A stretch of DNA of 64,000 bases from Cupriavidus basilensis (GTDB lineage: Bacteria; Pseudomonadota; Gammaproteobacteria; Burkholderiales; Burkholderiaceae). Where the stretch lies: assembly GCF_008801925.2 (NCBI RefSeq), contig NZ_CP062803.1:620001-684000 (forward strand), written 5' to 3'. Both the position numbers and the translations under genes were made by a program. Within the stretch, counting starts at the first letter, position 1, and every line of letters starts with the position of its first letter. The notes beneath the pieces were generated by a model. It did not search any database. It saw only the letters and a list, made by a program, of their open reading frames with translations, and was not told the origin of the DNA. This document shows, piece after piece, positions 1 through 64,000 of this stretch.

Positions 1-458
1 CCGCCACCATCACTGCGCATCACCTGCTGTACAACCGCAACGCCATCTTCACCGGCGGCATCCGCCCGCACTATTACTGCCTGCCGGTGCTCAAGCGCGA
101 GACCCACCGCGAAGCCCTGGTGGCCGCGGCCGTGTCCGGCAGTGAGCGCTTCTTCCTCGGCACAGACAGCGCGCCGCACGCGCGCGGGCTGAAGGAGCAT
201 GCCTGCGGCTGCGCCGGCTGCTATACCGGGCTGCACGCCATGGAGCTCTACGCCGAGGCCTTCGAAGCCGCCGGCGCGCTGGACAAGCTGGAAGCCTTTG
301 CCAGCTTCAACGGCCCGGCGTTCTACGGCCTGCCGCGCAATAGCGGCACGCTCACCCTGGTCCGCGAGGCGTGGGAGCTGCCGGCCGAACTGCCCTATGG
401 CGACACCACGCTGGTGCCGCTGCGCGGCGGCGAAACGCTGCATTGGAAGGCCCGCTAA
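1..458 (+). CDS. pyrC: Dihydroorotase, C-terminal part (gene begins before the window)
   Basis: The frame is open from base 3 and codes for the last 152 residues. Dihydroorotase closes carbamoyl-aspartate to dihydroorotate in cytosolic pyrimidine synthesis. The visible part has the metal-site histidine motif ITAHHL, the substrate-binding run [15 protein letters not shown], the catalytic-aspartate motif [11 protein letters not shown], the paired cysteines CGCAGCY and the late motif NGPAFYGLP. All of these are typical of the PyrC (class II) dihydroorotase, about 345 residues in Escherichia coli. The N-terminal metal ligands and the bridging lysine lie outside the window. A DUF3025 gene follows closely. 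Confidence 0.95.
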
Positions 459-472
459 GCCGCGCTGGCGAA

Positions 473-1339
473 GTGGAAGTGCAAGCAGAGAGCCAGGTCC
501 GGCTGGCGCTGGCTGCGGCGGTGGCGCAGATCGACTGGACGCAACCTTGGTTCCGGCCGTTCGCCACCATCGGCTCCGCGCTGGACAGCGCGCTGCGAGG
601 CGGCGCCGACCTGCGCGCCGTCCTCAGCGAAGTGGCCACGCAGCGCGCGCTGCGCAATGCCCGCGGCGTGCCGCTGCGTTTCGTTGCGCAAGCCGAATTG
701 CCCGCCGGCACGGCCTACGAGGCACATATTTACGCCACCGGCGCCGTGCCGACGCGCGACAACCTGCACGATTTCTTCAATGCGCTCATCTGGCTGCATT
801 TTCCCCGTTCCAAAGGCGTGCTGAACCGGCTGCAGGCCCACGCTATCGCGGTGGCAGGCGTGCAGGGCCGCCGTGGCAGCCTGCGCGATGCCGCGACCTT
901 GTTCGACGAGAACGCCATTCTGTTCCTGAGTGCCGACAGTGGCCTGGAGTCCGTCTTGCGCGGTTTTGGCTGGGAGCACCTGTTCGTGGCGCGGCGGGAT
1001 GTCTGGGACGGTAGCGAGCATGCCGGCAGCCGTGACAGCACCGCCCGCTGCAGCGTGGTGCCCTTCGGCCACGCCCTGCTGGAGAAGCTGGTGCGGCCCT
1101 ATAAGGCCCTGACCGCACATGCATGGCCGCTGGCCATCCCGCCGGCTGCAGGCGCCGCGCTCCCCGGCTCGCTCGACGACGCCGTGTGCGCCTCGCTCGA
1201 AGCGGCCGAGCTGCACAGCGGCCGCTTTGCGCCGTTGCCGGTGCTGGGCATTCCCGGCTGGTGCGAAGCCAATCGCGATCCGGCCTACTACGCGGATACC
1301 ACGGTGTTTCGTCCCGGGCGCCGCGCGCAGGCCGCATGA
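473..1339 (+). CDS. DUF3025 family protein
   Basis: About 288 residues. The central segment DNLHDFFNALIWLHFPRSK, followed by DAATLFDENAILFLSAD, is the hallmark of DUF3025, an uncharacterised proteobacterial family of roughly this length. No signal peptide or membrane segment is seen, so it is probably cytosolic. The frame stays open back into pyrC. I chose the GTG at 473 (another GTG is at 479) because conserved-looking sequence begins just after it; no strong ribosome-binding site decides between them. It sits directly behind pyrC and just before the RNase P RNA gene. Function unknown. Confidence 0.75.
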   Translation: MEVQAESQVRLALAAAVAQIDWTQPWFRPFATIGSALDSALRGGADLRAVLSEVATQRALRNARGVPLRFVAQAELPAGTAYEAHIYATGAVPTRDNLHDFFNALIWLHFPRSKGVLNRLQAHAIAVAGVQGRRGSLRDAATLFDENAILFLSADSGLESVLRGFGWEHLFVARRDVWDGSEHAGSRDSTARCSVVPFGHALLEKLVRPYKALTAHAWPLAIPPAAGAALPGSLDDAVCASLEAAELHSGRFAPLPVLGIPGWCEANRDPAYYADTTVFRPGRRAQAA

Positions 1340-1382
1340 GGGTGGCCGGTTCGTGGCCAAACGGTGTTAGACTGCGGGCCGC

Positions 1383-1722
1383 AAAGCAGGCCAGACAATC
1401 GCTGCTTGCACCCTCGTGGTGCAAGGGGAGGAAAGTCCGGACTCCATAGGGCAGGGTGTTGGCTAATAGCCATCCACGGCAACGTGCGGAATAGGGCCAC
1501 AGAGACGAGTCTTGCCATCGGGTTCGCCCGATGGGAAGGGTGAAACGCGGTAACCTCCACCTGGAGCAATCCCAAATAGGCAGGCATTGAGGCGGCCCGC
1601 TGAGCCTGCGGGTAGGGAGCTTGAGCCGGTCGGTAACGACCGGCCTAGAGGAATGATTGTCACGTGCCGGCAACCGCAAGGAAGCCGGCGCGCACAGAAT
1701 CCGGCTTATCGGCCTGCTTTGC
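1383..1722 (+). ncRNA. rnpB: RNase P RNA (bacterial type A)
   Basis: This is the catalytic RNA that trims the 5' leaders of pre-tRNAs. The terminal helix P1 is visible: AAAGCAGGCC (1383-1392) is the exact reverse complement of GGCCTGCTTT (1711-1720). Conserved blocks appear in the right order: CCAGACAATCGC after P1, GAGGAAAGTCCGGACTCC near 1429-1446, the GGGTGAAACGCGGTAACCTC segment near 1538, GAATGATTGTCAC near 1651 and ACAGAATCCGGCTTA near 1694. A TTAGACT -10-like sequence at 1367-1373 suggests a start near 1380. The length of about 340 nt suits the family; the exact ends are estimated. Confidence 0.95.
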
Positions 1723-1806
1723 TTCTGATTCTTTAGTGTGGCGCGCACCCATCCCAATTGGAGGCGCCACCGCCGGCTCCCCCGGGACTGGGTAGGCGCC
1801 AGGCAC

Positions 1807-2229
1807 CTAAACCTCCACAATTTCCATCGTGTGCGTGATTTCCGCCGTCTTGGCCAGCATGATCGAGGCCGAGCAATACTTGTCGTGCGACAGGTGGATG
1901 GCACGCTCGACCGCGCCGGGGTTCAGGTTGCGCCCGCTCACCGTGAAATGGAAGTTGATCTTGGTGAAAACCTTCGGGTCTTCGCTGGCGCGCTCCGCTT
2001 GCAGCTTCACGCTGCAGCCGCGCACATCCTGCCGGCTCTTTTTCAGGATCAGCACCACGTCATAGGCGGTGCAGCCGCCGGTGCCCAGCAGAACCATTTC
2101 CATCGGACGCGGGGCCAGGTTGTGGCCGCCGCCCTCGGGTGCACCGTCCATCGCCACGATATGGCCGCTGCCCGTCTCGGCCACGAAGCTCATGCCGTCG
2201 GTGCCCATCCAAGTTACTTTGCATTCCAT
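1807..2229 (-). CDS. OsmC family peroxidase-like protein (YhfA type)
   Basis: 140 residues, full length for the family. OsmC/Ohr proteins are cytosolic thiol peroxidases acting on organic hydroperoxides. The two redox cysteines are present: C53 in LLGTGGCTAYD and C119 in DKYCSASIML. The GGCTAYDV form resembles the YhfA subgroup, whose substrate is unknown. It converges with the RNase P gene. A TATACT-like -10 on the minus strand (2300-2305) could serve it, but I see no good -35 box. Confidence 0.85.
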   Translation of the reverse strand: MECKVTWMGTDGMSFVAETGSGHIVAMDGAPEGGGHNLAPRPMEMVLLGTGGCTAYDVVLILKKSRQDVRGCSVKLQAERASEDPKVFTKINFHFTVSGRNLNPGAVERAIHLSHDKYCSASIMLAKTAEITHTMEIVEV

Positions 2230-2489
2230 TTTGTTCGATCCTGCGTTCTAGTGAGTGCGTATTCGATCATGAACACGCGATTTCAAAGCTTGCTTTTTGA
2301 GTATAGGCCACTTGGCTAGAAGCGCCGTAACTCGACATTTTTCCCGGAAACTGAAGCTTTCTTCTAAGATGACAGTACCGTGACAGCGCGGCACATTGTT
2401 AAGTTGTTGATTTTATTATATAAAAAATCTTCCTGCGTCTCTTGATAATTTTTCACAATACGGAATGTCATTTCGCACTGCAAATTTCC

Positions 2490-2517
2490 TTGCGCTGGGA
2501 GAGCGCTCATGTATAAT
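2490..2517 (+). promoter_or_regulatory. Sigma70-type promoter of the candidate small RNA
   Basis: TTGCGC (2490-2495) and a perfect TATAAT (2512-2517) are separated by 16 bp. The region immediately upstream (about 2395-2470) is much more AT-rich than the rest of the window and could act as an UP element. No long open frame follows; an intrinsic terminator lies about 170 bp downstream, so the transcript is predicted to be short and non-coding. Confidence 0.65.
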
Positions 2518-2523
2518 TTGAAC

Positions 2524-2691
2524 CATTGAACGACGGCGCACAACACGGCGCAGAGTGCGAAAGCGAATCGGATGGTTTCAGCCACATTCGCCGGCCCGCA
2601 CCACGATCCAGCCCCGTCGATCTCCCGGTGTCTCCTCCACCCTCCTCCTTTGGTGGATTCAAACCCAAGCTCAATAGCTTGGGTTTTTTTT
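2524..2691 (+). ncRNA. Candidate small RNA with anti-Shine-Dalgarno motifs
   Basis: A transcript of about 165 nt is predicted between the TATAAT promoter at 2512 and the terminator at 2661-2691. The 5' part can fold: CGCAC (2537-2541) pairs with GTGCG (2555-2559). The 3' part before the terminator is C-rich and carries CTCCTCC twice, at 2632-2638 and 2642-2648. The second copy lies in the 10-nt loop of a hairpin formed by CCACC (2637-2641) and GGTGG (2652-2656). CUCCUCC is complementary to the Shine-Dalgarno sequence, as in described trans-acting anti-SD sRNAs. I do not recognise it as a named RNA. Alternatively it is an attenuated leader, but rplM appears to have its own promoter. Confidence 0.5.
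2661..2691 (+). terminator. Intrinsic terminator of the candidate sRNA
   Basis: AAACCCAAGCT (2661-2671) pairs perfectly with AGCTTGGGTTT (2676-2686) around the loop CAAT, and the T-run continues to 2691. No coding region ends nearby on this strand, which supports a non-coding transcript upstream. Confidence 0.85.
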
Positions 2692-2826
2692 ATTCTGCGC
2701 CCCCCAGACCGCATGCACATCCTGGCGCGAAGTGCTTCATGGCTTGCTTTTATGCTGTTTGCATCCATTCTGGATGGCGAGCAGCACACGGAGCGGCACC
2801 ATCTTGGCGTTCTTCCCTAACTTTCC

Positions 2827-2856
2827 TTGTGCTCCAGCCTCAGTCCGCAGTATACT
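2827..2856 (+). promoter_or_regulatory. Probable promoter of rplM-rpsI
   Basis: TTGTGC (2827-2832) and TATACT (2851-2856) are 18 bp apart. A transcript starting near 2863 would carry a leader of about 130 nt before rplM. Such a leader leaves room for autoregulation by L13, which is known for this operon in other bacteria, but I did not identify a conserved leader fold here. Confidence 0.5.
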
Positions 2857-2994
2857 CGTAGGCTTTTCCGTCATGCCCGCGGGAAGGAATTCAGGGAGAG
2901 CCTGCACATACAAGCAGGAAGGTCAGATCCTAAGGGTCGGCCGACGACGTAAAGTCAATGTTTCGGGCAGGTTCTACAAGTCTCAGGAAAAATC

Positions 2995-3423
2995 ATGAAG
3001 ACCTTTTCCGCAAAGCCTGCAGAGGTTAAGCGCGACTGGTACGTGATTGACGCGACGGACAAAGTCCTCGGCCGTGTTGCCAGCGAAGTGGCACGCCGAC
3101 TGCGCGGCAAGCACAAGCCGGAATTTACTCCGCACGTCGACACGGGTGATTACATCATCATCGTCAACGCAGGCAAGCTGCGTGTCACGGGTACCAAAGA
3201 AACCGACAAGAAGTACTATCGTCACTCGGGTTACCCGGGCGGCATTTACGAAACGACGTTCGGTAAGATGCAGCAACGTTTCCCGGGCCGCGCCCTGGAA
3301 AAAGCTGTGAAGGGCATGTTGCCGAAGGGCCCGCTGGGCTATGCGATGATCAAGAAGCTGAAGGTTTACGCCGAAGCCGAGCATCCGCATGAAGCGCAGC
3401 AGCCTAAAGCGCTGGAAATCTAA
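2995..3423 (+). CDS. rplM: 50S ribosomal protein L13
   Basis: 142 residues, the usual length. The N-terminus [20 protein letters not shown], the internal [11 protein letters not shown] and the [11 protein letters not shown] motif are diagnostic of L13, an early assembly protein of the large subunit that contacts 23S rRNA. The ATG follows an AGGA ribosome-binding site. rpsI starts 11 bases after its stop, the conserved two-gene operon. Confidence 0.98.
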
Positions 3424-3434
3424 GGGGGCCATCC

Positions 3435-3827
3435 ATGATCGGAAATTGGAATTACGGTACTGGCCGCCGCAAGAGCGCAGTGGCTCGGGTCTTCATCAAG
3501 TCGGGCAAGGGCGATATCATCGTCAATGGCAAGCCCATCAATGAGTATTTCGCTCGCGAAACCTCGCTGATGATCGTGCGCCAGCCGCTCGAACTGACTG
3601 CCAACGCACAGACCTTCGACATCAAGGTCAACGTCACTGGCGGCGGTGAAACGGGTCAAGCCGGCGCAGTGCGCCACGGCATCACCCGTGCACTGATCGA
3701 CTACGATGCCACCCTGAAGCCGTCGCTGTCCAAGGCCGGTTTCGTCACGCGCGATGCGCGTGAAGTGGAACGTAAGAAGGTCGGTTTCCACAAGGCGCGT
3801 CGTCGGAAGCAATTCTCGAAGCGTTAA
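3435..3827 (+). CDS. rpsI: 30S ribosomal protein S9
   Basis: 130 residues, full length. The N-terminus reads [15 protein letters not shown], the middle has [16 protein letters not shown], and it ends with the basic tail RRRKQFSKR that reaches the P-site tRNA in the small subunit. Co-transcribed with rplM, and followed by a strong terminator. Confidence 0.98.
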
Positions 3828-3870
3828 TGTGTGTTCGGCAGGTCCGGGTCAACCGGATCTGGCCGTTCAG

Positions 3871-3904
3871 AAAAAACCGCACGGTTCGCCGTGCGGTTTT
3901 TTTT
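3871..3904 (+). terminator. Intrinsic terminator after rpsI
   Basis: CCGCACGG (3877-3884) pairs with CCGTGCGG (3889-3896) around a TTCG tetraloop, followed by eight T. Six A precede the stem, so it could also work on the minus strand, but no minus-strand gene ends here. Confidence 0.95.
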
Positions 3905-4097
3905 CGCCGCTAGCGCACGTAAAGGTGCTTGCAATGGTGCGCAACGGCAGGCTATTACCACGTTTTACAAATACTTTGCATCTCCCCGGATACAATCCCT
4001 GCTCTTGCCGCCCGGAGAACCCGACCATGATGCATTGGATGCGATGGCCTGCCGACCCGCACCGCGCCCGCCTGCCGGTGCCGGGCGTCCGCGGCGC

Positions 4098-4847
4098 ATG
4101 AAGTATCGCGTGCTGCGCCCGCGCCGGGGCTCGTTATCCGGGAGCCTGGCGGTGCGTTCGCATCTGCCGTGGCCGCTGCGTGTGCTGGGCGCCGCCGCGG
4201 TGTTCGTTGTCGTGCTCGTGGTGGTGGTGGTCGCCGCGCATTGGGCGTATGACGCTGGCCGGCGGTTGGCTGGTGCGCCGGACAGGACGGCGGAGAACAA
4301 GGCGCTGCGCGAGCAGGTGGCGGCGATGACGGCTCAGCAAGAGCGCTTGCAGGCGGTGGCCAACACCGCCGAGGCGCAGTTGCAGATGGCCCGCAGCGCC
4401 CAGGAGGCGCTGGCCGGGCAGTTGAAGACGGCGGAAGGCGAGGTCGCCCAGCTCAAGGAAGACCTGGCATTTTTTGAGGGTCTGCTCCCGGCCAGCGGCA
4501 ATACGTCAGGCATCCATGTGCGGAGTTTTCGCGTGGGTCTTGATGAAGCCGACCCGCTGAAGATGCACTATCGATTGCTGATAATGCAGGGTGGATCCAA
4601 GGCTTTTTCATCCTTGCCGGAGTTCCGCGGTGAGTTACAGTTAGTCGTTTCGCTGTTGCGGGATGGCAAGCCGGTCACCCTGAGCCTGCCGGAAAATGGC
4701 GCCGGTTTGTTGCCTGGCCTGCGGGTCACGCACTACCAGCGGATCGAAAGTGCCTTTGCGCTGCCTGCCGGCGCCACGGTGCGGGCGGTCACGGTACGAA
4801 TTTTGCAAAACGGTCAGTTGCGCGCGACCCAGACGGCCATGCCGTAA
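4098..4847 (+). CDS. DUF6776-like membrane-anchored coiled-coil protein
   Basis: 249 residues from the ATG at 4098; an in-frame ATG at 4044 would add 18 residues. A basic N-terminus is followed by one strongly hydrophobic segment (about residues 28-50, with a run of valines). A coiled-coil-like stretch (about 60-125, rich in A, E, Q and L) and a beta-rich C-terminal domain come next. The order fits a single-pass inner-membrane protein with a periplasmic domain. It resembles the DUF6776 family, often found beside bactofilin in Burkholderiales. The bactofilin gene starts 34 bases later. Role unproven; perhaps a partner of the bactofilin scaffold. Confidence 0.7.
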   Translation: MKYRVLRPRRGSLSGSLAVRSHLPWPLRVLGAAAVFVVVLVVVVVAAHWAYDAGRRLAGAPDRTAENKALREQVAAMTAQQERLQAVANTAEAQLQMARSAQEALAGQLKTAEGEVAQLKEDLAFFEGLLPASGNTSGIHVRSFRVGLDEADPLKMHYRLLIMQGGSKAFSSLPEFRGELQLVVSLLRDGKPVTLSLPENGAGLLPGLRVTHYQRIESAFALPAGATVRAVTVRILQNGQLRATQTAMP

Positions 4848-4881
4848 GGGTGCGCTGGGCCAGCAACGGAAAAAGGGACCT

Positions 4882-5295
4882 ATGTTGTTTTCCAAGAAGA
4901 AAGGCTTGTCGATCGATACCCTGATTGGCCAGCACAGCGTGATCCAGGGCGACCTGACGTTTTCGGGTGGCCTGCGCCTGGATGGCCGGGTACGCGGCAA
5001 CGTGACGGCGGCTGCCGACCAGGCGAGCATGCTGGTCATCAGCGAAAAAGGCGTGGTCGAGGGCGAAGTCCGGGTCGGGCACCTGATTCTCAACGGCACG
5101 GTCACCGGGCCCGTGCACGCGACCGAGCTGCTGGAGCTGCAGCCGCACGCCCGCGTGCAGGGCGAGGTGCACTACGCCGCGCTGGAAATGCACCAGGGGG
5201 CATTGGTGGAGGGCCGCCTCGTGCCGCTCGGCAGTGCGCAGCCCAAGGCGCTGCCCAACCTGGTTCTGGCATCCGGCACGCAAGAATCCGCCTGA
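4882..5295 (+). CDS. Bactofilin (polymer-forming cytoskeletal protein)
   Basis: 137 residues from the ATG at 4882, preceded by AAAAAGGGACC. Bactofilins self-assemble into filaments through a right-handed beta-helix and scaffold cell-shape or envelope proteins. The short N-terminal tail MLFSKKK, then IDTLIGQHSVIQGDLTFSGG, LRLDGRVRGNV and the repeated G-x-V/I strand pattern match the DUF583 core at normal length. Together with the membrane-anchored coiled-coil protein upstream it suggests a small morphogenesis unit. A weak hairpin (AACCCC 5327-5332 with GGGGTT 5343-5348) lies downstream. Confidence 0.9.
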   Translation: MLFSKKKGLSIDTLIGQHSVIQGDLTFSGGLRLDGRVRGNVTAAADQASMLVISEKGVVEGEVRVGHLILNGTVTGPVHATELLELQPHARVQGEVHYAALEMHQGALVEGRLVPLGSAQPKALPNLVLASGTQESA

Positions 5296-5405
5296 TACGG
5301 CACCCGCGGCCTGGTTGCATCAACAGAACCCCTTGAATTCACGGGGTTTCGGCACGATCTTCCCGGAGCGCTTAAAATACAGGCGTATCTACATAGGAGA
5401 ACCCC

Positions 5406-5774
5406 ATGAACGCAGTCGCAGAGGCACCCGTTACCGAGGACATGCCGGCCCCGTTCGTCTTTACTGACAGCGCTGCCGACAAGGTCAAGCAGTTGATCGA
5501 GGAAGAGGGCAATGCCGAGCTGAAACTGCGCGTGTTCGTGCAGGGCGGCGGCTGTTCCGGCTTCCAGTATGGCTTCACCTTTGACGAAGAGGTGAACGAG
5601 GACGACACCACGCTGGACAAGAATGGCGTCACGCTGTTGATCGATTCGATGAGCTACCAGTATCTGGTGGGCGCCGAGATCGATTACAAGGAAGACATCA
5701 ACGGCGCGCAATTCGTGATCAAGAACCCCAACGCAAGCACGACCTGCGGTTGCGGCTCTTCGTTCTCGGTATAA
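5406..5774 (+). CDS. erpA: Iron-sulfur cluster insertion protein ErpA
   Basis: 122 residues. A-type carriers deliver Fe-S clusters to apoproteins; ErpA is needed for isoprenoid-pathway and respiratory targets. The three cluster-binding cysteines are present: C50 in [11 protein letters not shown], and C114 and C116 in [11 protein letters not shown]. The N-terminal extension before FTDSAADKV is typical of ErpA in Burkholderiales. A clear AGGAG precedes the ATG. A terminator follows at 5822. Confidence 0.95.
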
Positions 5775-5821
5775 GGCTCGCAAGGGCGTCGCGGCTTCCG
5801 ACAGGACACGCGGCAATAAAG

Positions 5822-5846
5822 AAGCGCACTTAGGTGCGCTTTTTTT
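5822..5846 (+). terminator. Intrinsic terminator after erpA
   Basis: AAGCGCAC (5822-5829) pairs with GTGCGCTT (5834-5841) around the loop TTAG, followed by a T-run to 5846. It stops erpA transcription before the convergent dioxygenase gene, whose stop is at 5851. Confidence 0.9.
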
Positions 5847-5850
5847 ATGC

Positions 5851-6642
5851 CTACCGGCGCCAGACCACCGGGAACCAGTCCTCGCGCATCCGCTCGCCGC
5901 TGGCCAGGCCGATTCCGGGGAAGGGCGGCGAGGTGCGGCCAGGCCGCTCCAGATAGCGCACGTCATCGCCCAGGAAACGTGCCGAGAAGGCGCGGCGCCG
6001 TTCCGTGCCGGTATTGCCCGCGGCACCATGTACCGTGCGGAAGTCGAACACCACGGCATCGCCCGGCTCCAGTTCCGGTATCAGGATTGCGTGGCTGCCG
6101 TCGTCCACGTCCGGCATTTCCATGAACTGGTCGCTGCCAGCATAGAAATTCTCATTGCTGGCCCAGCGCTTGGGCCTGACCAGTTTGGGCCAGCGGTGCG
6201 AGCCCAGCACCACGCGCAAGGTATTGGCGGTGGTGACTGGGTCCAGTGGGATCCAGTAGCTCGCGGTCTGCAGGCCATCCACGCAGTAGTAGGGCAGGTC
6301 CTGGTGCCACGGCGTGGGCTTTGCCGTGCCCGGTTCCTTGACCAGGATGTGCTCGTGGAACACCTGGACGGCCTCGGCTTGCATGATGTGGCCGGCGATG
6401 GCTGCGGCCGGTGAGCGGCGGATGAAGTCGGCGAACGGCTGGATGCGCTCCCAGTTGCAGTAATCCTCGAAAAAGCGGCCGCGCTCACCGCTGCCGACGT
6501 TCTCGATGGCAAAAGGGCCCGGCTTCGCGAGATTCTGCTCGAATCCTTCGCGCAGCGGCGTCACCCAATCGGTGAAGGCGCCGCGCAATACCAGGGCGCC
6601 GTCGCGCTGGTAGGTCTCGATTTCGGCTGCGGTGATGTGCAT
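5851..6642 (-). CDS. Phytanoyl-CoA dioxygenase (PhyH) family protein
   Basis: 263 residues from MHITAAEIE at 6642; the frame opens 17 residues earlier. PhyH proteins are Fe(II)/2-oxoglutarate hydroxylases of small organic acids. The iron ligands are visible as H-x-D in WHQDLPYYC and a distal histidine in DFRTVHGAAGN, with a following arginine-rich RRRAFSARF that can hold 2-oxoglutarate. The substrate is unknown. It is divergent from a LysR gene with a striking shared operator, so that LysR protein probably controls it. The pair lies between erpA and anmK and looks like an accessory insertion. Confidence 0.85.
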   Translation of the reverse strand: MHITAAEIETYQRDGALVLRGAFTDWVTPLREGFEQNLAKPGPFAIENVGSGERGRFFEDYCNWERIQPFADFIRRSPAAAIAGHIMQAEAVQVFHEHILVKEPGTAKPTPWHQDLPYYCVDGLQTASYWIPLDPVTTANTLRVVLGSHRWPKLVRPKRWASNENFYAGSDQFMEMPDVDDGSHAILIPELEPGDAVVFDFRTVHGAAGNTGTERRRAFSARFLGDDVRYLERPGRTSPPFPGIGLASGERMREDWFPVVWRR

Positions 6643-6692
6643 GAGGGTCCCATGGATGGCTGGCTTGGGACGAGTATCGGGGCAAGGTGGCA

Positions 6693-6732
6693 ATAGGAAA
6701 AGAATATATTTCCTATGCTGTAGTATAGGAAA
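6693..6732. promoter_or_regulatory. Three-half-site operator between dioxygenase and LysR gene
   Basis: ATAGGAAA (6693-6700), its exact inverse TTTCCTAT (6709-6716) and ATAGGAAA again (6725-6732) start at exact 16-bp intervals. Neighbouring sites therefore form two overlapping perfect dyads. LysR-type regulators bind such spaced inverted repeats as tetramers. The third site contains AGGA at 6727-6730, which is also the Shine-Dalgarno of the LysR gene (ATG at 6735), so binding there could directly block the regulator's own expression. Confidence 0.75.
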
Positions 6733-6734
6733 TC

Positions 6735-7649
6735 ATGATTGGATTCTCCTTCCGCCAGCTCGAGTACTTTGTCGCGGCCGCCGAGCATGGCAGCATCAGC
6801 GCGGCTGCCCGCGCGCGCCACGTATCGCAGCCTTCCGTGTCGCAGGCCGTGGCGCAGCTCGAGCAAACGCTGGGCGAGACCCTGTTTCGCCGCCAGGTCA
6901 GCCGCGGGCTGGAGCTGACGCCGGCTGGCCAGCGCCTGCTGGGCCGCGCTCGCGACATCCTGGCGCTGGCCGCCGGCCTGGCAACCGACGGCGTGGACCA
7001 GGCACAGGCTCGCGGCCTTAGCGGGCAACTGTCGCTAACGTGCTTCCAGGATCTTGGCGCCTACTTCGCACCGCGGCTGCTGGCCGGCTTCCGGCGGCTG
7101 CATCCGCATGTTGCCGTGACGCTGTTCGAGGCCGACCTGGCCACGGTGCATCGCACGCTCGCTGCCGGCAAGGCGGAACTGGCGCTGACCTACGATCTCG
7201 GCTTTGACCAGCGCATTGCACGCTGGGTACTTGCCCGGCTTGCGCCGTACGCCCTGCTGCACCCCGGCCATGCGCTGGCCGTCCAGCCAAGCGTGAGCCT
7301 GCAAGACCTGGCCGGCGAACGGCTGATCCTGGAGGATATCGCGCAAACACGTGAGTACTTCCTCTCGCTGTTCTGGGCGCACGGCTTGCGCCCGCAGTTG
7401 CACCAGTACACGCAGACCTTCGAGATGCAGCGCGGCCTGGTGGCGCACGGCTATGGCGTGGCGCTCTCATGCACGCGTCCGGCAGGCGACCACAGCTATG
7501 ACGGGCAGCCCATCGTTTGCTTGCCACTGCGCGAGGCCGTGGCGCCGCAGCGCGTGGTGCTGGCGCGTTCGCCGGCCATGCGGCCGTCGCCCGTTGCGCA
7601 AGCGTTTATCCAGTGGGTTTGCGAGGCAGGCCACGCCGAGCCGGCGTGA
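6735..7649 (+). CDS. LysR-family transcriptional regulator
   Basis: 304 residues. The N-terminal winged helix-turn-helix (about residues 1-65) has RQLEYFVAAAEHGSISAAA and SQPSVSQAVAQLEQTLGETLF; the remaining part is the usual periplasmic-binding-like effector domain. Divergent to the PhyH dioxygenase with a three-half-site operator between them, it most likely activates that gene in response to a related metabolite and represses itself. Its stop is 16 bases from the convergent anmK stop. Confidence 0.93.
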   Translation: MIGFSFRQLEYFVAAAEHGSISAAARARHVSQPSVSQAVAQLEQTLGETLFRRQVSRGLELTPAGQRLLGRARDILALAAGLATDGVDQAQARGLSGQLSLTCFQDLGAYFAPRLLAGFRRLHPHVAVTLFEADLATVHRTLAAGKAELALTYDLGFDQRIARWVLARLAPYALLHPGHALAVQPSVSLQDLAGERLILEDIAQTREYFLSLFWAHGLRPQLHQYTQTFEMQRGLVAHGYGVALSCTRPAGDHSYDGQPIVCLPLREAVAPQRVVLARSPAMRPSPVAQAFIQWVCEAGHAEPA

Positions 7650-7665
7650 GGGTGGCGAAGCGTGG

Positions 7666-8808
7666 TTATCGAGGGTAGAGCGCGCCCAAGACACGCGGGC
7701 CGGCCGCGCCGGTGACGGTAGGCACATTGCCAGGTGCCCCGCGCAGCATCTGCCGCGCCAGCCAGGCGAAAGCGATGCCCTCCACCTGCGATACGGGAAC
7801 GCCCAGTTCGTCCGAGCTTTGCACCGCGACAGCGGGCAGCGCCTGCGCCAGCAATGCCATCACCAGGTGGTTGCGGGCGCCGCCGCCGCACACGATCAGC
7901 CGCGCCGCGTCGGGCGCGTGCTGGCTGACATCGCGGGCGATGGCCCCGGCGGTCAGCGCGGCCAGCGTGGCCTGCACGTCGGCGGGGTCGAGTGCCGTGC
8001 CGTGCTGGGAAAGATGATTTTCCAGCCAGGCGGGATGGAACAGGTCGCGGCCCGTGCTCTTGGGCGGGGCCACGCTGAAATAAGGCTCGGCCAGCAGGCG
8101 CGCCAGCAGCGCCTGGTCGACCTTGCCGCTGGCGCCCCAGGCGCCGCCGGCGTCGTAGGCCAGGCCGTGATGCCGGTCGATCCAGTAATCGAGCAGTACG
8201 TTGCCCGGACCGCAGTCAAAGCCGGTGACCGGCCGCGCCGCGCCGCCTGCGCTGGCGGCGGGCAGCACGCTGATATTGGAGATCCCGCCGATATTGCAGG
8301 CCACCCGCGTCTGCTCGGCGTCGCCGAACAGCGCCTGGTGCACCGCCGGTACCAAGGGTGCGCCCTGGCCGCCGGCCGCCACGTCGCGGCTGCGGAAATC
8401 CGCCACCACGTCGATGCCCGTCAACTCGGCCAGCAGCGCGGGTTGCTGGCTCTGCCGGGTATAGCCGATGCCGTCGTACAAGCCGGGCCGATGGCGCACG
8501 GTCTGGCCGTGCGCACCGATTGCCGCGATGGCGTCCGGCGCCAGCCCGGCATCGCGCAGCAGGGTTGCCACGCAAGCCGCATAGACGCGCGCCAGCCCGT
8601 TGGCGGCCAGCGCCTCGCGGTGGATTTCATCATCGCCGGGCTGCTGCAGCGCGCTGAACGCGTCGCGCAGCTCTGCCGGGAAGGGCTGGAAGGCTGCCGC
8701 CAGCACCGTGGGCCGTGGCCCCGAGAAATCGACCAGCACGCCGTCCGCGCCGTCCATGCTGGTGCCGGACATGATGCCGATAAAGCAGTCTGGGGACGAA
8801 GTTGGCAT
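7666..8808 (-). CDS. anmK: Anhydro-N-acetylmuramic acid kinase
   Basis: 380 residues, normal length. AnmK hydrolyses and phosphorylates 1,6-anhydroMurNAc from cell-wall turnover to MurNAc-6-phosphate. Visible motifs are [18 protein letters not shown] at the N-terminus, [36 protein letters not shown] and the C-terminal [12 protein letters not shown], the ATPase fold of the family. In combination with amgK and murU later in this window it points to a recycling route to UDP-MurNAc. It follows the M23 peptidase gene by 19 bases and is probably co-transcribed. Confidence 0.95.
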
Positions 8809-8827
8809 GCTGGGCGGGCTTGATGGA

Positions 8828-10207
8828 TCAATTGCTGGCCGAAGCCACGTTGTAGGTACGCAGCGCGTTGATGCGGCTGAGCATCTCGCTGGTATAGCTC
8901 AGGAACTGCTGGCGCGCCGGGCCGGACAGCGCGGGCGTGTCGAGCGCGGCGATGGCTAGCGGGTTCAGCGGCACATCGTTGACGCGGAACTCGTAGTGCA
9001 GGTGCGGGCCAGTGGCCCAGCCGGTCTGGCCGACGTAGCCTATGACCTCGCCTTGCGACACATGCTGCCCGCGCTTCATCGTGGCAAAGCCTGACAGGTG
9101 CGCGTAGTAGGTGGAGTAGCCGCTATGGTGCTTGAGGATGACGATGTTGCCGTAGCCGTTCTGCTGACCGACAAACTCGACTTCGCCGTCGCCGGTGGCC
9201 ATCACCTTGGTGCCCGTGGGTGCGGCAAAGTCCACGCCCTTGTGCTGCGCCCAGTGGTGGTGCAGCGGATGGTCACGCCCGCCGAAGCCCGACGACACGC
9301 GCGAGAACTCCACCGGCGAGCGCAGGAACGGCCGCTTCATGCTGCGCCCGTCAAAGGTGTAGTACGCGCCCTGCTTGCTGCCTTCCGGTGCGTACCAGAG
9401 CGCCTGGTGCAACTGGTTGTGGTTGATCAGCTCGACCGCCATCACGCGCCCGTTGCGCACGAACGCGCCGTCGCGAAAGCCCGCTTCGTAGACGATGCGA
9501 AAGCGGTCTCCGCTGGTGATGTCATGGTGGAAATCGATCACGCCGGAGAAGATCGAGAGCATTTGCTGGACGATCTCGTCGGGCACATTGGCCGCGTCCA
9601 TGGCCTTGAAGAAGCCACCCGAGGCAATGGCGCCGGACAGCATCTCATAGTGCAGCTCGTTCTTCACCGACTGCACGCGGGCCTTGTAGACCGGATCGGC
9701 AGGGTCGCCCGCGCGTTCGATCACCAGTTCGCGAGAGGCGTTTGCGTCACCGCCGAGGTTGGCTTGCAACGACACCAGCAGGTTGTTCTCGTCGACCTCG
9801 GCCTGCACCGTCTGGCCGGGATTGAGGTCGAACAGGCCGCGCGCGGTGGTGTTGCGCCGGATAAAGTCCTGCGCATCGGGGTCGTCCACGCCAAGCCGCT
9901 TGAGCAGGCTGGCAATGGTGTCGCCGCGCTGCATGCGCTCTTCGCGCACATAGGTGGCGTCGGTTTCGGTAAGCTGTTCGAGTTGCGTGCGCAGATCGGG
10001 CAGGCGTATCGCCTCCCGGACACGCGGAGCCTGGGGGTCGTCGAAGGCACTACGGGGGGCCACGCCCATGGCGGCTGCCATGCCCAGCGTGAACACCGTA
10101 CCCACCGCTGCTGTCAACTGCTTGCGCCGACGGGCGTGCAGGGCATTGGTAGGATCGACCAGAACCACCAGCTCCCGCGCGAAAACTTCGCGGAGTCTGG
10201 ACCACAT
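8828..10207 (-). CDS. M23 family metallopeptidase (peptidoglycan endopeptidase)
   Basis: 459 residues from the ATG at 10207; the frame is open 49 residues further upstream. A hydrophobic stretch near residues 35-50 acts as an N-terminal anchor or signal. A LysM/OapA-like region follows, and the LytM domain lies at about 290-410. Zinc ligands are H322 and D326 in HKGVDFAAP and the histidines of GPHLHYEFR near 402-404, so it looks catalytically active. It resembles MepM-type periplasmic endopeptidases that cut peptide cross-links. Immediately upstream of anmK, which recycles the released muropeptides. Divergent from tyrS. Confidence 0.9.
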
Positions 10208-10435
10208 CACGTAAAATTCACTCTTTGTTTCGGGCTGCGTTGCCGCGACGATTTTTTGCTTCGTCTGCCTTCCTCCCCGGAGGTGCGGCGCCTGCCATAT
10301 TGGTTTGCCGCCTAGAATGGCGGTTGGCCCACGGGAGCATTCCCGTTTGCACAAGAAGCGCGGATTATACCAAAACCGGCCGCAAGCCGTTTTGTGCCGC
10401 GGTCTGAATTCTCATGTTTTTCAAAGACTTACGTC

Positions 10436-11677
10436 ATGACTGAAGTTTCCTCCGGCGCTGCCACTTCCTACCCCCTCACGCCCACAGTGATGCACGCCCT
10501 GGAGGTGTCCAAGCGCGGTTGCGACGAACTGCTGGTCGAATCCGAATGGCTGGCCAAGCTCGCGCGCAGCGAAGCCACCGGCGTGCCGCTGCGCATCAAG
10601 CTGGGGCTGGACCCGACCGCGCCCGATATCCATATCGGCCACACGGTGGTGCTCAACAAGATGCGTCAGTTGCAAGACCTGGGCCACCAGGTCATCTTCC
10701 TGATCGGCGATTTCACCTCCACCATCGGCGATCCGTCCGGGCGCAACGCCACGCGTCCTCCGCTCACGCGCGAGCAGATCGAGGCCAACGCCCAGACCTA
10801 CTACAGCCAGGCCAGCCTCGTGCTCGATCCGGCCAAGACCGAGATCCGCTACAACAGCGAGTGGTGCGATCCGCTGGGCGCGCGCGGCATGATCCAATTG
10901 GCGGCCAAGTACACCGTGGCGCGGATGATGGAGCGCGACGACTTCACCAAACGCTTCCGCACTGGGATTCCGATTTCGGTGCATGAGTTCCTTTACCCGC
11001 TCATGCAGGGCTACGACTCCGTCGCGCTCAAGGCCGACCTGGAACTGGGCGGCACCGACCAGAAGTTCAACCTGCTGGTGGGCCGGGAGCTGCAGAAGGA
11101 ATACGGCCAGGAGCAGCAGTGCATCCTGACCATGCCGCTGCTGGTGGGCCTGGATGGCGTGGAGAAGATGTCCAAGTCCAAGGGCAACTACATCGGCGTG
11201 ACCGAAGCCCCGAGCGAGATGTTCGGCAAGCTGATGAGCATCTCTGACGACCTGATGTGGAAGTACTTCGAGCTGCTGTCGTTCCGCCCCATGAGCGAGA
11301 TCGACCTGATGAAGCAGGAGATCTCGCTGGGCCGTAATCCGCGCGACTGCAAGGTGATGCTCGGCCAGGAGATCGTCACGCGCTTCCACAGCGCAGCCGA
11401 CGCCGACCGCGCGCTCGAGGATTTCAACCACCGCGCGCGCGGCGGCGTGCCCGACGAAATCCCCGAGGTCAGCCTTTCCGGCGCGCCGCTGGGCATCGGG
11501 CAGTTGCTCAAGCAGGCCAACCTGGTGCCGTCCACGTCGGAAGCCAACCGCAATATCGAGCAGGGCGGTGTCAAGATCGACGGCACCGTCGTCAGCGACA
11601 AGGGGCTGAAGGTCGAGGCCGGCAGCTATGTCGTGCAGGTGGGCAAGCGCCGCTTCGCACGCGTGACGCTGGCTTGA
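10436..11677 (+). CDS. tyrS: Tyrosyl-tRNA synthetase
   Basis: 413 residues from the ATG at 10436 (MTEVSSG). It charges tRNA-Tyr in the cytosol. The class I signatures are present: HIGH-type [11 protein letters not shown] near residue 60 and [11 protein letters not shown] near 245. A C-terminal S4 RNA-binding domain (about 345-413, ending [11 protein letters not shown]) completes the usual two-domain layout. dtd begins 19 bases after the stop, a sensible pairing because D-tyrosyl-tRNA is a product of this enzyme's errors. Confidence 0.97.
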
Positions 11678-11696
11678 AGCCGGGCAGGAACGGCTC

Positions 11697-12218
11697 ATGA
11701 TTGCGTTGATCCAGCGGGTCGCCCAGGCCCGCGTCACTGTCGATGGCCGCACCACCGGCGAGATCGGCGCCGGGCTGCTGGCGCTGGTCTGCGCCGAGCG
11801 CGGCGACACCGAAGCGCAGGCCGAACGCCTGCTCGCCAAGCTGCTGGCCTACCGTGTGTTCTCTGATGAGGCCGGCAAGATGAACCTGCCCGTGCAGGAC
11901 ATCGATGGCCGCGGCACGCACGGTGGCCTGCTGGTGGTGTCGCAGTTCACGCTGGCCGCCGATACCAACAGCGGCACGCGGCCCAGTTTCACCCCGGCCG
12001 CGGCGCCCGCCGATGGCGAGCGCTTGTACAACCATTTCGTGGCGCGTGCGCGCGCCGCGCACGGCGAGGTGCAGACCGGCGAGTTCGGCGCGATGATGCA
12101 GGTCAGCCTGGTCAACGACGGTCCGGTCACCTTCTGGCTGCGCGTGCCGCCGGCCGCGCCGTCGGCCTCCTCCCAGCCAGCCCAGCCCAGGCCAGCCGCT
12201 GATGCGGCGACGGCCTGA
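11697..12218 (+). CDS. dtd: D-aminoacyl-tRNA deacylase
   Basis: 173 residues. Dtd removes D-amino acids from mischarged tRNAs. The active-site block [14 protein letters not shown] and the cross-subunit Gly-cisPro motif NDGPVTFWL are intact. The core normally ends near residue 145-150; here an extra Pro/Ala/Ser-rich tail of about 22 residues follows, probably unstructured. Co-oriented with tyrS just upstream. Confidence 0.95.
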
Positions 12219-12224
12219 CCGGAC

Positions 12225-12392
12225 ATGACCCAGACAATCGCCTTCTACATCGCCACCAGCCTCGACGGCATGAACGCTTTGCCGGATGGCAGCGTGGACT
12301 GGCAACTGGCGGCGCACCAAGCCTTCGACGACGGCCTGCTGCAGCTCAGCTACCGCCGCCGCACGTCACCGCCGGGACCGGCCCTGGCCTGA
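12225..12392 (+). pseudogene. Internally deleted RibD-C/dihydrofolate reductase-like remnant
   Basis: A 55-codon open frame. Its first about 27 residues (AFYIATSLDG, then DGSVDWQL) match the start of the bacterial bifunctional deaminase-reductase C-terminal (DHFR-like) family. Its end (FDDGLLQLSYRRR) matches the usual C-terminal strand of the same family. The roughly 120 residues expected between them are missing, so an in-frame deletion seems likely. Whether the short peptide is made is unknown. Confidence 0.6.
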
Positions 12393-12439
12393 TCCCGTAT
12401 GCCGCGCAGCGCGCGGCGCAACCCAGCAAGGAGAGAAAC

Positions 12440-13099
12440 ATGAAGCTCTGGAGCAACGCATTCAGCGACAACGGGCCGATTCCGATCGAGTTCGCTTTCG
12501 GTGCGATCGATCCCGCCACCCACGTGACGCTGTCGAGCAACCGCAATCCCGACCTGCACTGGGACGAGGCGCCGGCCGAGACGCGCTCCTTCGTCCTGAT
12601 CTGCCACGATCCGGATGTGCCCAGCCGTGGCGACGACGTCAACCAGGAAGGCCGCGAAGTGCCCGCCTCGCTGCCGCGCGTGGATTTCTTTCACTGGGTG
12701 CTGGTGGATATTCCGATGGGGCTGCGCACCATCTCCGCGGGCACCCACAGCGATGGCGTGATCGCGCGCGGCAAGCCGGGGCCCGAGGCCACGGGCGGCA
12801 CGGCCGCGGCAGGCGGGCTGCGCCACGGCCTGAACGACTACACCGGCTGGTTCGCCGGCGACCCGGACATGAAGGGCGACTACTATGGTTACGACGGCCC
12901 TTGCCCGCCGTGGAACGACAGCCTGGTGCACCACTACGTGTTTACCGTCTACGCGCTCGACCTGGACCGCCTGCCGCTAGAGGGCACCTTTACCGGCGCC
13001 ATGGTGCGCGAGGCCATCCAGGGCCACGTGCTGGCGCAGGCAGCCTACACCGGCACCTATACCCTCAATCCTAAGCTTGCCGGCCAGCCGGCGAAGTAA
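12440..13099 (+). CDS. YbhB/YbcL family (PEBP-like) protein
   Basis: 219 residues with an AAGGAGAGA ribosome-binding site. The phosphatidylethanolamine-binding-protein-like fold is indicated by NRNPDLHWDEAP, VLICHDPDVP, FFHWVLVDIP and YDGPCPPWND followed by HHYVFTVYALD. Bacterial members have no firm biochemical role; ligand binding or kinase modulation has been proposed. No signal peptide is seen. It lies between a DHFR-like remnant and a histidine phosphatase. Confidence 0.9.
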   Translation: MKLWSNAFSDNGPIPIEFAFGAIDPATHVTLSSNRNPDLHWDEAPAETRSFVLICHDPDVPSRGDDVNQEGREVPASLPRVDFFHWVLVDIPMGLRTISAGTHSDGVIARGKPGPEATGGTAAAGGLRHGLNDYTGWFAGDPDMKGDYYGYDGPCPPWNDSLVHHYVFTVYALDLDRLPLEGTFTGAMVREAIQGHVLAQAAYTGTYTLNPKLAGQPAK

Positions 13100-13136
13100 G
13101 CACCGGCCGCGCGGCGCGCAAGCGCTGCGCGCCAGG

Positions 13137-13163
13137 GGCGCTACGGCAGCACAGCGTAGCGCC
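13137..13163 (+). other. Hairpin between the PEBP and phosphatase genes
   Basis: GGCGCTACG (13137-13145) pairs perfectly with CGTAGCGCC (13155-13163). There is no T-run, so it may be a weak or Rho-assisted terminator or an RNA-stability element. A second GC-rich dyad lies just before it (about 13112-13133). Confidence 0.4.
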
Positions 13164-13188
13164 GCCTAAATCGCCTAAAGGAAACGGC

Positions 13189-13863
13189 ATGTCGCAATTG
13201 CCCGGGCCGCATTCGCTGGCCTTCACCCACCTGATCCTGATCCGCCACGGCGAGACCGCATGGAACCGCGAGCGGCGCCTGCAAGGCCAGCTCGACATTC
13301 CGCTCAACGCCACCGGCGTGGCGCAGGCCGATGCCCTGGCCCAGGCGCTGGCGGTCGAGCCGATCGATGCGGTCTACGCCAGCGACCTCGCGCGCGCGAT
13401 GCAGACGGCGGCGCCGCTGGCCGAGGCGCTCGGCCTGGCGGTGCAACCCGATCCCCGCTTGCGCGAGCGCTGCTACGGCGCGCTCGAAGGCATGACCTAC
13501 GCGGAAGTGGCCGAGCAGCTGCCCGAGGATTTCGCCAGGTGGCAAGCGCGGGTTCCCGACTATGCGCCCGATGGCGGCGAGTCCTTGCTGGCGTTTCATG
13601 AGCGCGCGGTGGAAGCCGCGCTGGCGCTCGGGCGCCGCCATCCCGGCGAGCGCATCGCCCTGGTGGCGCATGGCGGCGTGCTGGACTGCCTGTACCGCGA
13701 AGCCAACGACATGACGCTGGAGGCGCCGCGCCGGCACGAACTGCTCAATGCCAGCATCAACCGGCTGCGCTGTGACAGCGTGCGGCTCACGGTCATGCAG
13801 TGGGCGGACGTGGGCCACCTGGAAGCGCTGACCCTCGACGAAGTCGACCGCAGGGTGCCCTGA
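13189..13863 (+). CDS. Histidine phosphatase family protein (GpmB/CobC-like)
   Basis: 224 residues. The phospho-accepting histidine H20 lies in LILIRHGETAWNRERR, and the second catalytic histidine in ALVAHGGVLDCLYR; DLARAMQTA is also typical of the branch. It was probably named phosphoglycerate mutase in older annotations, but this type acts mostly as a broad phosphatase (for example on alpha-ribazole phosphate or sugar phosphates). Substrate not deducible. Converges with the queuosine-precursor transporter gene with a 26-base gap. Confidence 0.88.
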   Translation: MSQLPGPHSLAFTHLILIRHGETAWNRERRLQGQLDIPLNATGVAQADALAQALAVEPIDAVYASDLARAMQTAAPLAEALGLAVQPDPRLRERCYGALEGMTYAEVAEQLPEDFARWQARVPDYAPDGGESLLAFHERAVEAALALGRRHPGERIALVAHGGVLDCLYREANDMTLEAPRRHELLNASINRLRCDSVRLTVMQWADVGHLEALTLDEVDRRVP

Positions 13864-13889
13864 GCCGCACTGGCCGCGCCGGGCGCGTC

Positions 13890-14615
13890 TTACACCCGCA
13901 GGCGGAAGGGCGTGAAATCGGTATTGCGGTCGTAGTAATCTTCGCGCTCGGCGCGCTTGAGGAAGTTCACCACTTTGTAGGTGACCGGCGTCATCACCAC
14001 TTCCCATGTGGTCTTGAGGATGTACTGGGCAATGGCGACCTGGATCACTTTCTCCAGCGGCCAGATGCCGTAGAAGGCGATCACATAGAACAGCGAGGAA
14101 TCGACCAGCTCGCCGGCCAGCGTGGAGCCAATGGTGCGGGTCCACAGCCAGCGGCCGTTGGTCCACAGCTTCATCTTGGCCAGCACATAGCTGTTGGTGA
14201 AGCTGCCGCAGCAGAACGCGATCAGCGAGCCTAGCGCGATGCGCCAGGTGTTGCCGAAGACGTCTTCCAGGCTCTTTTGGTAATCGCTCATGAAGGGCGC
14301 CACCGGCATCTTCAGCACCACGAGGCTCATGAAGGTGGCGAACGCCAGCGCCGCGAATCCGGCCCAGACCACGCGGCGATCACGCCCGTAGCCGTAGACC
14401 TCGGTCAGCACGTCCCCAAAAATGTACGAAATCGGGAAGAACAGCACGCCCGCGCCGAAGGTCACCGGGCCGATCACCGGCAGTGTGACCTGGGCCGCCT
14501 TGGCCGCGCCGATCAGGTTGGAGCACAGCAGGACCGTGACGAAAGCCACCATCACGAGATCGTAGTAACGATAGACGCGCCCGCTGTAGGCGGACGTGGC
14601 GCTTGACGTGGTCAT
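13890..14615 (-). CDS. yhhQ: Queuosine precursor transporter (YhhQ family)
   Basis: 241 residues with about six membrane segments. YhhQ/QPTR imports the queuosine precursors preQ0 and preQ1. Family marks include FVTVLLCSNLIGAAKAAQV, VLFFPISYIFGDVLTEVYGYG, and ELVDSSLFYVIAFYG. I looked for a preQ1 riboswitch in the short upstream gap and saw none. Confidence 0.9.
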   Translation of the reverse strand: MTTSSATSAYSGRVYRYYDLVMVAFVTVLLCSNLIGAAKAAQVTLPVIGPVTFGAGVLFFPISYIFGDVLTEVYGYGRDRRVVWAGFAALAFATFMSLVVLKMPVAPFMSDYQKSLEDVFGNTWRIALGSLIAFCCGSFTNSYVLAKMKLWTNGRWLWTRTIGSTLAGELVDSSLFYVIAFYGIWPLEKVIQVAIAQYILKTTWEVVMTPVTYKVVNFLKRAEREDYYDRNTDFTPFRLRV

Positions 14616-14743
14616 CGGGGTGTTCCAGGGGCGATTTTTGGGCGATTATGCCAGCCGCGCCGCCAACTTGCCCCGCCACACTGTAGACGAGCGCGCGCCC
14701 TGGCCGGGTCGCCCCGGGCCAGGGCTGCCTGCGCGGGCTGCGG

Positions 14744-15328
14744 CTAGATGTTCAACTTGCTGATCTTGGAGCCGTCCAGCGACACATCGAACATCAGCCC
14801 GGCATTGGTCTGCACGAAGCCGATCACCGGCTGCTGGCCGGTGATCGTATCGAGTTTGCCGTTGGCACCGACCTTGGCGAGCGCCACGCCGGCATCCGCA
14901 CCGACCGTCCAGCCGCTGCTGTTGACGAACTTGTTGTAAGCGTCGGGCGTCATGAACATCAGCACCACGGATTTGGACTGGCCGCCGGCGGTCGCGCCGA
15001 TTGAGGCCGAGGTGGTGCGGTAGTAGCCCACCGATGCGCCCTTGGAGCGCAACACGCCCTCGCCGTATTCGCCGCCGACCACCAGCCCTGCCGACAGCAC
15101 TCGCGGGAACACGAGGATGCCCTGGGCGCGCGAGGCCAGCTCGCGCGAGCTGTCGACGGTTGAGAACAGCCGGTTGAGCGCCCCGTCGGCACCCGCGTCG
15201 ATTTCTTGCTTCTTGGCCGCCGCGTCGGTTGGCGCATTGGTGCCGGTGGTGGTGCAGCCAGCCGCGAACGCGGTGGCCACGACCAGGCCCGAGCCCGCCA
15301 GCCGGGTGACAAAGTGGCGTCGATTCAT
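14744..15328 (-). CDS. YSC84-like lipoprotein
   Basis: 194 residues. The signal peptide (MNRRHFVTRLAGSGLVVATA) has a twin-arginine start and ends in a lipobox AFAAGC with C25 as the lipidated residue. The body matches the YSC84/Ysc84 actin-binding-like domain: ARAQGILVFPRVLSAGLVVGGEYGEGVL and later FMTPDAYNKFVNSSGWTVGADAGVA. Function in bacteria is unknown; exported and envelope-anchored. A 9-bp hairpin downstream (14697-14725) may end the transcript. Confidence 0.85.
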   Translation of the reverse strand: MNRRHFVTRLAGSGLVVATAFAAGCTTTGTNAPTDAAAKKQEIDAGADGALNRLFSTVDSSRELASRAQGILVFPRVLSAGLVVGGEYGEGVLRSKGASVGYYRTTSASIGATAGGQSKSVVLMFMTPDAYNKFVNSSGWTVGADAGVALAKVGANGKLDTITGQQPVIGFVQTNAGLMFDVSLDGSKISKLNI

Positions 15329-15517
15329 GTGCTCTCTCCTGTCAGGGATCAGTTAGCCGGCCGTCGGGCATCTGCCGTCAGTTGTCGCCTTGCCTTGGCG
15401 GTCGGGGCTAAGTCATTGTGTACAAGGAGCAAGCAGCCAGCAATGCACGACAAAAGAATTGTCTGCGGGCCTCGAAACTACTTAATGCGGGTTTCGATGC
15501 GCGGGTTTTGATGCCGC

Positions 15518-16573
15518 TCAGGCCGGGGCCGAATCGCTCTCGCCGGGCGCCGCCAGCCCGAAGTGCCGGTAGGCGGCGGCCGTGGCCATGCGGCCCCGCG
15601 GCGTGCGCTGCAGGTAGCCCTGCTGGATCAGGAAGGGCTCGAGCACGTCTTCGATGGTGTCGCGCTCCTCGCCGATGGCAGCGGCCAGGTTATCCACGCC
15701 CACCGGGCCGCCGCTGAACTTGAGCAGGATGGCTTCAAGCAGTTTGCGGTCCATCAGGTCGAAGCCGACCGCGTCCACGTCGAGCATGGCGAGCGCGGCG
15801 TCCGCGATGGTGCGCGTGATGTTTCCGTCTCCTTTGACTTCCGCAAAGTCGCGCACGCGGCGCAGCAGCCGGTTGGCGATCCGTGGTGTGCCGCGCGCGC
15901 GGCGTGCGATTTCCAGCGCGCCTAGCGGGTCGATGCGGGCACCCAGCAACTGGGCGGAGCGCGTGACGATGCGCGATAGTTCCTCGGCGGTGTAGAACTC
16001 CAGCCGCGCCACGATGCCGAAGCGGTCGCGCAGCGGGTTGGTCAGCATGCCCGCGCGGGTCGTGGCGCCGACCAGCGTGAAGGGTTGCAGGTCCAGCTTG
16101 ACCGAGCGTGCGGCCGGGCCTTCGCCGATCATGATGTCGATCTGGTAATCCTCGAGCGCGGGGTACAGGATTTCCTCGACGACCGGGGACAACCGGTGGA
16201 TTTCGTCGATGAACAGGACGTCGTTGGCTTCCAGGTTGGTCAGCAGTGCCGCCAGGTCGCCCGGGCGTTCCAGCACCGGGCCGGAGGTCTGGCGCAGGTT
16301 GACGCCCATTTCGCGGGCGATGATGTGCGCCAGCGTGGTCTTGCCCAGCCCCGGCGGCCCGAACAGCAGCACGTGATCGAGCGCTTCGCGCCGGTTGCGC
16401 GCGGCGTGCATGAAGATGTCTAGCTGGCCGCGCACTTTTTCCTGGCCGACGTATTCGTCGAGCAGCTTGGGACGCAGCGCCCGCTCGAAGGCCTCCTCGT
16501 TCGGGGAAACGGCGGTGGGGGCGATCACGCGATCGGCGCCCCGCTCGGTGGCTAGCTTGTCGGTTTCGATCAT
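15518..16573 (-). CDS. ruvB: Holliday junction branch migration ATPase RuvB
   Basis: 351 residues. RuvB hexamers pump DNA through the RuvA-bound junction. Walker A is [15 protein letters not shown], Walker B is [12 protein letters not shown], the sensor/arginine finger region follows at [18 protein letters not shown], and the C-terminal winged helix ends with [16 protein letters not shown]. Downstream of ruvA on the same strand with a 127-base gap. Confidence 0.98.
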
Positions 16574-16700
16574 GTTACGGATGCGGGCAAAGTGGTTGGA
16601 TTGTAGCCCTTCCGGGCGTGGCGCCGGCCGCGCGAGTCCTGCGCACGCCGCGCAGGCTCAGCGCCGGGAGCGTCCTTGGCCTGCCCGTGATCCGGCCGGG

Positions 16701-17282
16701 TCAACCCTTGGAGAGTGATTTCAGCGCCATCTTGATGCCGTCGGACACGCCGGTGCCGGCAGGCACCTGCTTGATCGCCAGCGCTGCCTCTTTCTCCGAG
16801 TAGCCGAGCGCAAGCAGCGCGTTGAGGATGTCGACGGCGTTGTCGTGCACCGGCGTGCTGCCGGGCGCTGCCCCAAGCTCGGCGCCCAGCTTGCCTTTGA
16901 GTTCGAGCAGCAGGCGCTCGGCGGTCTTCTTGCCGATGCCCGGCACGCGCGTCAGCCGTCCGGCTTCCTGCAGCGTGATGGCCTGCGCCAGTTCGCTGAC
17001 CGACATGCCGGAGAGCACCGCCAGTGCCATGCGCGCGCCGATGCCGGTGATCTTGATCAGCTCGCGGAAGGTGTTGCGCTCGGTGGCGCTGCCAAAGCCG
17101 TACAGCAGGTGCGCGTCCTCGCGCACGATCTGCTGGGTCAGCAGGGTGACGGGATGGCCGACGGCGGGCAGGTTGTAGAAGGTGCTCATCGGCACGTCGA
17201 TCTCGTAGCCGACGCCGTGGCAATCGACCAGCAGGTGCGGGGGATTCTTCTCGATGAGGGTGCCGGCGATGCGTCCGATCAT
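16701..17282 (-). CDS. ruvA: Holliday junction DNA-binding protein RuvA
   Basis: 193 residues. RuvA forms tetramers on four-way junctions and recruits Ruv[21 protein letters not shown] is the OB-fold start, [15 protein letters not shown] and [17 protein letters not shown] are the two helix-hairpin-helix motifs, and the last about 50 residues form the RuvB-binding domain ([12 protein letters not shown]). An intervening phosphodiesterase gene separates it from ruvC. Confidence 0.98.
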
Positions 17283-17447
17283 GGTCTAGTGTCTGCAGCG
17301 AATTTCGGCGCGCGCGCCGGGATGGGAAGGGAGTGCGGCGGCGGCCAGCGCGGGGAAAGGCCCGCCATCGCGAAGGCCGCCAGTGTAGCCCAGCGTACGG
17401 TGTGCCGGCGCGGCCGGGCCATTTGGCTATCGACTATCTGTTATCTG

Positions 17448-18647
17448 CTATTGGCCCAGCGTGTCCACCGCCTGGCGTCCCAGCGCGGGATCATCGGTGA
17501 AAAAGCCGTCGATGCCAGCGGCGAGGAAGGCTTGCACCTCGCGCACCATGCCGCTGGGGCTGCGCGTGGCATCGTCGCCGCCGGTGCGCAGGTTGCGCGG
17601 CAGGAAGGTGTTCTCAGGACGGAAGGTATAGGGATGGACCAGCAAGCCAGCCGCATGCGCGTTGCGCACCAGCGCGGTCGGCGTGCCGAGGTTGCCATTG
17701 ACGTCACGGGGCACGACGCTGGACTTCTCCGGGCCGATGCCGCTGGCGTAGCTGGCCACTTCGCGCAACCCGATCGGCGTCATCATGTCGGCGTAGGTGC
17801 GGGTGTCGCCGGCCAGGCGCCAGTCGGCAGGCCGGCTCTTCGCGCCGCCCATCAATTGGATCAGCTTCACATTAGGCATGCCCTGGGCCAGACGCTGGCG
17901 CATCTCGCGCAAGTTGCCGGTCTCGAACGACTGCACGAACACCGGCGCGCTGCGCGTGTACGCATGGGCTTGCAGCGTGGCCACCAGCTTCTCCTCCAGC
18001 GGCAGGCCGATGCCGCGGAAATAGCTCGGATGCTTGGTTTCCGGGTACAGGCCGATCACGCGGCCGCTGCGTTGCGATGCCTTGGCCACCAGATCGATGA
18101 TTTCGTCGAAGGTGGGGATCTCGAACTTGTCGTTGTACTGGGTATTGGCCTTGCGCACCTGCGCGATACGCTCGCGCGCGCGCAGCGTCTTGAGCTCGGC
18201 CAGCGTGAAATCTTCGGTGAACCAGCCATCCAGGCGTTCGCCGTCGATCACCTTGATGCGCTTGCGGCTGGCGAACTGGGGCAGCTCCGCCACGTTGGTC
18301 GTGGTGCCGATCTCGTTCTCGTGCCGGGCCACCAGCACGCCATCGCGCGTCATCACCAGGTCGGGTTCCACCACGTCGGCACCGTCGTCGATGGCGCGTT
18401 GGTAGGACGCCAGCGTGTGCTCAGGGCGCAGCGCACTCGCGCCGCGATGCCCGATCACCAGCGCCTTGGGCACGGCCGGGGCCGGGCCAGGGGCCGGGGC
18501 TGCCGGGGCTGCTGCCGGGGCAGTGGCCACGGGCGGCGGCGCGGCGCAGCCGGCGAGAACCGCGGCAGCCAGCGCGGACAACAGCGCCGGCAAGCGTGCG
18601 GAGCGGGGCGGATTCAAGGCGCGGAACGCGCGAGGCGAGCGGAGCAT
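17448..18647 (-). CDS. glpQ: Lipoprotein glycerophosphodiester phosphodiesterase
   Basis: 399 residues. It hydrolyses glycerophosphodiesters to glycerol-3-phosphate and an alcohol. The N-terminus is a lipoprotein signal with LAGC (C34), then an Ala/Pro-rich linker (about 35-60). The GDPD domain starts with IGHRGASALRPEHTLASYQRAI (catalytic H67) and VEPDLVMTRDGVLVARHE (metal-binding Glu and second His). It is longer than cytosolic UgpQ and closer to periplasmic GlpQ. It sits between ruvC and ruvA, an unexpected neighbour for an envelope enzyme. Confidence 0.9.
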   Translation of the reverse strand: MLRSPRAFRALNPPRSARLPALLSALAAAVLAGCAAPPPVATAPAAAPAAPAPGPAPAVPKALVIGHRGASALRPEHTLASYQRAIDDGADVVEPDLVMTRDGVLVARHENEIGTTTNVAELPQFASRKRIKVIDGERLDGWFTEDFTLAELKTLRARERIAQVRKANTQYNDKFEIPTFDEIIDLVAKASQRSGRVIGLYPETKHPSYFRGIGLPLEEKLVATLQAHAYTRSAPVFVQSFETGNLREMRQRLAQGMPNVKLIQLMGGAKSRPADWRLAGDTRTYADMMTPIGLREVASYASGIGPEKSSVVPRDVNGNLGTPTALVRNAHAAGLLVHPYTFRPENTFLPRNLRTGGDDATRSPSGMVREVQAFLAAGIDGFFTDDPALGRQAVDTLGQ

Positions 18648-18725
18648 GCGGCATCCTTTGACGGGCGATCGCTCGATTGTAGGAGACTTGAAGGTGCCAG
18701 CGGCGGCTTGGCTGCCTGGGCTCGC

Positions 18726-19271
18726 TCAGCCGATCAGCCGCCCGCGGCGTACCCGCATGCCCTTGCGCACCAGTTCCGGGGCCAGCCCGGTCAGGGCGGT
18801 GAGCGTGTTGCTGCCATTGGCATGGCAGATTGCCATGCCCAGGGCATCCGCCGCGTCGGAACTGGGACGTCCCGTCAGGCTCAACAGGCGCATCACCATT
18901 TCCTGCACCTGTTCCTTGTTGGCACGGCCGTAGCCGACCACCGCCACCTTCAACTGAAGTGCCGTGTACTCGAACACCGGCAGGCCATGCGTGACCAGCC
19001 CGCAGATCGCCGCGCCGCGGGCCTGGCCAAGCAACAGCGTGGATTGCGGGTTGACGTTGACGAATACCTTCTCGATTGCGGCGCAATCGGGCGCGTAGGT
19101 GCGGGTGACTTCGCTGATGCCGTCGAAGAGGGTTTTCAGCCTGGCAGGCAGGCCGCTGTCGCCGTCGCTCTTGATGGTGCCGGAGGCGATGTAGGTTAGC
19201 TTGTTGCCGTGCTTTTCCAGCACGCCGAAGCCGGTGGTACGGAGGCCGGGGTCGATGCCGAGGATACGCAT
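18726..19271 (-). CDS. ruvC: Holliday junction resolvase RuvC
   Basis: 181 residues. RuvC cuts four-way junctions symmetrically. The first catalytic aspartate is in [17 protein letters not shown]; the acidic residue in [11 protein letters not shown] and the C-terminal [12 protein letters not shown] pair complete the active site. The gene starts right beside the structured repeat: a G-tract begins only 24 bases upstream of its ATG. Confidence 0.98.
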
Positions 19272-19294
19272 GGGGGTCGGGCTCGGCTTTTGAT

Positions 19295-19650
19295 GGGTGA
19301 TGGGGGATTGTAACGTTGGGAGGGTGGGGGTGGCTGCAATTGCCTATTGTCAAAAGCAACTGCAGTTTCACCACCCCTGCGGGGCGGCGACCTACTTTCT
19401 TGTCTTGCCAAGAAAGTAGGCAAAGAAGGCGCGCCGGATGGGGCGACTACCCCCTCGGGCTTCGGCGAAAAGAGCGGCCGGGACCCAAACTCGCATCGCC
19501 TTAAGGCGATACTCAGACATGGGTCCCTCTTTTCCGCTCTTTTCGCCGAAGCCCGAGGCGCCCCATACGGCCTTGGCACACCTTGACGGCTCGCTTCGCA
19601 TCGCGTTGGGGTGATTCCCGCCCTTCGAGCGGGAATCACGGCTACACCGA
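19295..19650 (+). repeat. Structured repeat, copy A
   Basis: G-tract at 19295-19330, spacer, then hairpins. Short stem 19370-19387; H2 at 19391-19420 (11-bp stem, CCTACTTTCTT/AAGAAAGTAGG). The long hairpin H3 pairs 19438-19445 with 19559-19566, 19453-19477 with 19534-19558 (25 bp perfect) and 19480-19486 with 19521-19527. Its apex is the perfect palindrome ATCGCCTTAAGGCGAT (19495-19510). H4 pairs 19611-19621 with 19629-19639. The tail ends CTACACCGA. Three further copies lie at 36.2, 36.6 and 47.4/48.8 kb. Short open frames inside it are unlikely to be genes. Confidence 0.85.
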
Positions 19651-19676
19651 TCGGTTGATCTTGCCGTTGGTTGGCT

Positions 19677-19702
19677 CCCCTCTCCCACTTGTGGGAGAGG
19701 GG
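19677..19702 (-). terminator. Possible purH terminator hairpin
   Basis: CCCCTCTCCC (19677-19686) pairs perfectly with GGGAGAGGGG (19693-19702) around a 6-nt loop. It lies downstream of purH on the minus strand. There is no T-run, so it may be a REP-like hairpin that stabilises the 3' end rather than a strict intrinsic terminator. Confidence 0.45.
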
Positions 19703-19727
19703 CCGGGGGAGAGGGCGGGCGCTTGCT

Positions 19728-19759
19728 ATGCCGCGATGCCGCGATGCCGCGATGCCGCG
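19728..19759. repeat. Tandem repeat of ATGCCGCG, four units
   Basis: Four exact 8-bp units run from 19728 to 19759, followed by a partial unit (ATGCGC). The tract is just after the purH stop and outside any gene, so it could vary in copy number without harming a protein. Confidence 0.85.
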
Positions 19760-19785
19760 ATGCGCTCAAATGCCCGGCCCGGACC

Positions 19786-21360
19786 TCAATGACGGAAGTG
19801 GCGCACGCCGGTCAACACCATCGCGATATTGCGCTCGTCGGCGGCGGCGATCACTTCGTCGTCGCGCATCGAGCCGCCCGGCTGGATGACGCAGGTGGCG
19901 CCTGCGTCCACCACTACGTCCAGGCCGTCGCGGAACGGGAAGAAGGCGTCCGATGCCACGGCCGAGCCCGCCAGCGTGAGGCCGGCGTTCTGCGCCTTGA
20001 TGCTGGCGATGCGGGCCGAGTCCACGCGGCTCATCTGGCCGGCGCCGACGCCTAGCGTCATGCCGCCGCCACAGAACACGATGGCGTTAGACTTGACGAA
20101 CTTGGCCACGCGCCAGGCGAACATCAGGTCGTCCATTTCCTTGGGCGTGGGCTGGCGCTTGGTCACCACGCGCAGTTCGTCACGCTGGACGTTCCTGGCG
20201 TCGGGGCTTTGCACCAGCAGGCCGCCGCCGACGCGCTTGAAGTCATACGGGTTGAGGCCGTTGCCCAGCGGGATTTCCAGCAGGCGCACGTTCTGCTTGG
20301 CGGCAAACACGGCGCGCGCGCCGGCGCTGAACGACGGGGCGATCAGCACTTCGACGAACTGCTTGGCCACGGCCTGGGCGGCGGCTTCGTCCAGCTCGAC
20401 GTTGAAGGCGATGATGCCGCCGAAGGCCGAGGTCGAGTCGGTCTTGAGGGCTTTTTCGTAGGCTTCCAGCGCGTTGGCGCCGACTGCCACGCCGCACGGG
20501 TTGGCGTGCTTGATGATCACGCAGGCCGCGCCGGTGGCAGCGCCGAAGGTCTTGACGCATTCCCATGCCGCGTCGGCGTCGGCGATGTTGTTGTACGACA
20601 GTTCCTTGCCTTGCAACTGCGTGTAGTTGGCCAGCGCGCCGTCGGAGGCTTTCAGGTCGCGGTAGAAGGCGGCCGACTGGTGCGGGTTCTCGCCATAGCG
20701 CATTTCCTGCACCTTCTCGAAGGCCAGGTTCAGCGTCTGCGGGTAGGCGCTGCGGGTCTGGTGCGCCTTGTCCGCGCCGAGGCTGGTCAGGTAGTTGGTG
20801 ATGGCGCCGTCGTACTGCGCGGTGTGGGCGAACACCTTGGTGGCCAGGCGGAAGTTGGTGTCATAGCCGACGCTGTTGGCGTTGGCGCGCATTTCTTCCA
20901 GCACCGGCGCGTAGTCGGCCGGGTCCACGATGACGGTGACGTCGCGGTGGTTCTTGGCGGCCGAGCGCAGCATGGTGGGGCCACCGATGTCGATGTTCTC
21001 GATGGCGTCCGGCAGCGAGCAGTCATCCTTGGCCACGGTTTGCTGGAACGGGTACAGGTTCACGACCAGCAGGTCGATGGTGGGGATGTTGTGCTCGGCG
21101 AGCGCCGCCATGTGCTCGGGCAGGTCGCGGCGGGCCAGGATGCCGCCGTGCACTTTCGGGTGCAGGGTCTTGACGCGGCCATCGAGCATTTCGGGGAAAC
21201 CGGTGTAGTCGGCCACCTCCGTGACGGGCAGGCCGGCATCGGCCAGCAGCTTGGCGGTGCCGCCGGTGGAGAGCAGCGCGACGCCGAGCGAGTTGAGCTC
21301 GCGGGCAAATTCGACGATGCCGGTCTTGTCGGATACGGAGAGGAGGGCTTGCTTGATCAT
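19786..21360 (-). CDS. purH: Bifunctional AICAR transformylase/IMP cyclohydrolase
   Basis: 524 residues from [14 protein letters not shown] at 21360; the frame opens 7 residues earlier. PurH performs the last two steps of IMP synthesis. The N-terminal cyclohydrolase domain shows [19 protein letters not shown] and [15 protein letters not shown]; the transformylase domain has the [13 protein letters not shown] and [14 protein letters not shown] motifs. It lies 17 bases after fis, in the order dusB-fis-purH. Confidence 0.98.
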
Positions 21361-21377
21361 GGCTATGGGGAGACGCT

Positions 21378-21611
21378 TCAAAGTAAACCGTGCTGCTGCA
21401 ACTTCTTGCGCAGCGTATTGCGATTGATGCCCAGGTAGGCTGCCGCGAGCGACTGGTTGCGCTCGGCGCGCGCCATCACTGCTTCCAGCAGTGGCCGTTC
21501 CACGGCTTCGAGCACCATGTTGTACATATTCGACGGCTCTTCACCGTCCAGGTCGCGAAAGTAGGCACCCAGGCTGTCCCGGATGCACTGGTCGATAGCG
21601 TTGCGGCTCAT
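21378..21611 (-). CDS. fis: DNA-binding protein Fis
   Basis: 77 residues, shorter than the 98 of Escherichia coli Fis as is usual for betaproteobacteria. The C-terminal helix-turn-helix [20 protein letters not shown] is intact. Fis is a nucleoid-shaping, growth-phase regulator. Its ATG overlaps the dusB stop by four bases (ATGA), indicating translational coupling. Confidence 0.96.
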
Positions 21612-22702
21612 GCGGCAAGCAACTCCCCGTTATTGTTGTTGTTCGACTTGTTGCGTTTCTCGTCGTCGGCATCATCCGTGCCGTCCGCGCCGTCTTCCAC
21701 ATAGACCAGGCGCTCGGACAGCAGCGCCTGCTCATCGAAGTATTCGTTGACCGCGGCGAGCTGGGCCGTGGTGCTGTCCAGCGTGTTCATGCGGTGGCGG
21801 AACAGGTTGGCGCCGGCCAGGCCGCGCGTGTACCAGGCAATGTGCTTGCGCGCGGTGCGCACGCCGGTGAACTCGCCGTAGAAGTCGTAGTGGTCTTCCA
21901 GGTGCGCGTTCATGATGGCGCGGATCTCGGCCACTTCCGGCGACGGCAGCAGCTCGCCGGTGGCCAGGTAGTGCTCGATCTCGCGGAACAGCCAGGGCCG
22001 GCCCTGCGCCGCGCGGCCGATCATGATGGCGTCGGCGCCGGTCACGGCCAGCACATGCTTGGCTTTTTGCGGTGTGGTGACGTCGCCGTTGGCGACCACG
22101 GGGATGGACAGCGCTGCCTTGACCGCGGCAATGGTCTCGTACTCGGCTTCGCCCTTGTACAGGTCGGCGCGCGTGCGCCCATGCACGGTGAGCATGCTGA
22201 TGCCGGCGTCTTCCACCATGCGCGCGATGCGAAGCGCATTGCGGTTCTGGCGGTCCCAGCCGGTACGGATCTTGAGCGTGACGGGCACGCGCGGATCGAC
22301 CTCGGCCACGGCGGCGACCACCGCCTGGACGATGCGCACAACCAGCGGCTCGTTTTGCAGCAGCGCCGAGCCGGCGGCCACATTGCACACCTTCTTGGCC
22401 GGGCAGCCCATGTTGATGTCGATGATCTGCGCGCCGCGCTCCACGTTGTGGCGTGCAGCCTCCGCCATCATGGCCGGCTCGGCGCCGGCGATCTGCACCG
22501 CGATGGGTTCGACTTCGCCCGTGTGGTTGGCGCGCCGCATGGTCTTCTCGCTCTTCCACAGCTGTGCGTTGGAGGCGACCATTTCGGACACCGCATAGCC
22601 CGCGCCCAGCCGTTTGCACAGCTGGCGGAATGGCCGGTCCGTCACACCGGCCATGGGCGCGACGAACAGGTTGTTGCGGAGTTGGTGCGGTCCGATTTGC
22701 AC
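21608..22702 (-). CDS. dusB: tRNA-dihydrouridine synthase B
   Basis: 364 residues from a GTG at 22702 (MQIGPHQLRNN). The longer open frame upstream has no plausible sequence and I reject it. DusB is a flavoenzyme reducing uridines in the tRNA D-loop. Motifs: VAPMAGVTDRPFR, INMGCPAKKVCN (catalytic Cys nearby), GWDRQNRNA, VHGRTRADLYKG and GADAIMIGRAAQGRPW. The C-terminus is unusual: after the core comes an acidic stretch and a run of five asparagines before the end. Overlaps fis by 4 bases. Confidence 0.95.
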   Translation of the reverse strand: MQIGPHQLRNNLFVAPMAGVTDRPFRQLCKRLGAGYAVSEMVASNAQLWKSEKTMRRANHTGEVEPIAVQIAGAEPAMMAEAARHNVERGAQIIDINMGCPAKKVCNVAAGSALLQNEPLVVRIVQAVVAAVAEVDPRVPVTLKIRTGWDRQNRNALRIARMVEDAGISMLTVHGRTRADLYKGEAEYETIAAVKAALSIPVVANGDVTTPQKAKHVLAVTGADAIMIGRAAQGRPWLFREIEHYLATGELLPSPEVAEIRAIMNAHLEDHYDFYGEFTGVRTARKHIAWYTRGLAGANLFRHRMNTLDSTTAQLAAVNEYFDEQALLSERLVYVEDGADGTDDADDEKRNKSNNNNNGELLAA

Positions 22703-22726
22703 GATAGCGACTGTAGCGACTGACGA

Positions 22727-22745
22727 GGGGCCGCAAGGCGGCCCC
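22727..22745 (-). other. GC-rich hairpin in the dusB leader
   Basis: GGGGCCGC (22727-22734) pairs exactly with GCGGCCCC (22738-22745) around three bases, about 25 bases upstream of the dusB GTG. It could be a 5'-UTR hairpin or the end of the upstream transcript; no T-run follows. Confidence 0.4.
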
Positions 22746-22847
22746 GCAACTAGACAAAAATGAAAATGGCATGCCCTGCCGAAACAGTGCTCGGCGCCAT
22801 TCAGTGGGCATGTGTGAGGGCAGGATTTTACCGCCAAACGACCCGGG

Positions 22848-22866
22848 TTGCTCAAGATTTGAGCAA
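22848..22866. other. 8-bp dyad between the UbiH-like gene and dusB
   Basis: TTGCTCAA (22848-22855) is the exact inverse of TTGAGCAA (22859-22866) with a 3-bp centre. It has no T-run on either strand, so a protein-binding site is as likely as an RNA hairpin. The rest of 22746-22931 holds no gene that I can support. Confidence 0.35.
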
Positions 22867-22931
22867 ATATTGCACCGGGCTGGCTTGCAAACCATGTTGA
22901 CAACGGGGCCGCCGGCGGCCCTTGGCAGCCT

Positions 22932-24179
22932 TTAGCGGCGCATGCCGTACATCATCTGGCGCGCCAGCGCGTCCTTGAGCGGCCCCAGGCAAGCGAGCGC
23001 CGCCAGGGACGCCCCACGCGCGTGGGCAGCGAGCGGGTAGGAGACGCCAAACACGCGCGGCAGCAGGTCGGTCACGCCGATGGTGACGGCCCGATCCAGC
23101 TTTTGTTGCGCCGCAAACGCCTGCAAGGCCTGCGGGCTGCAGTCGGCACGCAGCGCGAGCGCCAGGGCAAAGGCGTCGCGCAGGCCGAGGTTGAGGCCCT
23201 GGCCGGCTACCGGATGTAGCGTCTGCGCCGCATTGCCGACCGCTACCACGCGGCCCTGCACGGTGACGGGCGCCGCGTTCAGCCCGAGCGGGAAGGCATG
23301 GCGCTTGCCAATGCCGGTGAAGCGGCCCATGCGCGGGCCGAAGGCTTGTTCCAGTTCGGCAAGGAACTCGCCGTCGGGCAGCGCGAGCCGGCGGGCCGCT
23401 TGTTCCGGCGGGCAGCACCAGACCAGGGCGTAGCCGGGCGTGCCGTGCTCTTCATGCGGCAGCAGCGCCAGCGGCCCCTCCTCGGTAAAGCGCTCCCAGG
23501 CCCAGCCGGGCTGCGGGCGCGAGCAGGCCACGTGGGCCACGATGGCGGTCTGCCCATAGTCACGCCGGTATTTCCGGCCCTGCACGCCACGCTGCGCGCG
23601 GGTGGACTGCTGGTGGAACAGGCCGCCTTCGGCCTGCACCACCAGGCGCGCGCCGAAGGCGGCGGGCAGCTGGTCATGCCCATGGCCGGAAAGGCGCACC
23701 AGGCTGGCTGCAGCCGTATCGGGGCCAGATTGCTCCAGGTGATCGATGCGCGTTTCGTAGACCCGTATCAGGCGTTCGCCAGCGGGGGCGGGGCTGGCCT
23801 GGACGGCCTGGGCCAGCGCACGCTCGAGTGCCTCGCACAATTCGCCGTAGCGCACCACATAGCCCAGCGCGGGTACGTCGTAGTCGTGGCTGTGGAGCTT
23901 GACATGGCCGAACCGCCCGCGTTGCGACACATGGATATGCTCGATCGGGGTGACCGCGCGGGGCCACGCGCCGATCTGCTCGAGCAGCTGGCGGCTGCCG
24001 TAGGACAGCGCGATGGCGCGCGGATCGCGGGATGCGCGCGCCGGCGTGGCGGCGTCGATCAAGGTCAGGCGCCACGGACTCTTGCGCAGCAACAGGCAGG
24101 CCAGCGCTAGGCCGACCGGCCCTGCGCCGACGATGGCGATATCCGTGTCCGCGCAGGCTTCAGTGCTTGCCGGGCTCAT
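22932..24179 (-). CDS. UbiH/VisC-family FAD-dependent monooxygenase
   Basis: 415 residues from MSPASTEAC at 24179; the frame opens 15 residues earlier. FAD-binding IVGAGPVGLALACLLL opens the protein, and the late GNAAQTLHPVAGQGLNLGLRDA is the signature of ubiquinone-biosynthesis hydroxylases. One aromatic ring hydroxylation in ubiquinone synthesis is the likely role, but the position (C4, C5 or C6) cannot be told from the sequence. It overlaps the preceding gene by 20 bases, and that gene overlaps pepP, so these form one operon, as pepP-ubiH do in enterobacteria. Confidence 0.9.
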   Translation of the reverse strand: MSPASTEACADTDIAIVGAGPVGLALACLLLRKSPWRLTLIDAATPARASRDPRAIALSYGSRQLLEQIGAWPRAVTPIEHIHVSQRGRFGHVKLHSHDYDVPALGYVVRYGELCEALERALAQAVQASPAPAGERLIRVYETRIDHLEQSGPDTAAASLVRLSGHGHDQLPAAFGARLVVQAEGGLFHQQSTRAQRGVQGRKYRRDYGQTAIVAHVACSRPQPGWAWERFTEEGPLALLPHEEHGTPGYALVWCCPPEQAARRLALPDGEFLAELEQAFGPRMGRFTGIGKRHAFPLGLNAAPVTVQGRVVAVGNAAQTLHPVAGQGLNLGLRDAFALALALRADCSPQALQAFAAQQKLDRAVTIGVTDLLPRVFGVSYPLAAHARGASLAALACLGPLKDALARQMMYGMRR

Positions 24180-24669
24180 GCGCGCTGCCTGGCTGGGCGA
24201 CGGGGTTGCTATCGTTGCTCGCATCGCCCATGGCGCCGGAGTCCACCGGCAGTGCGCCGCGTTTCCAGCAATTGGCGTCGGTGCGGTGCTTGCCCGCCGC
24301 CGCGTCGCTCAGGGCGTTGTCCAGCTTCTGCTGGTTGAAGCCGGGAAATGCCTGCAGGCGTTCCACCAGCGCCGCATGGTTAGCCGCGTCGAGCGGTACC
24401 ACGCAGCCCCGGGGCGTGCCGTCGGCCTTGGGGTCTCCCACCAGGATCAGCCAGGCCTTCCCGGCCCATGGCTCGCGGTTCGAGACCCGCACCACCACGC
24501 GTTCGATCACGTCCCATTCGAGTTCTTCGCGCTGGCCATCGGGGCGATGCACGACCAGGCGGTCATCGTAGAGGTTGACCACGAACGGTTGCGCGGGATC
24601 GACGGCGCGTGCGCGGCTGGTCTGTGGGCGCTCGCCGCTCGGAAGTATCTTGCGTAGCCAACTGATCAT
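24160..24669 (-). CDS. Conserved hypothetical protein between pepP and ubiH-like gene
   Basis: 169 residues, no signal peptide. The first half alternates charged and hydrophobic residues (FVVNLYDDRLVVHRPDGQ, then ELEWDVIERVVVRVSNREPW) and suggests a small beta-rich domain; FNQQKLDNALSDAAAGKH follows, and the last 40 residues look disordered. Start overlaps pepP (ATGA) and its end overlaps the monooxygenase start, so it is translationally coupled to both. I do not recognise the family by name. Confidence 0.7.
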   Translation of the reverse strand: MISWLRKILPSGERPQTSRARAVDPAQPFVVNLYDDRLVVHRPDGQREELEWDVIERVVVRVSNREPWAGKAWLILVGDPKADGTPRGCVVPLDAANHAALVERLQAFPGFNQQKLDNALSDAAAGKHRTDANCWKRGALPVDSGAMGDASNDSNPVAQPGSAHEPGKH

Positions 24670-26048
24670 CGTGTACCTCCCGCGTCGCGCATCAGCGCCT
24701 CGATTTCGTCCGCCTTGACCGGCACGCCGCGCGTCATCAGCTCGCAGCCGCCCTCGGTGACAACCGCATCGTCTTCGATGCGGATGCCGATATGCCAGAA
24801 GCGCTCCGGCACTTCCGGTGCCGGGCGCACGTAGATGCCGGGCTCCACCGTCAGCACCATGCCGGGCGCGAGCGGACGCCAGGCGCGTTCGCCCTCGGCC
24901 GGCGCGGCGCCGGGCACGCGGTACTCGCCCACGTCATGCACGTCCATGCCCAGCCAGTGGCCGGTGCGGTGCATGTAGAACTGGCGGTAGCTGCCGCTGG
25001 CGAGTACCTCGTCCAGGCCGCCGCAACGGTTCGCGTCGAGCAGGCCGGTATCAAGCATGCCTTGCGCCAGCACCCGCGTGGCGGCGTCGTGCGGCACGTT
25101 GTAGGGCACGCCGGGGCGGGTCTCGGCGATGGCGGCTTCCTGCGCGGCCAGCACCAGGTCGTACAGCTCGCGCTGGGCTGGCGAGAAGCGGCCGGAGACG
25201 GGGAAGGTGCGGGTGATGTCGGACGCGTAGCCATCGAGTTCGCAGCCGGCGTCGATCAGGCACAGGTCGCCGTCGCGCAGCTCGGCGGGGCCGGCACGGT
25301 AGTGCAGCACGCAGGCATTGGGGCCGGTGGCGACGATCGAGTTGTAGGCGACGCTTTGCGCACCGTGGCGGCGGAATTCGTAGAGCAGCTCGGCTTCCAG
25401 GTGGTATTCGCGCAGGCCCTCGCGCGAAGCGCGCATGGCGCGCACATGGGCCTGGGCCGAGATCTCGGCGGCGCGGCGCATGGTGGCGATCTCGCCGGCG
25501 TCCTTGAACAAGCGCATCTCGTCGAGGATGGTGCGGATATCGATCGCCGTCGATGGCGCGGTCACGCCGGCACGGCCTTGCATGCGCACCGTTTCGAGCC
25601 AGCGCCGCACCTGCATGTCGGTGCGGGTGTTGGCGGCCAGCGGGTAGGCCACCACGGCGTGGTTGGCCAGCAGCGAGGGCAGCACCGCGTCGATTTCCTC
25701 GACCGAATGTGCCTCGTCGAAGCCGAAGGCCGCCTGTGCGCCTTCCGGGCCATAGCGGAAGCCATCCCAGATCTCGCGCTCCTCGTGCTTGGGGCGGCAG
25801 AACAGGATGCTGCGTTCGGCGCCGCCCGCTTGCGCCACCAGGACCAGCACGGCCTCTGGCTCGGTAAAGCCGGTCAGGTAATAGAAATAGCTGTCGTGGC
25901 GATAGGGATAGTCGCTATCGCGGTTGCGCATGGCTTCCGGCGCGGTGGGCAGGATCGCCACGCCGCCGCCGGCGGCGCGCAATTGCTGCAGCACGCGGGC
26001 GCGCCGGTCGCGACAGGCGAGAAGGAGGGCGGAGTCGGGTGCGGACAT
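24666..26048 (-). CDS. pepP: Xaa-Pro aminopeptidase (aminopeptidase P)
   Basis: 460 residues from the ATG at 26048; a GTG four codons upstream is also possible. It removes N-terminal residues before proline. The N-terminal domain has RNRDSDYPYRHDSYFYYLTGF. The pita-bread catalytic domain shows LCLIDAGCELDGYASDITRTFPV (two metal aspartates), HRTGHWLGMDVHDVG, MVLTVEPGIYV and the final acidic ligand in IRIEDDAVVTEGG. Cytosolic, dimanganese enzyme. Confidence 0.95.
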   Translation of the reverse strand: MSAPDSALLLACRDRRARVLQQLRAAGGGVAILPTAPEAMRNRDSDYPYRHDSYFYYLTGFTEPEAVLVLVAQAGGAERSILFCRPKHEEREIWDGFRYGPEGAQAAFGFDEAHSVEEIDAVLPSLLANHAVVAYPLAANTRTDMQVRRWLETVRMQGRAGVTAPSTAIDIRTILDEMRLFKDAGEIATMRRAAEISAQAHVRAMRASREGLREYHLEAELLYEFRRHGAQSVAYNSIVATGPNACVLHYRAGPAELRDGDLCLIDAGCELDGYASDITRTFPVSGRFSPAQRELYDLVLAAQEAAIAETRPGVPYNVPHDAATRVLAQGMLDTGLLDANRCGGLDEVLASGSYRQFYMHRTGHWLGMDVHDVGEYRVPGAAPAEGERAWRPLAPGMVLTVEPGIYVRPAPEVPERFWHIGIRIEDDAVVTEGGCELMTRGVPVKADEIEALMRDAGGTR

Positions 26049-26129
26049 GTGTTGGGCCACGTGGATGGGGAATAGGGCGATTCTAACGCCGCCGGATTGC
26101 CGGCGCGGGGCTGGACTGGCCGGGCCCGT

Positions 26130-26870
26130 TCAGGGCAAGGGTGCGCAAGCGGTGCCGGCTCGCGCTAGCACCAGGGCATCGAGGGCCGCCAGCTGGGCCG
26201 GCGTGCCGACGTTCTCCCAGGCGCCGTCGAAGCGCTCGCCGCTGGCCAGCCCGGCTGCCACGGCGGCGCGGTAGTAGGGCGTCATGGCAACTTTCTGGCC
26301 GGGCGCGATGGCGGTAAACAGCCGGGTGTCGTACAGGCCGATATTGCCGAAGGTCAGGCTCGGCGCCGTCGCCGTGGGGCTGGGTAACAACAGGCCGTCG
26401 GCGCCGAGCGCAAAATCGCCGTCCGGATGGAACGGCGGATTGGGCACCATCACCAGGTGCATGCGTGGCTCGGGTGCGCCGGCCATGGCGCGCGCGCGCG
26501 GCAGCAGGGCGCGGAAGTCGTAATCGGTGAAGATGTCGCCGGATACCGCCAGGAAGATCTCGCCGCGCTCGGGTGCGGCCGACAGCAGCGGCAGCGCCTT
26601 GGCGATGCCGCCGGCGGTTTCCAGTGCGCTGGGCTCGGCCGAGTACGCCAGGCGCACGCCGAAGCGGTTGCCATCACCGAGCGCCTGCTCAATCTGCTCG
26701 CCAAGCCAGGCGTGGTTGATCACGATGTCCTTGAAGCCGGCGCGCGCCAGCGCCTCGATCTTCCAGACGATCAGCGGCTTGCCGCCCACCGGCAGCAGCG
26801 GCTTCGGATGGGCATCGGTCAGCGGGCGCATGCGCTCGCCGCGCCCGGCTGCAAAAATCATGGCTTTCAA
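26130..26870 (-). CDS. murU: N-acetylmuramate alpha-1-phosphate uridylyltransferase
   Basis: 246 residues from a TTG at 26870 (MKAMIFAAGRGERMRPLTD); an ATG three codons later is the alternative. It is a sugar-1-phosphate nucleotidyltransferase: the pyrophosphorylase motif AAGRGERMRPLTDAHPKPLLPV is followed by LIVWKIEALARAGF and a metal-binding GDIFTDYDF. With amgK, only 1.1 kb upstream on the same strand, it fits the MurNAc-1-P to UDP-MurNAc step that bypasses de novo synthesis and confers fosfomycin tolerance in pseudomonads. Confidence 0.88.
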   Translation of the reverse strand: MKAMIFAAGRGERMRPLTDAHPKPLLPVGGKPLIVWKIEALARAGFKDIVINHAWLGEQIEQALGDGNRFGVRLAYSAEPSALETAGGIAKALPLLSAAPERGEIFLAVSGDIFTDYDFRALLPRARAMAGAPEPRMHLVMVPNPPFHPDGDFALGADGLLLPSPTATAPSLTFGNIGLYDTRLFTAIAPGQKVAMTPYYRAAVAAGLASGERFDGAWENVGTPAQLAALDALVLARAGTACAPLP

Positions 26871-26887
26871 TGCAGGGTCTCCGGCGC

Positions 26888-27226
26888 TTATTTCAGCGCG
26901 TGGTTCAGCAGGTATGTCAGCGCGATCAGGGTGCCCATGCCGCCAGCGATGGTCCAGCCAATGCTGCGCGTCCTGGCGGCGATGACAATGGCCACCAGCC
27001 CGGCTACCAGGCGCGCATTGCCGGGACCGATGTCGACGTGCCCATCGCGCATCAGCAGGTCGGGCGCGATCAACGCCGACAGCATGGCCGCCGGCACGAA
27101 CTGCAGCGCGGTGCGGAACCACGACGGCAGCCGCACCCGGCCTTCCACGGCAATGAAGGACAGGCGGATCAGGAAGGTGGCGAGGCCGGCGCCGATAAAC
27201 ACCAGCAGCAGGGTCAGCTGGCTCAT
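26888..27226 (-). CDS. azlD: AzlD family branched-chain amino acid export subunit
   Basis: 112 residues with about four membrane segments. Start MSQLTLLLVFIGAGLATFLIR and VPAAMLSALIAPDLL are typical of AzlD, the small partner of AzlC. Its ATG overlaps the azlC stop by 4 bases. The pair likely exports branched-chain amino acids or their analogues. Confidence 0.88.
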   Translation of the reverse strand: MSQLTLLLVFIGAGLATFLIRLSFIAVEGRVRLPSWFRTALQFVPAAMLSALIAPDLLMRDGHVDIGPGNARLVAGLVAIVIAARTRSIGWTIAGGMGTLIALTYLLNHALK

Positions 27227-27975
27227 GCGGCGGGCTCCGTCGCGGCCGGCTTGCGCTGCCTGCGGTCCTTGCCAAGCAGCAGCATGCCCGCGGCGATTCC
27301 GCCCAGCGCCGCGACCATCAGGCCAAGCTTGTGCGGCATGCCGTAGCAGGCCACCGCCAGCGCCGTGGCCGCCAGCGCCGCCGCGGCGTGCGAGCGGTGC
27401 TTGATGCCGGGCACGATGATGGCGATGAAGGTGAGCGGCAGGAAGAAATCGAGCGGCCAGTCGCGCGGAATCTGGGCGCCAACCAGCACACCCGCCAGCG
27501 TCGCGACCTGCCAGCTGGCCCACAGCGCGAAGCCGGCGCCAAAGAAGAACCAGTGGCGGTAGCGCTTGTGTTCGTCGTCGTCGCTGAGGCGCCGCGTCAT
27601 GGCGGCGAAGGCCTCGTCGGTCAGCAGGTAGGAGATGAGTGCCTTCCAGCGGCCCGGCAGGTGTGCCAGCGCCGGGGCCATGGTGGCCGAGTACAGCGCA
27701 TGGCGCAGGTTGACCATGGCGACCGTCACGGCGATCAGCACCGCCGGCGTGCCCGCCGCCCACAGTTGCGTCAGGATCATCTGCGAGGCGCCGCCGAACA
27801 CGATCGCGCTCATGGCGCAGGCCAGCCAGGCGGGCATGCCGGCGTTGACCGCCAGCACGCCATAGATCAGGCCGAACGGTGCCACGCCGAGCAGCATCGG
27901 CGCCAGCGCCCGCACGCCTGCCCACCACTCGCCGCCGCGGGTGAGCGTGACCGTGGGATCGCCGCCGGATGTCAT
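27223..27975 (-). CDS. azlC: AzlC family branched-chain amino acid permease
   Basis: 250 residues from MTSGGDPTVTL at 27975; the longer open frame overlaps amgK and is rejected. Several membrane segments; the AzlC signature includes APFGLIYGVLAVNAGMP, SAIVFGGASQMILTQLW and VNLRHALYSATMAP. Coupled to azlD. This transport pair sits between amgK and murU and interrupts a cell-wall recycling pair. Confidence 0.9.
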   Translation of the reverse strand: MTSGGDPTVTLTRGGEWWAGVRALAPMLLGVAPFGLIYGVLAVNAGMPAWLACAMSAIVFGGASQMILTQLWAAGTPAVLIAVTVAMVNLRHALYSATMAPALAHLPGRWKALISYLLTDEAFAAMTRRLSDDDEHKRYRHWFFFGAGFALWASWQVATLAGVLVGAQIPRDWPLDFFLPLTFIAIIVPGIKHRSHAAAALAATALAVACYGMPHKLGLMVAALGGIAAGMLLLGKDRRQRKPAATEPAA

Positions 27976-28006
27976 GGCTGTGCGCCCGGCATGGCTTGCG
28001 CCGGCA

Positions 28007-29041
28007 TCAGAACGTGTAGCCGACCGGGCGCTCGACGCCGTCGAGGGCGTCGAACAGCCGTACCAGCCTGCGCAGCTCGATGTAGCGGCCCGCCACCTGG
28101 CGTGCGTACTTGAGCACCAGCGGCAGGTTGGCCAGGTAGCCTTCCTTGCCGTCGCGATGGTACAGGCGGGCAAAGATGCCAAGCACCTTGAGGTGGCGCT
28201 GCAGGCCCATCCACTCGAAATCCCGGTAGAAGTCGCCAAAGTCCGGCGCCACCGGCAGCCCGGCCTTGCGCGCGCGCTCCCAGTAGCGAATCAGCCAGTC
28301 GAGCTGCTCCTGCTCGTCCCATTCAATATAGGCATCGCGCCACAGCGACACCGCATCATAGGTAATGGGACCGATAACCGCGTCCTGGAAATCCAGGATG
28401 CCGGGATTGGCCTCGCCCTCAAGCACCATCAGGTTGCGCGAGTGATAGTCGCGATGGACATACACCTGTGGCTGGGCCAGGTTGTTGGCCAGCAGCGTCT
28501 GCATCACTTCGGCCAGCCCGGATTCCTGTTCGGGCGTCAGTTTCACGCCCAGGTGCCGGGCCACGTACCACTGCGGGAACAGGTCGACTTCGCGCTGCAG
28601 CAGCGCGCGGTCGTAGGCGGGCAGGGTGCCGGGGCGGGTCGCGAGCTGGATCTTCACAAGCGCGGCGGCGGCATCGCCATAGAGGCCGCGCGCGCTGGCC
28701 GCGTCCAGCCGGGACAGATACGTGGTGTTGCCCAGGTCGCTGAGCAGCAGGAAGCCTTGCTCGAGGTTCTGCGCCAGTACCTTTGGAACGGTCACGCCGG
28801 CGGCGCCGAACAGTTCCGCGACATGGATGAAGGGGCGGCAGTCCTCCTGCGCGGGAGGCGCATCCATCACGATCACGCTCGGATGGTCGGGGTGGCTGGT
28901 GCTGGCCCGGAAGTACCGCCGGAAGCTGGCGTCGGCCGAAGCGGGGGTACAGGAGTCAGGGTTAACGGACCAGGCCGGACCGAGTCCGGACACCCAGACT
29001 TTGAGCTGGTCGAGACGCGGGTCGAGAGGATGTGCTGCCAT
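28007..29041 (-). CDS. amgK: N-acetylmuramate/N-acetylglucosamine kinase AmgK
   Basis: 344 residues. An aminoglycoside-phosphotransferase-fold kinase that makes MurNAc-1-phosphate. The catalytic loop VYVHRDYHSRNLMV and the metal-binding LDFQDAVIGPITYDAVSL are intact; FRRYFRA and LLLSDLGNTTYL are further AmgK-like segments. Divergent to lptD, which is the conserved place for amgK in many gammaproteobacteria and betaproteobacteria. Because it feeds MurU, the azlCD genes in between are likely co-transcribed. Confidence 0.9.
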   Translation of the reverse strand: MAAHPLDPRLDQLKVWVSGLGPAWSVNPDSCTPASADASFRRYFRASTSHPDHPSVIVMDAPPAQEDCRPFIHVAELFGAAGVTVPKVLAQNLEQGFLLLSDLGNTTYLSRLDAASARGLYGDAAAALVKIQLATRPGTLPAYDRALLQREVDLFPQWYVARHLGVKLTPEQESGLAEVMQTLLANNLAQPQVYVHRDYHSRNLMVLEGEANPGILDFQDAVIGPITYDAVSLWRDAYIEWDEQEQLDWLIRYWERARKAGLPVAPDFGDFYRDFEWMGLQRHLKVLGIFARLYHRDGKEGYLANLPLVLKYARQVAGRYIELRRLVRLFDALDGVERPVGYTF

Positions 29042-29068
29042 GCCGGAAAGGGAGAATAGGATGCCCCG

Positions 29069-29074
29069 TATAAT
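29069..29074 (+). promoter_or_regulatory. TATAAT -10 element in the amgK-lptD intergenic region
   Basis: A perfect TATAAT lies in the 156-bp gap between the divergent genes. On the opposite strand the overlapping TATTAT could serve amgK. I found no convincing -35 for either direction, so which gene it drives is uncertain. Confidence 0.4.
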
Positions 29075-29197
29075 ACCCGACCAGACCCGGGCCCCGGGGC
29101 GGCTCCCAGGCGGGCCTCCTACAGCCCGACAGCCTGCTTCGGCGGTGGCTGGCGGTTGCTGGGCCGCCGCCGCCGCTCTGACTCATGACCCGCTCGC

Positions 29198-31603
29198 ATG
29201 ACCGAACAACGACGATCACCGAACCAGAAGGCTAGCAAGACACCGGCACGACTTCCCGGCAGCGCTTTGCGCCCGCTCGTGTTGGCCATGGCCGGCTGGT
29301 CGGTGGGTGCGCACGCGCAGGCCGTAAGCTCCGCCATTCCCGACCTGCCGGTGGCCGAGCCGACGGTCGAGGCGGCACCCGAGGCCCCGCCGGTAGCCGG
29401 CGAACTGGTGCCGCGCCTGGCCGAGCCGGGCACGGCCAAGACCAAGACGGCCGAGCCGGACGACAACCCGCCCACCTTTGTCTCGGGCGATCGCATGACC
29501 GGCTATAACCAGCGTGGCGTGGAGCTCGAGGGCAACGCCGAGCTGCGCCGCAATGGCGGCGTGGTCAAGGGCGACAAGCTTACCTACGACCAGGACAGCG
29601 ACGAGGCCTTTGTCCACGGCAATGCCCGCGTCGCCCGCGATGGATCGCTCTCGGTCGGGCCGGAAGCCCGGCTGCGGGTCGAGGCCAACGAAGGCTACAT
29701 GCTGTCCCCGGACTACTATTTCCAGCAGACCGGCGGCTCGGGCAAGGCCGAGCGCATCGATTTCATCGACAAGAACCTCAGCACGATCAAGCGCGCCACC
29801 TACACGACCTGTTCGCCGGACAACGCGGACTGGTATTTCAGCGCGCGCGAGCTCGATATCGACAGCGACCGCCAGGTGGGCACCGCCTATGGCGGCGTGC
29901 TGCGCTTTTTCGACGTGCCGATCATGGCGGCACCGGTGTTCAGCTTCCCCCTGAACAGCGAGCGCCGCAGTGGGGTGCTACCGCCGCTGTTCGGCTACAG
30001 TTCGCGCTCGGGCATGGACCTCACGGTCCCGTATTACTTCAATATCGCGCCCAACCGGGACCTGACGATCTTCCCGCGGGTGCTGAGTTCGCGCGGGGTG
30101 CAGCTTGGCACCGACTACCGCTATATCGGCAGCGGCTATTCCGGGCGTATCCGCGGCGAATTCCTGCCGGACGACCAGAAGACCAAGACCAACCGCTGGG
30201 CGTATTCGATCCAGCATGCCCAGAACATAGCGCCGGGACTGAATGCGTACGTTAACCTGAACAAGGTGTCGGACGCCCAGTATCCCGACGACCTGACCCG
30301 CTCGGTGACACAGGCGACGCTGCGCCAGTACACGCAGGAAGGCGGCGTCACCTACAACTGGCAGGATTTTGCCCTGCTGGCGCGGGTGCAGAAATTCCAG
30401 ACGCTCGCGCCTAGCCAGCCTTCGTATGAGCGTGTGCCTCAGCTCAATGGCAAGTACACGCGCTATGACCTGGGTGGCTTCGATATCCAGGTGGAAGCCG
30501 ACTACACGCGCTTCCGCATTCCTCTGGGCACGACAGGTACGCAACTGCCGCAGGGTGAACGTGTCTTCATCCAGCCGTCGATCAGCTATCCGATCATCCG
30601 GCCAGGCTGGTTCGTCACGCCCAAGGCGACGTTCAATGCCACGCAGTATCAGATGGAGTCCTCCACCAACACCGCGGGCACGCCCAATACGCTGAACCGG
30701 GCCTTGCCGACCGTGAGCGTGGATTCGGGCATGACGTTCGAGCGCGAGGCGCCGACCGTAAGCCGGCTGTTCGGCGTCAATTACGTGCAGACGCTGGAGC
30801 CGCGCCTTTTTTATGTCTACACGCCGTTCCGCGACCAGAGCCAGTTCCCGATCTTTGACACGGTGCAGTCGGACTTTGGCTATGGCCAGATTTTCAGCGA
30901 GAATCCGTTCACGGGCTATGATCGCATTGCCGACAACAACAAGCTGACTGGCGGCGTGACCACGCGCCTGATCGAGGCTAGCAGCGGCATCGAACGTTTC
31001 CGCGGCACAATTGCGCAGCGCTTTGACTTCACAGGCCAGCGGGTGCAGCTCAATGGCACCGATCCAGCCAAGGCAGGCTATTCTGATTTGCTGGCAGCGA
31101 CCACGATCCAGATGTTCAAGGGCTACTACCTTGATGCTGGCGTGCAGTACAACCCGGACAGCGATCGGGTGATCTACTCGAATATCGCTTTCTCGTGGCG
31201 GCCCGAGGCGCGCAAGACGCTGAATATCGGCTATCGCTACCGGCGCCCCACCTCAGTGACGGACAATACCGCCATCGACCAGTTCGAGGTGTCGAGCCAG
31301 TGGCCGCTGACACAGCGCACCTACGGCATCGGCCGGGTCGCATTCGACCTGAGCGCAAGCCAGCTGGTCGACGCGCTGGCCGGCTTCGAATACGCAGCGG
31401 ATTGCTGGGTCGGCCGTGTGGTCTACCAGCGCTTCCGCAATACCACGCAGGGCTACACCGGACGCATCTTCTTCCAGGTGGAGTTCCGCGGGTTGTCCAA
31501 GATCGGTTCCAATCCGCTGGATGTGCTGCGGCTGAACGTGCCGGGTTATGAGCCCGTCCTCGCCAAGCCTGTTATCCCATCCCAGCTCGACCACTATGAA
31601 TGA
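29198..31603 (+). CDS. lptD: LPS-assembly protein LptD
   Basis: 801 residues, normal for the family. LptD is the outer-membrane barrel that inserts lipopolysaccharide with LptE. A signal peptide (about 1-41, ending GAHAQA) precedes the periplasmic OstA-like domain (YNQRGVELEGNAELRRNGGV near 105) and then the long beta-barrel from about 240. Two cysteines only are seen, C205 (TTCSPDN) and C736 (AADCWVG), so a single long-range disulfide is expected instead of the two in Escherichia coli. surA follows after 6 bases; SurA is a chaperone for LptD. Confidence 0.97.
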   Translation: MTEQRRSPNQKASKTPARLPGSALRPLVLAMAGWSVGAHAQAVSSAIPDLPVAEPTVEAAPEAPPVAGELVPRLAEPGTAKTKTAEPDDNPPTFVSGDRMTGYNQRGVELEGNAELRRNGGVVKGDKLTYDQDSDEAFVHGNARVARDGSLSVGPEARLRVEANEGYMLSPDYYFQQTGGSGKAERIDFIDKNLSTIKRATYTTCSPDNADWYFSARELDIDSDRQVGTAYGGVLRFFDVPIMAAPVFSFPLNSERRSGVLPPLFGYSSRSGMDLTVPYYFNIAPNRDLTIFPRVLSSRGVQLGTDYRYIGSGYSGRIRGEFLPDDQKTKTNRWAYSIQHAQNIAPGLNAYVNLNKVSDAQYPDDLTRSVTQATLRQYTQEGGVTYNWQDFALLARVQKFQTLAPSQPSYERVPQLNGKYTRYDLGGFDIQVEADYTRFRIPLGTTGTQLPQGERVFIQPSISYPIIRPGWFVTPKATFNATQYQMESSTNTAGTPNTLNRALPTVSVDSGMTFEREAPTVSRLFGVNYVQTLEPRLFYVYTPFRDQSQFPIFDTVQSDFGYGQIFSENPFTGYDRIADNNKLTGGVTTRLIEASSGIERFRGTIAQRFDFTGQRVQLNGTDPAKAGYSDLLAATTIQMFKGYYLDAGVQYNPDSDRVIYSNIAFSWRPEARKTLNIGYRYRRPTSVTDNTAIDQFEVSSQWPLTQRTYGIGRVAFDLSASQLVDALAGFEYAADCWVGRVVYQRFRNTTQGYTGRIFFQVEFRGLSKIGSNPLDVLRLNVPGYEPVLAKPVIPSQLDHYE

Positions 31604-31609
31604 CGGACC

Positions 31610-33103
31610 ATGATGAAACGTCAAGAATTCAACGCGCGCCCCTCGATGTCTTCCCGCCTGACCGGCTGGCAAAGCCTGCTGTTGACCGCACTGCTGGCCG
31701 CCTTCGCGCTGCCGGCTTCGGCACAGCTGAAGGCGCCCGGGCAGAAGGCTACCGGCATCTTCCTGCCCCAGGCCGGTGACAGCGCTGCCGCTTCGCCCAG
31801 CCAGCCGCGCCTGGGCGTGACGCAGCCGGGTACCAGCGCGCAGCGCTCGCAACTGGTGGACGAGGTGGTGGCGATCGTCAACAACAGCGTGATCACGCGG
31901 CGCGAATTGCTGGACCGCGCCGACGAGATCGAATCGCAGTTGCGCCAGGCCAACCGGCCGGTGCCGGCGCGCGCCGACCTGCTGGGCGAAGTGCTCGAGC
32001 GGCTGGTGATGGAGCGGGTGCAGACGCAGGCGGCGCAGGATGCCGGCATCAAGGTGACCGACCAGGAAGTCGATCGCGCCATTGAGTCGGTCGCGCAGCA
32101 AAACCACATCAATGCGACCGACCTGCGCAGCCAGGTCGAGCGCACCGGCATGACCTGGACCAAGTACCGCGACGAGCTGCGCAAGCAGGTCCAGGTGATT
32201 CGCCTGCGCGAGCGCGAAGTCGACTCCAAGATCCAGGTCTACGACGGCGAGATCGACAACTATCTCGCGGCGAACGGCGTATCGGGCGCGGCCGCCACCG
32301 GCCCCACCGAATACAACGTGGCCCAGATCCTGGTGCGTGTGCCTGAGGATGCCTCCGAAGCGCAGAAGGCCACCTTGCGCGCCAAGGCCGAAGGCTTGCT
32401 CAAGCAGGCCCAGGGCGGTGCGGATTTCGCCCAGCTGGCGCAGGGCTCCGACGGCCCTGAGGCCGCTCAGGGCGGCTCGCTCGGCTTCCGTGAAATCGGC
32501 CGGCTGCCGGCGCTGTTTGCCAATGCCGTGCTTGACCTGCAGCCTGGCGGCGTGGCGCCCCAGGTCATCGAGAGCGCCAACGGGTTCCATGTGCTCAAGC
32601 TGGTGGCCAAGCGTACCGCGCCGCCGGCAGCGTCGAACCCGGCGGCCAGCGATCGCATCACGCAGACCCAGGTGCGCCATATCCTGATCCGCACCGGCCC
32701 CAACATGCCAGAGGCCGAGGCACGCCGCCAGCTGGCCACGCTGCGCGACCGGATCACCCACGGCGGCGACTTCGCCGACGCGGCCAAGCGCTTCTCCCAG
32801 GATGGGTCGGCGCAGAACGGCGGCGATCTCGGCTGGGTATCGCCGGGCGAGCTGGTGCCGGAGTTCGAGCAGGCCATGAGCCGCCTGCGCCCGGGCGAAG
32901 TGTCCGAGCCCGTCGTCACGCAGTTTGGCGTGCATCTGATCCAGGTGCTCAACCGCCGCGAGACCGAGATCACGCCGGAGAAGCAGCGCGACTTTGCCCG
33001 CGCGGAGATTCGCGAGCAGAAGGTGCGTGCGGCGTATGAAGACTGGCAGCGCCAGTTGCGCCAGGCCGCCTACGTGGAATACCGCGTCAACCGCCAGCGC
33101 TAA
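31610..33103 (+). CDS. surA: Periplasmic chaperone/peptidyl-prolyl isomerase SurA
   Basis: 497 residues. Signal peptide ends near FALPASAQ. The N-terminal chaperone domain starts at [20 protein letters not shown]. Two parvulin domains follow: [16 protein letters not shown] to GFHVLKLV, and [17 protein letters not shown] to FGVHLIQV. SurA escorts outer-membrane proteins including LptD. Extra Ala/Pro-rich sequence (about 45-80) precedes the chaperone core. pdxA starts 18 bases later. Confidence 0.97.
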
Positions 33104-33121
33104 CCGGAACGCATCGCCACC

Positions 33122-34171
33122 ATGTCCGAGCCGCTCGCGCTAGCCATCACCACCGGGGAACCCGCCGGCATTGGCCCCGACATTACCGTCGGCGCTTTGC
33201 TGCAACTTGCCGGCGAGCATCCGCAGGTGCGTTTTCACGTGCTTGGCGACGCGGGCCTGCTGGCGGCGCGCGCCGCCGCGCTGGGTGTCGCGCAAGCCTG
33301 GGCGCACCGGCTTGCGGATGGCAGCGTGGTGTGCGACGACATCCCTCTGGCCGTGCCTTGCGATGCTGGCCGGCTCGATGCGCGCAACGGCGGCTATGTG
33401 CTCGCCTTGCTCGATGCCGCCATCGATGGCTGCATGGGCGGGCCCAGCGGCACGCGGCGTTTTGCCGGCATGGTGACCGCGCCCGTGCAGAAGAGCACCA
33501 TCAACGATGCCGGCGTGCCCTTCACCGGGCACACCGAATACCTGGCCGAGCGCGCCGACGTGCCGCGCGTGGTGATGATGCTGGCCGGCCCGCAGCCCGC
33601 GCATGGCAACGCCATGCTGCGCGTGGCGCTGGCCACCACCCACCTGCCATTGCGCGCGGTGCCCGATGCGCTGACCGTGTCCATGCTGGAAGAAACGCTG
33701 GCCATCGTCGACCACGACCTGCGCCGGCATTTCGGCATCGCCCGGCCGCGTATCCTGGTGACCGGCCTGAACCCGCATGCCGGCGAAAGCGGGCATATGG
33801 GCCACGAGGAGATCGATGTGATCATTCCCGCGCTGGCCCATGCCGTGGACGCGGGCATCGATGCCCGCGGCCCGTACCCGGCCGACACGCTGTTCCAGCC
33901 CCGCCATCTCGATGGGGCCGACTGCGTGCTGGCGATGTACCACGACCAGGGCCTGGCCCCGCTCAAGTACGGCACATTTGGCCACGGCGTGAACATCACG
34001 CTGGGGCTGCCTTTTATCCGCACCTCGGTCGACCATGGCACTGCGCTCGACCTGGCCGCAAGTGGCCAGGCCGAGCACGGCAGCATGATCGAGGCGATCC
34101 GCAACGCCATCGCCATGGCCGGCCACGCCAACGGCCGGCCGCGCGCCGCGCCGCTGGTGGCAACACGCTGA
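33122..34171 (+). CDS. pdxA: 4-hydroxythreonine-4-phosphate dehydrogenase
   Basis: 349 residues. PdxA oxidises 4-phosphohydroxy-L-threonine in pyridoxal phosphate synthesis. Motifs: [15 protein letters not shown], the metal histidine in [31 protein letters not shown] and [18 protein letters not shown]. In the conserved lptD-surA-pdxA-ksgA order. Confidence 0.97.
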
Positions 34172-34191
34172 CGCCCGAGCGAGACCTAACT

Positions 34192-35013
34192 ATGCGTTCC
34201 AACGTACACCAGGGCCATGTGGCCCGCAAACGATTCGGACAGAACTTCCTGGTCGATGACGGCATCATCCACGGCATCGTCAGTGCCATCGACCCGCAGC
34301 AAGGCGACACCCTGGTCGAAATCGGCCCCGGCCTTGGCGCGCTGACCCAGCCGCTGCTGGAACGCTTGCCGCAGATGCAGGTGGTCGAGCTTGACCGCGA
34401 CCTGGTGGAGCGCCTGCGCCGCCGCTACGGCGAGCGGCTGGTGATCCACGCCGGCGACGCGCTGGCCTTCGATTTCGGCAAGCTGTGCGAAGCCGGCAAG
34501 CCGCTGCGCATCGTCGGCAACCTGCCCTACAACATCTCCAGCCCGCTGCTGTTCCACCTGGCCGAGTTTGCCGACCAGGTGCGCGACCAGCACTTCATGC
34601 TGCAAAAGGAAGTGGTCGAGCGCATGGTGGCCGAGCCGGGCAGCAAAGCCTTCGGGCGGCTGTCGATCATGCTGCAGGTGCGCTATCACATGGAGCATGT
34701 GCTCGACGTGCCGCCGACCTCGTTCAACCCGCCGCCCAAGGTCGACTCCGCCGTGGTGCGCATGATCCCCTGGCCGCGCCAGCCCGATGGCCAGTTGCGC
34801 TCGCCGTATCCCGCGTGCAACCTGACGGTGCTGGGCGACGTGGTGGCCGCGGCGTTCTCGCAGCGGCGCAAGGTCCTGCGCAATACACTGTCGATGCTGC
34901 GCGACCAGGTTGATTTTGAGGCGCTTGGCTTCGACCTGGCGCGGCGCGCCGAGGAAGTCCCCGTGGCCGAGTACGTTGGCCTGGCGCGCCAGCTTGAAAC
35001 CCCGGCTACATGA
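34192..35013 (+). CDS. ksgA: 16S rRNA (adenine1518-N6/adenine1519-N6)-dimethyltransferase
   Basis: 273 residues from the ATG at 34192 ([20 protein letters not shown]); a longer frame into pdxA is rejected. SAM-binding [15 protein letters not shown], the catalytic [12 protein letters not shown], and the C-terminal helical domain ([13 protein letters not shown]) are complete. It dimethylates two adenines in the 3' hairpin of 16S rRNA, and loss of it gives kasugamycin resistance. Confidence 0.97.
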
Positions 35014-35174
35014 TGCTGATGCGCGCTACCGGCTCTCGTTCCCATTGGTGGCGCTGCTGAACGCAGCGGCACGTCGTCATCCCCTGATCCCGACTCCAGC
35101 CGCCGCAGCCCGGTTGGCAGCATTCTGCCTGCGCTGACCGGCACCGCGGCGCTTCTCTTACCCAAGGAAATGCC

Positions 35175-36197
35175 ATGACTAGCGAAACGCAGGCGCCCCA
35201 GCGCAAGGTCATCCTCACCGGCGACCGCCCCACCGGCCAGCTTCACCTGGGCCACTACGTTGGCTCGCTCAAGAGCCGCGTGGCGCTGCAGGATACCCAC
35301 AAGCAGTATCTGTTGCTGGCCGACACCCAGGCCATGACCGACAATGCGCACGATCCGGACAAGGTGAGGCGCAACGTGCTGGAGGTGGCGCTCGACTACC
35401 TCGCGGTCGGCATCGACCCGGCCAAGACCGCCATCACCGTGCAGTCGCACCTGCCCGCGCTGGCCGAGCTGACCCTGATGTACCTGAACTTCGTCACGGT
35501 CGCCAGGCTTGAGCGCAACCCGACCATCAAGGAAGAGATCCAGGCGCGCGGCTTCGGCCGCGATATCCCGGCGGGCTTCCTGTGCTACCCGGCTTCGCAA
35601 GCTGCCGACATCACCGGCTTCAAGGCCACCGTGGTGCCGGTCGGCGAGGACCAGGCCCCCCTGATCGAGCAGACCAACGAGATCGCGCGCCGAATCAACC
35701 ATCAGGTTGGCCGTGAAGTGCTGCCGGAAGCCGCCGCGCTGATCCCGCGCTTTGGCCGGTTGCCCGGCGTCGACGGCAAGGCCAAGATGAGCAAGTCGCA
35801 AGGCAACGCGATCTCGCTGGCAGCATCGCCCGAGCAGGTCAAGGAAGCGGTCATGCGCATGTACACCGACGCCAACCACCTCAAGGTGTCCGATCCGGGC
35901 CAGGTGGAAGGCAATGTGGTGTTTACCTACCTCGACGCGTTCGATGAGGCGGTCGATGAAGTGGCTGAGTTGAAGGCACACTATCGGCGCGGCGGCTTGG
36001 GCGACATGGTGCTCAAGCGCAGGCTCGATGGCGTGCTGCAAGGGCTGCTGGCGCCGATTCGCGAGCGGCGCGAGGAGCTGGCCAAGGATCCGGCCTCTGT
36101 GTTTGATATTTTGAAGCAGGGGACGGCGCAGGCACGGTTGGTGACGCAGGCTACGTTGGATGAGGTACGCGAGGCGTTGGGGACGTTTAGATTTTGA
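35175..36197 (+). CDS. trpS: Tryptophanyl-tRNA synthetase
   Basis: 340 residues with AAGGAAATGCC before the ATG. HIGH-type [12 protein letters not shown] near residue 20 and the [10 protein letters not shown] loop near 200 mark a class I enzyme; [20 protein letters not shown] is also typical. The motif [14 protein letters not shown] resembles the second TrpRS type found as an extra copy in some genomes, so another trpS may exist elsewhere. The last about 25 codons use TTG and AGA far more than the rest, right beside repeat copy B. Confidence 0.93.
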
Positions 36198-36561
36198 GGG
36201 TAGGGTTGGTGGGGGCTGAAGCTTCAGTTGCAACGGCTTAACGTCAAGGGTAGCTTTAACTTCAACTTCAACTGCCGTTTCACCTCCCCTGCGGGGAGGC
36301 GACCTACTTTCTTGTCTCGCCAAGAAAGTAGGCAAAGAAGGCGACCCGGATGGGGCGACTCCCTCCTCGTCGGCAGGCAAAAAGAGCGGCCGGGGGCCAA
36401 ACTCGCATCGCCTTAAGGCGATACTCAAACATGGCCCCCTCTTTTCCGCTCTTTTTGCCTGCCGACGAGGCGCCCCATACGGGCTAGGTAAACCTTGACG
36501 GCTCGCTTCGCATCGCGGGCGGGTGATTGCCGCCTGGGGGCGGCAATCACGGCTACACCGA
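36198..36561 (+). repeat. Structured repeat, copy B
   Basis: The G-tract (36198-36215) starts on the base after the trpS stop. After a spacer come the short stem near 36283-36299, the 11-bp stem with CCTACTTTCTT and AAGAAAGTAGG (36303-36332), the long hairpin pairing 36365-36389 with 36446-36470 (25 bp perfect), the apical palindrome ATCGCCTTAAGGCGAT (36407-36422) and H4 pairing 36523-36534 with 36539-36550. Its long arm differs from copy A at 7 of 25 positions, each matched by a complementary change in the other arm. Confidence 0.85.
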
Positions 36562-36587
36562 ATCGAAATTTGATCCCGTTGGGGTAA

Positions 36588-36951
36588 GCCGTGTTTCCCG
36601 CCTGGGGGCGGGAAACACCCATGGCGATGCGAAGCGAGCCGTGGAGGTGTACCAAGGCCGTATGGGGCGCCTCGGGATTTCATGAAAAGAGCGGAGAAGA
36701 GGGACCCATGTCTGAGTATCGCCTTAAGGCGATGCGAGTTTGGGTCCCGGCCGCTCTTTTCATGAAATCCCGAGGGGGTGTCGCCCCATCCGGCGCGCCT
36801 TCTTTGCCTACTTTCTTGGCAAGACAAGAAAGTAGGTCGCCGCCCCGCAGGGGTGGTGAAACTGCAGTTGAATTTTCAGTTAAGCCATTGAATCTAAAGC
36901 TGATTTAGTAGTTGCAGTTGCAAGCCACATCCCCCCATCCCCTTTATTCCC
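36588..36951 (-). repeat. Structured repeat, copy B' (inverted)
   Basis: Opposite orientation to copy B, separated by about 30 bases. H4: 36591-36602 with 36607-36618. Long hairpin: 36670-36694 with 36751-36775, 25 bp perfect, again with its own arm sequence. The stem made of CCTACTTTCTT and AAGAAAGTAGG is also present. The G-tract on the minus strand (C-tract 36931-36951 on plus) overlaps the stop of the DMT transporter gene. B and B' together form a near-palindromic region of about 600 bp between two convergent genes. Confidence 0.85.
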
Positions 36952-37852
36952 GCCGATTCACCAACCCAATCCCCCCCAACACCAGCATCGCGGCAACAGC
37001 AAACCGTATGCCCACGGCGTCATGCATCAGCACCACGCCAAACGCCACCCCGAACAGCGGCGTCAAAAACGAAAACACCGACAAGCGCGAAGCCAGGTAC
37101 TGCCGCAATAGCCAGAACCACGTCAGGTAGCTGGCGAACGCAATCAGCACCGACTGGTAGAACAGGCTGGCGATCACCATGCCGTCGACGCGCGCCTGCA
37201 GATGCTGCCCGGCTGCAAGCGCCATGGACAGCAGCATCACCGCAGACACCGCGAGTTGATAGAGCAGCGTCTTGCTGGGCGCTGCCGAAGCCAGCCGGCT
37301 GGCGCGTACCACCACCGTGGTCGCGGCCCAGAGCAAGCCGGCCAGGATCCCGAGCGCATCGCCCAGTAATGTGCTGCCGCCATGCGCGGCCGGCGTGGCG
37401 ATGCCATCGGCAAAAGCCAGTGCCATGCCGCAAAAGGCCAGCCCGACGCCCAGCCATTGCCCACGCCGCAGGCGTTCGCCGGCGACGCTCAGGTGCAGGC
37501 CGAGTGCGGTAAAGATGGGCGCGGTGTAGAGGAACACCGCCATGCGCGAAGCCGTGGTGTGGCCGAGCCCGACGAAGATGCAGAAGAACTCGGCGCCGAA
37601 CAGCAGGCCAGCCAGCAGCCCGGCGCCCAGCGTGCCGTCGTGTTGCCACAGCGGCGTGCGGCGCCAGGCGGCAAAGCCGAACACCAGCACGGCTGCCACC
37701 GCCGAGCGCACGCCGGCCTGGAGCACGGCGCCCATCAGTGGCGCCGTCGCCTTGATGACCACTTGCTGCAGTCCCCAGGCCACGCACAGCACCACCATCA
37801 GCGTGACGGCCGTGCCGTCGAGCGGGCGCCGGCTTGGCAGTGACGCGCTCAC
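36944..37852 (-). CDS. DMT superfamily (EamA) transporter
   Basis: 302 residues with ten predicted membrane segments in two EamA halves: VTLMVVLCVAWGLQQVVIK opens the first and GDALGILAGLLWAATTVVVR the second. Family members export amino acids, metabolites or drugs; the substrate cannot be deduced. It starts one base after the gloA stop, so is co-transcribed with it. Its stop lies inside the G-tract of repeat B'. Confidence 0.9.
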   Translation of the reverse strand: MSASLPSRRPLDGTAVTLMVVLCVAWGLQQVVIKATAPLMGAVLQAGVRSAVAAVLVFGFAAWRRTPLWQHDGTLGAGLLAGLLFGAEFFCIFVGLGHTTASRMAVFLYTAPIFTALGLHLSVAGERLRRGQWLGVGLAFCGMALAFADGIATPAAHGGSTLLGDALGILAGLLWAATTVVVRASRLASAAPSKTLLYQLAVSAVMLLSMALAAGQHLQARVDGMVIASLFYQSVLIAFASYLTWFWLLRQYLASRLSVFSFLTPLFGVAFGVVLMHDAVGIRFAVAAMLVLGGIGLVNRRE

Positions 37853-37853
37853 C

Positions 37854-38261
37854 TCAAGGACGGCTGGCGTCGCGCGTGGAATTGCGCTCGATCAGCTCGA
37901 TCTTGTAGCCGTCCGGGTCTTCGACGAAAGCGATCACCGTGGTGCCGCCCTTGACCGGGCCGGCCTCGCGCACGACGTTGCCGCCGGCGGCGCGGATGCG
38001 CTCGCAGGTGGCTGCCGCGTTATCGGTCTCCAGTGCGATATGGCCGTAGGCCGTGCCCATCTCGTACTTTTCCACGCCGTAGTTATAGGTCAGCTCGAGC
38101 ACGGCGGTTTCGGATTCCGGGCCGTAGCCGACGAAGGCTAGGCGGTACTTGTATTCGGTGTTGTCGCTCTCGCGCAGCAGCTGCATGCCGAGGATGCGGG
38201 TGTAGAAGTCGATCGAGCGTTGCAGGTCGCCGACGCGGAGCATGGTGTGGAGGAGTCGCAT
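37854..38261 (-). CDS. gloA: Lactoylglutathione lyase (glyoxalase I)
   Basis: 135 residues. It converts the methylglyoxal-glutathione hemithioacetal to S-lactoylglutathione. The four metal ligands known from Escherichia coli GloA are at the same positions: H5, E56, H74 and E122. [20 protein letters not shown] and [12 protein letters not shown] are typical ends. Confidence 0.96.
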
Positions 38262-38377
38262 TTTGGGAGAGCCCTGATCTTGTTTTGGGATAGGTCGATC
38301 ATTCTAAACGGGATGGCAGTAATCGGTTTGCCTTGGCCCAGGTGTGCCATTTCCCCGTTTTAAATCAAAGGCCCAGC

Positions 38378-39262
38378 CTAGAACGTGGGCAGCAACTCGG
38401 GTGGATGGGCCCGCAATTGCGCGCGGGCATCACGGAACTCCGGAAAGATCGATGCCACCGTATCCCAGAACCTCGGGCTGTGGTTCATCTCCTTGAGATG
38501 CGCCAGCTCATGGGCGGCCACGTAGTCGATCATCGACAGCGGAAAATGCATCAAACGCCAGTTCAGGCGGATCTTGCCGTCGGCGGTGCAACTGCCCCAG
38601 CGCGTGGCGGCGGAGGTCAGCGAAAACGCGCTATGGCGCACGCCGAGCTTTTCCGCGTAGATATCGAGCCGCTGCGCCAGCAGGCGCCGTGCCTGGTGTT
38701 GCAGCCACCCTTGCACGCGATCCTTGATCTGCTGCTCGTCGGCATGCACGGGCAGCGCGAGATGAAGAATGCAGGTCTCGGCATCGAACAGCAGCACGCC
38801 GGCGGGAGACTCCAGTTGCAGGGTGATGGGCTTGCCCAGGAAGGGCAGGCTGGCGCCGTCGCGCCATTGCACGGTGGGCAGCACGCGGCGGGCTTCGCGG
38901 TGCTGCCATTCCCCCAGCTTGTTGAAGATCCAGCGCTGTTTTTCCAGAATGGCCGACTCGATGTCGGCCAGCGTGACCCAGCGCGGCGCCGTGATGGACA
39001 GGCCGCGGTCGTCCACGGTGAAGCCGATGGTACGGCGCGACGAGCGCTTGAGCGTGTAGTGCACGGCGCGCTCGCCCACCAGCAGCCGTCGTGCATTGGG
39101 CTGCGGCTGGGGCCAGGGCTGCGCCGTCGGGGAGTTGGGCTGCGCCGGCGCCAACCCGCCTGGCACCATGCCGGGCGCCCTGTCTTCGCCCGCGAGGGCG
39201 TCGGACAGCGGCAGCTCCATCTGGGAACCGGGGGAGTCGGGGGTCGGGCGCAGCAATTTCAT
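38378..39262 (-). CDS. YgjP-like (DUF45) zinc metalloprotease
   Basis: 294 residues. The zinc site AAHELAHLKEMNHSPRFW is intact, and RWGSCTADGKIRLNWRLM preceding it is the family mark. The first about 55 residues are Pro/Ala-rich and probably flexible. Cytosolic. Its ATG overlaps the plsC stop by 4 bases. Confidence 0.9.
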   Translation of the reverse strand: MKLLRPTPDSPGSQMELPLSDALAGEDRAPGMVPGGLAPAQPNSPTAQPWPQPQPNARRLLVGERAVHYTLKRSSRRTIGFTVDDRGLSITAPRWVTLADIESAILEKQRWIFNKLGEWQHREARRVLPTVQWRDGASLPFLGKPITLQLESPAGVLLFDAETCILHLALPVHADEQQIKDRVQGWLQHQARRLLAQRLDIYAEKLGVRHSAFSLTSAATRWGSCTADGKIRLNWRLMHFPLSMIDYVAAHELAHLKEMNHSPRFWDTVASIFPEFRDARAQLRAHPPELLPTF

Positions 39263-40011
39263 GCGGGCGTTCTGCTCCGGTAGCTCTCGGCGTCGATTCT
39301 ACGCATATCTTGTTCGATCCACGCCTCAACCTCTTGATTGAGCTGGTCGGCCGTCTTGTTGGCCGACGAAATCGGCGCGCCGACGGAGACCGTGATCAAG
39401 CCCGGGTACTTGAGGAACGAGTTGCGCGGCCACAGGCGGCCGGAGTTGACCGCCATCGGGATCACCCATGCGCCGGTCTCGACAGCAAGGCGGGCGCCGC
39501 CGCTCTTGTAGCGCGTTTTCTCCAGGCCCGGCGGGGTGCGCGTGCCTTCCGGGAACATGATGATCCAGGCCCCTTCGGCCAGCCGCTCACGGCCCTGGCG
39601 TACCGCCGAGGCGAAGGCACGGGTGCCTTCCTTGCGGTTGATGTGCACCATCTTGAGCATGCCCAGCGCCCAGCCGAAGAAGGGCACCATCAGCAGTTCA
39701 CGCTTGAACACGAAGCACATCGGCTTGGGCATGGTGGCCAGGTAGGCTACGGTTTCCCACGCCGACTGGTGCTTGGACAGCACCACCACCGGCTTGTCGA
39801 GCATGGCATCGAAATGCTCGCGGCCTTCATAGCGGTAGCGGATGCCGCAGATCAGCGCGGCCGCACCGGTCACCAGCCGCGGCCAGCCGCGCACGAAGCG
39901 GTAGCGGCGCTCGGCGTTCATGAACGGAAAGACGATGAAGCACGCGCAGGCATAGGGCGGCGTCAGTACCAGGAGGAACAACGCGAACAGCAAGGAGCGG
40001 AGAAAAATCAT
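39259..40011 (-). CDS. plsC: 1-acyl-sn-glycerol-3-phosphate acyltransferase
   Basis: 250 residues. It acylates lysophosphatidic acid to phosphatidic acid at the inner membrane. An N-terminal hydrophobic segment (about 5-30) is followed by VVLSKHQSAWE, in which the usual HX4D appears as HX4E, and the substrate motif MFPEGTRTPPG. The E variant is common in Burkholderiales. Follows gmhB closely. Confidence 0.93.
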   Translation of the reverse strand: MIFLRSLLFALFLLVLTPPYACACFIVFPFMNAERRYRFVRGWPRLVTGAAALICGIRYRYEGREHFDAMLDKPVVVLSKHQSAWETVAYLATMPKPMCFVFKRELLMVPFFGWALGMLKMVHINRKEGTRAFASAVRQGRERLAEGAWIIMFPEGTRTPPGLEKTRYKSGGARLAVETGAWVIPMAVNSGRLWPRNSFLKYPGLITVSVGAPISSANKTADQLNQEVEAWIEQDMRRIDAESYRSRTPA

Positions 40012-40028
40012 CGGTACGGGAGTTGGGT

Positions 40029-40607
40029 TCAGGAGCCGGCCTGGCGCGGGGCGCCATCGCCGGTGAGCAGCCAGCGCGCAAAGGCGCGCAGGTCGTCGTG
40101 GATCAGCGTGCCGGGCGGCAGGCCGCCTTTTTTCTCGGTCTTGGGGCCTTTGCCGGTCAGCACCAGGTGCGGGGCGCAGCCTACCGCCAGCCCGGCTTCG
40201 AGGTCGCGCAGGGAGTCGCCCACCAGCGGCACGCCCTTGAGCTCGACGCCGAAGCGCTCCGCCAGCTGCTCAAGCATGCCGGGCTTGGGTTTGCGGCAAT
40301 CGCAGCCGTCGGCCGCCGTATGCGGGCAGAAGAAGACCGCGTCGACGCGCCCGCCCAGGTTGGCCAGCGCCTTGTGCATCTTCTCGTGCATGGCGTTGAG
40401 CGCGCTCATCTCGAACAGGCCGCGGCCGATGCCGGACTGGTTGCTGACGATCACCACGCGATAGCCGGCCTGGTTGAGCGCTGCAATCGCTTCCAGGCTG
40501 CCATCGATGGGGATCCATTCGTCCGGCGTCTTGATGAACTGGTCGCTGTCGAGGTTGACGACCCCGTCGCGATCGAGCACGACAAGCTTGGGCGGTGTCT
40601 GCGGCAT
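40029..40607 (-). CDS. gmhB: D-glycero-beta-D-manno-heptose-1,7-bisphosphate 7-phosphatase
   Basis: 192 residues. HAD-superfamily phosphatase of the ADP-heptose route for LPS core. Catalytic VVLDRDGVVNLDSDQF, zinc-site cysteines/histidine in FFCPHTAADGCDCRKPKPGM and the GDSLRDLEAG motif are present. In the glyS-gmhB-plsC run. Confidence 0.95.
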   Translation of the reverse strand: MPQTPPKLVVLDRDGVVNLDSDQFIKTPDEWIPIDGSLEAIAALNQAGYRVVIVSNQSGIGRGLFEMSALNAMHEKMHKALANLGGRVDAVFFCPHTAADGCDCRKPKPGMLEQLAERFGVELKGVPLVGDSLRDLEAGLAVGCAPHLVLTGKGPKTEKKGGLPPGTLIHDDLRAFARWLLTGDGAPRQAGS

Positions 40608-40636
40608 GATGGCTTCCCGTTGTGGTGCCTGGGCGC

Positions 40637-42769
40637 TTACGCGGCCAGCTTGGAGATGTCGGCCACGCGATTGGCCAGCACGTGCAGCGAGGCCAGCAGC
40701 GCGAGCCGGTTGGCGCGCAGCTGCGGGTCTTCGGCCATCACCATGACATCGTTGAAGAACTGGTCGACCGCTTCGCGCAGCTGCGCCAGGTCGCGCAGCG
40801 CGGTGGCGAAGTCGCCATTGGCGAAGGCGGCATCCACTTGCGGACGCACGCTTTCCACCGCCTTGTGCAGCGCGCTTTCGGCGGCTTCCTGGAGCAGGGC
40901 CGGCTGCACCGTGCCTACGGGCTCGGTGTTCTTGCGCAGGATGTTGGTGATGCGCTTGTTGGCCGCGGCCAGCGCCTCGGCCTGGGGCAGGGCGGCAAAG
41001 GTGCGCACTGCTTCCAGGCGAGCCAGGATGTCGTCCAGGCGTTGCGGGCGCAGGCTAACCACGGCTTCGACCTCATGGGTGGTGTAGCCCTTGTCCTTCA
41101 GGTAGCCGCGCAGGCGGTCGTAGAGGAAATCTGCAATCGCGGCTTGCGCGGGCTTGACCGCGGCAATGCCGGCGAAGGCTTGCTGGGTGAGTTCCAGCAG
41201 CGCGTCGATCGACAGTGGCAGCGGGGTTTCGACGAGCATGCGCAGGATGCCCAGCGCATGGCGGCGCAGCGCGAACGGGTCCTTCTCGCCGGTGGGCGAC
41301 AGGCCGATGCCCCAGATGCCGACCAGCGTTTCCAGTTTGTCGGCCAGCGCCACGGCCAGGCTCACCGGGCTGCCCGGCAGGGCGTCGCCGGCAAAGCGCG
41401 GGCGGTAGTGCTCTGAGCAGGCCAGCGCCACGCTCTGCGCTTCGTCGTCATGGCGCGCGTAGTACGTGCCCATGGTGCCTTGCAGTTCCGGGAATTCGCC
41501 CACCATATCGGTCAGCAGGTCGGCCTTGGCGAGTTCGGCGCCACGCATGGCGGCCGCCTTTTCCACGGCAATGCCGGCTGCGGCCAGCGCGTCGGCGATG
41601 TGGCCGGCGATCTGCTGCAGGCGCTGCACGCGGTCGAGTTGCGTGCCGATCTTGTTGTGATAGACCACGTTGGCCAGCTGCGGCACGCGCGAGGCGAGGG
41701 TCTTCTTGCGGTCCTGGTCGAAGAAGAACTTGGCGTCCGCCAGGCGCGGGCGCACCACGCGCTCGTTGCCGCTGATGATGGACTCCGGCGTATCGGTGGC
41801 CAGGTTGGAAACCACCAGGAAGCGGTTGCGCAGGTGGCCGGCGGCATCGGTCAGCGCGAAGTATTTCTGGTTGGTCTGCATGGTCAGGATCAGGCATTCC
41901 TGCGGTACTTCGAGGAAGACCTCCTCGAAGTGGCAAGGATAGACCACCGGCCATTCCACCAGCGAGTTGACTTCGTCGAGCAGCGCATCGGGCATCACGA
42001 CCTGGTCGGCGCCCGCCTGCTCCAGCAGCGCGGTGCGGATGCGTTCGCGGCGATCCGCGTAGCTGGCCAGCACGTGGCCTTGCGACGCCAGCACGGCGGC
42101 GTATTCGCCTGCATGCGGGATCTCGATCTCGCCGCTGGAGAGGAAGCGGTGGCCGCGCGTGGTCCGGCCCGACTGCAGCCCCAGCACGCTGAGCGGCACC
42201 ACCTCGGTGCCAAGCAGTGCGATCAAACCGTGCGCGGGGCGCACGAAATGCACCGTGCTGCCGTCCGGGCGCTGGTAGCTCATCACCTTGGGGATGGGCA
42301 GCTTGGCGATGGTGTCGTCCAGCGCTGCCTGCAGCCCGGCGCCCAGTTCGGCGCCGCGCGCGGTGTAGCAGTAGAAGAAGGCGTCGGCCTTGCCGTCGGA
42401 GGCGCGCTCCAGGGTTTGCCAGTCGATCGCCTCGACGCCCACCGATTTAGCCAGGGCGGCCAGTTTCTTGGCCAGCGGGGCGGTGGGCTGGCCGCTGGCG
42501 TCCAGCGCGACGGTCAGTGGCAGCACTTTCTCGCGCTGCTCGCGATCGGGCGCGTTACGGCGCACTTTGGTGACCAGCGCAGCCAGCCGGCGCGGCGTGG
42601 CGAACGCGGTCACGGCGGCGCCGTCACCTACCAGGCCACGCTCGGAGAGGCCGGCGAAGAGGCCCTGCGCGAAGGCGTCGCCCAAGCGTGCCAGCGCCTT
42701 GGGCGGCAGCTCTTCGGTGAGCAGCTCGATCAGCAGCGTATCGTTCGAATCGGTCAGGAGTTGCGACAT
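40637..42769 (-). CDS. glyS: Glycyl-tRNA synthetase beta subunit
   Basis: 710 residues. The beta subunit of the heterotetrameric enzyme; it recognises tRNA. N-terminal [37 protein letters not shown], and the C-terminal DALR-like anticodon-binding segment (after [16 protein letters not shown]) agree with the family. Separated from glyQ by a small secreted-protein gene. Confidence 0.97.
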
Positions 42770-42805
42770 GAATCGTTTCCAACAAGTTGTGGCACGCGCT
42801 GCGTT

Positions 42806-43453
42806 CTAGCAGCGCGGTGCAATAGTAGGTTCTACGCCGGACAACAGCCACAGGCCGTTTTGCTGGCGGAATTGCAGTGTGGTTGCTACGCACTGCGTGT
42901 CTGCGCTGGTGCCGTTGCTTGCGCTGCCGCCACGGCCGCCGGGGGCGGGACGGGGCGCGAAGAAGCGGGCATCGAGGCGGCGCAGCCGCTTGTCGTAGCG
43001 GATCTCGTCGATGCGGCCGCTCACCCAGAAGTCGATCCTGGGCGGCAGCTGCGCGGCCGAGTAATACGTCTTGATCTGCCTGCGCACCCGCCCGTTGACC
43101 GTCTCGGTCTCAATCCACGAGAGCGGGTAGCGGATCGCGCTTTCATAGGCGCGCAGGGGCACGCGGTGCCAGCCCAGGTCCTTGGAGCCCGAGAGATCGC
43201 ACGAGAACGTGCGCACCAGCTGGGTCCATTGGTCCAGCGAGTTGTTCGGGCCGAAAGCGCCATGCCAGTGCCGGTCGATCGCCTGCTGCAGGGCCTGCGG
43301 ATTGGCCTCGCACACATTGGACAGGTCGGCCGGCAGGTACAGCACCTGCGGGCTCGGCATCGGCGCGGTGGCCTGGGCGGCACCCTGCGCCCCCAAGGCC
43401 AGCAGTGCCAGGGCAGCGCCTCGGCATAGCGCGCTGCGCGCTGCGCGGGTCAT
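42806..43453 (-). CDS. Secreted hypothetical protein between glyQ and glyS
   Basis: 215 residues from [15 protein letters not shown] at 43453. A signal peptide ends near AAQATA. The mature part has [21 protein letters not shown], a central [22 protein letters not shown], and cysteines near positions 48, 85, 190 and 215 that could form disulfides. I do not recognise a named domain. The start overlaps the glyQ stop by 4 bases, so it is translated from the glyQ-glyS message although its product is exported. Confidence 0.75.
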
Positions 43454-44400
43454 GCGGCGGCCTCGCGCTCGCACATCGGGAAGCCCAGCGACTCGCGCGA
43501 GTCGTAGTAGGCCTGGGCCACCAGCCGCGACAGGTTGCGGATGCGGCCGATGTAGGCCGCGCGCTCGGTGACCGAGATCGCGCCGCGCGCATCCAGCAGG
43601 TTGAAGGTGTGTGCGGCCTTGAGCAGTTGCTCGTAGGCCGGCAGCGCCAGGCGCTTGGCGGCTTCGGCCGGTGCGTCCTGTTGCGTGGCTTCGGCGGCAC
43701 CCATCAGGCGCTTGGCCTCGGACTCGTACTCGGCGAAGTGGCGGAACAGGATCTCGGTGTTGCTCTGCTCGAAGTTGTAGGTGGATTGCTCCACTTCGTT
43801 CTGGTGATAGACGTCGCCGTAGGTCAGGCGGCGCGTCTTGCCGTTTTCTTCCCACTCGGTCCACACCAGGTCATAGATGTTCTCGACCTTCTGCAGGTAC
43901 ATCGCCAGGCGCTCGATGCCGTAGGTGATCTCGCCGGTAATGGGCTTGCAGTCGATGCCGCCAACCTGCTGGAAGTAGGTGAATTGAGTGACTTCCATGC
44001 CGTTGAGCCAGACTTCCCAGCCCAGGCCCCAGGCGCCGAGGGTGGGGTTCTCCCAGTCGTCCTCGACGAAGCGGATGTCGTTTTGCTTCAGGTCCAGGCC
44101 CAGCGCTTCCAGCGAGCCAAGGTATAGCTCCAGGATGTTCTCGGGTGCCGGCTTGAGTACCACCTGGTACTGGTAGTAGTGCTGCAGGCGGTTGGGGTTC
44201 TCGCCATAGCGCCCGTCCTTGGGGCGGCGCGACGGCTGCACATAGGCGGCTCGCCACGGTTCCGGGCCGATCGCGCGCAGGAAGGTGTGCACGTGCGAGG
44301 TGCCGGCGCCGACCTCCAGATCGATAGGTTGCAAGAGTGCACAACCCTGCCGGTCCCAGTAGGCCTGCAGGGTGAGGATCATTTGTTGGAAGGTCAGCAT
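43450..44400 (-). CDS. glyQ: Glycyl-tRNA synthetase alpha subunit
   Basis: 316 residues. Catalytic subunit of the class II enzyme. [20 protein letters not shown], the [19 protein letters not shown] motif and [20 protein letters not shown] are unmistakable. First gene of the glyQ-x-glyS-gmhB-plsC-ygjP-gloA-DMT run. Confidence 0.98.
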
Positions 44401-44744
44401 AGGCGAAGACTAGTAAGGGCCTGCACGCAGGCCAGCAAGCAAGGGCGGACGGCGAGGCGGCAAAGTTGCCGCGGCGCCTCACGAAGATCGTGCCAAACCC
44501 TGAATTCTATCGGTTTTTTTGCCGCCGCCAGCCATCGGCACGCCCCTTGCATGCGTCAGGGCGTCCAATCCCGCCCGCGGGGCTGGCATGGGGTGTCGGC
44601 GTTTTGCAACGAATCGGGTAAACACCGAAGGGTGCTAAAGGCCTGCCGGATACTGGTCGTTAGTGTTTTTGTATACAGTATTAGGCAGAGCTGTGCATAA
44701 CAGCCGCAACCGTTTGAATCAATCCAGTTACGGGGACACCGGTC

Positions 44745-44834
44745 ATGTCGCTACTTTCTCGCAAGCCTTATCTCGTCGCCATTGCAGTGATGATTGCCGC
44801 CGCCCTGGTCTCGGCCGTAGCGGCGTCGACCTGA
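44745..44834 (+). CDS. Putative 29-residue hydrophobic peptide
   Basis: ATG at 44745 preceded by GGGGACACC. The peptide reads MSLLSRKPYLV then an Ala/Ile/Val-rich segment and ends ASVAAST-like (ends AASTter), consistent with a single membrane helix with positive N-terminus or with a short signal-like peptide. It lies alone in the 480-bp gap between glyQ and lnt, on the opposite strand. Upstream at 44672 is TATACA, a possible -10. No homologue is recalled; it may be spurious. Confidence 0.35.
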   Translation: MSLLSRKPYLVAIAVMIAAALVSAVAAST

Positions 44835-44880
44835 CGACAGGCCTCGCGATGGGGCCGGCGCAGGCCGGCCCGGGCTATCG

Positions 44881-46488
44881 TCAGCCCTGCCGGCGGCGGT
44901 GCCAGGCCGCCAGCGCCAGCACCAGCAGGCATGCCGCCAGCGCCGGTACATTGCCCCAACGCACGTAAGGGGTGAAACCCTGCGTGCCCTGCACATTGGC
45001 GGTAAGCGTGCCGACGGTGAAGGTCGGCAGTTGTCCCGCCACCACGCCGTCCGGCGTCACTACGGCTGTCATGCCGGTATTGGTCGAGCGCAGCATCGGC
45101 CGGCGCGTTTCCAGTGCGCGCATGCGCGAGATCTGCAGATGCTGGTCTAGCGCGATGGTGTCGCCGAACCACGCCAGGTTGGTCACGTTGGCCAGGATAT
45201 TGGCCGGCACCTTCTGGCTGCGCAGGGTCTCGGCGATTTCTTCGCCGAACAGATCCTCGTAGCAGATATTGGGCGCCACCAGGATGCCGCGCACGGGCAG
45301 CGGCGCCTGGTCCAGCCCGCCGCGGCGGAAATCCCCCAGCGGCATCTTCATCATGTTGACGAACCAATGAAAGCCGAAGGGAATGAACTCGCCGAACGGC
45401 ACCAGGTGGTGCTTGTTGTAGCGGTACAGCCGTTCGGTCAGCGGGCCCAGGCCAAAGACGCTGTTGGTGAAATCGACCGGTGAATCCGCGCCGGCGGCGC
45501 CGAACAGCACGGTGGTGCCGCTAGCCACGGTGAAGTCGCGCACCGCGATGGCGATGTCCACCGGCAGGTCCTGCAAGATCACCGGGAACGCCGTCTCCGG
45601 CGTCACGACCAGATCGGCCGGGGCGGCGGTGATCAGGTCACGATAGAGCTCAAGCGAGCGCTGCACGCCGACCGGCTCGAACTTGATGTCCTGCGCCACG
45701 TTGCCTTGCAGCAGCCGCACCGAAATGGGCTTGCCGGCAGGCGTGGTCCAGGCGATCGGCACCAGCGCGGCGCCGGCCAGCGGCAGCGCCACGGCGGCCG
45801 CCAGGGCGATCGCGCCGGCCCGCATGCCATGCGGGTTGGCGTGCGCATCGCGACCACGGCCAAAGCCACGCACCGCGGTCACCAGCAAGGCGGCCACGGT
45901 CGCGGCCAGCGCGCCGATGCCATAGACGCCCACCAGCGGCGCGAAGCCGGCCAGCGGGCCATCGGTATGGGCGTAGCCGCTGGACAGCCACGGAAAGCCG
46001 GTGAAGACCACGCCGCGCAGCCATTCCGACAGCCCCCAGGCTGCCCCAAAGGCGAGTGGCGCGAGCCGTGCCAATGAGGTTGTCCGCGTACGGCGGGCAG
46101 TCAGCCAGTGCCACGTGGCGGCGGCCAGTGCCGGATAGAGCGAGAGGAAGGCACCGAACAGCAGCACGGCAAGCATCGCCATCCACGCCGGCATCTCGCC
46201 ATAGACGTGCATGCTGATATAGAGCCACCAGATGCCGGAGAGGAACCAGCCGAGGCCGAATGCATAGCCGGTGGCGGCCGCGCCACGGGTGCGCGGCGCA
46301 TCGGCGACCAGTGCCACCAGCCCCGCCAGCGCCAGTAGTTGCAGCCACCACCAGGTGTGCGGCGCGTAGGCCTGGGTATGGGCCACGCCCAGCACGGCAG
46401 CCAGCAGCAGGCGGGGCAGGCTCACGCCGCGCGCGTCGTCGCGTCCGGCGCTGGCGGCGCCGGACCATGCCTGGACAAGGCGCTTCAT
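44881..46488 (-). CDS. lnt: Apolipoprotein N-acyltransferase
   Basis: 535 residues. Lnt adds the third acyl chain to lipoproteins at the inner membrane. Several N-terminal membrane segments are followed by the nitrilase-like domain with catalytic Glu in DLVVTPETAFPV, Lys in YNKHHLVPFGEF and Cys in LVAPNICYEDLFGEE. Start overlaps the corC stop by 4 bases. It ends with a last membrane segment and RRRQG. Confidence 0.96.
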   Translation of the reverse strand: MKRLVQAWSGAASAGRDDARGVSLPRLLLAAVLGVAHTQAYAPHTWWWLQLLALAGLVALVADAPRTRGAAATGYAFGLGWFLSGIWWLYISMHVYGEMPAWMAMLAVLLFGAFLSLYPALAAATWHWLTARRTRTTSLARLAPLAFGAAWGLSEWLRGVVFTGFPWLSSGYAHTDGPLAGFAPLVGVYGIGALAATVAALLVTAVRGFGRGRDAHANPHGMRAGAIALAAAVALPLAGAALVPIAWTTPAGKPISVRLLQGNVAQDIKFEPVGVQRSLELYRDLITAAPADLVVTPETAFPVILQDLPVDIAIAVRDFTVASGTTVLFGAAGADSPVDFTNSVFGLGPLTERLYRYNKHHLVPFGEFIPFGFHWFVNMMKMPLGDFRRGGLDQAPLPVRGILVAPNICYEDLFGEEIAETLRSQKVPANILANVTNLAWFGDTIALDQHLQISRMRALETRRPMLRSTNTGMTAVVTPDGVVAGQLPTFTVGTLTANVQGTQGFTPYVRWGNVPALAACLLVLALAAWHRRRQG

Positions 46489-47357
46489 GCGCCGTCCATG
46501 TCGGGTGGGGTGAGCGGTGCCTCGCGGCGCACCAGCATCAGGTGCGCCTGGCGGGCGTCGGCACGCAGGACCTCGAAGCGCATCGGCGGCAACACCACCA
46601 CTTCGCCACGATGCGGCACGTGACCCAGGTGGTTGCTCAGCAAGCCGCCCACGGTATCGACGTCGTGATCCGAGAATTGCGTGCCAAAGGTTTCGTTGAA
46701 CTGCTCGATTTCGGTCAGTCCATGCACGCGCCAGCTGCCATCGGGCAGCTGCACGATGTTGTCGTGGTCTTCGTCGAGGTCGAACTCATCCTCGATGTCG
46801 CCCACGATCTGCTCCAGCACGTCCTCGATGGTGACCAGGCCGGCGACGCCGCCGTACTCGTCCACCACCATGGCGATGTGGTTGCGGTTGATGCGGAAGT
46901 CGCGCAACAGGATATTGAGGCGCTTGGACTCGGGAATGAACACCGCCGGGCGCAAGGTCTCGCGCAGGTCGAACTCTTCATCGGTGTAATACCGCAAGAG
47001 GTCCTTGGCGAGCAGGATGCCGATGATGTTGTCGCGGCTGCCTTCATAGACCGGAAAGCGCGAGTGCGCTGTCTGCCGCATGAAGGGAATGAAGCTCTCC
47101 GGCGCATCGGCGATATTGACGGTGTCCATCTGGCCACGGGGGACCATGATGTCGCGCGCGGTGAGTTCGGATACCTGGAACACGCCTTCGATCATGGAAA
47201 GCGAGTCGGCGTCGATCAGGTTGCGCGCATGCGCATCCTGGAGCACCTCAAGCAATTCGGCACGGGAGTCGGGCTCCGGAGAGATGAAATCCGAGAGCCG
47301 TTCGAGCAGGGATCGGGGACGGTCGGCTGACTTCGAACTGGGATAAGGGTCGTTCAT
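46485..47357 (-). CDS. corC: CorC/HlyC-type CBS-domain protein
   Basis: 290 residues. Two CBS domains (about 70-190, VPRGQMDTVNIAD and VDEYGGVAGLVTIEDVLEQIVGD region) and a C-terminal CorC_HlyC transporter-associated domain. It lacks the membrane DUF21 part, like Escherichia coli CorC (YbeX), linked to magnesium/cobalt efflux and ribosome biogenesis. In the conserved ybeZYX-lnt order, here separated from ybeY by a repeat copy and an IS. Confidence 0.94.
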   Translation of the reverse strand: MNDPYPSSKSADRPRSLLERLSDFISPEPDSRAELLEVLQDAHARNLIDADSLSMIEGVFQVSELTARDIMVPRGQMDTVNIADAPESFIPFMRQTAHSRFPVYEGSRDNIIGILLAKDLLRYYTDEEFDLRETLRPAVFIPESKRLNILLRDFRINRNHIAMVVDEYGGVAGLVTIEDVLEQIVGDIEDEFDLDEDHDNIVQLPDGSWRVHGLTEIEQFNETFGTQFSDHDVDTVGGLLSNHLGHVPHRGEVVVLPPMRFEVLRADARQAHLMLVRREAPLTPPDMDGA

Positions 47358-47403
47358 GGCGCGACGAGCGCGGGGTGGATATCGGTTGAAGGATACACTA
47401 AAA

Positions 47404-47657
47404 GGGTTTGGGGGCTGTGATGGGGGAGGTTTGGTGGGGTTTGGAATGGCAACTGCGACAGGAAAACTGGCTTGCGCTGGCTTGACGTCAACTGCTTAAC
47501 TGCAACTTCGGTTTCACCACCCCTGTGGGGCGGCGACCTACTTTCTTGTCTTGCCAACGGCCAAGAAAGTAGGCAAAAAAGGCGCGCCGGATGGGGCGAC
47601 TACCTCCTCGGGATTCGACGAAAAGAGCGGCCGGGACCCAAACTCGCATCGCCTTAA
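47404..47657 (+). repeat. Structured repeat, copy C, left part
   Basis: G-tract 47404-47443, spacer with AACTGC/CAACTGC-like motifs, short stem near 47517, the 11-bp stem with a small insertion in its loop (about 47537-47570), left long arm 47606-47630. The copy is broken at the centre of the apical palindrome (CGCCTTAAGG) by the IS5 element. TTAA at 47654-47657 is the left copy of the target duplication. Confidence 0.85.
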
Positions 47658-48832
47658 GGATCGCCTGAAAAACTCAGTTTCGTGACCCGGGCGTCTTATC
47701 GACACCGTCGCGGTTTGGATCTCCGCGGCTCTCCGGCTGGTTGCGTCAGCGCAATCCCGTTCTCTACCCGGTTGGGAGGCCATTCGGCCCCTCAATCGGC
47801 GTCACACGCCGTACGCAAGCAGCGCTCTGCGAGCCATCCAGAGATTGCTTAGTGCAAACAGCGTCTTCAGTTGTGCCGTGTTCTTCGCGAGACCTCGGTA
47901 ACGGACCTTGGCCATGCCGAACTGCTGCTTCAGCACCCGGAATGGATGTTCCACCTTCCCCCGGATCTTCGCTTTGATCGATTCGATCTCATTGAGCATC
48001 GCTTGAGCACGATCGCTGAGATCGAGTCTGCGGCGCTTGCCGGGCAGCATGCTCACGTGCCACCTCACCCCCGGTGCAGCCTCGGGCCGCTTGTGCACGC
48101 CAACGAAGCCGGCATCGCCAAAGACATCTGTTTCATTGCCATGCAGCAAGCTGTGTGCTTGGCTGATCTCACTCACATGGGCAGCCGTGCCGATCACGGT
48201 GTGCACCAGTCCGGAATCCGCATCCACGCCAATATGCGCCTTCATGCCGAAGTAATACTGCTTGCCCTTACGCGTGGAGTGCATCTCAGGATCACGCTCT
48301 CCACTGCTGTTCTTCGTCGAGGTCGGTGCACTGATCAATGTGGCATCGACCACCGTTCCCGCTTTCAACATCAGGCCTTTGCCTGCCAGCATCCCGTTCA
48401 CGACCGTCAATATCTGGGCAGCCAAGTCGTGCCGCTCCAGCAAGTGACGAAATCTCAAGATCGTGCTTTCGTCTGGCAACCGCGCCATGGCGCCGTCCAG
48501 GCCAGCGAACTCGCGATAGAGCGGCACATCATGAAGCGCTTCTTCCATGGCCGGATCTGACAGGCCGAACCACTGCTGCAGGAAGTGAACGCGCAACATC
48601 GTCCCGACCGGAAATGGTGGGCGTCCGGTCTTCTTCTTGGGGCAATGGGGTTCGATCAGGGCAACCAGGTCTGCCCAGGGGACCACCTGACTCATCTCAT
48701 CCAAGAACTCGCGCTTACGCGTGCGCTTTGTCGACAGGTTCAATCCCAATTCTCCTTGCTTCATGGCAGCTTCCTCCTGACTAGTGCAACGTAGGGGAAG
48801 CGCCACTCGCTGACACGTTTTGCAGAGAATCC
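47658..48832 (-). mobile_element. IS5-family insertion sequence, 1175 bp
   Basis: The ends GGATCGCCTGAAAAAC (47658-47673) and, read inward from the right, GGATTCTCTGCAAAAC (48817-48832) match at 12 of 16 positions. TTAA at 47654-47657 and 48833-48836 flanks it, fitting the YTAR target duplications of the IS5 subgroup. It carries one transposase gene of the DDE type. Length suits the subgroup (about 1.2 kb). It looks intact and could still be mobile. Confidence 0.9.
47802..48764 (-). CDS. IS5-family transposase
   Basis: 320 residues from MKQGELGLNLSTKRTRKREF at 48764, with TCAGGAGG just upstream as a strong ribosome-binding site; an upstream in-frame start is less likely. The DDE residues are visible: TVVDATLISAPTS, VFGDAGFVGVHKR, and the IS5 signature R-x3-E-x6-K in RGKVEHPFRVLKQQFG. 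The N-terminus has the DUF772-like GTMLRVHFLQQWFGLSDPAMEEAL. No frameshift or stop is seen. Confidence 0.95.
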   Translation of the reverse strand: MKQGELGLNLSTKRTRKREFLDEMSQVVPWADLVALIEPHCPKKKTGRPPFPVGTMLRVHFLQQWFGLSDPAMEEALHDVPLYREFAGLDGAMARLPDESTILRFRHLLERHDLAAQILTVVNGMLAGKGLMLKAGTVVDATLISAPTSTKNSSGERDPEMHSTRKGKQYYFGMKAHIGVDADSGLVHTVIGTAAHVSEISQAHSLLHGNETDVFGDAGFVGVHKRPEAAPGVRWHVSMLPGKRRRLDLSDRAQAMLNEIESIKAKIRGKVEHPFRVLKQQFGMAKVRYRGLAKNTAQLKTLFALSNLWMARRALLAYGV

Positions 48833-48975
48833 TTAAGGCGATACTCAGACATGGGTCCCTCTTTTCCGCTCTTTTCGCCGAATCCCGAGGCGCCCCATAC
48901 GGCCTGGTACACCTTCACGGCTCGCTTCGCATCGCGCTGGGGTGTTCGCCGGGGGCGGGTCACACTGCTACACCT
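48833..48975 (+). repeat. Structured repeat, copy C, right part
   Basis: TTAA (48833-48836), half of the apical palindrome, right long arm 48866-48890, then the conserved ACGGCTCGCTTCGCATCGCG segment, a degenerate H4 (about 48941-48964) and tail CTACACCTA. Compared with the left arm at 47606-47630 there is one mismatch in 25, the only imperfect arm pair of the family in this window. Confidence 0.8.
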
Positions 48976-49726
48976 AGTCTTTGATTTTGGTGCTGCCGTT
49001 GGCCAGGTACGGGTCCGGGTAGCCTAGGGCTTGCAGCGTTTCCGTCTCGATGGCTTCCATTTCTTCCGCTTCGCCATCTTCCTCGTGCTCGTAGCCTTGC
49101 GCATGCAGGACGCCGTGCACGATCAGGTGGGCGTAGTGTGCTTCAAGCGACTTTTTCTGCTCGCGGGCTTCCTGTTCCACTACCGGGCAACACAGGACGA
49201 TGTCGCCGCTGACCGGGTCGGACTCGTGCTCGGCATAGGCGAAGGTCAGCACGTTGGTCGCGTAGTCCTTGCCGCGGTAGCTGCGGTTCAGGCTGCGGCC
49301 TTCTTCCTCGCCGACGAAGCGGATGGTCAGCGTGGCATCGGCGTACAGCGCGGACTTGGCCCAGGTCTGGACCTTGCGCTGGGTCGGCAGGCCGCGCTGC
49401 CCCTTGATGCCTTCGCCATATTGCAATGCCAGTTCCAGGGATGGCGGCGTGGCGGGTGTGCCGGTGGTGGTGACCGCAGGCGTGGCGGTAACGGCGACCG
49501 ACAAGGCGTCGTGGTTGTCCGGGCGCACCAGCAGGCCGGCCTGCTGGCGGTCGTCGGTGTGCTCGGCCAGCAGCGCGACTACGCCGTCGGCGGCTTGCGA
49601 CAGGTCCACGGTGATGCTGCGGCCGTCAGGCAGCTGCACGCGCAGGGCGTGTGCCTGGGTCTTGCGCGCGCGGCCTTCGGCGTCGAACAGGATCAGGCTG
49701 GCGGGGGAGGAGGACTTTGCGTTCAC
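48974..49726 (-). CDS. ybeY: Endoribonuclease/rRNA maturation factor YbeY, N-terminally extended
   Basis: 250 residues, compared with about 150-180 for most YbeY. The zinc-binding [14 protein letters not shown] is intact and [16 protein letters not shown] precedes it, so the core (about 96-240) should be active in 16S rRNA 3'-end processing. Residues 1-95 form an extra region: [20 protein letters not shown] and [20 protein letters not shown] look like a small folded beta domain, followed by a Thr/Pro linker. phoH is 14 bases upstream. Confidence 0.9.
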
Positions 49727-49740
49727 GATTGGGCGTTGGA

Positions 49741-50766
49741 TTAAGCGTCTCGGTGTTGAGCGTGATATTCGTCATAGGCATCGACGATGCGCGCCACCAG
49801 CGGGTGTCGCACCACGTCGGTGCTGGTAAAGCGGGTCATGGCCACGCCGCGCACTTCACGCAGCACGTGCTGGGCTTCCACCAGCCCGCTCTTCTGCCCG
49901 CGTGGCAGGTCGATCTGGGTGGTGTCGCCGGTGATGACCGCCTTGGAGCCAAAGCCGATCCGGGTCAGGAACATCTTCATCTGCTCGGGCGTGGTGTTCT
50001 GCGCCTCGTCCAGGATGATGAAGGCATGGTTCAACGTGCGGCCACGCATATAGGCCAGCGGCGCGACCTCGATCATCTGGCGCTCGAACATCTTCTGCGT
50101 GCGGTCGAAGCCGAGCAGGTCGTAGAGCGCGTCGTACAGCGGCCGCAGGTAAGGATCGATCTTCTGGGCCAGGTCGCCGGGCAGGAAGCCCAGGCGCTCG
50201 CCGGCTTCCACCGCCGGACGCGTCAGCACGATGCGCTTGACCGAGTCGCGCTCGAGCGCGTCCACGGCGCAGGCCACCGCCAGATAGGTCTTGCCGGTGC
50301 CGGCCGGCCCGATGCCCAGAGTCAGGTCGTGCGCCAGCACGTTGCGCAGGTAGTCGCGCTGCATGGGCGTGCGCCCGTGCAGGCCCGCGCGGCGCGTGTG
50401 CAGCACGGGGGATTCGTCATCGTCGCTGCCGGTATCCGCGCTCGCGCCGTCGGGCACATAGCCGCCGTGCGCGGCGACTTGGCGTGCCTCGACCAGGCCG
50501 AGCTGCACGTCGTCGATCGACAGGGCGGTGCGGGCGTTGTTGTAGAAGCGCTCAAGGGCCGCCGCGGCGTCGCGGGCGTAGGCGCCGCGCACGGTCATGC
50601 GATGGCCGCGGCGCTGGATGGTGACGTCGAGCGCCTGTTCGATCTGGCGCAGGTTCTCGTCAAGCGGCCCGCACAGGTTCTGCAGGCGGGCGTTGTCGTC
50701 CTTGGGGGCGACGAATTCGGCTGAAGGGATTTTCATCTGGGTACGAGTGGCTGCAACAGGCTGCAT
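49741..50766 (-). CDS. ybeZ: PhoH-like ATPase (YbeZ)
   Basis: 341 residues; a start at MKIPSAEF (50736) is also possible. P-loop [15 protein letters not shown] and Walker B/DEAD-like [18 protein letters not shown] with [12 protein letters not shown] match PhoH/YbeZ, an ATPase that works with YbeY in RNA processing. Residues around 110-125 are an acidic linker. In the miaB-ybeZ-ybeY order. Confidence 0.94.
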
Positions 50767-50776
50767 CGGGCGCGGG

Positions 50777-52129
50777 TTACTGGCGCACGACGATTTCGCC
50801 GCGCAGCGAATGCGGGAAGGCTTCGGTAATGGCCACGTCCATCATTTCGCCGACCATGCGCTCGCGCCTGGCCTGGGGCACGCCGGGCAGCGCGAAGTTC
50901 ACCACGCGGTTGTTCTCGGTGCGGCCGTGCAGCTCGGTCGGATCCTTGCGTGCCGGGCCTTCCACCAGGATGCGCTGCACCGAGCCGACCATGCCTTTGC
51001 TGATGCGCTGCACGTTTTCCTCGATGGTGGCCTGCAGATGCTGCAGGCGCCGCAGCTTGACCTCGTGCGGCGTGTCGTCGGCCAGGTTGGCCGCCGGCGT
51101 GCCGGGGCGCGGGCTGAAGATAAACGAGAACGAAGTGTCGTAGCCGATCTCCTCGATCATCGCCATCAGCTTGTCGAAGTCCGCCTCGGTCTCGCCGGGG
51201 AAGCCGATGATGAAGTCGGATGACAGCGACATGTCCGGGCGCAGCGCGCGCAACTTGCGGATGATGCTCTTGTATTCCAGCACGCTGTAGCCGCGCTTCA
51301 TCGCCATCAGGATGCGGTCTGAAGCGTGCTGCACCGGCAGGTGCAGGTGGTTGACCAGCTTCGGGCAGCGCTCGTACATCTCGATCAGGCGCGGCGTGAA
51401 TTCCTTCGGGTGGCTGGTGGTGTAGCGGATGCGCTCGATGCCGGGGATCTCGGCCACGTATTCGATCAGCAGCGCGAAGTCGGCGATCTCGCTGGTGCCG
51501 CCCATGGCGCCGCGATACGCGTTGACGTTCTGGCCCAGCAACGTGACTTCGCGCACGCCTTGCCCGGCCAGCCCGGCGACTTCCGCCAGTACGTCCTCGA
51601 ACGGGCGGGAGACTTCCTCGCCACGGGTGTAGGGCACCACGCAGTAGCTGCAGTACTTGGAGCAGCCTTCCATGATGGAGACAAAGGCGCTCGGGCCTTC
51701 CACGCGTGCCGGCGGCAGGTGGTCGAACTTTTCGATTTCGGGAAAGGAAATGTCCACCTGCGAGTGGCCGGTCTGCTGGCGGCGGTTGATCATGTCAGGC
51801 AGGCGGTGCAGCGTCTGCGGGCCGAACACCACGTCGACATAGGGCGCGCGCTTGACGATGGCGGCGCCTTCCTGGCTCGCCACGCAGCCGCCCACGCCGA
51901 TCACCAGGTCCGGCTTGACGGCCTTGAGTGCCTTCAGGCGGCCCAGTTCGGAGAACACTTTCTCTTGCGCCTTCTCGCGCACGGAGCAGGTGTTGAAGAG
52001 GATGACGTCCGCTTCTTCCAGCGTGTCTGTCTTCTCCATGCCCTGGGTGGCATGGAGCATATCGACCATCTTGTCCGAGTCGTACTCGTTCATCTGACAG
52101 CCGTAGGTTTTGACGAAGACTTTTTTCAT
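50777..52129 (-). CDS. miaB: tRNA-2-methylthio-N6-dimethylallyladenosine synthase
   Basis: 450 residues. A radical-SAM methylthiotransferase acting on A37 of tRNA. The N-terminal cluster cysteines ([31 protein letters not shown]), the radical-[20 protein letters not shown] and the C-terminal TRAM domain ([19 protein letters not shown]) are complete. First gene of the miaB-ybeZ-ybeY-corC-lnt run. Confidence 0.97.
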
Positions 52130-52223
52130 GGTGCCGATCTCAGTGGTTGACCTGGGGGCATCAGGGTTTGATGGGGACGAAAGGCATCCGGGCCTCGGCG
52201 CGTCGCCGCGCCCCGGACTACGA

Positions 52224-52604
52224 CTATTGCGCTGCTTTTTGTTCCTGCTCGGTCAGCACCCAGGCCGTCAGCAACTGGCCGTAGAGGTCAAGCTTGAACC
52301 GTACCGGCAGCTTCTGGCCGGCCACCACCCCGATGGGCAGCAACTGATTGTCCGTGCCGAACAGCCGCAGGCCCGGCGCCACGCCAACGGTCTTGCCGTC
52401 CAGCGTGGCCGACTGTGGCGCGCTGGGCGACGGCGCGGCGAGCACCAGCTTGGCCTTGGCCGCGTCCGCGGGGATCACGCGCAACGCCTGCTGCGCATAC
52501 GCCGTTGCCGGCAGCAGCGCGGCGGGCAAAACAAGCGATGCAGCTAGCAAGGTGGCCCGGACCAAAGCGAAAAGGGCAGGGCGCGCGGCGCGGTTGGCTG
52601 GCAT
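52224..52604 (-). CDS. Small secreted hypothetical protein
   Basis: 126 residues from [16 protein letters not shown] at 52604; the frame opens earlier. A clear signal peptide ends near ATAYAQQ. The mature part ([39 protein letters not shown], then [18 protein letters not shown]) looks beta-rich. No family recognised. It precedes miaB by 94 bases on the same strand. Confidence 0.65.
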
Positions 52605-52728
52605 GGAGGCTCCGGCGGAAACGGTTCGGAAAACGAAAGCGGAAAACGAAAGCGCTTCGGGTCTACTCCCCGGCGGCGCGGGCCGGGCAACCTGATATTC
52701 TACCCGGTCGCCCGCCGGCTGCGCGGCG

Positions 52729-54417
52729 CTAGAACAGCCCGGATGCTTCCTGCAGCACACGCTGCTTGGAGACCGTGCCCATCAGTTCGCGCCCGGCCGT
52801 GTCGCGGATCAGCGGGATCCGGTTGAGCGCGTGGTGGGTGAACAGCCGCAGCGCGTCGGGCAGCCGCGACTCCGGCGTCAGGGTGGGGAAATCGCGCTCG
52901 CACAGTGCCAGCAGGCCCGCGTCCGGCTGCTCGCGTAGTGCGCGATGCACCGCATGGATCGACAGCGCGCCCAGCAGGCAGCCATCCGGCCCAACCAGAT
53001 AAAGATAGCGCGTGCCGGTCTCGGCGAACTTGTCGCTGGCCTGCTCCAGCGTGGCCTCGGGGCCGATGACGGTGTCGGTGGCGTCGCACAGCCCGGCCAG
53101 CGTCTGGGCCCGCGCGCGTTCCGCGGCGGCGGATGCCTGGGTGCGCTCTGCCACCACGCTGTACAAGGACAAGGTCTGGCAGCGCGATGCGGTGTAGTAG
53201 GCCGCCGCCGCGCCGATCATGCCCGGCAGCAGCAGCGCCGGCGCCAGCGTCATCTCGAACACCATCAGCACCGACATCAGCGGCGCCTGGCTGGTGGCGG
53301 CCAGGAAGGCGGCCATGCCCACCAGCGGCAGCAGCGGCGCGCCGCTGCCACCCGGCACGGCGGGAGCCAGCAACTGCCCGAGCGCGGCGCCGACGAACAG
53401 CGAAGGCGTAAACACGCCGCCCACCGCGCCCGAGCCCATGCTGAGCACGGTGGCCAGCAGCTTGGCCAGCAACACTGCCGCCAGCGATACGCTCAAGGGG
53501 TGCGCCTGCAAGATCGACTGGATGGTGTAGTAGCCGTTGCCGACCACCTCGGGCACCCAGATTGCCAGCACGCCCACCATGGCACCGCCCAGCGCCAGGC
53601 GCGGCACCAGGCCGCCCGGCACCCGGGCAAAGGCGCCCTTGGCCAGGCTGGAGGCGCGCATGAAGAGGGCGCCGGACACGCCGGCCAGCACGCCGAGCAA
53701 GACCGCCGCCAGCAGCATGGGCGGATGCAGCAGGTCGGCGGGCACGGTCAGGCCGGGATAGAGCGGCTGCAGGCCGCCATGTAACTGGCTGACCACGGTG
53801 CCCGCCACGGAAGCCAGGAACAGCGGCATCAGGCGCTGCACTGCCACTGCGCCGAAGACCACCTCGGCCACGAAGACCGCCGCCGACAGCGGCGTGTGAT
53901 ACACCGAGGCCAGCCCGGCGGCGGCCGCGCAAGCCGTGAGCATGCGCCGCAGGTTGGTGTCGCCGTCCGGCCCGCTGCCGCCGCGCGCGGACGGAAACAC
54001 CGATCCGCACAGGGCCGCGAGCTGGATCATCGCGCCTTCCTTGCCCACCGAGCTGCCGGTGACGATGGAGCAGAACGAAGACAGCGCGCGCAGCAAGGTG
54101 ATGCGCACCGGCAGGCGTCCGGTGCCGCTGGCAACGGCTTCCATATAGTCGGAGACGCCTGGCTGCGCGGCATTGAGCTTGGCCGCCGCCGTCAGCAGCA
54201 AGCCCGCGATCACGCCGCCAAGCGTCGGGATCGCCACCCGCCAGATCAGGGCGAGGCCCGCGAATACCGTGACGATATCGGCATGCGTGCCAAACATCAC
54301 GTAGCCGCTAGCGTCGAGCGCCTCCTTGAACAGGGTGGTGACGATGGCCGCGGCAATCCCTACCGGGATGGCAGTAAAGAGGGTGACTTCCTGGTCTTCG
54401 ATGAACCTGAACCGCAT
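52729..54417 (-). CDS. clcA: ClC-family chloride channel/antiporter with CBS domains
   Basis: 562 residues from MRFRFIEDQEVTLF at 54417; the longer frame is rejected. Selectivity motifs: SSVGKEGAMIQLAAL contains the gating-glutamate segment GKEG, and SGAVGGVFTPSLFVGAALG is the GxFxP motif. About ten membrane helices precede two CBS domains (about 430-562, ending LIRDTAGRELMGTVSKQRVL). Whether it is a channel or a Cl-/H+ exchanger is not decidable here. Divergent from rhlE. Confidence 0.93.
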   Translation of the reverse strand: MRFRFIEDQEVTLFTAIPVGIAAAIVTTLFKEALDASGYVMFGTHADIVTVFAGLALIWRVAIPTLGGVIAGLLLTAAAKLNAAQPGVSDYMEAVASGTGRLPVRITLLRALSSFCSIVTGSSVGKEGAMIQLAALCGSVFPSARGGSGPDGDTNLRRMLTACAAAAGLASVYHTPLSAAVFVAEVVFGAVAVQRLMPLFLASVAGTVVSQLHGGLQPLYPGLTVPADLLHPPMLLAAVLLGVLAGVSGALFMRASSLAKGAFARVPGGLVPRLALGGAMVGVLAIWVPEVVGNGYYTIQSILQAHPLSVSLAAVLLAKLLATVLSMGSGAVGGVFTPSLFVGAALGQLLAPAVPGGSGAPLLPLVGMAAFLAATSQAPLMSVLMVFEMTLAPALLLPGMIGAAAAYYTASRCQTLSLYSVVAERTQASAAAERARAQTLAGLCDATDTVIGPEATLEQASDKFAETGTRYLYLVGPDGCLLGALSIHAVHRALREQPDAGLLALCERDFPTLTPESRLPDALRLFTHHALNRIPLIRDTAGRELMGTVSKQRVLQEASGLF

Positions 54418-54725
54418 CGTGTCGGCATCCGGGGGGCTGGGATGGGCTGGGCCGGGCTGGCGCGCGCCCGCGCGGTGCGTGGGCTCACCCAGGCAGGGGC
54501 CAGGCGGGGGATGGCCGCCATCATAGCGCAGCGGCGCGCGCGTCCCTCGGGGCGCCGCGCGCGCGCAAAAGCGCCAGGCTGGTACACTAGCGGTCTTTCC
54601 TCCTAAAGAAGCGGGGGCAGTCGCCTCGCTTCGCCGGTCGGTATTTCCGGTTTTCGGTTTTCTCACTCACGTCGCCCCCGCGATTGGCGCACCACATGCG
54701 CAAAGGGCGGCCGAAGCGTCAATTC

Positions 54726-56393
54726 ATGTCTTTTTCCGAACTTGGCTTGTCCGACAAGCTTATGCGTGCCGTGGCCGAACAGGGCTATACCACGCCGACT
54801 CCGATTCAAGCGCAGGCGATTCCCGCCATCCTGAAAGGGGGCGACCTGCTTGCCGGCGCACAGACCGGCACCGGCAAGACGGCCGGCTTCACGCTGCCGC
54901 TGCTGCAACTGCTGTCCGAATCCTCGGCCGGCCGCGAACCCGCGCGTGGACAGCGCCTGCCGGTGCGCGCACTTGTCCTGACCCCGACCCGCGAACTGGC
55001 CGCGCAGGTGGAAGAAAGCGTCCGTAACTACGGCAAGTACCTCAAGCTGCGCTCCATGGTGATGTTCGGCGGCGTGGGCATCAACCCGCAGATCGAACAG
55101 CTCAAGCGCGGTGTCGATATCGTGGTGGCCACGCCCGGCCGCCTGCTCGATCACCTGTCCCAGCGCACCATCGACCTGTCGCACGTGGAAATGCTGGTGC
55201 TGGACGAAGCCGACCGCATGCTCGACATGGGCTTCATCCACGACATCCGCAAGATCCTCAACGTCTTGCCGCCGAAGCGCCAGAACCTGCTGTTCTCGGC
55301 CACCTTCTCCGACGAGATCCGTGGCCTGGCCGACCGACTGCTGGACAACCCCGCTTCCATTGAAGTGGCGCGCCGCAATACCACGGCCGAAACCGTGGCG
55401 CAGCGCGTCTACCCGGTGGACCGCGAGCGCAAGCGCGAACTGCTGGCCCACCTGGTGCGCGAGAACGACTGGCACCAGGTGCTGGTGTTCACCCGCACCA
55501 AGCACGGCGCCAACCGCCTGGCCGAGCAGCTCGACAAGGACGGCCTGTCGGCATTGGCGATCCACGGCAACAAGAGCCAGTCAGCCCGCACGCGCGCGCT
55601 GACCGAGTTCAAGGCCGGCACGCTGCGCCTGCTGGTGGCGACCGATATCGCCGCGCGCGGCATCGACATCGACCAACTGCCCCACGTGGTCAACTACGAC
55701 CTCCCCAACGTGCCCGAAGACTACGTGCACCGTATCGGCCGTACCGGCCGCGCCGGCGCCGAGGGCGAGGCAATCTCGCTGGTCTGCGTGGATGAAATCT
55801 CGCTGATGCGCGATATCGAGCGGCTGATCAAGCGCCAGATCGAGCAAACCATCCTGCCGGGCTTCGAGGTCGATCCGAGCATTCCGGCCGAGCCGATCCA
55901 GAAGGGCCGGCAGGCACGCGGCCAGGGCCAGGGCCAGGGCAATGGTGGTGGCCGTGGCCGCAGCCAGGCGCCCGCCGGCGGCCAGCCGCGCGGCCGTGCA
56001 CCGGCCGCGGACGCTGGCGAGCGCCAGCAACGTCCGGCACGCGCGCCGCAAGGCCGCGGCCAGGCTCCGGCCGCTGCCGATGGGCAAGGCCAGCGCCGCG
56101 CGCCGCAGGCACCGGGCCAGCGCCCGGCGCAGGGCAGCGGACGGCCGGCTTCGGCCGGGCAAGGCAACCCGCGTAACGGTCAGGCCAATGGCAACCGCAC
56201 TGGCGAGGCTAACGGCAACCGTGCCGCTGGCAATGGCAACCGCGATCGCAATGGCGATGTCAACGGCAACCGCGCCGGTGCCGATACCCATGTCGCGCGG
56301 CCGCGCACCGGGCAGGATCCGGCGGCACGCGGCCGCCGTCCGGCGCCGCAAGCCGCGCTGCTGGGCGGCCAGCGCGCCAAGCCCACGCGCTAA
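54726..56393 (+). CDS. rhlE: DEAD-box RNA helicase RhlE with long Gly/Asn/Arg tail
   Basis: 555 residues from [13 protein letters not shown] at 54726; in-frame starts upstream exist. All helicase motifs are present: Q motif [70 protein letters not shown] and [10 protein letters not shown]. The last about 160 residues are low complexity: [16 protein letters not shown], Pro/Gln/Arg-rich blocks, then repeated NGNR units. Such tails bind RNA and can drive condensate formation. A long leader (about 135 nt) may allow cold-type regulation. Confidence 0.95.
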
Positions 56394-56426
56394 CTCCATA
56401 ACGTTCCCCAACGGCTGCCACGCGCC

Positions 56427-57488
56427 ATGTCCAGTTCAGGGTTTGACCTTCAGGTGCCCGGCGACGGCGGCACGCCCGCCGATGGCGATGGCGTGCCCTA
56501 CGCCAGCCTCACGCCGGACTTGATGCTGGATGCGATGGAGGCGGCCGGTTTCGAGCCGGATGGCCGCCTGCTGGCGCTCAATAGCTATGAGAACCGGGTC
56601 TGGCAGGTGGGGATCGAAGGCAGCGCGCCGGTGGTGGTCAAGTTCTACCGCCCCGGCCGCTGGAGCGACGCCGCCATCCTGGAAGAGCATGCTTTCGTGC
56701 GGCAACTGGCCGACGCCGAGATTCCGGCGGTGCCGGCCATCGCGCGCGACGGTGCCACGCTGCTGGCGCACGCGGGTTTTCGCTTCGCGGTGTTTCCCCG
56801 CTGCGGCGGGCGCGAGCCGGAGCTGGATCGTGCCGATACCCTGACCTGGCTCGGCCGTTTCATCGGCCGCATCCATGCGCTCGGCGCCACGCGTCCTTAC
56901 CAGGCGCGCCCCACCATCGACGTGGACACCTTCGGGGTGGCCCCGCGCGACTGGCTGCTGGCGCAAGACTGCATTCCCCTGGATTTGCGCCCGGCCTGGC
57001 AGGCGGTTGCCGATCTCGCCGTGGATGGCGCTCGCCGCTGCTTCGAGCGCGCGGGCGATGTCGCGCAGTTGCGGCTGCATGGCGATTGCCATCGCGGCAA
57101 TGTGCTGTGGATCGAGGCGTCGCATGCGGGTTCGCGCCCGCCCGGGCCCCACTTTGTCGACTTCGACGATAGCCGCATGGGGCCGGCGGTGCAGGATCTG
57201 TGGATGCTGCTGGAAGGCGACCGCGCCGCCCAGCAGGGTCAGATGGCCGACATCCTGGCCGGCTATGAGGATTTCGCGGAATTCCAGCCGCGTGAGCTTT
57301 ACCTGATCGAGGCGCTGCGCACGCTGCGCCTGCTGCATTACAGCGCCTGGCTGGCCAGCCGCTGGCGCGATCCGGCCTTTCCGGCGGCATTCCCGTGGTT
57401 TGGGACTGCCCGCTACTGGCAGGACCGCATCCTGGAGCTGCGCGAGCAGGTCGCGCTGATGGACGAGCCGCCGCTCTGGCCGGTCTGA
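56427..57488 (+). CDS. srkA: Stress response kinase SrkA (YihE family)
   Basis: 353 residues. Ser/Thr kinase of the aminoglycoside-phosphotransferase fold. Catalytic LRLHGDCHRGNVLWI and metal-binding FVDFDDSRMGPAVQDLWMLL are intact; LLALNSYENRVWQVG is the family start. It protects against stress-induced death in Escherichia coli. Starts 33 bases after rhlE and may be co-transcribed. Confidence 0.92.
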   Translation: MSSSGFDLQVPGDGGTPADGDGVPYASLTPDLMLDAMEAAGFEPDGRLLALNSYENRVWQVGIEGSAPVVVKFYRPGRWSDAAILEEHAFVRQLADAEIPAVPAIARDGATLLAHAGFRFAVFPRCGGREPELDRADTLTWLGRFIGRIHALGATRPYQARPTIDVDTFGVAPRDWLLAQDCIPLDLRPAWQAVADLAVDGARRCFERAGDVAQLRLHGDCHRGNVLWIEASHAGSRPPGPHFVDFDDSRMGPAVQDLWMLLEGDRAAQQGQMADILAGYEDFAEFQPRELYLIEALRTLRLLHYSAWLASRWRDPAFPAAFPWFGTARYWQDRILELREQVALMDEPPLWPV

Positions 57489-57518
57489 CCCGGCACCGGC
57501 CAGCCCAGGCCGGCTGCC

Positions 57519-57956
57519 TTACTTCTTGCCCGGGACCTTGACCAGGACTACCGGGCACGGGGCGTGCGCCAGCACCCGTCCCGCCACCGAACCAATCACC
57601 GCATCGAAGAACGAGCCGCGGCCGTGCGTGCCCATGACGATGCCGCGTGCATCCACGCTGGCGGCGTAGGCGACGATGCGCTCCGGCGCAAAGCCGTGCA
57701 GCGCGTGTTGCTCGAAGGCGATGCCCGCGCCGCCGAGGATGTCGGCCACGGACTGCATGGCCTTACCGCTTTCTTCCTGATGCCAGGCATCGATGGTTTC
57801 CTTGCTGACGAAGGCGCGCACCTGTCCGGTGACATCGGGCGTCACATGGACCACATGCACGGTAAAGCCGCTTTGCAGCAGTTTGCCTTCGGCGATAAAG
57901 CGGGCGGCTGCGTCGGAAAAGGGCGAACCGTCGGTGGCGAGCACGATGTTGGTCAT
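57519..57956 (-). CDS. Universal stress protein (UspA family)
   Basis: 145 residues from MTNIVLATDGSPFSD at 57956; the frame opens 14 residues earlier. The ATP-binding pattern G-x2-G-x9-G-S is present in MGTHGRGSFFDAVIGSVAGRVL, so it should bind ATP. Convergent with srkA. An FNR/ANR-like box lies upstream at 58071-58084, suggesting induction at low oxygen. Confidence 0.93.
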   Translation of the reverse strand: MTNIVLATDGSPFSDAAARFIAEGKLLQSGFTVHVVHVTPDVTGQVRAFVSKETIDAWHQEESGKAMQSVADILGGAGIAFEQHALHGFAPERIVAYAASVDARGIVMGTHGRGSFFDAVIGSVAGRVLAHAPCPVVLVKVPGKK

Positions 57957-58070
57957 GGCGGCTATCTCCTGTAATGGTTGTGATCTCGTTGTCGGCATGG
58001 CGCGGCCCCCGCCGGGCTGGCTCGGGGGCGGTCACTACGGTCATGATGGCACCCTGCGGGCAACCTTGCC

Positions 58071-58084
58071 TGGATCCAGATCAA
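58071..58084 (-). promoter_or_regulatory. FNR/ANR-like binding site upstream of uspA
   Basis: On the minus strand TTGATCTGGATCCA matches the usual TTGAT-N4-ATCAA dyad at nine of ten fixed positions. It lies about 120 bp upstream of the uspA ATG and about 150 bp upstream of the small membrane-protein gene on the other strand, so it might serve either. Confidence 0.5.
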
Positions 58085-58230
58085 GTCGGGCGCAATCGCC
58101 GGCGCCTTCCACGCGCCTTGCGCGAGCCTTCCAATTTCCCGTTTTGACGGTTTTTTTGCACCGTGCCGTGGCATCTCAGCGCCTTTTTGACGTGGGGAAA
58201 TCTACGCTGCAGATAGGACAACTCTGTCGG

Positions 58231-58392
58231 ATGTTCCGGCTTGCCGCCATGTGGATCTACTATCGGTTGGCGATCGGCGCGCTGGCCATGCTCGCGCTGA
58301 TCCTGCTTTTTGCCATGGAATTCGGGCTGGCCAGTGCCATTGCGCGCCGCGAGGAGGGCTTTTCGCAGTCGCCCGACGAGCAGGGTCCCTGA
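58231..58392 (+). CDS. Putative 53-residue membrane protein
   Basis: Starts MFRLAAMWIYYRLAIG; an ATG at 58249 would give 47 residues. One strong hydrophobic helix (about 10-36, LAMLALILLFAMEFG) and a charged tail ARREEGFSQSPDEQGP. No homologue recalled. It is divergent from uspA and shares its regulatory region. TTGACG at 58187 could be a -35, but no clear -10 follows. Confidence 0.4.
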   Translation: MFRLAAMWIYYRLAIGALAMLALILLFAMEFGLASAIARREEGFSQSPDEQGP

Positions 58393-58564
58393 GGGCCCCT
58401 GATGGCGCCCGCGCGCTGCCGGGCCCGATGAAGGCGCGCCGCCAGGGGCGCCGTGCGTGGACAAGTTGCATGTAGCGGTTCAGACTGCCGGTGCGGGCCG
58501 CGCGGCTGTCTTGCGGCCCGCTCGCCGTTTCCGTCGCCATGCACGTTCCTATCCCACAAGAGCC

Positions 58565-60214
58565 ATGAGACTACTTTCCCGTGCCCGCGCGCCTGGCAGC
58601 GCGCCGCACTGCGCCCCCCTGCATACCCATTTCCGCATCTTCCAGTCCCCCTTGCGCAGCGCTGTCCGCGCGACCGTGTGCGGCGCCCTTGGTGCCATGC
58701 TGCTGGCCGCTGGCGCGCATGCCGCCACGCTCGACAGCGCGCAGCTACAGCAGCAGGCCGACCAGGCCGCGGCGCGCAGTTACCGCGAATGGGTCGAATT
58801 GCTGGCGCTGCCCAACGACGCCACCGTGCCGGCGGATATCCAGAAGAACGCGGACTGGCTGGTCAAGGCCTTCGCCCGGCGTGGCTTCCAGGCGCGCGAG
58901 TTGCCCAATAACGGCAAGCCGATGGTCTACGCCGAATATCCCGCCAGCACGCAGCAAAGCGCTGGCCCGCGCAAGACCGTGCTGTTCTACATGCATTTCG
59001 ATGGCCAGTCGGTGACGCCGTCGCAATGGGCGCAGCCCAGCCCGTGGGAGGCTACGCTCAAGGCGCGCAGCGCCGATGGCAAGTGGGAAACGCTGCCGCT
59101 GGACAAGCTCTATGCCGGCCAGGTCGATCCCGAGTGGCGCGTGTTCGGGCGTTCGTCGTCGGACGACAAGGGCCCCATCGTGATGTTCCTGGCCGCCATG
59201 GGCGCGCTCAAGGCCGCCGGGGTGGACCCTGCGGTCGATATCAAGGTGCTGCTGGATTCCGAGGAGGAGAAGGGCTCGCCGTCGCTTGGCAAGGTGATCG
59301 CAGACAACCTGGCGCTGCTGCGCAATGACGGCATGGTGATCTTCGATGGCCCCATGCACCAGAGCAACCAGCCCACGCTGATCTTCGGCAATCGCGGCGT
59401 GCTGCTGGTGCAGCTCAAGGTATTCGGCGCCAGCCAGGGCCTGCACAGCGGCCACTACGGCAACTATGCCGCCAACCCCGCGCAGCGGCTGGCGAACCTG
59501 CTCGCCACCATGAAGGACGACGACGGCCGCGTCACCATTGCCGGCTACTACAAGCCGGTAAAGATCGATGAACGCGCGCGCCGCATCATGGCCGCCGTGC
59601 CCGACGACGAAGCCGCGCTGCGCCGCCGCCTGGGCATCGCGCGTGCCGAGCGCGTTGGCGCCAACTACCAGGAGGCCATGCAGTACCCCACGCTGAACGT
59701 GCGCGGCATGGCCGCCGGCGACGTGGGCGAGAAGGCCCGCACCATCATTCCGGAAGTGGCGGTGGCCGATATCGATATCCGCACCGTGCCGGAGACCAGC
59801 CCGCAATCCCTGTTCGCCCTCGTCAGGCAGCACGTGGAAAAGCAGGGCTACCACCTGGTCAAGGGCGAGCCCACCGACGACGAACGCGCGCGTTATCCCA
59901 AGCTTGCCTCGGTCACCGCGGGTGAGGTCTCGGCCTCCAGTTCCGCCGCGCGCACCGACCTGTCGGCGCCGATCAGCCGGTGGCTCACACAGGCCATGCA
60001 GCAGTCCTATGGCAAGGCGCCGGTGCAGATCCGCATGATGGGCGGCACCGTGCCGACCGGCGCGGCGGTGCAGGCGCTGCAGGCGCCGTTCGTGATCGTG
60101 CCGCTGGTCAATGCGGACAATAACCAGCACAGCTACGACGAGAACATGCGGCTGGGCAACTACCGCGATGGCATCCGTACCGTGATGGGCATCTTGCAGA
60201 CACCGTTCAAGTAA
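58565..60214 (+). CDS. M20 family metallopeptidase, exported
   Basis: 549 residues from MRLLSRARAPGSAPH at 58565. A long N-terminal signal region ends near AGAHAAT. Metal and catalytic motifs: FYMHFDGQSV, GRSSSDDKGPIVMFLAAM, LDSEEEKGSPSLG, QGLHSGHYGNYAANP and the C-terminal NNQHSYDENM ligand. It should hydrolyse a peptide or N-acyl bond outside the cytoplasm; substrate unknown. Confidence 0.9.
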   Translation: MRLLSRARAPGSAPHCAPLHTHFRIFQSPLRSAVRATVCGALGAMLLAAGAHAATLDSAQLQQQADQAAARSYREWVELLALPNDATVPADIQKNADWLVKAFARRGFQARELPNNGKPMVYAEYPASTQQSAGPRKTVLFYMHFDGQSVTPSQWAQPSPWEATLKARSADGKWETLPLDKLYAGQVDPEWRVFGRSSSDDKGPIVMFLAAMGALKAAGVDPAVDIKVLLDSEEEKGSPSLGKVIADNLALLRNDGMVIFDGPMHQSNQPTLIFGNRGVLLVQLKVFGASQGLHSGHYGNYAANPAQRLANLLATMKDDDGRVTIAGYYKPVKIDERARRIMAAVPDDEAALRRRLGIARAERVGANYQEAMQYPTLNVRGMAAGDVGEKARTIIPEVAVADIDIRTVPETSPQSLFALVRQHVEKQGYHLVKGEPTDDERARYPKLASVTAGEVSASSSAARTDLSAPISRWLTQAMQQSYGKAPVQIRMMGGTVPTGAAVQALQAPFVIVPLVNADNNQHSYDENMRLGNYRDGIRTVMGILQTPFK

Positions 60215-60234
60215 GGCGTAACGCCGCAGGCGCC

Positions 60235-60399
60235 GCACATTCGCCAGGCCATCTCCGCGGTGCCCTGGCCAATGGCGTGACACCGCAGCAATTGCGTGAA
60301 CTGGTGGTGCACAGCGCCGTCTATTGTGGCTTTCCGGCGGCGCTGGGCGCGGGGCGCAAGCTGGCCGAAGTGCTGGAGGCCGCCAACGTGAAGGGCTGA
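60235..60399 (+). pseudogene. Fragment of a carboxymuconolactone decarboxylase-family gene
   Basis: The frame reads AHSPGHLRGALANGVTPQQL and then RELVVHSAVYCGFPAALGA up to a stop at 60397-60399. That is the C-terminal end of the CMD/AhpD-like family (E-x3-H-x3-Y-x-G-x-P pattern). No start codon or N-terminal half is found, as the upstream peptidase gene ends at 60214. So only a decayed 3' remnant remains. The rest of 60400-60607 has G-rich direct repeats (about 60403-60435) and no gene. Confidence 0.65.
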
Positions 60400-60607
60400 G
60401 CGGGCGGTAGCAGGCGGGGGGGCAGGCGGAGGCAGGCTTGGAGCAGTTGCACGGCCGTTCCGGGCATCTGGAATCATGCCAAAATGCGCAGTGCTTGCCT
60501 TGCCAGCGCGCAATCGCCCAGGCGCGCAAGCGTGTCATCGCACGGATTTGTGGGGCTTGACGTGTCAATGATCGCCTTGGGCCAATCTCGGAGTGGATGA
60601 AATACAA

Positions 60608-61192
60608 ATGCGGTTTTCGGCCAGGTACGCCGCCGTGGCGGCAATCGTCTGCGCTGGTGCGATCCTCAACGATGGATTCGCCGCGCAGAACCCGCAAGAG
60701 CAGAGGGAGGGAGAGGGAGGGCGATTCCTTCGCTACAGCTCGACCCAGATCTGGGTGGAACCGACCGCGGAAGAGCGTGCCGCGTACGAGCGCGCGCGTG
60801 ACTTCACGCTCCCGCGCAGTTCGGTGAGGGCGGCCTTGCAGGCTTGCCAGGCTGCGCTCGAGGCGCAGGGCTATACGCGGCTGGAAGCAGACCCGAGCTT
60901 TGGCCTTGTCCAGGGTGTTCTCAATGAACGGCTTGTCAGCACCGGCCGGGAAGTACTGCGCGGCGTGCTGAAAGCGAAGATGGGGCTTCCCGGAAAGCCG
61001 GACCATCAGACGACCGAAGCGCTGATTGCCTTGGGGCCCAGCCCGTCGCCGGGCGATGTACTGGTCAGGGTCCGCTTGCGCGTCACGGTCTGGGACAGCA
61101 ACGGCGATTCGCGCTCGACCATCGTCGTGGACCCGCAGGCTTACCGGAATTTCTTCGCGAAGCTTGAGCGCACGCTCGAGGCGGCGAGATAG
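60608..61192 (+). CDS. Secreted hypothetical protein
   Basis: 194 residues from MRFSARYAAVAAIVCAG at 60608; a GTG five codons upstream is also open. A signal peptide ends near DGFAAQ. The body includes YSSTQIWVEPTAEERAAYE, SVRAALQACQAALEAQGYTR and a beta-rich end (DVLVRVRLRVTVWDSNGDS). The pattern resembles small envelope proteins that handle misfolding or adhesion but no family is recognised. Confidence 0.65.
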   Translation: MRFSARYAAVAAIVCAGAILNDGFAAQNPQEQREGEGGRFLRYSSTQIWVEPTAEERAAYERARDFTLPRSSVRAALQACQAALEAQGYTRLEADPSFGLVQGVLNERLVSTGREVLRGVLKAKMGLPGKPDHQTTEALIALGPSPSPGDVLVRVRLRVTVWDSNGDSRSTIVVDPQAYRNFFAKLERTLEAAR

Positions 61193-61308
61193 GGGCGTCC
61201 CCCCGGGCTGGCGTTCATGCCATCCCTGAGATCGGCGCGCAGCCGCAGACATAACAAGTGGATCGGCCAAGGCCGCGCAACGAAGCCAGAATCGTCTTGA
61301 AGCGGCCT

Positions 61309-61413
61309 CTAACGCTGCAGCGCCTGCGCGGCGACAGTCACGAGGTAGCCGCTGCCCAGGCAGGCGGCGATCCATCCGGCGAGGATCAGGGCGGTGTCTT
61401 TGATGGTCATCAT
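61309..61413 (-). CDS. Putative 34-residue membrane peptide
   Basis: MMTIKDTALILAGWIAACLG and then a hydrophobic run to AAQALQR. One membrane helix; starts with double Met. It lies 60 bases after the 76-residue secreted protein on the same strand and may be co-transcribed with it. Below usual gene-caller size. Confidence 0.45.
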   Translation of the reverse strand: MMTIKDTALILAGWIAACLGSGYLVTVAAQALQR

Positions 61414-61471
61414 GCGTTCCTGCTCTGCTGTCTGTGCTTGCTGCGCTTTCTGTGCGGCGCTTGCTTGATGC

Positions 61472-61702
61472 TCACACGGAGAAACCGAACGGATAGTCGT
61501 GCTTGACCGTGCGGGCGCCGTCGCTGAAGGCGTCGACCTTGCGCGCGCCATCGGTGTAGGCGTCGGCCGAGCGGTGCACGTAGCCGTAGTTGTCGCCGGC
61601 ATGGGTGCCGCGTGCATCCGCGGCAAAGGCGGAGTTCAGGGAGAGCAGGGCGGTGCCGGCGATGGCGGCAGCGAGGAACAGGCGGGCTGTGGTAATTCTC
61701 AT
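61472..61702 (-). CDS. Small secreted protein with internal repeat
   Basis: 76 residues: signal peptide MRITTARLFLAAAIAGTALL... ending NSAFAA, then a mature part of about 48 residues. It contains two related units, AYTDGARKVD and AFSDGARTVK, and ends HDYPFGFSV. Rich in Asp, Gly and aromatic residues. Function unknown; perhaps a small periplasmic binding or stress protein. Confidence 0.6.
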   Translation of the reverse strand: MRITTARLFLAAAIAGTALLSLNSAFAADARGTHAGDNYGYVHRSADAYTDGARKVDAFSDGARTVKHDYPFGFSV

Positions 61703-61819
61703 GATCTATCTGCCTTGTTGAAATTGGGAGAACATGTTCCGTCTCCATGTGACAAAGGATAGATCTGGTACGGGATCGATGCGGGCTCTTGTATCGTATT
61801 CGATATTCAAATTTTTTGA

Positions 61820-62749
61820 CTAAGCGTCCTGTGCAAGCTCCGGGGCCTGCCGCGCTGCAAAATCCTGCGCCGCCGCCAGCAGCCAGGTCCGCAGGCGCGA
61901 CATCGCATCGCTCATCGGCCGCGAGTCCGGTGCCACCAGGTAGTAGGCTCGCTGCGAGCGCATGGCCTGCGCCACCGGCATCACCAGCAGGCCCAGCGCC
62001 AGGTACTCCTCCACCAGGAAGCGCGGCACCAGGCCCACGCCCAGCTTGGCGCGGGCGGCGCTGATCACCATGCTGTGGTGGTCATAGCGCGTGCCGCGCA
62101 TGGCGTTGACGTCGCCCACGCCGGCCGCCTCCATCCAGTTCTTCCAGTCCAGCCGCCGCGTCGACAGGTGCAGCAAGGGCGCCTGCGCGATCCGCTGGGC
62201 GCTGACCGGCCCCTCGCCGGCAAACAGCTCCGGATGGCAGATCGGTACCGATTCTTCATCGAACAGCGGGTCGGCGCGGCCGCCCGGATAGTTGGCTTCG
62301 CCGTAGTGGATGGCGGCGTCGTACGGCGTGCCGTCGAACAGGAACACATCCGCCTGCGCGCTGAAGTTGACCACCACCTGCGGATGTTGCGCGTAGAACG
62401 CGGGCAAGCGCGGGATCAGCCATTCCACGGCCAGGGTCGGCACGCAGGCTAGTTCCACGATGCCGCCCGCACCCTCGTGCGCCATGATATCCAGCGTGTC
62501 GCGCTGCAGTTTTTGCAGGCTTTCCCTTACCTGGTAGCCGTAGAGCGATCCGGCCGGCGTCAGGCTGACGCGCTGGTTGGCGCGGTGGAACAGCGCCACG
62601 CCGAGCTGGCTTTCCAGTGTGGCGATCTGGCGCGAGACGGCGCTCTCGCTCAGGCAGAGTTCCGCCGCGGCCCGGCGCAGGTTCTGGTGGCGGGCCGCGG
62701 CTTCGAAGGCGCGCAGGCTGCTGAGGCTGGGAATGCGGGAGGCGCTCAT
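61820..62749 (-). CDS. LysR-family regulator (GcvA-like)
   Basis: 309 residues from MSASRIPSLSSLRAFEAAAR at 62749. Helix-turn-helix: NLRRAAAELCLSESAVSRQIATLE. The effector domain runs on from about 95. Divergent to a Bug receptor gene and so likely its regulator. N-terminal style (PSLSSLRAFEAAARH) is that of the GcvA/AmpR branch. Confidence 0.92.
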   Translation of the reverse strand: MSASRIPSLSSLRAFEAAARHQNLRRAAAELCLSESAVSRQIATLESQLGVALFHRANQRVSLTPAGSLYGYQVRESLQKLQRDTLDIMAHEGAGGIVELACVPTLAVEWLIPRLPAFYAQHPQVVVNFSAQADVFLFDGTPYDAAIHYGEANYPGGRADPLFDEESVPICHPELFAGEGPVSAQRIAQAPLLHLSTRRLDWKNWMEAAGVGDVNAMRGTRYDHHSMVISAARAKLGVGLVPRFLVEEYLALGLLVMPVAQAMRSQRAYYLVAPDSRPMSDAMSRLRTWLLAAAQDFAARQAPELAQDA

Positions 62750-62814
62750 GGGGCGAGTGGCAGGGGGCGGTTGACTTGGGCATCTCACTGGTACCCCAGG
62801 GTTGATGCATGAAA

Positions 62815-62862
62815 GTCATCATCCTATGCGTAAATCTCGCTTGATGTAAAAAAGTTGATGAC
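62815..62862. promoter_or_regulatory. Widely spaced dyad in the LysR-Bug intergenic region
   Basis: GTCATCA (62815-62821) is the inverse of TGATGAC (62856-62862). The 222-bp gap is AT-rich for this genome around 62800-62870. A LysR site is expected here, but this dyad is only a weak candidate. Confidence 0.3.
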
Positions 62863-62971
62863 TAAAAATGCCGAACTCCGGGAATGTTGCCTATAGGCCT
62901 TCCGGCGTTCCCCGCCCCCCAAGAGACCAGAGACGGGACATCACAACCAATAAGGAAACGAGGAGACCGGC

Positions 62972-63964
62972 ATGAATCGACTGCTTCGCATCATCGGCCA
63001 TTGCGGCATTTCAATGGGTTTGCTGGCCGCGGCCACGGCCAGTGCGGACGACTTCCCTAACAAGCCGGTCCGCATCATCGTGCCGTATCCGGCCGGCGGC
63101 ACCACCGATATGGTGGCGCGCATGATCGGCGACCAGCTCACCGTGATGTGGAAGCAGCCGGTGCTGGTGGACAACCGTCCTGGCGCCGGCGGCATCGTTG
63201 GCACCGGCGCGGCGGCCAAGTCGCCGGCGGATGGCTACACGCTGCTGATGGGCTCGGTCGGCGAGTTCGGCATCAATCCCACGCTGTACAAGAAGCTGCC
63301 CTACGACGCCGCGGCGGACTTCGTGCCCGTGTCGCTGGTGGCCAAGGTGCCCAATGTGGTGGTGATCTCGCCGGCGTTTGCCGAGCGCGCCCGCGTGACC
63401 ACGCTGGCTGAGTTCATCGCCTACCTCAAGGCCAATCCCGCCAAGGTCAACATGGCCTCGGCCGGCAACGGCACGTCGACCCATCTGGCGGGCGAGCTGT
63501 TCCAGCGCATGACCGGCACGCAGATGAGCCACGTTGCCTACAAGGGCAGCAGCCCGGCGCTGGCCGACCTGATGGGCGGCAGCGTCGACGTGATGTTCGA
63601 CAACCTGCCCGCATCGATCCAGTTCGTCCGTGCCGGCAAGCTCAAGGCGCTGGCGGTCACCTCCGCGGCCCGTTCGGCGGCGCTGCCCAATGTGCCCACC
63701 GTGGCAGCGGCCGGCCCGGTCGAAGGCTTCGACGCCAGCCCGTGGTTCGGCCTGTTCGCGCCTAAGGGCCTGCCCGCCGCGATTGCGCAGAAGATCAGCC
63801 GCGACCTGGCACGCGCCACCAGCGATCCCGCCATCCAGGTCAAACTGCGCGAGCAGGGCGCCGAGCTGGCGCCGAACTCGCCGGAAGCGTTCGCCGAACT
63901 GGTGCGCAACGATCGCCGCAAGTGGGGCGAGATCGTCAAGCTCTCCGGCGCCACCGTCGACTGA
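62972..63964 (+). CDS. Bug-family tripartite tricarboxylate receptor
   Basis: 330 residues with AAACGAGGAGACC before the ATG. Signal peptide ends near TASADD. The mature start FPNKPVRIIVPYPAGGTTDM and NRPGAGGIVGTGAAAKSPADG are the Bug signature; VAYKGSSPALADLMGGSVDV is also typical. It is a periplasmic binding protein for an organic anion. Such genes are expanded in Burkholderiaceae. A possible next gene starts at 63995 (ATGAGC) at the window end. Confidence 0.95.
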   Translation: MNRLLRIIGHCGISMGLLAAATASADDFPNKPVRIIVPYPAGGTTDMVARMIGDQLTVMWKQPVLVDNRPGAGGIVGTGAAAKSPADGYTLLMGSVGEFGINPTLYKKLPYDAAADFVPVSLVAKVPNVVVISPAFAERARVTTLAEFIAYLKANPAKVNMASAGNGTSTHLAGELFQRMTGTQMSHVAYKGSSPALADLMGGSVDVMFDNLPASIQFVRAGKLKALAVTSAARSAALPNVPTVAAAGPVEGFDASPWFGLFAPKGLPAAIAQKISRDLARATSDPAIQVKLREQGAELAPNSPEAFAELVRNDRRKWGEIVKLSGATVD

Positions 63965-64000
63965 TCGATCGACCGATCCCACACCGAGCCTCTCATGAGC

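Follow-up and report, generated by a model that had tools for sequence, protein, structure and literature searches.

The repeat at positions 19,295 to 19,650 of the window (the whole 64,000-nucleotide stretch of Cupriavidus basilensis DNA that was analysed, G000:C1:620001-684000, from a genome of 8.94 Mb) is probably one of many copies of a structured RNA element. This element would be encoded on the minus strand of the present copy, copy A, would occupy sites at gene ends and would switch between arm types through recombination combined with selection on the fold. It is approximately 285 nt long and contains several helices, among them H3 with arms of 25 + 8 bp. The family looks like one branch of a wide and mostly unnamed group of bacterial RNA repeats.

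Layout of the repeat and extent of the family

Re-reading of the sequence located the four copies (A, B, B' and C) that a sequence-only reading had reported. On the minus strand, copy A comprises a hexamer-like tract on the 3' side of the predicted RNA (19295-19356, seen as a lag-6 self-match), the hairpins H1 (19371-19387) and H2 (19392-19419), a segment that mirrors the H2 stem and is proposed as a third strand (19421-19429), the hairpin H3 and the hairpin H4 (19611-19639). H3 is made up of arm 1 (19453-19477 and 19534-19558), arm 2 (19480-19487 and 19520-19527), a 6-nt one-sided bulge that separates arm 2 from arm 1 (19528-19533) and a conserved internal loop (AACTCGC / CTCAGACA) with a top hairpin (19488-19519), which is also present in other families. 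Copies B (36198-36561, minus strand, arm type GTCGGCAGGCA) and B' (36588-36951, plus strand, which there is the predicted RNA strand, arm type GGGATTTCATG) are the left and right halves of an inverted pair, with H3 arms at 36365-36389 / 36446-36470 and 36751-36775 / 36670-36694. The arm limits given earlier for A, B and B' are exact, and all 25 bp are perfectly paired in each of them. Direct reading also confirmed that A and B differ at arm positions 6-11 and 15, and A and B' at 8 and 11-14, every difference being compensated on the opposite side; the H4 variants ATT-C, ATT-G and TTT-C are present in A, B and B'.

Copy C (47404-47659 and 48831-48975, minus strand) has one mismatch in its H3 arms and is split in the top loop by an insertion sequence (47660-48830, with DDE_Tnp_1 and DUF772 matches) that carries a DDE transposase gene (47802-48806, minus strand) and is flanked on either side by CCTTAAGG. 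The identical insertion sequence (1171 bp, 100%) is found at 47660-48830 of the window and at 613-1783 of locus L039, that is, in two different repeat copies, at the same place in both, as if the CCTTAAGG top loop were a preferred target. The hexamer tract is degenerate (AACTGC, GTCAAAGGC and similar units) and stands ahead of the copies at 19295-19356, 36198-36268, 36871-36951 and 47404-47500; over 119 copies its mean self-match is 0.54 at lag 6, 0.25 at lag 5 and 0.29 at lag 7, and orthologues of copy A from three genomes differ in its length. A CTCTCCC...GGGAGAGGG repeat directly adjoins copy A (19671-19720) and is present in many of the genomes that make up the genus. Elsewhere in the window, Rfam matches correspond to a Betaproteobacteria toxic small RNA (RF02278, 2629-2692) and to RNase P RNA (RF00010, 1383-1724).

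A search for an exact pattern taken from the repeat gave 11 stretches, which belong to Cupriavidus basilensis OR16 and Burkholderiaceae bacterium 16 (Bb16). With copy A as query, 81 matching pieces were found in its own genome, including single copies, inverted pairs resembling B/B' and copies devoid of H3. The latter number seven (L038, L040-L044 and one half of L045, 468-626); L041-L044 have a common junction and the remaining three have other breakpoints. Copy A matches 12 of 80 genomes, its own included, and the strong matches all lie within the genus, where the structure model R1 matches 7 of 47 genomes (E <= 0.001). In total, 138 H3 records were gathered from seven genome sets (G024, 43; G023, 41; G000, 39; Bb16, 8; OR16, 3; G047, 3; G021, 1), a number in which one place is counted twice (L029/L039), identical copies within one genome are merged and copy C of the window is absent. 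Judging from their identical flanks, OR16 and G047 are probably the same genome; they are separate in the count of 138, and their mutual pairs were excluded from the comparison of orthologues. Removal of 14 records with a shifted frame, an insertion or a truncation left 124 usable copies, and 132 of the 138 were kept in the full-length alignment (6 removed). The counts of copies and contexts are not independent, since the copies are related to one another and each inverted pair contributes its two halves. No description of the family was found in the accessible portions of a mostly open-access literature on REP elements, on Cupriavidus, Burkholderia and Ralstonia repeats, on TwoAYGGAY and on RNA triple helices (including PMC2267715, PMC12306157 and PMC3733652).

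The genes around the 138 records, as delimited by a simple ORF caller, are convergent in 57 cases, oriented -- in 44 and ++ in 21, never divergent, and unclassified in 16. With the same kind of caller, 6 of the window's 23 element-free control gaps (100 bp or longer) are divergent, compared with 2 of 27 in the fetched flanks, which is few in itself. One copy is situated between two genes that, from their sequence, are putatively purH and ruvC. The elements thus lie downstream of genes and in none of the 122 classified cases between divergent ones, as in the REP/BIME setting; the part of PMC3733652 that was available describes the same preference of REP elements for non-divergent intergenic sites. 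At the 21 ++ sites of these 122, the minus strand is not the sense strand of the upstream gene.

Covariation, arm types and the strand of the fold

The fold of copy A is far more stable than expected from 100 shuffles each (z = -9.1 as RNA and -10.6 as DNA). The covariation test that the sequence-only reading had called for was performed on the minus-strand alignment of 79 distinct copies (79 of 80 haplotypes, the broken copy L213 being excluded). Standard pairs occupy 98.7% of the H3 cells as against 88.3% after shuffling, two-sided changes affect 327 cells as against 112, and the covariation score is 0.286 as against 0.099, a value reached in none of 500 shuffles; no slid structure exceeds 0.066. 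Two-sided changes occur at 13 pairs (ten in arm 1 and three in arm 2), a number that is not unusual, as 57 of the 500 shuffles are as high. Across the 31 pairs, 50 of the 124 usable copies are wholly Watson-Crick and the other 74 have at least one non-Watson-Crick pair. The possibility that the arm differences are alignment errors was rejected because the arms were read gap-free from fixed anchors.

For 86 of 131 copies another genome set contains an orthologue, recognized by a flank match of 500 bp or more on either or both sides. The 69 orthologous pairs contain 227 changed paired positions: 128 changes are two-sided with both states standard, 60 are one-sided and remain Watson-Crick or G.U on the minus-strand RNA, two are one-sided and standard on the plus strand only, and 37 are broken in one copy (33 one-sided, 4 two-sided). 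These positions bear out the earlier claim that the fold rather than the sequence is maintained. Six of the 69 pairs are identical and 21 differ by at least three two-sided changes, which we interpret as the replacement of one arm type by another while the site stays in place. At the site of copy A, for instance, the arms are CTTCGG/CCGAAG in G000, ATTCGG/CCGAAT in G023 and ATTCGA/CCGAAT in G024, and H2 and its third segment also change together among these three genomes. The middle of the stem is accordingly not copy-specific, as had been proposed; the copies have in common a limited set of arm types that are swapped as a block between orthologous sites. The constancy of the stem ends holds in the Cupriavidus-type clade, whereas in other families both parts differ and it is the loop and the geometry that stay. 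The copies of G161 likewise differ among themselves in paired arm segments. Hairpins with one arm of each type are few (L210, L211 and L212 of 124), and the pattern of arm types can be read as the outcome of conversion between copies together with selection on the RNA fold.

The mismatches have a strand. In the 79 rows of the H3 alignment, those that are G.U on the minus strand amount to 51 cells of 18 types, those that are G.U on the plus strand to 3 cells of 2 types, and all others to 37 cells of 16 types. The plus-strand wobbles are confined to L210 and L211, which look like joined halves of two arm types and are thus recombinant-looking; in a first alignment of 31 copies no plus-strand wobble had arisen from a one-sided change. 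Strand-biased mutation was rejected as the cause, given that the minor alleles of unpaired columns run the opposite way (20 in the favoured direction, 30 in the other), as they do in six other genomes taken together (61 and 83); as the unpaired columns lack the bias, mutation does not explain the H3 wobbles. In the same six genomes (G021 left out), 42 wobble types fit the minus strand and 24 the plus strand, and all six lean the same way, mildly. For 6 of 7 groups the minus strand gives the stabler consensus fold; G021, with the plus strand, is the exception. H2 alone shows a weak bias in the opposite direction, with six plus-strand wobble types and one minus-strand type in 116 of 132 rows (16 removed) and a plus-strand lean of 15 to 6 before cleaning; H1 alone has two wobble types on one strand and none on the other (24 of 132 rows dropped). 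In 79 of 80 haplotypes the minus strand also gives the more stable H3, by a mean of 11.6 kcal/mol, a difference uncorrected for composition and on which we do not rely. Because minus-strand wobbles in H3 far outnumber plus-strand ones and unpaired columns have no such bias, it is most likely the minus-strand RNA fold that is kept. The sequence-only reading had left the choice between selection on an RNA or DNA structure and arm-to-arm conversion; the strandedness of the wobbles favours selection on RNA and speaks against arm-to-arm conversion of DNA.

The mirrored segment and the relatives of the family

Scored over 49 distinct stem/segment combinations, the segment that follows H2 mirrors the purine arm of its stem at 178 of 191 positions. 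On the plus strand the rule is A for A, G for G and C for T; with the commonest segment it holds at 79 of 85 positions in 22 stems, a value reached in none of 20000 permutations (mean 0.58). The scoring omitted the last stem pair and the C positions, the first three A's are fixed by the search pattern, and the C-for-T part of the rule was set post hoc from two lineages only. In the Cupriavidus-type family, 100 of 101 informative rows have the segment base expected from the changing C-G/T-A pair (shuffling gives 68 on average and 80 at most), the other 31 of the 132 rows having gaps or other states. A direct repeat was rejected in favour of a mirror because the A-runs on the two sides of the G are unequal and come in the order of a mirror. 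A-containing stems are of two kinds, CTATTG and one with an A at the second variable place; a search for the latter found it in G250 only (1 of 369 genomes). Read on the minus strand, the mirrored segment would be a pyrimidine strand parallel to the purine arm, its C-for-T case being what we take to be the G.TA triplet of the pyrimidine motif. Triple-helix hairpins with U.A-U and C.G-C triples beside a stem are known from the SAM-II riboswitch and the MALAT1/ENE element. The same triples are proposed beside the stem here; unlike in those RNAs, the hairpin is a simple one within a dispersed repeat, and the putative third strand would immediately precede it on the 5' side.

Outside the genus, R1 detects H3 in one genome of the same order (G071) and in four of the same class (G161, G284, G093 and G353, class names being inferred). 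In all five the long stem is present together with the bulge and with an AACTCGC...GCTCAGACA loop or a near variant of it, on different arm sequences. H2 and the mirrored segment adjoin H3 in G071, G161, G093 and G353, a pattern search found no H2 in G284, and G191 and G250 have H2 and the same loop. Across 369 genomes of the class, R1 matches five, that of the window included, a scan that under-reports because eight candidates were scored per genome. When its interior is left free, the H2 pattern matches 117 of the 369 genomes of the class, with a maximum of 27 places in one genome, for which the reversed control gave 1; some of the 117 are plainly chance matches, and the reversed control was tallied for single genomes. 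The R1 scan, the H2 search and the search for A-containing stems covered largely the same 369 genomes. G165 and G191 have many inverted pairs, with a spacing of approximately 360-460 bp. Another H2-bearing repeat family, with a different body and inverted H2 places approximately 600 bp apart, is present in G021 of the same genus (L215-L220), and its consensus folds better on the plus strand.

The relatives include matches to the TwoAYGGAY RNA (RF01731, clan CL00106). Ten scanned loci of G165 contain 19 such matches (Rfam, E <= 0.1), of which 14 reach the gathering score of 43. An H2 was located by the pattern search beside 17 of the 19, and each of these 17 matches has the strand that was predicted; no H2 was found beside the other two. 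One of seven scanned loci of G444 matches as well, on the predicted strand, and no match was obtained in the scanned loci of G191 (two) and G250 (one). It is the middle of the H2-bounded element that matches TwoAYGGAY in G165 and at the one G444 locus; the matched stretches exclude the H2 hairpin and the mirrored segment. The Cupriavidus copies, by contrast, fail the Rfam model and have another apical loop: A, B, B' and C have no TwoAYGGAY match at the gathering score, and L001, L022, L036 and L037, at E <= 1, match nothing but miRNA models. Strict AYGGAY is absent on the minus strand from all 119 Cupriavidus-clade copies, and also from 18 of 19 G165 copies at model-matching loci. On the RNA strand, H3 arm 1 forms an outer stem that is long and weakly conserved, and a poorly conserved external stem is what PMC4333381 describes for TwoAYGGAY in its available text, where CsrA binding is also proposed. 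As far as the consulted part of PMC2864571 goes, TwoAYGGAY is probably an RNA and is found in the human gut, in gamma-Proteobacteria and in Clostridiales. Apart from TwoAYGGAY, Rfam gave only sub-threshold matches on the scanned element loci, many to miRNA models, besides a true tRNA in L372; one sub-threshold match in G165 is to the anti-hemB RNA (RF02837, L323 774-863, 37.4 bits for a cut-off of 49.5).

Competing explanations, possible role and significance

Three other scenarios may explain parts of these data. Palindromes are corrected through hairpin-templated replication, and such arm-to-arm correction of DNA might keep H3 perfect in the absence of any RNA function, as the joint change of both arms and the 50 perfect copies out of 124 would suggest; yet it predicts unbiased mismatches, which is at odds with the 18 versus 2 wobble types and the 60 versus 2 orthologue changes, the mixed-arm copies L210, L211 and L212 persist uncorrected, and the loop and bulge geometry recurs in other families, so that we hold this scenario to be improbable. 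Similarly unpromising is a selfish DNA repeat of the REP/BIME or MITE-like kind, whose single-stranded hairpin would be recognized by a transposase and whose covariation would reflect recognition of folded DNA. The dispersed copies, the inverted pairs, the strong DNA fold and the Y1 transposase domains (Y1_Tnp) at three places of the genome are in keeping with it. Against it, the 86 of 131 copies with an orthologue in another species mean that recent mobility is not evident, neither terminal inverted repeats nor a target duplication appear among the listed rows of a 43-copy alignment, none of the three Y1 loci has an H2-type pattern in the fetched stretch, and a strand-biased wobble is unexpected for DNA; a precise empty site of the repeat was not obtained.

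A bidirectional terminator or intergenic spacer, of which only the stability of the stem matters, has perhaps a modest chance of being correct. Convergent sites are the commonest (57 of 122) and divergent ones absent, as it would have it; however, a terminator needs neither the internal loop AACTCGC/CTCAGACA nor the bulge nor the mirrored segment, and the strand bias of the wobbles also counts against it. Comparison with REP elements is two-sided. According to the portion of PMC3733652 at hand, REP/BIME sequences (GTAG- or CGTC-tagged) are likewise intergenic, mostly at co-directional or convergent sites and often opposite in orientation when close together, and G.T pairing in REPs is taken there as a sign of RNA function; REPs are nevertheless palindromes of 20-40 bp, whereas the present element measures approximately 285 nt, has several helices and an internal loop that is conserved, and with H3 arms of 25 + 8 bp is not a tagged palindrome of that size. 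It would work like a REP/BIME-type RNA repeat and has a scaffold in common with the TwoAYGGAY-bearing repeats, but is neither TwoAYGGAY by Rfam nor a REP by size.

In the favored scenario of a multi-copy structured RNA, the RNA would be part of 3' untranslated regions or be processed from them, homologous recombination between copies would spread the arm types, selection on the RNA fold would remove recombinants with non-matching arms, and the mirrored segment would lie on the H2 stem as a third strand. The likeliest role, though less probable than not, is protection or termination of transcripts by a REP/BIME-like element at their 3' ends, whose apical loop may bind a protein; we would place 3'-end protection or termination first and protein binding by the apical loop next. 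A broader proposal, for which we see nearly even chances, is a modular RNA superfamily of Beta- and Gammaproteobacteria that would combine a hairpin bearing a pyrimidine third strand (U.A-U and C.G-C triples, with G.U-A at inverted pairs), a long stem of free sequence, interchangeable tops (TwoAYGGAY or the UGUCUGAG/GCGAGUU loop) and many copies at gene ends, with arm types spread by recombination and pairing kept by selection on RNA.

If these interpretations are correct, common unannotated repeats of proteobacteria would be functional RNAs instead of junk palindromes, and the strand of wobble mismatches would tell selection on RNA from selection on DNA in palindromic repeats. The hairpin H2 would represent a natural three-stranded hairpin backed by covariation, and the orphan TwoAYGGAY family would be placed in a genomic setting, among relatives and next to a 3' module.
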